DNA from: Candidatus Nomurabacteria bacterium GW2011_GWA1_36_15
GTDB taxonomy: Bacteria > Patescibacteriota > Minisyncoccia > Phycocordibacterales > UBA9973
DNA: 37,769 bases
Direction of reading: 5' to 3'
NCBI GenBank assembly: GCA_000991415.1
Contig: LBRM01000010.1
Span: 1-37,769, forward strand
In this document: positions 1 through 37,769 of the stretch, piece after piece
How positions within the stretch are numbered: position 1 is the first letter of the stretch
Layout of the letters: every line of letters begins with the position of its first letter
Notes under the pieces: generated by a model
What the model was told of the DNA's origin: nothing
The model's input: the letters and a program-made list of their open reading frames with translations, nothing else
The model's database searches: none
Translations under genes and position numbers: made by a program

Positions 1-2190
1 TCTAAGACTTACACTCTGACTTGTGTGAACAATAGCGGTTCGGCTACTGATACTGTTACAGTAAATGTCGGCTCTCAAGTTTTAAATCCGACCGTCAATA
101 TTTCGGCTGACGATCCTAATGTAGCCTACAATGCTTCTACCTATATTCGTTGGTCTTCTACTAACGCCACTTCTTGTAGTGCTAGTGGTGGTTCTAACGG
201 TTGGGCGGGCAATAAAAGTTTCAGTGGCAGTTTTTACACTGGATCGTTATACGATAACGTAACTTATACAATCAGATGTTCTAATGATACTGGGTCAGCC
301 GACGATTCTATAACAATTGTTGTTAATGAAAACGAAGAAGAACTAAACCCTACAGTTGATATCACCGCCAGTGATCAAGATTTAAATTATGGAGATTCAA
401 CTTACATCCGTTGGACTTCTAATAATGCTACTTCCTGTTCCGCAACTGGCGGGACAAATAGTTGGTCTGGAACGAAAAGCACTTCCGGCAGTTTTTACAC
501 TGGCGCTTTATATGATACTGAAATTTACACCATTAGATGCAGTAATAGCAGTGCTTCAGCCAGTGATTCGGTAACAATTTATGTGGAAGACGAAGATGAT
601 GAACAACCAACTGTTAATACAAGAGCGGCTACTAATATTGACGAAGAAAGCGCTACTTTGAATGGTTTTGTCGATTCAAATGGCGGCTCAAATGTAGAAG
701 CCTGGTTTGAATGGGGCACTGACAATGATTATGATAATCATACTAGTCATATAAATTATGGACATACTAGTGGCACTGATTTTGATTATGATTTAGATGG
801 ATTAGATAGTGATGAAACTTATTATTTTAGAGCGGTAGCGCAAAACGATTCAGGAGAAAGGGTTTTTGGTAGTCAAAAAAGCTTCAGAACTGATGAGGAC
901 GGAAATAACAATGACAACGAAGAAGGACCGAATGTAACTACCTATTCCGCTACGGATGTCCAAAATGATTCCGCCATTTTGAATGGTTATGTAGATACCA
1001 ACGGTACCAGTACTCGGAGATGGTTTGAATGGGGCACTAGTAGAAGTTCCCTCTCTCACGAAACCGATAAATCTAGCAAAAGTACCAGCTCACGAAACTT
1101 TGAACAATCAATTGACAACCTCAACCCAGATACTACTTATTATTTCCGAGCAGTAGCAGAAAATAATAATGATATTGATTACGGAAATATATTATCGTTT
1201 AGAACGGAAAGTGATTATGAAGATAATGCATGTGATTATGGAACATGCACACCGACTGCTGTTACCATTATGGTTTCTAATGTCGGTCAATCAAGCGCCA
1301 GATTGAATGGTCTTGGTTTGGTAAACAATAATGTTTATACCACTGGATATTTTGAATACGGGACAACTCAAGCACTCGGAAGTGTAACTATCAATAAGAA
1401 TATCGGCAGTACCCAATCAAATCCTTTCTATGAAAGTTTGTTTAACCTTGTATCCGGTAGAATATATTATTATCAAGCAGTAGTTATAAATCAATATGGG
1501 ACTTCTCGCGGTGATATTGTAAGTTTCAGAACCACTAGTCCGACAGTTTATATTGATACGAACACAAATACAAATACTGTTTATAGAAATACTACAGTAG
1601 TTACCAACACAAATAATACTGCCGGAACTTCTCGACCATCACTTGTTTTGCTTAATGTCAGCCGAGACGGAGAAACAATAAGGAGAGGAGATATTATTGA
1701 ATATGTAGTTAATTACAAAAATGTTTCTTCAAAAAATCTTCGAGACGTTGTTCTGCGAATTTCTATCCCTAAGGAACTTGAATTTATGGAAGCAAGCAGG
1801 GGTTATTTCTCTACAGAAAATAGCACGGTGGTAGCTAATATCGGCAATCTGGATTCACAAGAAGAAGGCAGCGTAAACGTAAGAGTGCAAGTAACAACTG
1901 ATACTGAAGTAGGCAAAATTGTTGTGGTTACGGCGAACCTTGCTTATACGATAATTGACAATAGCGCCCAAGAAGAGGTCTTCGCTTATTCAAAAAACAC
2001 TATAGGAGATAGAGAAGTAGTACAGCAGGGGGCCTTGGCTTTCTTGTTCGGAGATGGTTTCTTACCAAATACTCTCCTGGGGTGGCTTTTAATTATTTTA
2101 CTAATTGTCTTACTTATTCTGGCTGTAAGAAAAGCATATTACGAATCTAAAACATTGGCTGTTTCAGACGCAAGCAAAAAACATAGTTAA
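1..2190 (+). CDS. Surface protein, 5'-truncated by window edge: two Ig-like repeats, three fibronectin-like repeats, DUF11-like domain, C-terminal TM
   Basis: Frame +1 is open from base 1 (SKTYTLTCVNNSGS...). Repeated NPTVxIxAxD..STYIRWxSxNATSCSAxGG and AT.v...SA.LNG.v..nG..WFEWGT modules; C-terminal hydrophobic LLGWLLIILLIVLLILAV. Confidence 0.85.
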   Translation, partial: SKTYTLTCVNNSGSATDTVTVNVGSQVLNPTVNISADDPNVAYNASTYIRWSSTNATSCSASGGSNGWAGNKSFSGSFYTGSLYDNVTYTIRCSNDTGSADDSITIVVNENEEELNPTVDITASDQDLNYGDSTYIRWTSNNATSCSATGGTNSWSGTKSTSGSFYTGALYDTEIYTIRCSNSSASASDSVTIYVEDEDDEQPTVNTRAATNIDEESATLNGFVDSNGGSNVEAWFEWGTDNDYDNHTSHINYGHTSGTDFDYDLDGLDSDETYYFRAVAQNDSGERVFGSQKSFRTDEDGNNNDNEEGPNVTTYSATDVQNDSAILNGYVDTNGTSTRRWFEWGTSRSSLSHETDKSSKSTSSRNFEQSIDNLNPDTTYYFRAVAENNNDIDYGNILSFRTESDYEDNACDYGTCTPTAVTIMVSNVGQSSARLNGLGLVNNNVYTTGYFEYGTTQALGSVTINKNIGSTQSNPFYESLFNLVSGRIYYYQAVVINQYGTSRGDIVSFRTTSPTVYIDTNTNTNTVYRNTTVVTNTNNTAGTSRPSLVLLNVSRDGETIRRGDIIEYVVNYKNVSSKNLRDVVLRISIPKELEFMEASRGYFSTENSTVVANIGNLDSQEEGSVNVRVQVTTDTEVGKIVVVTANLAYTIIDNSAQEEVFAYSKNTIGDREVVQQGALAFLFGDGFLPNTLLGWLLIILLIVLLILAVRKAYYESKTLAVSDASKKHS

Positions 2191-2202
2191 ACCGGATAAA
2201 AT

Positions 2203-2231
2203 TTGACAAATTACCTACTATATACTATACT
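2203..2231 (+). promoter_or_regulatory. Sigma70-type promoter of cold-shock gene (TTGACA-N17-TATACT)
   Basis: TTGACA 2203-2208, TATACT 2226-2231, 17-nt spacer, upstream of csp ORF. Confidence 0.7.
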
Positions 2232-2283
2232 TAGTGGACAAAGTAGGTGCGAAAAGAGTCGATTTCTTAAGTAAAACTTATTT

Positions 2284-2508
2284 GTGTTTAACAATCTAAC
2301 AAAAAAATCAATGACTGGTACAATAAAAAGACTCACTGATAAAGGTTTCGGTTTCATCACAGGAGAAGGACTACAGAAAGATTTATTCTTTCATAGTAAT
2401 TCTCTCGTCGGCGTAAGTTTTGACGAATTGCATGAAGGCGATGCTGTTTCTTTTGAAACAGAGGAATCCCCAAAGGGATTGAATGCTACAAACGTACAAC
2501 GTGCATAA
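2284..2508 (+). CDS. Cold-shock domain protein
   Basis: MTGTIKRLTDKGFGFITGEG..KDLFFHSNSL motif; alternative ATG start at about 2311. Confidence 0.85.
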   Translation: MFNNLTKKSMTGTIKRLTDKGFGFITGEGLQKDLFFHSNSLVGVSFDELHEGDAVSFETEESPKGLNATNVQRA

Positions 2509-2525
2509 TATTTAACCTTATCAAT

Positions 2526-2552
2526 AAAAAAGCCCCATCGGGGGCTTTTTTA
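2526..2552. terminator. Bidirectional intrinsic terminator between csp and rpsT
   Basis: AAAAAAGCCCC atc GGGGGCTTTTTT hairpin between convergent genes. Confidence 0.85.
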
Positions 2553-2565
2553 TTTTGTAAATAAT

Positions 2566-2817
2566 TTATTTAACTAATTTTGATAAACGAGATTTCTTAC
2601 GAGCAGCATTATTTTTTTTAATAACACCCTTTTTAGCTGTTTTATCTATAATAGCAAAAGCGGAACTTAATAACTTCCCTGCCTCTTTTTTGTCTGTTTT
2701 GGCGGTTTTCTCAATTTTCTTAATGATATCTTTCATGGCATGTTTTTGACGGTCATTAAAGGCTTTTTTGCGAAAGGATCCTCTAATTGCTTTTTTGGCT
2801 GATTTTATAATTGGCAT
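2566..2817 (-). CDS. rpsT: 30S ribosomal protein S20
   Basis: 83 aa basic protein, MPIIKSAKKAIRGSFRKKAFNDRQK...; S20 pattern. Confidence 0.9.
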   Translation of the reverse strand: MPIIKSAKKAIRGSFRKKAFNDRQKHAMKDIIKKIEKTAKTDKKEAGKLLSSAFAIIDKTAKKGVIKKNNAARKKSRLSKLVK

Positions 2818-2849
2818 AAGATTTATACTATATCAAAATATTAAATAAA

Positions 2850-3266
2850 TCAACTTTTAATTATTTTACTCAATTTATACGCATTACCGTGTTTCAATAA
2901 GCCTAAATAAGACTGAAGCGTTTCATTTTTGGGATTATCTTTTAATTTTTTCAACATTCTTCTCTTTGTTGTTGTTCTCAATACTCTATGTTTTGGAAAA
3001 TGAACCCAACCTAAGAAATCCACACCTGAAGCGATTGTCTTTATAAAAACTTTATCAGGGTGCAGTGAGAGCTTTAGGCTCTCGTTCAGAAAATCATTAA
3101 TTTTGGGAAGCAAGTTTTCAAGATAATTTTTACTGTCACTTAAAACAACAAAATCATCAGCGTATCTTATATAATATTTTACTCTCAGTTTATGTTTCAC
3201 AAATTGGTCAAATTCATTCATATAGACATTTACCAGAAGTTGAGAAGTTAAATTACCTAAGGGCAA
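2850..3266 (-). pseudogene. DGR-type reverse transcriptase, C-terminal fragment
   Basis: PLGNLTSQLLVNVYMNEFDQFVKH..VKYYIRYADDFVVLS: LG-x3-SQ and YADD motifs; frame differs from the N-terminal fragment. Confidence 0.85.
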
Positions 3267-3732
3267 TCCCCGATCTTGTCAAAGGCGGGCTTTGACAGTA
3301 TTTTTTCAGGATTTTATGGTCTATGCTTGCGAAGAATTTTCTAATGTCGCATTTCAATACCCAACAGGTTTTAGTGTTGTTTTTACTTACTTTTCTGATA
3401 AAATTTTCAAATCTGTATATGGCTTTATGGGTTCCTTTGTCTATTCTGCAAGAATATGAATCATAAATAAATTTCTTATCAAAATATGGATATAATATTC
3501 TGTATATTGCGTGATGTAGTAGTCTGTCTCGAACTGTGGCTTTGTGTATATTTCTAGGTTTGGGGTCTGAAATATTGAATGCATAATAGTTTGAATGCTT
3601 GTATGTTTTGCTCACTAAGTCAATGTGAAGTTCAATAACATTCGCCATTAAATCTCTTTCAAAATCTAAAATATCTTTTCTATTTCTTTTACCTTTCAAA
3701 AATTCTTTCCATGCCAGAAGTAAATTCTCCAT
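3253..3732 (-). pseudogene. DGR-type reverse transcriptase, N-terminal fragment
   Basis: MENLLLAWKEFLKGKRNRKDI...KPRNIHKATVRDRLLHHAIYRILYPYFDKKFIYDSYSCRIDKGTHKAI...VLKCDIRKFFASIDHKILKK, then abnormal YCQSPPLTRSGIALR-stop. Confidence 0.85.
3277..3297. repeat. Hairpin at the RT frame-break: TGTCAAAG-gcggg-CTTTGACA
   Basis: 8-bp perfect inverted repeat, 5-nt loop, at the discontinuity between the two RT fragments. Confidence 0.75.
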
Positions 3733-3800
3733 AGAAATGATATATTGATATGTATGAACAAGTTGAATTTGAAGCATGCTAATAATTCTAACCCCCCCCC

Positions 3801-3826
3801 CACTTTTGCCACTAATGGCAAAAGTG
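3801..3826. repeat. Hairpin CACTTTTGCC-actaat-GGCAAAAGTG preceded by a run of 10 C (3792-3801)
   Basis: 10-bp perfect inverted repeat between divergent RT and avd-like genes. Confidence 0.7.
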
Positions 3827-4168
3827 AAGAGTTGCTATTTAATTTGGATTACTTTTTATCAAATTTTACCCAAAATATATAAATATTCTCTGGGACAAAA
3901 GGTTGACACTTATTTCATTGAAATTATGGAAGCAATTTCTATTGCCACTTTTTTATCTCGCGAAGAAAAACATCCGTGGGTCAGGTTGGCGATAAGAAAG
4001 ATAGACACACTTAAAATACTTTTAATGGTCTTATGGGAAACTAAATCGTTGGATGATAAAAAATATATTTCTCTTTCTTTACAAATAGATGAAATAGGCA
4101 GAATGTTAGGTGGTTGGAATGGACAGCTCATAAAACAAAACTCTCCCACAAAAATAGGAGAGAAATGA
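3815..4168 (+). CDS. avd: Avd-like accessory variability determinant / four-helix-bundle (23S rRNA IVP-type) protein
   Basis: LPKIYKYSLGQKVDTYFIEIMEAISIA...VRLAIRKIDTLKILLMVLWETKSLDDKKYISLSLQIDEIGRMLGGW fits the four-helix-bundle/Avd pattern; ORF can also start at 3776. Confidence 0.75.
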   Translation: MAKVKSCYLIWITFYQILPKIYKYSLGQKVDTYFIEIMEAISIATFLSREEKHPWVRLAIRKIDTLKILLMVLWETKSLDDKKYISLSLQIDEIGRMLGGWNGQLIKQNSPTKIGEK

Positions 4169-4174
4169 AGAAAG

Positions 4175-4294
4175 TTGTGGAAAGCAAACCAGTCGTTGCT
4201 GTTGCCAAAATTGCTCTGCCAATTGAGGTTGGACTTGCGCTTCGCATCGTTCCACCACACATTGCACGCGTTAGGATTGCTATCAAACGTATAT
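4175..4294 (-). repeat. DGR template repeat (TR)
   Basis: 120 bp aligned to VR 4658-4777 with 13 mismatches, all T on + strand (A on the minus sense strand). Confidence 0.95.
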
Positions 4295-4531
4295 ATAGAA
4301 TGTCATCAATTTCACCACCTCTTGAATACTCTTAAGGTTGTGTATTATTTGTGATAATAATCACTCAACATTCTATACCAAGTATCTTCATTTTTTATGA
4401 AGTGTCTACATACACCACTCTATCTTAAGCCGTAGCCGAAGATATTCTCAATGTATGGATACTGGATTCGGTAGCAGAAAATCGTAATCATCCGCATATT
4501 CACCTACTACCATTTTTATTTTAACATAAAA

Positions 4532-4559
4532 AATCCCTACACAAACATGTGTAGGGATT
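4532..4559 (-). terminator. Intrinsic terminator downstream of DGR target gene
   Basis: AATCCCTACACA-aaca-TGTGTAGGGATT 12-bp stem followed on minus strand by TTTTTT. Confidence 0.7.
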
Positions 4560-4653
4560 ATGAACAGAGATTGAAAAATTTAAATAATTTTTTAAAATGA
4601 GACAAGAACAAAATCCAAGGGAACAAAAGACCCAAGCGACTAAGTTTTAAGTA

Positions 4654-5319
4654 TTACTTGCGGAAAGCAAACCAGTCGTAGCTGTAGCCAAAATAGCTCT
4701 GCCAATCGAGGTAGGACTTGCGCTCCGCATCGTGCCACCACACATCGCACGCGTTAGGATAGCTACCAAACGTACAACCAGTTGTTTCAACTACGTACAT
4801 TGGATTGGATCCAAGTTCATAATTGAGTTTTGGATAATTTTCTCCAATAGCAAATGGAACATGCGGGGTTGTTTTAAGAAGATTATTTGAGAGTCCCCAC
4901 TCTATTGCCTTTTGATAGTTTCCTCCACCGTTAGGCCAATTAAACAGAATAATAGTTTCAGTAGTTACTTTGTTTTCTGATGGTTGATATAAATCTGCCA
5001 CCTTGAGAACATTATAATTTGATTCTGTTTGTGGTCCACCTGTCATGGCAGCATCATTATGTGGTTTTGTATAATCCACTGACAAATTTGTGATTAGATG
5101 AATACGAGCGCCGATTTTTTTAGCTTCAGCTTGAAGATTTGTAAACCAGTTATCGGTGTTTAATCCATTAAAGAACTTGTCTGTTCTTTTTTTGTTTTTA
5201 AGAAAAGACACAAAATCTTCCCTCCTAACACCAAAATTTCTGGCAAGTCTTGCTAATTCCACGCCATGTTTATTCATAACGTGCTTTGCCGTTTTTTCCG
5301 GCTGCATAACGTTTTTCAT
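4654..5319 (-). CDS. DGR target (variable) protein, 221 aa; VR encodes the C-terminal ~40 aa
   Basis: C-terminus ...GCTFGSYPNACDVWWHDAERKSYLDWQSYFGYSYDWFAFRK versus TR translation TFDSNPNACNVWWNDAKRKSNLNWQSNFGNSNDWFAFHN. Confidence 0.9.
   Translation of the reverse strand: MKNVMQPEKTAKHVMNKHGVELARLARNFGVRREDFVSFLKNKKRTDKFFNGLNTDNWFTNLQAEAKKIGARIHLITNLSVDYTKPHNDAAMTGGPQTESNYNVLKVADLYQPSENKVTTETIILFNWPNGGGNYQKAIEWGLSNNLLKTTPHVPFAIGENYPKLNYELGSNPMYVVETTGCTFGSYPNACDVWWHDAERKSYLDWQSYFGYSYDWFAFRK
4658..4777 (-). repeat. DGR variable repeat (VR), 3' end of target gene
   Basis: Near-identical to TR at 4175-4294; adenine-specific differences; ends 4 nt inside the target ORF end. Confidence 0.95.
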
Positions 5320-5408
5320 AACTTCTCCTTACGAAAAAATTTTTTATTTAAAAAATGTCAAAGAGCTAATAACTCTTGTTAAATAAGACCTTCTTATTTA
5401 ACCTTACA

Positions 5409-5437
5409 AGTATAGCACTTTCCTATAGAAAAGTCAA
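5409..5437 (-). promoter_or_regulatory. Promoter of DGR target gene (TTGACT-N17-TATACT, minus strand)
   Basis: Revcomp TTGACT at 5432-5437 and TATACT at 5409-5414, spacer 17; AAGGAG Shine-Dalgarno just before ATG 5319. Confidence 0.7.
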
Positions 5438-5473
5438 GCAGTTAATCTTGTCGTAAAAAGCTATAATTACCAT

Positions 5474-6076
5474 ATGATTGGAAGCATAAAAGGAAAAATA
5501 ATTTTAAAAACTAACAAGTTTTTAATAGTGGAAACAGTTGGGGTTGGTTATAAAATAAATATATCACCAGACACCCTATCTAAGCTTAAAACCCGCCCGA
5601 ACGGCCGAGGCCTCTCGGTCGGGCGTGAAATAAACGAAAATATTCTATTATGGATTCATACTCACGTGCGTGAAGATATATTAGATCTCTATGGATTTTT
5701 AAATCGGCAAGAATTAGAATTTTTTGAAATGCTTATAAATGTTTCCGGCATTGGACCGAAGGGAGCCCTTAGTATTTTAGGCATTGCTTCAATTGAGACA
5801 ATGAAAAAAGCTATCGGCACAGGAGATACAGCTTATTTGACAAAAATTTCCGGTATCGGCAGAAAAACTGCGGAAAAAATAATTATCGAACTTAGAGACA
5901 AAATAGTCGCAGGCAAAACAGGCGCTTCCCTGCAAGGAGAGCTTGACGCCTTGGAAGCCTTAAGGTCTCTTGGCTATTCGCAAAGTGAAGCACGTGAGGC
6001 TCTGAAGAAAGTCTTGCCTAATACCGACACTAATACCAAAATCCGCGAAGCTTTAAAAATTTTGAGCGGAAAGTAG
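5474..6076 (+). CDS. ruvA: Holliday junction DNA helicase RuvA
   Basis: MIGSIKGKI..., THVREDILDLYGF, GIGPKGALSIL, GIGRKTAEKIIIELRDK; carries in-frame palindrome at 5594-5625. Confidence 0.93.
   Translation: MIGSIKGKIILKTNKFLIVETVGVGYKINISPDTLSKLKTRPNGRGLSVGREINENILLWIHTHVREDILDLYGFLNRQELEFFEMLINVSGIGPKGALSILGIASIETMKKAIGTGDTAYLTKISGIGRKTAEKIIIELRDKIVAGKTGASLQGELDALEALRSLGYSQSEAREALKKVLPNTDTNTKIREALKILSGK
5594..5625. repeat. In-frame palindromic insertion in ruvA
   Basis: CGCCCGA-acgg-CCGAG-gcct-CTCGG-TCGGGCG, encoding RPNGRGLSVGR at a place absent from canonical RuvA. Confidence 0.7.
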
Positions 6077-6078
6077 CC

Positions 6079-6960
6079 ATGCCCGAATTACCGGAAGTAG
6101 AGACAACCGTCAGAGGTTTAAGAAAAACAATAATCGGTCTAAGTATTAAAGATGTTTGGACAGACCTAAAAACTAAAGACAAGCGCAAATACGATACGGT
6201 AGCAAGCCCAAAATATTTTGAAGTTTTTAAAAAAGAAGTTTCCGGTAAAAAAATTAAATCAGTAGAAAGGCAGGCAAAAAACATTCTGATAAATTTGTCG
6301 GGAAACAAAACTATTTTGGTTCATATGAAGATGACTGGACATTTGCTCTTTAATAATAAAGATAAATTCGTGCATATAATTTTTACTCTTTCCAACCCAC
6401 GCCACGGCGGGACAAGTAAAAATTACCTGGCCTTTTCGGATACGCGCAAATTCGGCAAAATGACTTTGCTTAATACAAAGACCGCTCACGACACTAGACA
6501 TTTAAAAAATATAGGACCAGAGCCATTAGATAAAAATTTTACCCCAGAAAAATTAGAAGAAAGACTAAAAAGAAAACCAAATGGTAAAATCAAAACTGTT
6601 CTAATAGATCAATCAATCGTAGCCGGTATTGGAAATATTTATTCCGATGAAATACTATGGCAAGCAGGAGTGCATCCGGAAAGAAAAGTCTCAACCCTCC
6701 TACGCCGAGACCCCAAAGGGCAAGAAATAAAATTGATATTCAAAGCAATGCAAAAAATTCTAACTAAAAGCATAAAAGCCGGCGGGGATTCAATGTCCGA
6801 TTACAGAAATTTATCTGGAGGAAAAGGAAAATTTCAGTTTTACCATGAAGTTTACAGGCGAACTGGAGAAAGATGCAGAAAAAAGAATTGCAAAGGAATT
6901 ATAAAAAGAAAAATGATAAATGGTCGGAGCGCTCATTTTTGCTCGGTGCATCAAAAATAA
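6079..6960 (+). CDS. mutM: Formamidopyrimidine-DNA glycosylase
   Basis: MPELPEVETTVRGL N-terminus; C-terminal zinc-finger-like CRKKNC...FCSVH. Confidence 0.92.
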   Translation: MPELPEVETTVRGLRKTIIGLSIKDVWTDLKTKDKRKYDTVASPKYFEVFKKEVSGKKIKSVERQAKNILINLSGNKTILVHMKMTGHLLFNNKDKFVHIIFTLSNPRHGGTSKNYLAFSDTRKFGKMTLLNTKTAHDTRHLKNIGPEPLDKNFTPEKLEERLKRKPNGKIKTVLIDQSIVAGIGNIYSDEILWQAGVHPERKVSTLLRRDPKGQEIKLIFKAMQKILTKSIKAGGDSMSDYRNLSGGKGKFQFYHEVYRRTGERCRKKNCKGIIKRKMINGRSAHFCSVHQK

Positions 6961-6964
6961 TTAA

Positions 6965-7115
6965 AAAACAAAGAAATATAAAATTTATAAAGCAATCTAT
7001 CTGGCAAAGCTTTGCCAGCGAACTACTCGTCGTTCAAGAAAATAATAAATGGAGTACCATTTTTATTTTCTAAACTCCTGCGCAAGGCTTTCTAAATTTT
7101 ATATTTCTTTGTTTT
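6965..7115. other. Long-armed hairpin element between convergent mutM and trmH-family genes
   Basis: Arms 6965-6993 and 7087-7115, 28/29 complementary, enclosing 93 nt with its own inner hairpins. Confidence 0.8.
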
Positions 7116-7587
7116 ATAAATTCAAAATCCTAAACAAGGCCACCCCGCAAGTTACAGAAACATTTAGCGACTCTTTTTTGCCTCGCATTGGAATTTCGGC
7201 GATTATGTCACATTTTCGAAGTACATTTTTATGGATACCAACAACTTCTGCGCCTACGATAAAAGCATTTTTCTTCCCTAGTTTTATCTTTTTATAATCT
7301 AAAGAATTTTTCGTCTGTTCAATGCCAATAATCAAATACTTTTCTCGTTTTAGCTTATTAAGAAGAATGACTAAGTTTTTTTTATATTCCCAAAACACAA
7401 ATTTTTCCGCCCCAAGGGCAGATTTGGCCATATCTTTGCGGATTCTGCCAAAACGATCAAGCGGCGTCGGCGTATAGCCAGTCAAATAAATTTTATTTAT
7501 ACCTGCTGCATCAGCCGTCCGAAACATCGCGCCGACATTGGTCACGCTTCTGATATCATGAATAATTAATATATTTTTTGGTGACAT
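7114..7587 (-). CDS. TrmH/SpoU-family RNA 2'-O-methyltransferase
   Basis: NILIIHDIRSVTNVGAMFRTADAAGINKIYLTG...GAEVVGIHKNVLRKCDIIAEIPMRGKKESLNVSVTCGVALF. Confidence 0.88.
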   Translation of the reverse strand: MSPKNILIIHDIRSVTNVGAMFRTADAAGINKIYLTGYTPTPLDRFGRIRKDMAKSALGAEKFVFWEYKKNLVILLNKLKREKYLIIGIEQTKNSLDYKKIKLGKKNAFIVGAEVVGIHKNVLRKCDIIAEIPMRGKKESLNVSVTCGVALFRILNL

Positions 7588-7673
7588 TTTAAAAAATTAA
7601 ACAAATAAATCATCTATCCTATTTTAACATCATTTTGCAAAAATCTGCCACGAAATGTTATAATGCCTATGTT

Positions 7674-8207
7674 ATGAAAAATTTTAAAGATATATTGTTT
7701 GGAATTATTATCTTGCTTATAGTTATTCTATTGGGATATTGGGCTGTTGTCAGTATTGAGTCCGGTAGCACGCATGTTGAAAAACAAAAACAGCAAGAAT
7801 TGGAACAAAAGAATAAAGAGCTAGAACAGAAAATAGAAAAATTGAAAAATGAAATAGAAGCCCTAGAACCTTCGGTGGAAGAAAATATTCCCAAAGAAGA
7901 AACATCGGAAGAACCCGACATTCCCAATAACACTACCCCTTTTAAATATCAGAGTTTGATAAACGACCTGCAGAAGCTTGTTGACGACAACATTTCAATG
8001 AAAGAGAAATCTCGCGGTACCAGGGTAGGAACTATCCAAACATTCTTAAATATATACAACAATACTTCCCAAAAAGTGGACAACGACTACGGGGTAAGCA
8101 CAAAAACGGATGTGATAAACTTCCAAAAAGCAGAGGGTCTAACCGCGGATGGAGAAGCCGGCCCCGGCACTTTTAGTAAAATGATTGACTGGTTGAAAAA
8201 ACAGTAA
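7674..8207 (+). CDS. Membrane-anchored coiled-coil protein with peptidoglycan-binding domain
   Basis: N-terminal TM, Glu/Lys coiled coil, C-terminal VGTIQTFLNIY...YGVSTKTDVINFQKAEGLTADGEAGPGTFSKM (PG_binding_1-like). Confidence 0.8.
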   Translation: MKNFKDILFGIIILLIVILLGYWAVVSIESGSTHVEKQKQQELEQKNKELEQKIEKLKNEIEALEPSVEENIPKEETSEEPDIPNNTTPFKYQSLINDLQKLVDDNISMKEKSRGTRVGTIQTFLNIYNNTSQKVDNDYGVSTKTDVINFQKAEGLTADGEAGPGTFSKMIDWLKKQ

Positions 8208-8235
8208 TTTTGTTATTTAGTAAATCTATTGATTA

Positions 8236-8874
8236 TTAAAAAAGCTTGGTCTGAACATCTTCAAGTTTTTGCTGTTTTTGAACTTGTTCCGGTTTGACTT
8301 CGTTAAATTTACCGGAATTAACTTTCTGGAGAACAGTAGGGAGTTTCAAAAAAGTCTCTTTAAACATTTTCATCGCTTCATTTCCCCTAAGCGCAGCGGC
8401 GGGATGGAGCATTGGCAGAACAAAGTATTTCTCTATCTTAAAGAGTTTGCCCTGATCTCGGGTAATTTTGGCCAGAGGCAAAAAATAATTCATAGAGAAC
8501 CGACCGAGAAGTACGATGATTTTCGGATTGATAATGTCTATCTGCTTAGCCAGATATGGTTTATAGCTTTCAATTTCCTCTGGGTTAGGATCGCGATTTT
8601 CCGGCGGTCGGCGCTTAACAACATTCGTAATATAAACGTCTTCTTCCCGCCAACCCAATTTACGGATACCGGCTCTGAGCAATTGCCCGGCTCGTCCGAC
8701 AAAAGGTCTCTGCTCACGATCTTCGTTGAAGCCTGGCGCTTCCCCTATAAAAAGTATGTCGCAATTGGGATTGCCTTCTCCAAAAACGAGGTTGGATTCT
8801 CGAAGCGGCAAGTTTTTATCGTCTGCCATTTCCTGTTTTAGTTTTTCCAATTCAGCAGTTTTATCCATGAACAA
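8236..8874 (-). CDS. Uracil-DNA glycosylase, family 4-like
   Basis: FIGEAPGFNEDREQRPFVGRAGQLLR...YITNVVKRRPPENRDPNPEE...LPMLHPAAAL. Confidence 0.85.
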   Translation of the reverse strand: MFMDKTAELEKLKQEMADDKNLPLRESNLVFGEGNPNCDILFIGEAPGFNEDREQRPFVGRAGQLLRAGIRKLGWREEDVYITNVVKRRPPENRDPNPEEIESYKPYLAKQIDIINPKIIVLLGRFSMNYFLPLAKITRDQGKLFKIEKYFVLPMLHPAAALRGNEAMKMFKETFLKLPTVLQKVNSGKFNEVKPEQVQKQQKLEDVQTKLF

Positions 8875-8899
8875 ATTATACTCCTTAGCTTTAATATTG

Positions 8900-8972
8900 T
8901 CCGCCCGCTCGGGATCGAACCGAGGACCTTCTCCTTAAAAGGGAGCTGCTCTACCAGCTGAGCTACGGGCGG
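8900..8972 (-). tRNA. tRNA-Lys (anticodon UUU)
   Basis: Minus strand CCGCCCG TA GCTC AGCTGGTA GAGC A GCTCC CTTTTAA GGAGA AGGTC CTCGG TTCGATC CCGAG CGGGCGG A; cloverleaf with TTT anticodon, CCA not encoded. Confidence 0.92.
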
Positions 8973-9051
8973 AGGTATTTTACTGTTACCTACCAAAACA
9001 GCTACGGGCGGAGGTATTTTACTGTTACCTACCAAAACAGCTACGGGCGGA
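8961..9051. repeat. 39-bp tandem repeat (2.3 copies) covering the tRNA-Lys 5' end and leader
   Basis: agctacgggcggaggtattttactgttacctaccaaaac starts at 8961 and 9000; partial third copy at 9039. Confidence 0.95.
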
Positions 9052-9073
9052 TATTGTTTATACTAACAGATTT

Positions 9074-9721
9074 TTAAAACGCTTCAAGTAAAAACTGCTC
9101 AAAAACAAATTCAGCGTCTTTGCCTTCCTTGCGGGCTTCCGGCAAAAGATAAGAGAGTTTGCTCGCAAAATTCTTAAGTTCAGATTCGGAAAACTTGCTA
9201 AAACTTTTTTTTAAAAGCATATCTTTGGCTTTCCAGAAAAGGATACCCGCGAGTTCCTCCATCCCCGCCCCGTTTTCTAAAGCTTGTCTAAAATAAATCC
9301 ACAAATTAAACTTGTCTCTGTTTTCCAGCGCATTAGCTAATAGGAAATTATTAAATTTTTCTATCTTCTCCTTCGGCAATTCAAAAACATTAAGTTCCGC
9401 TCTGGCTTTCTTAAAAGCATCCAGTACTGCTTTGTTCAACTTTCCTTCCAAAAAGACAAAACTATTCTCGGATTTACCCATTATATTTAATTTCTCCAAA
9501 ACAAAGTCCAGGGTCTCTTCTTTCTCAAAAATATTGGTGAAAACTACCACGCATTTCGTAAAAAAAAGCCCAGACCCCGAATAAAAACTCTCCGTTTGAA
9601 TTGGACTGAAATCGTTTTTACTGATAAAAAAAGTCTCCGTACCGATTGGTATGGATTTTATAAATTTTTCATAACTAGAATGTTTATTTTTAACATCATC
9701 ACCGCAAAAAAGGTAAATCAT
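9074..9721 (-). CDS. DNA polymerase III delta subunit-like protein
   Basis: MIYLFCGDD... start and C-terminal helical layout resemble divergent HolA; weak sequence-level evidence. Confidence 0.5.
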   Translation of the reverse strand: MIYLFCGDDVKNKHSSYEKFIKSIPIGTETFFISKNDFSPIQTESFYSGSGLFFTKCVVVFTNIFEKEETLDFVLEKLNIMGKSENSFVFLEGKLNKAVLDAFKKARAELNVFELPKEKIEKFNNFLLANALENRDKFNLWIYFRQALENGAGMEELAGILFWKAKDMLLKKSFSKFSESELKNFASKLSYLLPEARKEGKDAEFVFEQFLLEAF

Positions 9722-9722
9722 A

Positions 9723-10211
9723 CTAAAGTTTGACTGATTTTTTATATTCTAAATAAGGGATGCCGTATTTCTCGGCCAGAATTTTTTCTTCTTTTCTGAT
9801 AAATACAAACTTGGTAATAATAAAAGAAATTACTGAAAAAATAATTATAAATAAAGCATTGGTAATAATTCCGAAGCCCAACATTAAAAGAAAAAGCCCA
9901 AAATGTGTCGGACTCCGAGTATAACAATAGGGACCATGATAAAAAATTTCTTTATTTATATTTTCTTTCTTTAATTTATGAGAAGTCCTCTGCGCCCAAA
10001 ATATTAAAAAGGTGCCCAGTATTAAAAATATAATGCCCACTGATATCAGGGCGGTTTCTTCAAAAATTTTAAGTGGAAATATGAAATCTAAGAAAAGACT
10101 GAGCAAGAATAAAATAAAATAAAAGAGATATGACTGCGCCAAAACTCTATGCACAGAATTTTTATGAGGATTTTTATCCGCAAATTGTCTTATCATATTC
10201 CCCGTTTCCAT
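9723..10211 (-). CDS. Isoprenylcysteine carboxyl methyltransferase/PEMT-like membrane protein
   Basis: Multiple TMs and GPYCYTRSPTHFGLFLLMLGFG...EEKILAEKYGIPYLEYKKSV. Confidence 0.75.
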   Translation of the reverse strand: METGNMIRQFADKNPHKNSVHRVLAQSYLFYFILFLLSLFLDFIFPLKIFEETALISVGIIFLILGTFLIFWAQRTSHKLKKENINKEIFYHGPYCYTRSPTHFGLFLLMLGFGIITNALFIIIFSVISFIITKFVFIRKEEKILAEKYGIPYLEYKKSVKL

Positions 10212-10236
10212 TATTTTATTATACCATAAAAATACC

Positions 10237-12690
10237 CTATTTAACCTCTCCCAAATTATTCCCTGAACCGGAATGTACCACCAAAGGAATATCGATTTTA
10301 TAGTGCAAATATGACCGTTCTAGTACTGTCTGCATGGTATTTTTTATTATTTTTTCAACTTCCGAAAGAATTCCACTTTCAGTTTCGTAAACCAGCTCAT
10401 CATGTATTTGAAGCACCAGGTGTGTCCTGTCTAACAGATTCTTTTTTTCTAAATCTTCTTCCACATACCTTATAGCCAGTTTGATTATGTCGGCTGTAGC
10501 CGTGCCTTGAACAGGCGCATTGATGGCAGTGCGTTCAGCCATATTTTTTAAAAACGGAATTCTGGAATTTATATTGGGGAAATATCTGCGTCTGCCGAAT
10601 AATGTTTCTGTATAAGAATGTTTCATGGCAAAGGCCTTCACTCTTTCCAAATAATCTCGCACTCCCGAAAACTGGTTAAAATAATTATCATAAAATTTTT
10701 GCGCCTCTTGGCGAGTGCCTCCCAAACTTTTGCGCAGAGAAGAAACCCCCATGCCATAAATAATGCCAAAATTTATCACCTTCGCTTTACGACGCATTTC
10801 ACTATCTACTTTCTCTATGGGCACTCCAAAAACAAATGAAGCCACCCCTGCATGAATATCTTTTTCCTGGCGAAATATCTGGGTCATTCTTTTGTCTCCG
10901 GAAAGCATAGCTACCACTCGAAGCTCAATCTGGCTGTAGTCAAAAGCCAAAAGTTTATATCCCTCGCCTGCCACAAATCCATTTCTTATTTTTTTACCTA
11001 ACTCTGATTTTATGGGTAAATTTTGCAAATTAGGATCTTGAGAGGAAAATCTTCCTGTGGTCGTGCCATTCTGCAAGAACTTGGCATGCAAACGGCCATC
11101 TTCCCCAACCATTTTAGGAATTACATCAATATAAGTAGAAAGTAATTTTTGCAATTCCCTATAAGATAGTATTTCTTTTATGATCGGATTATCTTCTTCT
11201 AATTCCTCCAAGACTGAAACTCTGGTGGAAAAAGAGCCACTGGCGCTCTTTTTCTTATTTGATTTCATTCCCATCTTGCCAAAAATCACTTCCCCTAATT
11301 GTTTAGGTGAATTGATGTTAAATTCTGTACCGGCTATTTTGTATATTTTAGCGGTTAATTTATCCAATTCTTTGTGATATTCTTTCGATAAATTCTCAAA
11401 ATATTTTTTGTCTATCAAGATGCCATGATCTTGCATTTTTTTTACTACCGGTATAATAGGCTTTTCTATCTCTTCATATACTTTATCTAATTTTTTTTCT
11501 TCCAATTGCTTAAAGATATAATCCCGCGCTGTTTCAAAAGAACTCGTTTTGCCGAAAAGTAAAATATCATCCAGAGATGGATTTACTATATCTGAGTTTA
11601 AAAGCCACAAGGCAATGGATGTTTCTTGTAGTTTTTCTTCATCAATATTTGGCGACTTCTGGCGAATATGCTCGGAGGAGTATTCGCTACTACCAGAAAT
11701 ATCTTGCCCTTCCAAGATAGGGTGCGAACGACGGAGAGCATTGTCGCCAGAAATCGCTTGTTGTTTGTTGTTAAAAAAACCTTTCAAGCGCGCAAATAAA
11801 CTTCTAAATTCAAATACAGAAAAAATATTTTCAACTTTTTTTAAATCTGCATTTTCCCAAAAAGTGTTTTCAGGTAACACAAAATCTACTGGCGCATCAG
11901 TTCTAATTTTTGCTAAAGTTTTTGAGAACAGAGCTTCTTCCTCGTTATTTTTTATAAGTTCCAATATTCTAGGAGAAACATTATTCTTAATGAATGTTTT
12001 CTCGTCTTTTTTTATCTTTTCATATATCTCTTCTATGGTTCCAAAATTTATAATCAAGTTGGTCGCGGTTTTTTCACCAATACCCTTAATGCCAATAATA
12101 TTGTCTGATGGATCGCCTCGCAATCCCTTATAGTCTGGTAAAAATTTTGGTTTGAAGCCAAACCTATCAATCACCTTTTTTTCATTATATAAAATAGTGT
12201 CATTAATCCCCTTTTTCAGGGTATACACTTGCACTTTTTCTCCATCCACTAATTGCATTGTATCCATATCGCCAGATGCAATAATTATGTTTATTCCGCC
12301 AGCTGGCGGAGTTGTTTTCATCTTTTCTACTATCGTACCCAAAATGTCATCCGCTTCAAAACCCGGGGCATCATAAATAGGAACATTGAATGCCTCAAAA
12401 ATTTGTCTGGAATTTTTCAACTGCAAAACAAGAGCATCCTCGGCTTTTGCTCTTCCTGCTTTATATCCTTCATATGCTTCGTGCCTAAAAGTTTTCTGCG
12501 GTAAATCATAACAAGCTACAATATAATCCGGTCTCAAGTCGATAATTATTTTCATTAACATACTAGAAAGTCCATACAATGCTCCCGTCGGTTCACCCTT
12601 GGATGATAAAAACTCAGGCAAGGCATGATAAGCACGATGTATTATCGCATGAGCATCCAACAACACCAGCGTCTTATTTTCTCCAAGCAT
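10237..12690 (-). CDS. polA: DNA polymerase I (5'-nuclease + polymerase domains; reduced 3'-5' exonuclease region)
   Basis: MLGENKTLVLLDAHAIIHRAYHALP...; polymerase motifs DYSQIELRVVAMLSGD, RRKAKVINFGIIYGMG, QIHDELVYE. ATG at 12690 preferred over the longer ORF start. Confidence 0.93.
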   Translation of the reverse strand: MLGENKTLVLLDAHAIIHRAYHALPEFLSSKGEPTGALYGLSSMLMKIIIDLRPDYIVACYDLPQKTFRHEAYEGYKAGRAKAEDALVLQLKNSRQIFEAFNVPIYDAPGFEADDILGTIVEKMKTTPPAGGINIIIASGDMDTMQLVDGEKVQVYTLKKGINDTILYNEKKVIDRFGFKPKFLPDYKGLRGDPSDNIIGIKGIGEKTATNLIINFGTIEEIYEKIKKDEKTFIKNNVSPRILELIKNNEEEALFSKTLAKIRTDAPVDFVLPENTFWENADLKKVENIFSVFEFRSLFARLKGFFNNKQQAISGDNALRRSHPILEGQDISGSSEYSSEHIRQKSPNIDEEKLQETSIALWLLNSDIVNPSLDDILLFGKTSSFETARDYIFKQLEEKKLDKVYEEIEKPIIPVVKKMQDHGILIDKKYFENLSKEYHKELDKLTAKIYKIAGTEFNINSPKQLGEVIFGKMGMKSNKKKSASGSFSTRVSVLEELEEDNPIIKEILSYRELQKLLSTYIDVIPKMVGEDGRLHAKFLQNGTTTGRFSSQDPNLQNLPIKSELGKKIRNGFVAGEGYKLLAFDYSQIELRVVAMLSGDKRMTQIFRQEKDIHAGVASFVFGVPIEKVDSEMRRKAKVINFGIIYGMGVSSLRKSLGGTRQEAQKFYDNYFNQFSGVRDYLERVKAFAMKHSYTETLFGRRRYFPNINSRIPFLKNMAERTAINAPVQGTATADIIKLAIRYVEEDLEKKNLLDRTHLVLQIHDELVYETESGILSEVEKIIKNTMQTVLERSYLHYKIDIPLVVHSGSGNNLGEVK
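11655..11754. repeat. ~100-bp palindromic element inserted in frame in the polA linker
   Basis: ACTTCTGGCGAATATGCTC (11655-11673) versus GAGCATTGTCGCCAGAAAT (11736-11754), 16/19 complementary, with nested hairpins GCGAATA..TATTCGC and ATCTTG..CAAGAT. Confidence 0.75.
12295..12310. repeat. Perfect 16-bp palindrome in polA 5'-nuclease domain
   Basis: TCCGCCAGCTGGCGGA, encoding the extra TPPAGG in MKTTPPAGGINIIIASGD. Confidence 0.75.
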
Positions 12691-12695
12691 TGTGT

Positions 12696-12721
12696 AAATT
12701 ATAACATTTAAGTTATAATTT
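12696..12721. promoter_or_regulatory. Symmetric divergent promoter of polA (-) and pilB-like gene (+)
   Basis: AAATTATAAC-atttaa-GTTATAATTT; TATAAT on + at 12714-12719 and on - at 12698-12703. Confidence 0.65.
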
Positions 12722-12728
12722 ATGTTTA

Positions 12729-14426
12729 ATGGTGACCTTTGACGAAGAAAAACAAAATAAACAACTGGATGACCTACGTAGACAAGAAGAAGAAGAATTG
12801 GTAGCAACTTTAGCGGAATCGAAATATAAACTCCCTTATATTGACCTATCCCGTTTGGGTATAGAAAATGAAGCGCTTCGAGCTATTCCTGAAAAGGACG
12901 CTCGTGAACTAAAAATCGCACCTTTTAAACTTTTTGGGAAAAATATTTTTATAGCTATACGTTCTCCCTCGGATGATCTTTTGGCAAAACTGAAGGACCA
13001 AATAGAAAGAGAAAACCTGGTTCCTATTTTTTATATGGCATCAACAGCAAGTTTGGAAAAAGCTTGGAGCAGATATAAGGAACTATCTCTGGCAGAAAGT
13101 TCAAAAATCGGAGGATTAGATATCTCCGGAGAAATTTTAAGAGAAACTGCAAAAAAAATCAAAACAATAAAAGATATAGAAAAATTAATCGAAAATGCGA
13201 CAGAGGGAAATCTGATACACAAAATTTCCCGTATGCTTGAGATAATATTAGCTGGAGCAATAGCCATAAAAGCTTCTGATATACACATAGAACCGGAAGA
13301 AGCAAGAAGCAGACTGCGACTTCGATTAGATGGAGTGCTCCATGATGTGATCTTTTTCGAAAATAACATTTATCATTTGCTTAATTCGAGAATCAAACTT
13401 CTTTCCGGAATGAAATTGACTTCAAAAATCGCGCAAGACGGGCGTTTTAGCATTATGGAAGAAAAAGAAGAAATAAATATCCGTACTTCTCTTGTTCCCG
13501 GCGCACATGGTGAATCTATAGTGATGCGTATATTAGATCCGAAGTCTATCCAAATGGATTTAGAAGAGCTTGGGATAGAATCCTACCTTTTTTCTATAAT
13601 AGAACAAGAAATCATAAAACCAAACGGTCTGATATTAGTTACCGGCCCTACTGGAAGCGGAAAAACCACTACTCTTTACGCTTTTTTAAGAAAAATTTAT
13701 TCTCCGGAAATAAATATAATAACCATTGAAGACCCGATAGAATATCACTTAACTGGCATAACTCAAACCCAAACAAACAACGAAAGGGGCTATACTTTCT
13801 TAGAGGGTTTGCGTTCTGCTCTGCGTCAAGATCCGGATGTGGTAATGATTGGAGAAATTCGAGATACGGAAACCGCCAAGACCGTAATAGAAGCGGCTCT
13901 GACCGGGCATATGGTTTTTTCTACTCTTCACACCAATAATGCCGCTGGAGTTATCCCCCGTCTTATTGACCTTAATGCAAACCCTAAAATTATGGTATCA
14001 GCATTGTCTCTCTCTATTGCCCAGCGTCTGGTTCGCAAACTTTGTCTTCATTGCAAAGTTGAAAAAATCCTTAATCAAAAACAAAAAGAAATAATGAAAT
14101 TAATAATGGATGGAATAAAAGAAGAAGGTAAAAGTCTTTCAAATTATAGTATAAATCCTAATGCCCCTATTAAACTTTTTTCGCCTGTCGGCTGTGAAAA
14201 ATGCAACATGTCCGGATACAGCGGACGCATAGGTATTTTTGAAGCAATTAAAACCAATGAAGCTATAGAAAAAATAATGCCGCAAAATCCAAGCGAACGC
14301 GAAATAAAAAAAGTAGCGAGAATACAGGGAATACTTTCTATGCGCCAAGACGGCATAGTAAAAATTTTAAATGGCGTTACCTCTTTCGAAGAAGTGCAAA
14401 GTGTGGTGGACCTATTAGAAGAATAA
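12729..14426 (+). CDS. pilB: GspE/PilB-type secretion/pilus ATPase
   Basis: GPTGSGKTTTLYAFL Walker A, ITIEDPIEY, RSALRQDPDVVMIGEIRDTETA, C..C zinc-binding region. Confidence 0.93.
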   Translation: MVTFDEEKQNKQLDDLRRQEEEELVATLAESKYKLPYIDLSRLGIENEALRAIPEKDARELKIAPFKLFGKNIFIAIRSPSDDLLAKLKDQIERENLVPIFYMASTASLEKAWSRYKELSLAESSKIGGLDISGEILRETAKKIKTIKDIEKLIENATEGNLIHKISRMLEIILAGAIAIKASDIHIEPEEARSRLRLRLDGVLHDVIFFENNIYHLLNSRIKLLSGMKLTSKIAQDGRFSIMEEKEEINIRTSLVPGAHGESIVMRILDPKSIQMDLEELGIESYLFSIIEQEIIKPNGLILVTGPTGSGKTTTLYAFLRKIYSPEINIITIEDPIEYHLTGITQTQTNNERGYTFLEGLRSALRQDPDVVMIGEIRDTETAKTVIEAALTGHMVFSTLHTNNAAGVIPRLIDLNANPKIMVSALSLSIAQRLVRKLCLHCKVEKILNQKQKEIMKLIMDGIKEEGKSLSNYSINPNAPIKLFSPVGCEKCNMSGYSGRIGIFEAIKTNEAIEKIMPQNPSEREIKKVARIQGILSMRQDGIVKILNGVTSFEEVQSVVDLLEE

Positions 14427-14433
14427 TAAAAAA

Positions 14434-14575
14434 ACACTAATCTCTAAACAATCCTTTTGGAGCTAAGCCCCGAAAGTAACAAATCATTAAAGGATGGCCC
14501 CAGGAACCGATAAAGGCACCAGAACGTCCTATGCAAATTTGTATAACCGATGGCTGATTGCTTAGAGATTAGTGT
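14434..14575. other. Long-armed hairpin / candidate structured RNA between pilB-like gene and ruvB
   Basis: Arms 14434-14453 and 14556-14575 complementary at 19/20, A-run before and T-run after, 102-nt inner sequence. Confidence 0.75.
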
Positions 14576-14707
14576 CTTTTTAAAACAAAAAAGGCCTAAA
14601 CCTCCATTGCTGATTATACTATATTCCAAATCAAGCAAATGCTATAATGTTAATAGCAATGTTGATACTGTGTTGATAAATGTACTACTTGCACAGTATA
14701 GCATATT

Positions 14708-15325
14708 ATGAAACCAATGTCAAGAAAAAAAGATAAAAAAACAGCTAACTCCGGTGTCGAAAAGACAGCTAATATCGGGGATTCTTTCTTGGACCAGACA
14801 CTTCGACCTACCCGTTGGGACGAGTATATTGGTCAAAAACACATAAAAGACAACGTCAAAATCCTGTTAAAGGCTGCGGAAGAAAGAGGACATATTCCGG
14901 AACATATTCTTTTTTATGGACCTCCAGGTTTAGGAAAAACCACCCTAGCCCATCTTATTGCCAAAGAAACAGGCAAGCAGATGAAAATAACATCTGGGCC
15001 GGCTATTGAGAAAGTGGGCGATTTGGCTTCTATTCTTACAAACCTTTCCTCCGGTGATATTCTTTTTATAGATGAAATTCATAGATTGAATAAAATAGTG
15101 GAAGAGATACTCTACCCCGCTATGGAATCTGGTGTTCTAGACATAATCATTGGTAAGGGACCTTCGGCCCGAACTATTCAGCTAGATCTTCCGCCTTTTA
15201 CTTTAATCGCAGCTACCACTCGGGTTGCTCTTGTTTCTTCCCCTCTTCGTTCGCGTTTTTCTGGCGGAGTTTTCCGCTTAGAATTTTATTCAAATAAAGA
15301 AATAGCGGAAATAGTACGCAGATAG
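14708..15325 (+). pseudogene. ruvB: RuvB N-terminal part, terminated by an 11-bp duplication
   Basis: [42 protein letters not shown]; stop created by duplicated atagtacgcag. Confidence 0.9.
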
Positions 15326-15332
15326 TACGCAG
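15311..15332 (+). repeat. 11-bp tandem duplication atagtacgcag x2 in ruvB
   Basis: Removing one copy restores the frame [19 protein letters not shown]. Confidence 0.95.
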
Positions 15333-15342
15333 ATCAAGTAAA

Positions 15343-15771
15343 TTGCTAAAAACAAAATTGGATGAGGAGGCTTTGAAAGAAATCGCCAAACGGAGCAGGT
15401 TTACTCCCCGTACGGCAAATTACTTTTTAAAGAGGGCCCGCGATTTTGCGCAGGTACATAAAAAAAATTTGGACCAAAAAACTGTCAAGGAAGCACTGAA
15501 TATGTTGGCCATTGATGATATTGGCTTGAATTCTTCTGACAGAAAATTTTTAGAAATATTAATTGAAAAATTCGCTGGCGGTCCGGTAGGATTAAAAACA
15601 ATGGGCGCGGCCATGTCTGAAGAGGAAGCAACAGTGGAAGAAGTGATAGAACCATATTTAATTCAACTTGGACTTTTAGAACGTACCTCCCGCGGACGCG
15701 TGGCCACAAAAAAAGCTTATGAGCACTTAGGGTTTGAATATAAAAAAGATAAACAGAACAAACTTTTATAA
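15343..15771 (+). pseudogene. ruvB: RuvB C-terminal part
   Basis: IAKRSRFTPRTANYFLKRARDFAQVH...EEPYLIQLGLLERTSRGRVATKKAYEHLG-like C-terminus of RuvB. Confidence 0.9.
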
Positions 15772-15773
15772 TT

Positions 15774-16310
15774 ATGTCAGGACATAATAAATGGGCTCAA
15801 ATAAAACACAAGAAAGCAATTACGGATGCTAAAAAAAGCAAGATTTTTTCTAAGTTGGTTCGTTACATAGGAGTAGAAGCAAAGCTATCCGGAGGAAAAG
15901 ACTCGCCGGGATTAAGAGCGGCTGTTGAAAAAGCCAAAAAAGTAAATATGCCCGGAGATGTTATTGAAAGGGCCATTAAAAAAGCCTCTGAATCGTCTGC
16001 TCAAATGGAACCAATCACTTACGAAGCGTATGGACCAGGCGGGGTTGGAATTATTATAGAAACCCTGACAGATAGTAAAAATAGAACCGTACAAGACATA
16101 AAACACATTTTGGCTAAAAATGGTTTCGCCTTGGCTGGCATTGGGTCTGTTGCTTGGGCATTTTTCAAAGAAAATTCTACCGAGGGGTTAGTTTGGATAC
16201 CAACTACAACTATTCCTCCTTCTGATACCAATTTAGAATTATTAGATAAACTTGTAGACGAACTAGAAGAGTTGGACGACGTACAGGAGGTTTATACTAA
16301 TGCAGAATAA
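15774..16310 (+). CDS. yebC: YebC/PmpR-family regulator (short version)
   Basis: MSGHNKWAQIKHKKAITDAKKSKIFSKL...YEAYGPGGVGIIIETLTDSKNRT. Confidence 0.92.
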   Translation: MSGHNKWAQIKHKKAITDAKKSKIFSKLVRYIGVEAKLSGGKDSPGLRAAVEKAKKVNMPGDVIERAIKKASESSAQMEPITYEAYGPGGVGIIIETLTDSKNRTVQDIKHILAKNGFALAGIGSVAWAFFKENSTEGLVWIPTTTIPPSDTNLELLDKLVDELEELDDVQEVYTNAE

Positions 16311-16794
16311 AAATATGAGAATTTTAGGCATAGATCCAGGGTTTGAAAGATTGGGTGTCGCTATCCTTGAAAAAAATAAAGACGACAAAAAAGAAAGGGT
16401 TCTATTTTCTGAATGTTTTAAGACTTCTGCTAAATTAGAATTTCCTGAAAGATTATTTTTAATTGGAAAAGAAATAAAAAAGATAATAAAAAAATTTCAG
16501 CCGGAAATTTTAGCCATTGAAACTTTATTTTTCACCAGCAATCAAAAAACTGTAATGCACGTAGCAGAAGTGCGCGGAGTCGCTATTTATGAAGCATCTC
16601 TTGAAGGACTTAAAATTTTTGAGGCTTCTCCTCCTCAAATAAAAATAGCCATTACTGGTTATGGAAAAGCAAATAAAGAACAAGTAATGAAAATGGTGAG
16701 AGCCCTAGTTGAAATGGCTAAATTTAAAACTTCAGATGATGAATTGGACGCTATCGCTATTGCTTTGACAGCCTTTGCTCATATGAGGTTCTAG
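16300..16794 (+). CDS. ruvC: Crossover junction endodeoxyribonuclease RuvC
   Basis: ILGIDPGFERLGVAIL..., AIETLFFTSNQKTVMHVAEVRG, DDELDAIAIAL. Confidence 0.92.
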   Translation: MQNKNMRILGIDPGFERLGVAILEKNKDDKKERVLFSECFKTSAKLEFPERLFLIGKEIKKIIKKFQPEILAIETLFFTSNQKTVMHVAEVRGVAIYEASLEGLKIFEASPPQIKIAITGYGKANKEQVMKMVRALVEMAKFKTSDDELDAIAIALTAFAHMRF

Positions 16795-16858
16795 ACTTAT
16801 CCACATATTCTATTGCCAACCGTTTTAGATTTTGATACAAAGTAGTAAATTAACAATA

Positions 16859-16890
16859 CCTGCCCGACTGAACTCAGTCGTTCGGGCAGG
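16859..16890. repeat. GC-rich hairpin CCTGCCCGA...TCGGGCAGG
   Basis: 9-bp outer arms with inner ACTGA/TCAGT, 30 bp upstream of a small acidic ORF. Confidence 0.7.
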
Positions 16891-16919
16891 GGTCGTTCAA
16901 TAAACGTAAAATTTTACAT

Positions 16920-17054
16920 ATGAGTTACGACGAAGAAGATTCTATGACCATGGATGACCCTGACTTAGAAAGAGAAGAGCCGTTAGAATTACCGGAAGAA
17001 CCATTGGATGTTCCTGATGATGAAGAATACGATCCAGATAGCAGATATCACTAA
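16920..17054 (+). CDS. Small acidic protein, 44 aa
   Basis: ATG..TAA: MSYDEEDSMTMDDPDLEREEPLELPEEPLDVPDDEEYDPDSRYH, followed directly by a terminator. Confidence 0.6.
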   Translation: MSYDEEDSMTMDDPDLEREEPLELPEEPLDVPDDEEYDPDSRYH

Positions 17055-17058
17055 ATAC

Positions 17059-17087
17059 AAAAAAACCGCTTTATTGGTGGTTTTTTT
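17059..17087. terminator. Bidirectional intrinsic terminator
   Basis: AAAAAAACCGC-tttattg-GTGGTTTTTTT between convergent genes. Confidence 0.75.
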
Positions 17088-18462
17088 ATTTAATTTTTAT
17101 AAATCTTTTTTTGCCTATCTTAAATTTCATTCCGCTTTTGGGAATAAAATCGGCATCTGTTATTTTTTTGTTGGTTTCAAGGTCTGTGATTGCTTTTTCC
17201 TCTATCAATCTTCTAAAATCTCCTTTGGAGGATAAAATTTTTACTTCCACTAAAATATTCATCAAGCTTTCTCCTTTTTTTGTTTCAAGCTCCATTATTT
17301 CTTCTGGAATTTCTCCCTTTTGAAAAGTATTAATGAAGTTTTTCTCCGCTTTTTGGGCTTTTTCTTCACCATGATAAATAGCGACAATCTGTCGGGCAAG
17401 ATTCATTTTCATGTCTTTTGGATTAACTGATTTATCTTTTAGCTTCTTTCTCACCTCCTCTACTTCTTTCGTCGGAGTAAAAGTACACAGTTCAAAATAA
17501 TTTCCAATTGAAGAATCCGGAATAGACATTACCTTGCCATACATATCATTTGGTTCGTCAGTGATACCAATATAATTATCGAGGCTCTTGGACATTTTTT
17601 CTTTGCCGTCAGTTCCTTCAAGAAGTTTAAAAGAAAGCACTGCCTGGGGTATTTTTTGATTCATTTCCATGACATCCCGCCCAACTAACATATTAAAATG
17701 CTGGTCTGTACCGCCAACTTCAAGGTCGCACGAACCATAAATATTGGAGATTGCATTTGAGTCTATGCCTTGTATAACCGGATACAACATTTCATTCATA
17801 AAAATAGGCATATTTTCTTTTATTCTCTCCTGAAACATTTCCCTTTCTATCAATTGGCTGAAGGTAATTTTTCTCAAAATGGCGAGTAGGTTGATTAAGG
17901 TATAACTATTTATATTATTCTTTTGCATCCTTGTTTTTTCCCAGTGATGCGCTTTATTTATTATATGATTGCCTGGCAACGGAGGCGTAGTGGCAACAAT
18001 TTTGTTTCCTATATTTATATTAATTATTTGTTTGTCAGGAGCAACAATATCATTTATAGAAACAAGCCAATCGGAATTTACTGTCCATGAAAAAACTTTT
18101 GGATCTTTAAGTAAAATTTTATCAACTTGATCTAAGTAAGTCTTCATGTTTTTTTTAATTTCTTCTAAATTTGTCTCGGGACGAATTTTGTTTTTCCCTG
18201 TCGGGTCTCCGATTTGCGCAGTGATATCACCAATAAGAAAAATAACCTTGGCACCCAAGTCTTGAAGTTGTCTTAATTTGCGAAGGACAACTGCGTGTCC
18301 CAAATGAAGATCCGGTCGTGTTGGGTCAACTCCAAATTTAATAATCACTTTTTCCGGATTAGTTTCTAGCTTTTTACGAAAAATTCCGCCGGGGTCGATA
18401 AATTCCCCTACCCCGCGTGTAAATAATTCGTCTATTCTCTCTCTGTCTGAAACAACTTTCAT
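17086..18462 (-). CDS. tyrS: Tyrosyl-tRNA synthetase with S4 domain
   Basis: FGVDPTRPDLHLGHAVVLRKL (HIGH), GKEKMSKS (KMSKS), C-terminal S4-like domain; start chosen at MKVVSD (18462). Confidence 0.92.
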   Translation of the reverse strand: MKVVSDRERIDELFTRGVGEFIDPGGIFRKKLETNPEKVIIKFGVDPTRPDLHLGHAVVLRKLRQLQDLGAKVIFLIGDITAQIGDPTGKNKIRPETNLEEIKKNMKTYLDQVDKILLKDPKVFSWTVNSDWLVSINDIVAPDKQIININIGNKIVATTPPLPGNHIINKAHHWEKTRMQKNNINSYTLINLLAILRKITFSQLIEREMFQERIKENMPIFMNEMLYPVIQGIDSNAISNIYGSCDLEVGGTDQHFNMLVGRDVMEMNQKIPQAVLSFKLLEGTDGKEKMSKSLDNYIGITDEPNDMYGKVMSIPDSSIGNYFELCTFTPTKEVEEVRKKLKDKSVNPKDMKMNLARQIVAIYHGEEKAQKAEKNFINTFQKGEIPEEIMELETKKGESLMNILVEVKILSSKGDFRRLIEEKAITDLETNKKITDADFIPKSGMKFKIGKKRFIKIK

Positions 18463-18502
18463 AGCTCGAATTATAACATATTTTCTGTTATTATTAGAAA
18501 TA

Positions 18503-21019
18503 ATGGAAAAAATATCCAAAAAAATAAAAGCTCACAAAAATTTCTTAATGTTTGTAGTTGGTATTTTTATTTTATTAGCTGGAATAATAATTATTTGGGT
18601 TTCTTCCCTAAAAATTCCTGACTTTCACTCATTTAATGACAGAAAAATTGTGAACTCTACTAAAATATATGACCGCACCGGAGAGATACTATTATATGAT
18701 ATACATCAAGATGTAAAGAAGACAGATATATCCTTCGAAAAAATGGGGGTGAATATAAAAAACGCAACAGTGGCTATTGAGGATTCTGAATTTTATAATC
18801 ATAGTGGTATAAGAATAACTTCTATCGTTCGGGCAATTTTTTCAAATATATTTAATGTTGGGATAGGTGGTGGTGGATCAACCATCACACAGCAACTGGT
18901 GAAAAACACTCTTTTGACTCAAAAAGTAAGCTATATCAGAAAAATAAAAGAGTGGTTTTTGGCAATTAAAATAGATGGGTCAATGCCGAAAGAAAAAATT
19001 TTAGAAGCATATTTAAATGAAAATCCTTATGGTGGAAATGTGTACGGCATAGAAGAAGCAGCCAAAACTTATTTCAATAAAAACTCCCAAGATTTAACCC
19101 TGGCCGAAGCGGCATATTTAGCTTCCATTCCACAATCTCCAACCCTTCTTTCGCCTTATGGAAAAAATAAAGATAAATTGGACACCAGAAAAAATTTGGT
19201 GCTTTCTAGAATGCTAGAACTTAATTTTATTTCAGAAGAAGAATATAACACTGCTAAAAATGAAGTTGTAACCTTTATCCCACGAACAACTATTGGTATT
19301 AAGGCGCCTCACTTTGTTTTTTTTATAAAAGATTATCTTGAGCAAAAATATGGAAGCGAGTTGGCGGAAAAGGGTGGGCTAAATGTTATTACAACCCTTG
19401 ACTATAATTTGCAGGAAAGAGGAGAAGAAATAGTAAAAGAGGGCGCCCTTAAGAATGAAAAAGATTGGAATGGTAAAAACGCCGGACTGGTGGCGATAGA
19501 CCCCAAAACCGGACAAATTTTAACAATGGTAGGATCAAGAGATTATTTTGATAAAACGATAGACGGTAATTACAATATTACAACTGCTAATAGACAGCCA
19601 GGATCTTCTTTTAAGCCCTTTATTTACGCTACAGCCTTCAATAAGGGGTTTACCCCAGATACAGTATTGTTTGACCTGCCTACAGAATTTCAAACAACCT
19701 GTGATGTTTATGGCAAAGCTTTGCCCGGTCATAATCAAAAAGACTGTTACAAACCAGACAATTATGATGGAAAGTTTCGCGGTCCAATGTCACTTCGAGA
19801 CGCCCTGGGACAGTCAATCAACCTTGTAGCTGTAAAACTTTTTTATCTGGCGGGACTTGGTGACTCACTTAAAACAGCTGAAGATATGGGTATTAGTACT
19901 TTAACTGACATAAGCCGTTACGGACTTACCCTTGTCATCGGGGGCGGTGAGGTGTCGCTTCTTGATATGGTTTCTGCCTATGGGGTTTTTGCCAACAACG
20001 GTGTAAGAAATCAATATACGGGGATTCTAAAAATTGAAGATAAAAACGGGGAAGTTTTAGAAGAATACATTCCTAATGCCAGAGAAGTTTTGCCTAAAAA
20101 TACCACTTTAACTATTTCAGATATTCTCTCTGATAATATAGCTCGTGCCCCAACCTTCGGTTTGTCTTCTGTTCTTCTTATTCCTGGAAAAGATGTGGCT
20201 GTAAAAACAGGAACGACAAACAACAACAAGGACGCTTGGACTATCGGCTATACTCCCTCTATTGTGGTTGGTGTTTGGGCGGGCAATAATGACAATATCC
20301 CAATGAAGAAAGGGGGTTCAGCCGTGGCGGGGCCAATTTGGAATAAATTTATAAATGAAGTGCTAAAAATTCTACCAAATGAAAAATTCGAAAAACCTAA
20401 CCTAGAAACCGACCCTCAAACAATAAAACCAGTAATCCGCGGATATTGGCAGGGGAACGAAAACTTTTTCATAGATAAAATTTCTAAAAAATTAGCGGGA
20501 GAATTTACACCCAAAGAGACCATTCAAGAAAAAGTAATAACGAATGTACACTCTATTCTTTATTGGATAGATAAAAATAATATCCTGGGACTACCACCTT
20601 CGAACCCCAATGATGATCCACAATTTAATCGCTGGGAAGTTCCTGTGCAAAACTGGTGGGCGCAAAACGGTGGAAAATATCAGAAAACAACTTGGGCTGA
20701 AAAACCAACAGAAATAGATAATATACACACTGGTATAATTGATCCATTTGTTTCAATAATTGAACCAAACACAACAATGGTCTATCCTCCCGACCAGAAA
20801 ATACAACTAAAAATTCTGAATTCTGGTCGTTTTCCGCTTCAAAAAATGGAAATATTCATAAATAATACTTTCATAGACACCATCAAAACGCCTTTCAATT
20901 TTTCTTTTATCCCTAGAGAAACAGACAACATAAAATCGGAAAATGAACTAAGGATAATTTCTTATGATGCTATTTATAATCGCACAGAGAATGTCTTGGT
21001 CTTTAAAGTAAAACAATAA
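18503..21019 (+). CDS. Class A penicillin-binding protein (GT51 + transpeptidase)
   Basis: IEDSEFYNHSGIRITSIVRAIFSN...GGSTITQQLVKN; RQPGSSFKPF; KTGTTNNNKDAWTIGYTP. Confidence 0.93.
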   Translation: MEKISKKIKAHKNFLMFVVGIFILLAGIIIIWVSSLKIPDFHSFNDRKIVNSTKIYDRTGEILLYDIHQDVKKTDISFEKMGVNIKNATVAIEDSEFYNHSGIRITSIVRAIFSNIFNVGIGGGGSTITQQLVKNTLLTQKVSYIRKIKEWFLAIKIDGSMPKEKILEAYLNENPYGGNVYGIEEAAKTYFNKNSQDLTLAEAAYLASIPQSPTLLSPYGKNKDKLDTRKNLVLSRMLELNFISEEEYNTAKNEVVTFIPRTTIGIKAPHFVFFIKDYLEQKYGSELAEKGGLNVITTLDYNLQERGEEIVKEGALKNEKDWNGKNAGLVAIDPKTGQILTMVGSRDYFDKTIDGNYNITTANRQPGSSFKPFIYATAFNKGFTPDTVLFDLPTEFQTTCDVYGKALPGHNQKDCYKPDNYDGKFRGPMSLRDALGQSINLVAVKLFYLAGLGDSLKTAEDMGISTLTDISRYGLTLVIGGGEVSLLDMVSAYGVFANNGVRNQYTGILKIEDKNGEVLEEYIPNAREVLPKNTTLTISDILSDNIARAPTFGLSSVLLIPGKDVAVKTGTTNNNKDAWTIGYTPSIVVGVWAGNNDNIPMKKGGSAVAGPIWNKFINEVLKILPNEKFEKPNLETDPQTIKPVIRGYWQGNENFFIDKISKKLAGEFTPKETIQEKVITNVHSILYWIDKNNILGLPPSNPNDDPQFNRWEVPVQNWWAQNGGKYQKTTWAEKPTEIDNIHTGIIDPFVSIIEPNTTMVYPPDQKIQLKILNSGRFPLQKMEIFINNTFIDTIKTPFNFSFIPRETDNIKSENELRIISYDAIYNRTENVLVFKVKQ

Positions 21020-21277
21020 CTATAGTATATCCAACGGGGTCTTCTTACCCAGTTTTTCTTTCAATTTTGAGAAAATTTTATTCTTATTCAAAAAAACCTC
21101 GTTCTTATAAATGGGTTTTATGTTTAAATAAATCACGTTGTTTTTTATTTTTACATCCTCAGGTTTTATCTGCAACCCAACAATTTGATGTAAAACATCT
21201 ATAATAGAATTTTTTTTAACTTCTTCAGAAAAAAGTAAATTACTAAACCTCAACAATAAACCCTTTATTTCTATCAT
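21020..21277 (-). CDS. Small conserved-looking protein, possibly DUF721/DciA-like
   Basis: 85 aa directly downstream of dnaN; secondary-structure-like pattern only. Confidence 0.4.
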   Translation of the reverse strand: MIEIKGLLLRFSNLLFSEEVKKNSIIDVLHQIVGLQIKPEDVKIKNNVIYLNIKPIYKNEVFLNKNKIFSKLKEKLGKKTPLDIL

Positions 21278-21319
21278 AATTACTTTATACTTTATAAACT
21301 TTATAACTTTCTACTACCC

Positions 21320-22417
21320 CTATCTGTTCATGGGCATTATAAGATAAGTAAAAGAATTATCTGAACTACCTGATATTACTATGGGCTTAGAAGACTGATT
21401 CAGCCTAATAGAAATACTGTCCGTGTTTATGGACTGAAAACAATCAAGAAAATATTTATAATTGAAACCGAGTAAAATATCTTTTCCTTTTATGGCAGCA
21501 TCTAAATATGTTTTATTCTCTCCCACATCGTTGTTTTGAGAGGATAATTCAAAAACTTTTTCTTTTGGTTTAATTGAAAGAGTGATTTGATTAAATTTGT
21601 CTGAAAAAATATTGGAGATTCTGAGTGCGTTTAATAGATCTTGCTTTAATACCACCGCCTCGACACCAAACTCTTTAGGAATAATTTGACGATAGTCAGG
21701 AAAGACCCCGTCTATGACTCTTGATGTTAAATAAACACCTTCAGAGGAAAAAGAGATCTGATTTTTATTAAAACATACTCTTATGTTATCCTGTATTTCC
21801 CCGAAAATTCTCAGTATTTCTGACACGTTCTTAAAAGGAATAAGTATTCCCGGAAGTTCTTCAACTTTTTTCATCTTAATTTTCTTTTCTGCTAGTCTAA
21901 AAGAGTCTGTTGAAACAAAGACCAAATTATCTTCGTTGGAATATATATAAACACTCGAAATTTCCGGTTTTATGTCAGAGGGAGAGGAACTGTAATATAC
22001 CGACTTTATACCATCTACTAGTTTTTTAGACTCTATTTCAAAAGTTTTTCCATCAACTGTTGGTATTGTGGGAAAATCATCGTGTGTTTGGCCCTTTAAT
22101 TTTATCCTATTCTTCTTTGTTTTGATCAGCAAATTCCCGTCTTCGCTTTCAAGTTTTATGTTCTCGTTTTGAAAAATATTAGAAAAAACACCAGCCAGGG
22201 TTGTTCCGGAAATAGCTATAATACCTTCTTTTTCAATTTTTGCCGGAATTTCTATCTCAACACCCAAACTTAGGTTGGTGGCGCGAAGTTTCAAAGACTT
22301 TCCTGAGGCAATAAATAATATTGAACTTAAAACAGGTAGGGTTAAGTTTTTACCTGTAATTTTCTCTACCTGCAAGATTCCGTTTTTAATTTTTTCAATC
22401 TCACATTCTAGTTTCAT
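21320..22417 (-). CDS. dnaN: DNA polymerase III beta subunit (sliding clamp)
   Basis: MKLECEIEKIKNGILQVEKITGKNLTLPVLSSILF...; C-terminal YLIMPMNR. Confidence 0.92.
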   Translation of the reverse strand: MKLECEIEKIKNGILQVEKITGKNLTLPVLSSILFIASGKSLKLRATNLSLGVEIEIPAKIEKEGIIAISGTTLAGVFSNIFQNENIKLESEDGNLLIKTKKNRIKLKGQTHDDFPTIPTVDGKTFEIESKKLVDGIKSVYYSSSPSDIKPEISSVYIYSNEDNLVFVSTDSFRLAEKKIKMKKVEELPGILIPFKNVSEILRIFGEIQDNIRVCFNKNQISFSSEGVYLTSRVIDGVFPDYRQIIPKEFGVEAVVLKQDLLNALRISNIFSDKFNQITLSIKPKEKVFELSSQNNDVGENKTYLDAAIKGKDILLGFNYKYFLDCFQSINTDSISIRLNQSSKPIVISGSSDNSFTYLIMPMNR

Positions 22418-22642
22418 TTGTTTATATACTATATATTTAATCTATTAATATTATTAAGGTTGTTGAAAAGTGGATAAACAGATCACATATTGTCTTGTAT
22501 GGTTATTTGATAAATTTGGTTTTATTTTCAGATATAATAAGTTTTTATTATTAATTTGTTTTTTAAAAAAATGTATTTTTCTACTTTTTTATTAACAGTT
22601 TTTACTTGAACCGATTTCATTTTTTTAACTCCTTATTAACAG

Positions 22643-23986
22643 CTATTTAAACATAATTCTTATTTGTTCCAATTCTTGTAATAATTGTGGATTGTTTTTT
22701 AAGTCTGCCTTAATTTTTAAATATGAGTGTATTACTGTGGTGTGGTCTTTACCACCCAACTTCTGTCCAATTAAAGGATATGACACATTAAAATCCTCTC
22801 GGAGTAGATACATTACCACCTGTCTTGCTTTTACTATTTCTTTTCTTCTTGTTTTTTCATAAACCAACGATTCTTCTAGGGAATAATAATCGCTTACTAT
22901 TTTTACAACATCTTTTATAGCCACATTTTTCTTCGGTCTTATGTTGTTTTTTATCAGATTCTTAACCTCAGATACAGAAAGAGGCTTATTTTTTAAGCGA
23001 TATTGGCAAACTATGATATTCAAACTCCCCTCCAATTCACGAATATTGCCTTGTATGGTTTCCGCGACGTATTCTATTATTTCTTGTTCTAGATCAATAC
23101 TTAATTCTCTTAATTTTACTTTTAAAATTGCAAGGCGGGATTCATACTCCGGCTCAGAAACATCCACTATCATTCCGGCTGCGAAACGGGACTTAAGACG
23201 GTCCGCTAGCTCGGGGATATAATTAGGATGTTTATCAGAAGAAAAAATAATTTGTTTGTTGTTCTCATAAAAGGTGTTAAATGTATGAAAAAGTTCCTCT
23301 TGAATTTTTTCCATTTTACCGATAAACTGAATATCATCTATAATTAGAAGATCATATTTGCGGTATTTTTCTTTGAAAGAATTCGCTTTGTTGTTTTGTA
23401 ATGAGTTTATAAAATCCGTGGCGAACTTTTCTAGGGTTAAATAGTGCACTTTTTTGTTGGGGTGCTTATCTTTTATCGCATTTCCTATTGCTTGGATTAG
23501 GTGTGTTTTGCCAAGCCCAGTACCCCCATAGACAAAGAAGGGATTGTATTTGGTTCCGGGGTTTTCTATTATTGCTTGAGAGGCAGCGTATGCTAATTCA
23601 TTAAAAGGTCCCACAATGAAAGAATCAAAACGGTAACGTGGATTTAAATTATCATCCGGGTTTATATATAAATCTTTTAGAGGTAACTCCTTGTTTATAT
23701 AAATTTCATTCATTGGTGATATTTCTTGTTTGCTGGCTTCCGTTTTGGTAATGATATATTCTACGGCCCTCATGTTTTCGTATGCGTCAGCTATGGTCTT
23801 GGTGATAAGTTTGTGGTACTTGTTCTTAAGCCAGTCACGAACGAATTCATTTGGCACACCAACATAAACAATGCCGGTTTCCTCTTTTAGAATATGCGTG
23901 TTTTTGAACCAGGTACTGAAATTTGCCTTGGAAATACCCCCTTCAATTTCTACCAGACAATTTTTCCAAAGCTGTTTTGTGTCCAT
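22643..23986 (-). CDS. dnaA: Chromosomal replication initiator DnaA
   Basis: PRYRFDSFIVGPFNELAYAA, GGTGLGKTHLIQAIGN, KDHTTVIHSYLKI. Confidence 0.95.
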   Translation of the reverse strand: MDTKQLWKNCLVEIEGGISKANFSTWFKNTHILKEETGIVYVGVPNEFVRDWLKNKYHKLITKTIADAYENMRAVEYIITKTEASKQEISPMNEIYINKELPLKDLYINPDDNLNPRYRFDSFIVGPFNELAYAASQAIIENPGTKYNPFFVYGGTGLGKTHLIQAIGNAIKDKHPNKKVHYLTLEKFATDFINSLQNNKANSFKEKYRKYDLLIIDDIQFIGKMEKIQEELFHTFNTFYENNKQIIFSSDKHPNYIPELADRLKSRFAAGMIVDVSEPEYESRLAILKVKLRELSIDLEQEIIEYVAETIQGNIRELEGSLNIIVCQYRLKNKPLSVSEVKNLIKNNIRPKKNVAIKDVVKIVSDYYSLEESLVYEKTRRKEIVKARQVVMYLLREDFNVSYPLIGQKLGGKDHTTVIHSYLKIKADLKNNPQLLQELEQIRIMFK

Positions 23987-24042
23987 TGATAAAGATTATA
24001 CTACAATATTTTTTTATGCAATTGTAAAAAACTTATTAACTG

Positions 24043-24073
24043 TGTTGATAAACTGTTGATAATGTTATATACT
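24043..24073 (+). promoter_or_regulatory. rpmH promoter overlapping two DnaA-box-like 9-mers
   Basis: TTGATA (24045-24050)-N17-TATACT (24068-24073); TGTTGATAA at 24043-24051 and 24054-24062, 11 bp apart. Confidence 0.6.
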
Positions 24074-24079
24074 CTTTTT

Positions 24080-24208
24080 ATGTCACAAACATATCAGCCT
24101 AAAAAAAGAAAAAGAGCTAGGACCCACGGATTTTTATCTAAAAGCAAGACTGGTTCAAAAGTACTTTTACGAAGAAGAAGAAAGGGGCGCGCTAAACTTT
24201 CTGTATAA
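24080..24208 (+). CDS. rpmH: 50S ribosomal protein L34
   Basis: [42 protein letters not shown]-stop. Confidence 0.93.
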
Positions 24209-24210
24209 AG

Positions 24211-24534
24211 ATGCTTCCCAAAAAGAATAGATTGAGTAAGAAAACAATAGAGAAAATCTTTGAAGGGGGCAAATTTATTAATTCCCCCGACCTGACTTTG
24301 AAGTTTTTAGTTGTTCGCGGAAAAGAAAAACAGACGTCTTTCATTGTTCCTAAAAACATAGCCAGACTTGCTGTTAGAAGGAATTCTTTGAGAAGGAAAA
24401 GTGATATTATTTTAAGAAAATATTTTAATGAATTCCCCGCCGGTTTTCTAGGTGTTTTTATTTTTAAAAAATATCAAGATGACATTTTAATACTTGAAGA
24501 TGAAATTAAAAATATACTCAATAAAATTAATTAA
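24211..24534 (+). CDS. rnpA: Ribonuclease P protein component
   Basis: Position between rpmH and yidD; LPKKNRLSKKTIEKIFEGGK...NIARLAVRRNSLRRKSDIILRKYF. Confidence 0.85.
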   Translation: MLPKKNRLSKKTIEKIFEGGKFINSPDLTLKFLVVRGKEKQTSFIVPKNIARLAVRRNSLRRKSDIILRKYFNEFPAGFLGVFIFKKYQDDILILEDEIKNILNKIN

Positions 24535-24748
24535 TTTTTACCAAAAAACAATAGCTGTTCCGATTAATAAATTTTTGGAATATTTCGGCTTATTGAGGAA
24601 CAATTCTTGTGTTTTTTTCCCTACTTGTTCTGAATATACAAAGGAGGCCATAAAGAAATACGGTATTTGGGAAGGAATCTTTCTTGGATTTTTGCGCATC
24701 CTTCGTTGTCATCCTTGGCAGAAAAATCACATCGATTTGTTAAAATAA
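24494..24748 (+). CDS. yidD: Membrane protein insertion efficiency factor YidD
   Basis: CVFFPTCSEYTKEAIKKYGIWEGIFLGFLRILRCHPW. Confidence 0.92.
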   Translation: MKMKLKIYSIKLINFYQKTIAVPINKFLEYFGLLRNNSCVFFPTCSEYTKEAIKKYGIWEGIFLGFLRILRCHPWQKNHIDLLK

Positions 24749-24851
24749 AAAAGGGAACACTTTTTGTCGGTACGGATTTTTTGAAGCTTAAAAAATCCTG
24801 AAATTTTCGCGCCGTCGCGCTCAAAACCCCTTAAAAAGTGTTCCCTTTTTT
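24747..24851. other. Stem-enclosed 67-nt repeat element, copy 1
   Basis: Arms 24747-24765/24833-24851 (19 bp perfect) around core 24766-24832. Confidence 0.85.
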
Positions 24852-24901
24852 ATTTCCAATAGAGACTTTGATTTTTAAACATTTTCATATAGAATGAAAG
24901 A

Positions 24902-25642
24902 ATGCTTCAAAATATTTGGGACACCGTTTTATATGGGCCGCTTTTAAATGCTTTGGCCTTTTTGGTTTCTATTATTCCGGGTGGTGATATCGGTATCGCT
25001 GTTATTATTCTCACTCTTTTCGTTAAAACCGTACTCTTCCCTCTTTCTCAACGCTCTATAGAAAGTCAGATAAAGATGAATCTACTTGCCCCGGAACTTA
25101 AAAAAATAAAGGATAATGGGGCAAGCAAAGAGGAACAAGCAAAACAAACCTTTGAACTTTATAAACATCACAAAACCAATCCTTTCTCTGGATGTCTTTT
25201 GGTTTTGATTCAAATCCCGGTTATTTTTGCCCTATACTATGTTTTTTTGAAAGGGATAAATTTTGAAGGTGGTTTGCTTTATCCTTTCATTCGCATCCCA
25301 GAACATATGAATATGGTTTTCTTAGGTGTTCTTGATATCAGCCAGAAGAAAATTATAATCTTGGCAATTCTTGCCGGCTTATCCCAATATTTTCAGGCCT
25401 ATCTTATGCCCAAACCAGCCATTTCGGATAAACCCGCCACTTCTTTTCAGGAGAATTTTACCAAAAGTATGCAAACTCAAATGAAATACGTTTTTCCCCT
25501 GGTGGTGGCATTTATCGCTTATAGTGTTTCCGGGGCAGTTGCATTATATTGGATTACCAGCAATATCTTTGCCATAGGGCAACAGGTTTATGCGAACAGA
25601 AAAAAGAAATTAGCCCTTGAAGCGGTAAAACAACAAAACTGA
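24902..25642 (+). CDS. yidC: Membrane protein insertase YidC/Oxa1
   Basis: NPFSGCLLVLIQIPVIFALYYVF; C-terminal TM bundle; synteny with yidD and jag. Confidence 0.92.
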   Translation: MLQNIWDTVLYGPLLNALAFLVSIIPGGDIGIAVIILTLFVKTVLFPLSQRSIESQIKMNLLAPELKKIKDNGASKEEQAKQTFELYKHHKTNPFSGCLLVLIQIPVIFALYYVFLKGINFEGGLLYPFIRIPEHMNMVFLGVLDISQKKIIILAILAGLSQYFQAYLMPKPAISDKPATSFQENFTKSMQTQMKYVFPLVVAFIAYSVSGAVALYWITSNIFAIGQQVYANRKKKLALEAVKQQN

Positions 25643-25643
25643 T

Positions 25644-26171
25644 ATGAATAAATCAGAAATGCAAAATTTAATAAAAGAACTTATTGAAAAAACTACAATA
25701 TCTGTAAGTAAAATTTCTGTTGACGAAGATAAACCCACTTCTCTTCATTCAAACGCAAATAAAACTACTTGGTTTTCAGTAGAAGTAAGTCAGCCACATT
25801 TTTTTTGGGACCGTGGAGGCGAGGCTCTTTTTGCTGTAAACCACCTTGCTCGCAGAATAATTGAAGCTAAAACCCCCAAAGAAACAGAAAAATCAAACAA
25901 CCCTAAAGATACGCTTGCACAAGAAGGCTTGGGAATTCTAATTGATATTAATGGTTTTCAAAAAAAACATATAGAAAACATCCATGCCATAGCATATATG
26001 ATGGCTGAAAGGGCGAGATATTTTAAGTCAAATATAGAAATTGATCCAATGCCGGCTTTTGAGCGTAGAATAGTACACGAGTTTCTGTCTGATGTAGCTG
26101 ATTTAAAAACTGAATCACAGGGCGAGGGACTTTCTCGCCGGGTAGTTATTAAGTATATTGGGGCGATATAA
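25644..26171 (+). CDS. Jag/KhpB-like R3H-domain RNA-binding protein
   Basis: MPAFERRIVHEFLSDVADLKTESQGEGLSRRVVIKYI; follows yidC. Confidence 0.85.
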   Translation: MNKSEMQNLIKELIEKTTISVSKISVDEDKPTSLHSNANKTTWFSVEVSQPHFFWDRGGEALFAVNHLARRIIEAKTPKETEKSNNPKDTLAQEGLGILIDINGFQKKHIENIHAIAYMMAERARYFKSNIEIDPMPAFERRIVHEFLSDVADLKTESQGEGLSRRVVIKYIGAI

Positions 26172-26174
26172 AAC

Positions 26175-26277
26175 AGAAAAAGAACGATTTTAGTCGGTAC
26201 GGATTTTTTGAAGCTTAAAAAATCCTGAAGTTCTCGCGCCGTCGCGCTCGAAACCCCTTTAAAATCATTCTTTTTCT
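26175..26277. other. Stem-enclosed 67-nt repeat element, copy 2
   Basis: Arms 26175-26192/26260-26277 (17/18) around core 26193-26259, 64/67 identical to copy 1. Confidence 0.85.
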
Positions 26278-27595
26278 ATTTTAATTGCAGTTCCCAAAGA
26301 TAAGAATCTTTTTTATTTACAAAAAATAGGTAATTTTGTCCCCCATCTAAATTAAGTTTTATGCCATCTATCTCTTCTCCATTTTCTACTAAAACTGGAT
26401 CTGCTATCATTGTTGTGTTTCCGCTTTTGACATCTATTTTCCATATTTCATCCGAAAAAGAAATTTCTCCTTGATACCAAGAATCCGGATATTGAGCTTG
26501 CTCTATGAATCTCGGCACAGCGCAGTAGATAATATCACTTGCCGACCCCCCCCAGACACATTTTTCCGGCAAGGTCTTTACGCCGAGGAGATTTGAATTA
26601 CCCGTATCTCTATTGAAAACACTTAACGACAGATTATTGTTGCTATAAAGGACTATTCTTCCATTAGGGCTTGTGAGTGTTGTTAATCCATTTATCCCAC
26701 CTAGAATTTTATTAAAATCTTTTTTGTCCGGGTCAATTGCATACATATAACCCAAAACATTGGCAGAGGGTTTAGTTGTAATTGTAATCATTTTATTATT
26801 AGGCCAAGAAGACAGCCATTCTGTAAAAGGAGAATCAAACACTTGAACTCTTGCGTTCGTTTGTGGAACGAGGGTTATGCCCAGTGCGCCGTCTCCCACA
26901 TCAAATAAGTAAAATATTTTTGAAGTGTCTGGCGACACGCTTATATCAGAAATATTTTCTGGCAAAAAAGAACCCTTGATTTCATTTGTTCCCACAGAAT
27001 CTGATCCCAGGAATTCTTTTGGAAGAGCGCCAACGAAAGTTTCTATGGTTCTATTGTCTGTCTTTAAATAACGCATAATTACAGACTCCCCTTCGTTTCC
27101 GAAGAATGCTTCATATACTCTTGGTATTACTGATGAAGAAAATTTACGCTCGTCTATTTTGTCCGCGAAAGTCTGATAAATGTTTCCTGTAGCCTTATCT
27201 ACATACCTTAACATAGGCACAAATTCAGTCAGACCCCCTGAATCCCCTTTGGCAGGGGGAGTTAAATTATCCTCCTCCCCTGACACTTCTTTATATCTTT
27301 CTTTCATATATGTTCCATAACCTGCCACCGGGAAACTAGAAACCTTTTTTAAACTTACATTTTGCATTTCTTCTTCTGGGGCAGGCTCAAATCCAGAAAT
27401 ATCAGCCGGAGTCGTGGTGTCCGAAGGTGTTGCGGTTTTGCTTTTACCGAATGGAAGAAAATTTGCAAAAAAATTCGTGCCTTCTGTGTCATCTATTGTC
27501 TGCTCTTCGGGTTGATAAAAGTAAAAAAACACAAAAGCACCAGCTACTATGACCACTAGAACCATTATTAATAATATAAGATTTCTTTTTGACAT
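26276..27595 (-). CDS. Membrane-anchored hypothetical protein, possible beta-propeller-like ectodomain
   Basis: N-terminal TM then repeated strand-like segments; linked to the T4SS cluster. Confidence 0.55.
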   Translation of the reverse strand: MSKRNLILLIMVLVVIVAGAFVFFYFYQPEEQTIDDTEGTNFFANFLPFGKSKTATPSDTTTPADISGFEPAPEEEMQNVSLKKVSSFPVAGYGTYMKERYKEVSGEEDNLTPPAKGDSGGLTEFVPMLRYVDKATGNIYQTFADKIDERKFSSSVIPRVYEAFFGNEGESVIMRYLKTDNRTIETFVGALPKEFLGSDSVGTNEIKGSFLPENISDISVSPDTSKIFYLFDVGDGALGITLVPQTNARVQVFDSPFTEWLSSWPNNKMITITTKPSANVLGYMYAIDPDKKDFNKILGGINGLTTLTSPNGRIVLYSNNNLSLSVFNRDTGNSNLLGVKTLPEKCVWGGSASDIIYCAVPRFIEQAQYPDSWYQGEISFSDEIWKIDVKSGNTTMIADPVLVENGEEIDGIKLNLDGGQNYLFFVNKKDSYLWELQLK

Positions 27596-27599
27596 AAAA

Positions 27600-29414
27600 T
27601 TAATTATTTTGTGTTATACATTGATCATATAAACTAACTCTTAGTGGGGTTTCTTTGTTTACAAAAGCCTTAGGATTATTTTTCCCACCATCACAACTTC
27701 CCGAATGATACATTCTAAATGTTTTTTCAATATTTTTTCCACAAGATTCATATGCTCTTTTCATAATTTTTACTGCTGCTTCAATGTCTTTATTTACATC
27801 ATTTAATATTTCTTGAGCCCCTGTGGATCCTCCATGATTTGGACCAAAAGTTACACCAAAAAGACCAACAGAGTGAGAAAATCTCCAATCTATACTTGAG
27901 TTAGAATCATTATTTTTGAAACTGTTTTTGGTTATTAGATCATTATTTGGAGTGAACGTTGTTTTGTCATATTTTATACCAGAGTTTATAAAAGTTTTTC
28001 TCGATGGAACACCTACAAAAGGAACATTTTCATCGTGTCCAACTTGATTAGGTATACCACTAGATTCTCTTTGTATTGCAACCTGTAAAAGACAGTTAGG
28101 TATGTTGTTTGTTGTTGAGATAGTTTTTATTTTATCGTAATAACTTGTTTTCTTGAATTTTGTATCTGTTGTTTGTGTTTGTGATAATCTATATTCCCTT
28201 GCCGATTCTGGTTCTATCACTATTGTTGCCATTGGTAATTTATCTAAACACACACTTAAGAGTTGAGGGTTTATAGTATTTAATATTAAATAAGCACCTA
28301 AGGCTATGAGAAGTCCTAGTATCGCATTTCTGATTGTATCCTTGCCGGCTTCTTTAGAAGAAATAAGGTCACTAGTCATATACTCTATTCCTCCCATCAC
28401 AATCATTACCATAGCCAATACTGCAGCAATACCTATAACCAATTTAATTATTATATTTAAATAATTTCCAAACGGGCATGGGTTGGTGCAACTTCCCGGT
28501 ATAATATTTCCTTTTTCATCAAATTTACATCCGGGATCAGTTTGAATTGTATCTCCCAATCCAGGCAATGGAGCAAGTGGAGTATAAGTGGTGTCTGTAT
28601 CTTGTATACAAGCTGTTTTATCAGCATTTAATTTCTGTGGTAACACACAGTTTAGTGTAAGTATTACAGTATCTTTACAAATACCTTTAACTAAAACTTG
28701 TTTAGGGTCAATACAATCTTTTATTGTTATTGGAATACTAGGTTCGTATAATGTACCATTTAAAGTAGCGTTGGCTTTCAGTGTGAAAGTTCCTTCTATA
28801 AGAGAGCTATAATTAACAAAACAAGATTGAACCCGAGAAGGTCCAGGCATTGTGCATGTTTTGGGATTAAGACCAGTGTCATTTCCTAATGAAGAAAAAG
28901 AAACTATTTCTCCACCTATTTGTGTAATTGTTGTATTAGTAGCTATTACTTTTACAGTTTCTCCTATTTTTAAATTAACTTTTCCTGTTTGGGGGTCAGA
29001 TTTATCTGTAGAAATTGTTAGATTATTTTCTGTATTTTTGTTAGAACTTGGTGTGGTGAAGGCAACACTTGCCATTATATATTTTATAGTTTCACCCTCT
29101 ATCGCCATTCCGACATATTTTCCACCAGGACTTAATCCAGAAAATGATGAGCTGGCGTTTCCTTTAATGTCACTAGTAGTCTTTTGTGATTTAAAATATT
29201 TAGGTGTATGGGTGGGGTCAGTAACACCAACCTCAAAAGTTATTTTGGAACTTAGTCCAAGCCCTTTAGCATTTAAAGTGACCGATGTTGATTTTAATGC
29301 TGTAGTTGTTAATGTTGTTTCAGCAAAACTTTGATTAAAAGGAAAAAATAAACCAAATAAAAATATTGCTAAGTATGTTATAGTTATTATTTTTTTGAAT
29401 ATATTTGATTTCAT
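27600..29414 (-). CDS. Secreted protein with VirB2/TrbC-like TM pair and C-terminal lytic-transglycosylase-like domain
   Basis: Signal peptide; NYLNIIIKLVIGIAAVLAMVMIVMGGIEYMTSD...IRNAILGLLIALGAYLILNTINPQL; IPNCLLQVAIQRESSGIPNQVGHDE...SVGLFGVTFG. Confidence 0.65.
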   Translation of the reverse strand: MKSNIFKKIITITYLAIFLFGLFFPFNQSFAETTLTTTALKSTSVTLNAKGLGLSSKITFEVGVTDPTHTPKYFKSQKTTSDIKGNASSSFSGLSPGGKYVGMAIEGETIKYIMASVAFTTPSSNKNTENNLTISTDKSDPQTGKVNLKIGETVKVIATNTTITQIGGEIVSFSSLGNDTGLNPKTCTMPGPSRVQSCFVNYSSLIEGTFTLKANATLNGTLYEPSIPITIKDCIDPKQVLVKGICKDTVILTLNCVLPQKLNADKTACIQDTDTTYTPLAPLPGLGDTIQTDPGCKFDEKGNIIPGSCTNPCPFGNYLNIIIKLVIGIAAVLAMVMIVMGGIEYMTSDLISSKEAGKDTIRNAILGLLIALGAYLILNTINPQLLSVCLDKLPMATIVIEPESAREYRLSQTQTTDTKFKKTSYYDKIKTISTTNNIPNCLLQVAIQRESSGIPNQVGHDENVPFVGVPSRKTFINSGIKYDKTTFTPNNDLITKNSFKNNDSNSSIDWRFSHSVGLFGVTFGPNHGGSTGAQEILNDVNKDIEAAVKIMKRAYESCGKNIEKTFRMYHSGSCDGGKNNPKAFVNKETPLRVSLYDQCITQNN

Positions 29415-29420
29415 TTTGTA

Positions 29421-30401
29421 TTAAAACCTTACATTGATTTGTTTCTCTATGCTTTGGAAGAGCGTTCTAATATTATTAACGACAACTTTAATTGTGGCGC
29501 TTCCGGATTGTCCAGCTTCTGGTTTAATGGAAAGTATGTTTTTAGGACTTGGTGTTTGTATTTTTTCTCCATTTAAGGACCAATCGAAAACAAGATCTGC
29601 TGAATTTAGATTTTGGGGCGAAAAGAAATAGGGTTCAACTGTGAGTGTCTCCCCGTTGGGATTTATTGTAAATCCGTTATTTAAAGTTCTTTCCCATTTT
29701 ACACCGAGCGCTGGATCATTCTGATAGAAAAGTATTTTGGGGTTTGTCGTGTTTAAGGTTATTTTTCCGGAAGTGCTAGCTCCTCCAGATATATCGGATA
29801 CTTTTACTTCGATAATATTTCCTTTATCCAGATAGCTGTTTTGAAAAATAAAATAATTTTTACCCCAGCCGGAAGAATCGGATTGAGTTTTACTGTCTTT
29901 TTTCCAAACATAGGATAAATTATTGATATTTACTTTTCCGTTTTGGTTTATTATGCTTGGCACAGCCACTATTTTAAGTGTTCCCTGACTGGTGACCAAC
30001 GCCTTCCCTTTATAAAAAGGAGGGGTGTAAGAGTCGTAGGCCTCCCAAAGCATATCCAACTCTGCCGGTGTTATGGTCATTGTTTTTGATATACTTTGTC
30101 CGTCAACGGTGTCTATGGTCACGGACAAAACAGTAAAAGACCCGGTGTCTTCTGTTTTGAAGGAAAAAGATTTTTTTCCTATACCCCCGCTTGTTTCTTG
30201 ATCGTTTACGGACCAAAAGATATTTGCCTTGTCAAGATTGATGCTGTGACTATTTAAAGTGGCGTTTACACTTTGATTTTGACTAGGATATTGGGGTGAA
30301 ATACTAAGCACAATATCTGTGTCACGTACTTGAGCACGAGCGAAAAATCCCGCAAAAGCGGTGGTAAGTACTAATGTTAAAATTATATATTTTTTCCGCA
30401 T
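29421..30401 (-). CDS. Secreted Ig-like-domain hypothetical protein
   Basis: Signal peptide MRKKYIILTLVLTTAFAGFFARA and beta-rich repeats. Confidence 0.55.
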   Translation of the reverse strand: MRKKYIILTLVLTTAFAGFFARAQVRDTDIVLSISPQYPSQNQSVNATLNSHSINLDKANIFWSVNDQETSGGIGKKSFSFKTEDTGSFTVLSVTIDTVDGQSISKTMTITPAELDMLWEAYDSYTPPFYKGKALVTSQGTLKIVAVPSIINQNGKVNINNLSYVWKKDSKTQSDSSGWGKNYFIFQNSYLDKGNIIEVKVSDISGGASTSGKITLNTTNPKILFYQNDPALGVKWERTLNNGFTINPNGETLTVEPYFFSPQNLNSADLVFDWSLNGEKIQTPSPKNILSIKPEAGQSGSATIKVVVNNIRTLFQSIEKQINVRF

Positions 30402-30478
30402 TTTACTTTATAAACTTTATAACTTTATGAACTTTCCACCACTCAATTATATATCAGCTAGCAACTAGAACCTAGAAC

Positions 30479-32326
30479 CTAACCCTTCTCTTCTGTCTCT
30501 GTTTTTTCTAGGTCATGTTTTGCTTTCTTGATTGATAATATCTGAGATGGATCAGAAGTGATGATCTGGTCTTCCGTATAGGAAGAAATAACTTTTATGG
30601 CCACATGTTTTAGTCCGGCGAAGAAGATGCCCTCTCCTATTCCAGACTCTAGTAGCAGGTATTTTTCTTCGTCGGTAAGATTAAAAGTTTTTTGTAAAAC
30701 ATCAATAGTAGTCGGGGATTGTTTTAAGAGAAGTTGGATAGAAGAGTTAGTAATAATAGGAATGCCATAAGGAGATTTCATGAAATCTGCCGCATCTTGA
30801 GTGATGGTAGAAAGACCCAAGTAATATTTTCTTCCTCGTTTAGCGATAGAATATAGAAAAGATGCCGTATCTTCAGATTTCATCATCCACCACGCTTCAT
30901 CCACAACCAAAAGACGTTTTTTTAGATTTTTGCGTATAGTCACCCAAATATAATGCATCACAATATACATGGCGACTGGTTTTAATTCGTCTTCCATGTC
31001 CCGGATAGAAAATACTACAAATTTTTTATTAATATTTACGTTCGACGGCCTATTGAGAAAAGTAGACCAGGTGCCTTTGGTGTATTTGACCAATCTTTGC
31101 ATCACTGAATCGCTTCCTTCCATACCCCCTAATACCAATTCAAAATCTGAGAGAAGTGGTGGTTCAATATTTGAAAAATCTGAGTCGGGGGTTATGTCTT
31201 TTATAGCATAAGTTTCTGAAATGGCACGGTCCACCATGGAATCTTCCTCTGGAGTGAGGCCACCTAGCATCAATCTAAAAAGTCCGACTAAATTGATAAT
31301 ATTTGAACGAAGGACGTCTTCGGCTGACTCATCTTCACGTGGTATCGGTAAATCAAAAGGATTAATATGGTGGTCTGAAGAAAGAGAGATATTAAAATAT
31401 CGTCCCCCCACAGATTCAGCTAGGTATTCATATTCTCGTTCCGGGTCTATTACTATGATATCTACATCAAACATCAAAGATCTTAAGATTTCTAGTTTTG
31501 TTGCGTAACTTTTTCCTGAGCCAGACTTGGCAAAGGTCACAGAATTATAATTTTCCAATGAAAACCTGTCAAAAATTACCAAGCTTGAATTGTGCCTATT
31601 GACGCCATAAAGTATTCCCATATCGGAAGTTAAATCAAAAGAGACAAAAGGAAAAACACTGGAAAGTGGTTCGGAATTTAATTTTTGGTGAATGTCTAAC
31701 AAGTCATTGCCCAAAGGTATGACACTTTTGAAACCCTCTTCTTGTTGAAAGAGGGCCGGTTTAATATATATTAATCTTGATTCAAGTATTGATTTTATTT
31801 CGTTTTCAACTTTGTAAAGCTCCAGATCGTTATCAGCATAAACTGTAATATAAATACTGACGTCAAACATTTTTTGTTGTGCTTGGATTAGATTATCGCG
31901 GAGTCCCTCCAGATCTTGATAGGCGGTATCGAGCATCGGATCGCGAACCATTCCCTTTCCTTCACGCACGCTTATTTGACTTTGAACTTCGGCCACTTTT
32001 TTCTGAAATTGTCTCAAGGCGAGTGACGTATCTATAGGGTGGATGAAAATTGAAATGTCAAAGACTTTATCCAAATTGATTATAGGAGAAAACCAATTGT
32101 CACTTAAAAATCTGGGATAAGATATGATGAAAAAAGTACGAGCGATTTTATCACCTAGGTTTATAGACTTGGATTCAATTTTTAAAGCGGACGGCGCAAT
32201 AATATCTTGGAGTTCTAGCTTAGCTGATTCATAAATTTCTTCTGGTAATACTGCTAAAACAGAAGCACTTGCTCCAGCATTTTCGTCGTTTTTATTTTTT
32301 CCAAATAATTTATCTAGTATAGACAT
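30479..32326 (-). CDS. VirB4/TraC-like type IV secretion ATPase
   Basis: VTFAKSGSGKSYATKLE Walker A, DIIVIDPEREYEYL, LLVVDEAWWMMKSED Walker B. Confidence 0.9.
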   Translation of the reverse strand: MSILDKLFGKNKNDENAGASASVLAVLPEEIYESAKLELQDIIAPSALKIESKSINLGDKIARTFFIISYPRFLSDNWFSPIINLDKVFDISIFIHPIDTSLALRQFQKKVAEVQSQISVREGKGMVRDPMLDTAYQDLEGLRDNLIQAQQKMFDVSIYITVYADNDLELYKVENEIKSILESRLIYIKPALFQQEEGFKSVIPLGNDLLDIHQKLNSEPLSSVFPFVSFDLTSDMGILYGVNRHNSSLVIFDRFSLENYNSVTFAKSGSGKSYATKLEILRSLMFDVDIIVIDPEREYEYLAESVGGRYFNISLSSDHHINPFDLPIPREDESAEDVLRSNIINLVGLFRLMLGGLTPEEDSMVDRAISETYAIKDITPDSDFSNIEPPLLSDFELVLGGMEGSDSVMQRLVKYTKGTWSTFLNRPSNVNINKKFVVFSIRDMEDELKPVAMYIVMHYIWVTIRKNLKKRLLVVDEAWWMMKSEDTASFLYSIAKRGRKYYLGLSTITQDAADFMKSPYGIPIITNSSIQLLLKQSPTTIDVLQKTFNLTDEEKYLLLESGIGEGIFFAGLKHVAIKVISSYTEDQIITSDPSQILSIKKAKHDLEKTETEEKG

Positions 32327-32356
32327 TTTTTGTATTTACTTTCTACTTTATAAACT

Positions 32357-33001
32357 TTATGAACTTTCTACTTCAATCTTCCCTTCTAACTCACCCGGAT
32401 TGAAAACTTTATAAAATACTTCCACTACCTCTTCTGTTCCCAGTTGGGCCGATTTTATACCACAACGCGAAAGTCCTTGCTGTATGACACTTACCCTTTG
32501 TTCCAATTGGGACCTTTTTTCTTCGAAATCCAATTGATTTTTGAGTTCCTCTTCCTTTCTACTTTTTTTAGAAAACAAATTTTTAAATATTCCGGATTTA
32601 GGTTTTAAATTTACATGTGTATAGGGCACTACCACAAAAAAGTTTTTTGTCATGATGCTTACTGATTCGGTGAAATTTTTAATGAATTCTATGTATTCTT
32701 TTGTTTGTAGTTTTAGTAATGGTTCGCTTTGCACCCTCATTCTATTTTCTAAAAGCAAAAGATAAGGTCTGATGTCCAATCTTCTCGATTGTATTGATAT
32801 TTGTACAGAAAAATCTAAAGTATTTAGGAAGTTTTGAAACTGGAGTATTATAGCTTTTTGTTCCTCATCCGATTTTAGAGATAAGTTGATTGAATTAGCA
32901 AGCACAATTGCTCGGAGCCCTCCGTCTTTTAGGGCGATAATGCCATCACGGATTTCCTTGATTGGCACGAACTCTTGAGTTGCTTTTGCGTTTATTGCCA
33001 T
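32357..33001 (-). CDS. T4SS-associated protein resembling the VirB4/TraC N-terminal region
   Basis: FVPIKEIRDGIIALKDGGLRAIVLANSINLSLKSDEEQKAIILQFQNFLNTLDFSVQISIQSRRLDI. Confidence 0.65.
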   Translation of the reverse strand: MAINAKATQEFVPIKEIRDGIIALKDGGLRAIVLANSINLSLKSDEEQKAIILQFQNFLNTLDFSVQISIQSRRLDIRPYLLLLENRMRVQSEPLLKLQTKEYIEFIKNFTESVSIMTKNFFVVVPYTHVNLKPKSGIFKNLFSKKSRKEEELKNQLDFEEKRSQLEQRVSVIQQGLSRCGIKSAQLGTEEVVEVFYKVFNPGELEGKIEVESS

Positions 33002-33003
33002 AA

Positions 33004-33429
33004 TTATTTTTTTAAGTCCAGAACGTCTAAGCTCCAGGCTAAATCTCTAAGCTTGCTTCCACTGAGTTTTATTCCGCTTTGATTCATCGTTTCTCTTTTT
33101 AATTCAGCTGTCGCCTTTATTTCCTGTTGCTGTTTATTTTTTATTTTGATTTGATGTCTTTTCCAAATGTAAAGTTTATTCTGCATTGCATATTTTAATC
33201 CGGCCTCAATCATATTAATGAAAGGTTTGCCGTTAGGACGGTAAAAGACAAGGGCTGCAGATAATCCCGCTATGGTTAGAATAGGTATAGCACCTAGCCA
33301 TATTCCCAATAATTTAAACAATATGTAACATATTCCTGCCCCACCTACCAAATAAACAAACTGCTTAAAAGTAAATGGGCCAAAAATTTTGTCTTCTATT
33401 TCTAAAAATTGTGGTACTTTGAATTGCAT
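33004..33429 (-). CDS. PrgI-family membrane protein
   Basis: FKVPQFLEIEDKIFGPFTFKQFVYLVGGAGICYILFKLLG...FYRPNGKPFINMIEAGLKY. Confidence 0.8.
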   Translation of the reverse strand: MQFKVPQFLEIEDKIFGPFTFKQFVYLVGGAGICYILFKLLGIWLGAIPILTIAGLSAALVFYRPNGKPFINMIEAGLKYAMQNKLYIWKRHQIKIKNKQQQEIKATAELKRETMNQSGIKLSGSKLRDLAWSLDVLDLKK

Positions 33430-33433
33430 AAAT

Positions 33434-34072
33434 TTATTGTGGTATTTCCCTATATGGATCTATTTTAAGTTTTGTTTTTTCTTCCTCAGAATTTTTTGTC
33501 ATATTCGAGAGAGAGTGTTCCGTCTCAACTGTTGGAATTTGGAAAGATCCAGAAAGTTTTTTAGATAAAATTGAAGATGGCACTACCTCTTTTGGTTTGT
33601 CTGTATTTGCCGGTGGAGCGGAAAGCTCTTTTTGAACCGACAAATCCGGATTTTCTATTTTTTCTAACAATTCTTCTCTGCTTTCTAGGTGATTTTCTGA
33701 ATTTTTAGGTTCCCCCGTTTGTTTATCTTCAGATATTTTTTTTCTTTCAATGTTTTTTATGAGTTCTTCGCGGATTTTTTTAAAAACTTTTTCATTCATT
33801 TCGTTCACCAACTCATCCACTTGAGCTCTCACTATTCCCATCCTCTTTTCTAGTTCTTTTGGATAATCTTCTGGATTAATGAGCCCGCAGAGCAGTAGTT
33901 CTGTTTCAGTTTCGAGGTCTTCTAGTTGTGTATAGCTGTATCCTTTCTCTGTCCTCATTGACAAAATTGTTGTTTTCCAATCGACACCATCAATAGCACG
34001 CCTGCTTTCCTCTGACAGTGTTTCCTTGGCTTTGTCTATTTTTATTTTTAATAAATCTATCGTTGTATCCAT
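33434..34072 (-). CDS. Hypothetical protein in the T4SS cluster
   Basis: Operonic position; charged helical composition. Confidence 0.5.
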   Translation of the reverse strand: MDTTIDLLKIKIDKAKETLSEESRRAIDGVDWKTTILSMRTEKGYSYTQLEDLETETELLLCGLINPEDYPKELEKRMGIVRAQVDELVNEMNEKVFKKIREELIKNIERKKISEDKQTGEPKNSENHLESREELLEKIENPDLSVQKELSAPPANTDKPKEVVPSSILSKKLSGSFQIPTVETEHSLSNMTKNSEEEKTKLKIDPYREIPQ

Positions 34073-34096
34073 AATGTTTATTATATATTAATTATT

Positions 34097-36520
34097 TTAC
34101 TTTTTCTCTTCTTGTATGCCTGCAAGAATTTTATTTGCTGCTTCTCTTTCACCCCGGAAAGAATGTTGTCCACGAGAAGTTATAAAGTTTATAGTTTGTG
34201 ACCAGCCCCCTTGAATTGTTTTAGCATAATTTTCTCTTCTTGTTCTATTTTCTGCAACAACTTCATTTTGAGCCTCTTTTAATGCTTTTTCGGCGTCTTT
34301 AATAGGTTGTTCTTCAATTTTTAATTGTCTCTTTTTGTCTTCTACATTATCAACTGCAGAATCTCTATACAATCTTTGAGAATTTGCTTGTGCACTATTC
34401 CCACCAAATTTATCAATTGCATCTTTTAATTCTCTTTCGGTTTTGACGAGCTCCTTTTCCGCATCTGCTACTTCCTTAGTATAGGTTGCTATATTAGCCT
34501 GTCTCGTTGGATCTGATTTTGCTTTATCAAGATCGTCTAGTTTTTTATAAATATTTTGTTTTGATTTTTCGTCTTCTCCAACCTCAAGTTCTTTTGCTCT
34601 TTTTTGTCTATCTATTACTTTATCTGCTCTTGCTTTAGCAAACCCACCTTCTTTCGGTTTACCGATATTTGTAAGACCAGCATTAGCCAAACCCCTACCG
34701 CCAACTTTTATTCCACGAAGATCCATGCTTCCACTACCAGCAAACTTTCCAAAACTCCTAAGTTGTTTTGCACCGAAAGTCCCCCTTGCTTCTGCAGCTT
34801 TTAGTGCACCTGAACTTGCTATAGCAGCACCAGCTCTACCTAAGGTTGCTCTACCCAACATTGCCGTTCCACCAGTCGCCGCACCCAATGCCAAACCACC
34901 AGCCACTGCACCAATTTTGTTTACAGCCGCACCGATACTACCGGAGAGTTTTACAGCTAAGTGTTTAGCTTTTAACAAAAGAATAAAGATAATAGCAAAT
35001 GGGATTACTATACCCATCAAATGTTGTATTGTATCAGATCCTGTAGGATATATAGTAATAGTTTTAAGAAAATCAGTGAATAATATTATAATATATAAAA
35101 AGAATATAAAAAAAGGAGCAAGAAAGGCATTTTTTAATAAATCATCCCACCACTCTTTGTGACCGAAGCCCGGTATATTAAAAGGTATAGTATAAGATGC
35201 AAAAGCGATAGGAGAAAAAACCATAGATATCCAAAGAGATACAACCCTAGCTACAAAAAGAAGTGCTACCGAAAAGAAAATGTAAGCGGTAAATAAAGTA
35301 ATTACCAATGCCAGAATGGTTATAAATATAAAAGTACCCGCATTTTGGTCATATTCAGTTTGATCTGACATAATTTCTTGGGGATCAAATTTGTTAATTA
35401 TTCCAATTGAGACAGATTTTTGCCCACCAACACCAGCTTCAGAATCCTTTAAAGTTCCATCTGCATCTTGGGTGTTTGCATCTTTTGAGGTTATATTGTT
35501 GTAAAAAACTTTTGCCAGGATATTTGAAGCATCAATCACAACCTTTGTAGTAAATAAACTAAAATTTATAATCAAAGCAACCAAAATAACTGCACTAATT
35601 AGTTTTTTATTATCTGTGACATTTAAGCCAAGTATTGTTTTGAGGGCTACATAAAGAAGAGCAATTATGAAAAATATATTTGCTACATCTCGCACAGCGC
35701 CCCATGCTTTTTCTACAAAAGTATTATCATATGAAGAACTATTAGTGGAATAATATACAAAAAAATCAAGAAAACTTCCTGCTAATCTAGCTACCCAAGC
35801 AGAAGCTTCCCAAAATAAATAAAGTATTCCTGCAATACAACCTGTAAGATTTGGACTTAAAGGATTAAGGCTACAACCTAAGTCTAAACCACCGCCGGGT
35901 GTGTTGATTCCATCTGTTGGAGGATCGATAGGGAGATCTCCTTTTATTAATTCATCTTCTTTGGGAGTAGAAAAACTAGCTGATGTTCCAAATTTGTAAT
36001 AATTTTTATCAGTTGACCCGAATAAATCTATGCCTTTTCCACTATTTCCCAATGATGTATAGTAAAGTTCCGCTGTATAAGATTTATCAGCTGTGAGTCC
36101 ACCAACTGTTATATATTGGTCTGATATATTTGGTCCTATAAGAGTCCAAAAGTAAGGAACACCCGTTGTTTTTGTCACCTTTACTATTTCTACTGAAAAA
36201 TCATATGAAGAGACATAGTTACCATTTTCCATTATCACTAAAACTATACCTCTTGTTTGTAGTGAAACAGAACCAGTAAGAGCGTCATAATTTGCAAAAT
36301 GTATTTTTTCCCAATCAGATTGAGGTCCTTTGATGTTAACCAAAAATTCTGCTACCTTTTGACTTGAATTTTGCCAAACCACAGAACTTTCAGATAGAAG
36401 ATTATTATAGTTTGTCGATTGAGCTAATACAGTTTTATTTTTGAATCCACCCGAAACAGGCGCCAAGAAAATAGCTATCATGATCACCGATACTATTATT
36501 TTTTTCCAAAACTGTTTCAT
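34097..36520 (-). CDS. TrbL/VirB6-like polytopic membrane protein
   Basis: Signal peptide, multiple TMs with Gly/Ala-rich segment and C-terminal coiled coil, in VirB4/PrgI neighbourhood. Confidence 0.7.
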   Translation of the reverse strand: MKQFWKKIIVSVIMIAIFLAPVSGGFKNKTVLAQSTNYNNLLSESSVVWQNSSQKVAEFLVNIKGPQSDWEKIHFANYDALTGSVSLQTRGIVLVIMENGNYVSSYDFSVEIVKVTKTTGVPYFWTLIGPNISDQYITVGGLTADKSYTAELYYTSLGNSGKGIDLFGSTDKNYYKFGTSASFSTPKEDELIKGDLPIDPPTDGINTPGGGLDLGCSLNPLSPNLTGCIAGILYLFWEASAWVARLAGSFLDFFVYYSTNSSSYDNTFVEKAWGAVRDVANIFFIIALLYVALKTILGLNVTDNKKLISAVILVALIINFSLFTTKVVIDASNILAKVFYNNITSKDANTQDADGTLKDSEAGVGGQKSVSIGIINKFDPQEIMSDQTEYDQNAGTFIFITILALVITLFTAYIFFSVALLFVARVVSLWISMVFSPIAFASYTIPFNIPGFGHKEWWDDLLKNAFLAPFFIFFLYIIILFTDFLKTITIYPTGSDTIQHLMGIVIPFAIIFILLLKAKHLAVKLSGSIGAAVNKIGAVAGGLALGAATGGTAMLGRATLGRAGAAIASSGALKAAEARGTFGAKQLRSFGKFAGSGSMDLRGIKVGGRGLANAGLTNIGKPKEGGFAKARADKVIDRQKRAKELEVGEDEKSKQNIYKKLDDLDKAKSDPTRQANIATYTKEVADAEKELVKTERELKDAIDKFGGNSAQANSQRLYRDSAVDNVEDKKRQLKIEEQPIKDAEKALKEAQNEVVAENRTRRENYAKTIQGGWSQTINFITSRGQHSFRGEREAANKILAGIQEEKK

Positions 36521-36577
36521 TTTATTTTTTGATTTGTTTTTTGCTAACGTCTAGATCCTAATGCCTAGTGCCTAAAC

Positions 36578-37769
36578 CTATTTTTTAAAATAATATTCAT
36601 AATCAGAAGCTTTTTTGAAAACAGTGGTTACATTTCGAACATCTACTATTTTATAATCGTAATATTCGTAAACGGTCAATTTGTTTCCAATAAGTTGAAG
36701 TTGATAGGCTACTATGTCTGGGAAGCTGACACGTATTTCCCTGCCGTCTCCAGTGACATAACCAAACATTTTTGCCAGTTGATGAGATAAATCCCAAGCA
36801 AAAGTTAAGAGGTCGGTTCCTTCTTCATAACCATACAATTTAGCGAATTCTTTATCTGCAATTATTTGTCGGGTAAATACTGTCTCGATACCTTCGTGAT
36901 AACGAACAATAGCATCCCAAGGCGGAGTAGCTTTTTGCCCCAAAACAAGCGGTTTTGTATTTATTATTCCATTGCCATTTGCGTTGCTTTTCCAAGTTCC
37001 GTCATTAGGATTGCCATTTGCTCCTCCTGTTCCATTTATCCATGTGCCTGAACCTGCGCCTCCCGTCCCCGTCCCATTTGTCCAAGTTCCGGAACCGGTT
37101 GCACTGCTCCAAGTTCCAGTACCATTCCCTGTTCCAGTCCAAGTAACAATTCCGGTTCCCCCTGTTCCGGTAGTGGCCGTCCAAGTTCCGGAACCTGTTG
37201 CGCTGTTCCAAGTTCCGCTACTTCCGCCATTGGTGCTATTCCAGGTTCCATCTGTCCATGTCCCCGAACCTGTTCCACCAGTCCCTGTTCCAGTTGTCCA
37301 AGTTCCGGAACCGGTTGCACTACTCCAAGTTCCAGCATTTCCTGTTCCAGTCCAAGTCCAAGAAGCGGTTCCCACTCCTCCCATTCCAGTGATAGTTGTC
37401 CAAAATCCTGACCCTGTTCCAGTAGTCCAATCACCACTACTACTGCCACACTGTCCACCGGTATCAATACCCGTTTCATTTCCATTCTTTATACCATCGT
37501 AACAATTACCAGTAAGAGAAGTGCCACCATAGCATCGTCCACCGGTATCAACATCTTTTTCATTACCATTCTGAATTCCGTCGTAACAAGTACCGACAGA
37601 AGTACCGCATCGGCCACCTACATCCACTCCTGTTTCATCACCGTTTTTAATTTTGTCATAGCAACTGCCGTCGAGAAGAGTGCCACATCGTCCACCGGTA
37701 TCAATGCCTGTCTCGGTACCATTCTGAATTCCGTCGTAACAAGTACCGACAGAAGTACCACATCGGCCA
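36578..37769 (-). CDS. Repetitive surface protein, N-terminus beyond window: CYDGIxNGxExxxDxGGxC repeats plus GTW(T/S)-rich repeats
   Basis: Frame remains open past 37627 to the window end (..GRCGTLLDGSCYDKIKNGDETGVDVGGRCGTS..). Confidence 0.8.
   Translation of the reverse strand, partial: GRCGTSVGTCYDGIQNGTETGIDTGGRCGTLLDGSCYDKIKNGDETGVDVGGRCGTSVGTCYDGIQNGNEKDVDTGGRCYGGTSLTGNCYDGIKNGNETGIDTGGQCGSSSGDWTTGTGSGFWTTITGMGGVGTASWTWTGTGNAGTWSSATGSGTWTTGTGTGGTGSGTWTDGTWNSTNGGSSGTWNSATGSGTWTATTGTGGTGIVTWTGTGNGTGTWSSATGSGTWTNGTGTGGAGSGTWINGTGGANGNPNDGTWKSNANGNGIINTKPLVLGQKATPPWDAIVRYHEGIETVFTRQIIADKEFAKLYGYEEGTDLLTFAWDLSHQLAKMFGYVTGDGREIRVSFPDIVAYQLQLIGNKLTVYEYYDYKIVDVRNVTTVFKKASDYEYYFKK

What the first reader, a model, noticed from the sequence alone, without database searches (positions are those of the whole stretch)
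24747..24851. Repeat core inside site-specific terminator stems: candidate new structured RNA family (copy 1)
Core GTCGGTACGGATTTTTTGAAGCTTAAAAAATCCTGAAATTTTCGCGCCGTCGCGCTCAAAACCCCTT (24766-24832) recurs at 26193-26259 with 64/67 identity. Flanking arms are unrelated between copies yet self-complementary in each (AAAAAAGGGAACACTTTTT/AAAAAGTGTTCCCTTTTTT here). Inside the core, T24806-A24823 is replaced by C-G in copy 2, a compensatory pair flanking GCGC-CGTC-GCGC; GGATTTTTT-gaagctt-AAAAAATCC forms another hairpin. A conserved core in a covarying terminator-like stem suggests an RNA element or a mobile element targeting terminator loops.
Basis: partly seen in the sequence, partly recalled or inferred. 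Interest (0 to 1): 0.78.

Follow-up and report, generated by a model that had tools for sequence, protein, structure and literature searches.

The report
Capped gene-end hairpin repeats in Nomurabacteria
Two near-identical 67-base folded caps on gene-specific hairpin stems belong to a previously uncatalogued family of repeats that sits at gene ends in many Nomurabacteria and some relatives; the stems differ from site to site and the cap often differs in orientation between species, a pattern that DNA copying errors at hairpins could explain.

Summary
The core (24766-24832) recurs at 26193-26259 (64/67) inside unrelated but self-complementary arms of 23-24 bp. It is one family: about 9 copies in this genome, 214 distinct copies extracted here, mostly from Ca. 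Nomurabacteria, patchily in related lineages, none found in viral contigs. More copies strengthen the structure: all 7 pairs of the second hairpin show two-sided changes, and arms pair best with their own partner in 130/130 copies. No Rfam family matches. Copies sit at gene 3' ends: median 1 nt from the stop codon, 56 convergent versus 9 divergent gene pairs. At orthologous sites related species have the cap, the cap reversed, a different cap, or nothing. Outer arms turn over while the cap stays. Cap-free palindromes are not the usual empty state, so 'insertion into existing terminator loops' is not supported. Best reading: a new variant of REP/MITE-like dispersed hairpin repeat that serves as a gene-end (terminator-like) hairpin, whose arms are re-templated and whose cap is flipped by replication template switching. 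Mobility, terminator activity and template switching are inferred; no mobilising enzyme was identified, and Y1/RAYT transposases do not track it.

The parts
24743..24765 (+). copy 1, 5' arm (23 nt), overlaps the yidD stop codon
   Evidence: long-hairpin scan; fold; YidD by Pfam
24766..24832 (+). copy 1, cap (67 nt): closing stem GGT 24769-24771 / ACC 24826-24828; H1 24774-24782/24790-24798; H2 24804-24806/24823-24825 and 24809-24812/24817-24820
   Evidence: alignment A1; pair counts
24833..24855 (+). copy 1, 3' arm, complementary to 24743-24765; yidC follows at 24902
26169..26192 (+). copy 2, 5' arm, starts at the stop codon of the R3H (Jag-like) gene 25644-26171
26193..26259 (+). copy 2, cap (64/67 identical to copy 1)
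26260..26283 (+). copy 2, 3' arm, overlaps the stop codon of the convergent gene 26276-27595
6961..7119 (.). third long gene-end hairpin of the window, different 93-nt cap, between mutM-like and SpoU-methylase-like genes; same architecture, not the same family
14427..14582 (.). fourth long gene-end hairpin, different 102-nt cap, directly after the T2SSE-family ATPase (pilB-like) stop; same architecture, not the same family

Best explanation
It is a dispersed, non-coding hairpin repeat of about 110-130 bp with three layers: a conserved cap (a junction of two hairpins closed by a short stem), a semi-conserved inner stem of about 12 bp, and a locus-specific outer stem of about 10-20 bp. Shown: the family, its structure, its gene-end position, filled/empty/reversed states at orthologous sites, and fast turnover of outer arms with pairing kept. 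Inferred: (1) it spreads as a REP/MITE-like element, by an unknown enzyme or by replication error; (2) once next to a stop codon it works as a two-way gene-end hairpin (termination or 3'-end protection), which is why it is kept there; (3) the outer arms are copied from one another by replication template switching between inverted repeats, which makes arms complementary whatever their sequence and sometimes inverts the spacer, that is the cap. Step 3 would explain, without any target-loop insertion, why arms are unrelated between copies yet self-complementary in each.
For: About 9 copies in own genome; 24 of 60 relatives; 23 of 387 genomes in the class and 9 of 384 in the phylum sample, patchy and often multi-copy. 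Caps are more alike within a genome than between genomes, 0.889 versus 0.807. Covariation exceeds all 500 shuffles on most measures. Own-arm duplexes -22.1 versus -6.1 kcal/mol against other copies' arms, 130/130. Stop codon to arm median 1 nt on both sides. Convergent 56 versus divergent 9, p=2e-9, background 82:62. 5' outer arms A-rich (0.47 A, 0.26 T), 3' outer arms T-rich. Orthologous sites filled, empty, reversed or carrying another cap. Outer-arm identity at orthologous sites 0.56-0.60 versus cap 0.82-0.88; same orientation 77/138. A bare 21-bp palindrome in G019 looks like an inverted copy of the neighbouring gene end. Template switching is reported to homogenise inverted-repeat arms and invert spacers (PMC8604942) and to create and maintain hairpins (PMC8794818).
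Against: No transposase, target duplication or pair of near-isogenic filled/empty genomes was found; the species compared are at most about 80-95% identical in flanking proteins, so intergenic DNA is too diverged to read the insertion junction. Many copies lie at sites shared between species, so part of the pattern may be old inheritance with loss. Arm complementarity could also be kept by selection for a hairpin. Reversed caps could be independent insertions. A sense bias (61:26, p=2e-4) is not predicted by free flipping alone. The simple terminator scan finds no classical terminator at these sites, and some copies lie in a 5' UTR (pnp).
Confidence: 0.5

Rival explanations
1. A true structured RNA element: the cap is read in the transcript (3' UTR) and bound by a protein or ligand, and the stem presents it.
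For: Strong covariation of H2 and of the closing stem in diverged subfamilies (sequences); sense orientation bias 61:26.
Against: Cap orientation differs in 61 of 138 orthologous pairs; the reverse-complement strand folds about 5 kcal/mol better in every gene context, including when it is not the strand transcribed with the upstream gene; many close relatives lack it entirely.
Confidence: 0.2
2. The cap (67 nt) is a mobile element that inserts into the loops of existing terminator palindromes.
For: Outer arms are locus-specific while cap and inner arms are conserved; a capless copy of one arm type exists; extra sequence inside the cap's own loops is seen (L005, L007, G428).
Against: Empty orthologous sites generally lack any long palindrome; all four long hairpins of the window have large loops and none has a short loop; inner arms, and in some lineages the whole arm, are shared between copies.
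Confidence: 0.12
3. Old vertically inherited gene-end terminators whose arms drift with compensatory changes, with loss in many species; no mobility.
For: Copies recur at the same sites (R3H/Jag 3' end, yidD-yidC, rny 3' end, gatC-gatA, NYN-pnp) in several species; NYN-pnp arms are nearly identical in G000, G033 and G027.
Against: Many different gene neighbours, patchy spread over many families with similar caps, genome-specific subfamilies, other cap families at the same site.
Confidence: 0.15

Closest known systems
MITE-like small mobile repeats (Correia/NEMIS, ERIC, RUP; review PMC2229807)
   Same: about 100-200 bp, non-coding, intergenic, AT-rich, long hairpins, dispersed copies
   Different: no conserved terminal repeat at the outer ends in Nomurabacteria, no target duplication seen, arms locus-specific, cap orientation differs between orthologous copies
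REP/BIME elements with RAYT (Y1) transposases (from general knowledge)
   Same: short palindromic intergenic repeats near gene 3' ends; Y1 proteins exist in many of these genomes
   Different: copy number does not follow Y1 genes: G022, G048 and G007 have many copies and no Y1 hit
Paired DNA uptake sequences acting as terminators (Haemophilus, Neisseria; from general knowledge)
   Same: repeat-derived hairpins at convergent gene ends
   Different: those are 10-12 bp words repeated many times in the arms; here the repeat is the cap and the arms are locus-specific
Template-switch-homogenised inverted repeats (PMC8604942, PMC8794818)
   Same: arms made complementary, spacer inverted
   Different: described there for short unrelated inverted repeats in yeast genes and for RNA genes, not for a dispersed repeat family with a conserved cap

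Membership tests
MITE | below about 200 bp, intergenic, AT-rich arms | tested here: met
MITE | conserved terminal inverted repeats | tested here: not met
   outer arms only 0.47 identical between random copies, 0.56-0.60 at orthologous sites; partly conserved in G428 and G237
MITE | target site duplication | tested here: inconclusive
   none visible, but filled/empty pairs are too diverged
MITE | a parent transposase with matching ends | not tested
   only the Y1_Tnp family was searched
REP/RAYT | co-occurrence with a Y1 (RAYT) transposase | tested here: not met
   many copies in G022, G048, G007 with no Y1 hit; 11 Y1 hits and no copy in G001
Intrinsic terminator | hairpin directly after the stop codon, U-rich 3' side | tested here: met
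   median 1 nt from stop; 3' outer arm 48% T, 5' outer arm 47% A
Intrinsic terminator | short GC-rich stem followed by a T run | tested here: not met
   no match in 24300-26800
Intrinsic terminator | ends transcription | not testable with these tools
   needs RNA 3'-end data
Any Rfam 15 RNA family | match at or near the gathering score | tested here: not met

The most novel reading that the evidence does not exclude
Capped palindromes are a general class in Nomurabacteria and relatives: several unrelated cap families, each on locus-specific arms at gene ends, spread by a hairpin-recognising system and remodelled by template switching, so that a genome-wide set of terminator-like hairpins is continually rewritten while the caps persist and flip.
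Probability: 0.25. Interest if true: 0.8.

Novelty: new variant of a known kind. Interest (0 to 1): 0.58.

Why it matters
It adds an uncatalogued, covarying repeat family to lineages with tiny genomes, and offers a natural series of sites where arm copying and cap inversion can be compared across species. It also cautions that covariation alone does not prove a functional RNA: a DNA-level copying mechanism can produce the same signal on either strand.

Tried and rejected
Rfam at gathering and at permissive E-values: no match to the element. Y1/RAYT as mobiliser: no correlation with copy number. Viral carriage: none by exact pattern in viral contigs. Caps B and C of the window as repeats: single copy in this genome. 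Target duplications: none readable. Widespread cap-free copies of one arm subtype: one case only. Literature searches for such repeats in CPR bacteria found nothing relevant; that library lacks most subscription journals. A first attempt to read the yidC upstream regions failed to orient the loci and was redone.

Full report
The 67-nt core at 24766-24832 recurs at 26193-26259 with 64 identities. Each core is enclosed by long arms that pair with each other but share little sequence between the two copies. Both hairpins fold far better than shuffled sequence. The window has only four hairpins of this stem length, all with large loops and all starting within a few bases of a stop codon: these two, and two with different caps at 6961-7119 and 14427-14582.

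It is a family. The own genome has about nine copies; 24 of 60 relatives have it, up to 15 or more copies each, including members of other families of the order. A covariance model from 32 copies finds it in 23 of 387 genomes of the class and 9 of 384 of the phylum sample, patchily (the two samples overlap). An exact pattern finds none in viral contigs. Rfam has no matching family.

Structure. The cap is a junction: closing stem GGT/ACC, hairpin H1 GGATTTTTT/AAAAAATCC, hairpin H2 with loop CGTC or similar. In 97 copies all seven H2 pairs show two-sided changes, for example columns 74/148: C-G 55, U-A 26, G-C 12; cells with two-sided changes are 179 against 66 in shuffles. The closing stem does not covary in close relatives but differs with pairing kept in diverged subfamilies (GGG/CCC, GAG/CTC, AAG/CTT; sequences). 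Arms pair best with their own partner in 130 of 130 copies, mean -22.1 against -6.1 kcal/mol with other copies' arms. One warning: the reverse-complement strand folds about 5 kcal/mol better on average, in every gene context, so the strand on which the structure matters is open.

Position. Among copies with clear neighbours, 56 lie between convergent genes, 9 between divergent ones, 61 along and 26 against two co-directional genes; the background in the same loci is 82 convergent to 62 divergent. The stop codon of a facing gene lies a median of 1 nt from the arm. The outer 5' arm is A-rich and the outer 3' arm T-rich, as in a two-way terminator, though the classical short terminator pattern is absent. 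Gene calls here are simple ORF calls and carry some error.

Orthologous sites. After the R3H (Jag-like) gene, the cap is present in G000, G022, G033 and G009, reversed in G012 and G004, replaced by other palindromes in G003, G013 and G028, and absent in several others. After rny, some species carry it in one orientation, some in the other, and one lacks it (rny is named from its C-terminal sequence, not by a family search). Between the NYN gene and pnp, three species carry it with nearly the same arms, one has another cap, and most have none. Over 138 orthologous pairs the cap is in the same orientation in 77; mean identity by flank-similarity bin is 0.82-0.88 for the cap, 0.60-0.86 for inner arms and 0.56-0.60 for outer arms; random copies give 0.82, 0.59 and 0.47. 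Caps are more alike within a genome than between genomes, 0.889 against 0.807.

Interpretation. Insertion of the cap into ready-made terminator loops would leave cap-free palindromes as the usual empty state; they are not, with one exception that could also be a cap loss. In some lineages (G428, G237) the arms are shared between copies, so they belong to the element. Template switching between inverted repeats is reported to homogenise arms and invert spacers (PMC8604942) and to create and maintain hairpin stems (PMC8794818). That matches three observations here: self-complementary but unrelated arms, reversed caps at the same site, and a bare palindrome in G019 that looks like an inverted copy of the adjacent gene end. 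It remains an inference; selection for hairpins and independent reinsertion could give parts of the pattern.

Other caps. In 621 kb of loci, nearly all chosen because they hold cap A, there are 107 long hairpins; 74 have loops of 25 nt or more, about 50 of them cap A, the rest small families or singletons. At least three further caps recur between genomes. In L288 one such hairpin sits within the remains of a cap A copy. This points to a wider class but was not pursued fully.

Comparison. It resembles MITEs and REP elements in size, place and copy number, but lacks conserved outer ends, has no visible target duplication and does not follow Y1 transposase genes. I therefore call it a new variant of dispersed palindromic repeats rather than a member of either family.

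Noticed in passing
L006 about 1381-1470 and the same place in relatives: Conserved hairpin-like leader between the NYN-domain gene and pnp (GTTAATCGGTTCG...TTCGGACA...GGAACAATACTG.AGTCTGAACACGAACT); candidate autoregulatory pnp leader.
   Followed up: no
   Followed up: partly
L045 2252-2351, L012 124-217, L019 341-432 (CCTGCGCCCTTC...GTGGGACCCTCGG); L007 2350-2445, L254, L269 (GAGCCTTCGCCCTCGG...GACTCTT); L246, L288: At least three other recurrent cap families on locus-specific arms in Nomurabacteria.
   Followed up: partly
L288: A hairpin of another cap family lies within the remains of a cap A element.
   Followed up: no
window 8951-9067: Three tandem 39-nt copies of part of the tRNA-Lys gene region.
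   Followed up: no
window 4175-4291 and 4658-4774: 117-nt direct repeat, 91% identical, 483 nt apart.
   Followed up: no
L005, L007, G428:C10:7030-7174: Copies with extra sequence of roughly 27-50 nt in the H1 loop, between H1 and H2, or in the H2 loop.
   Followed up: no
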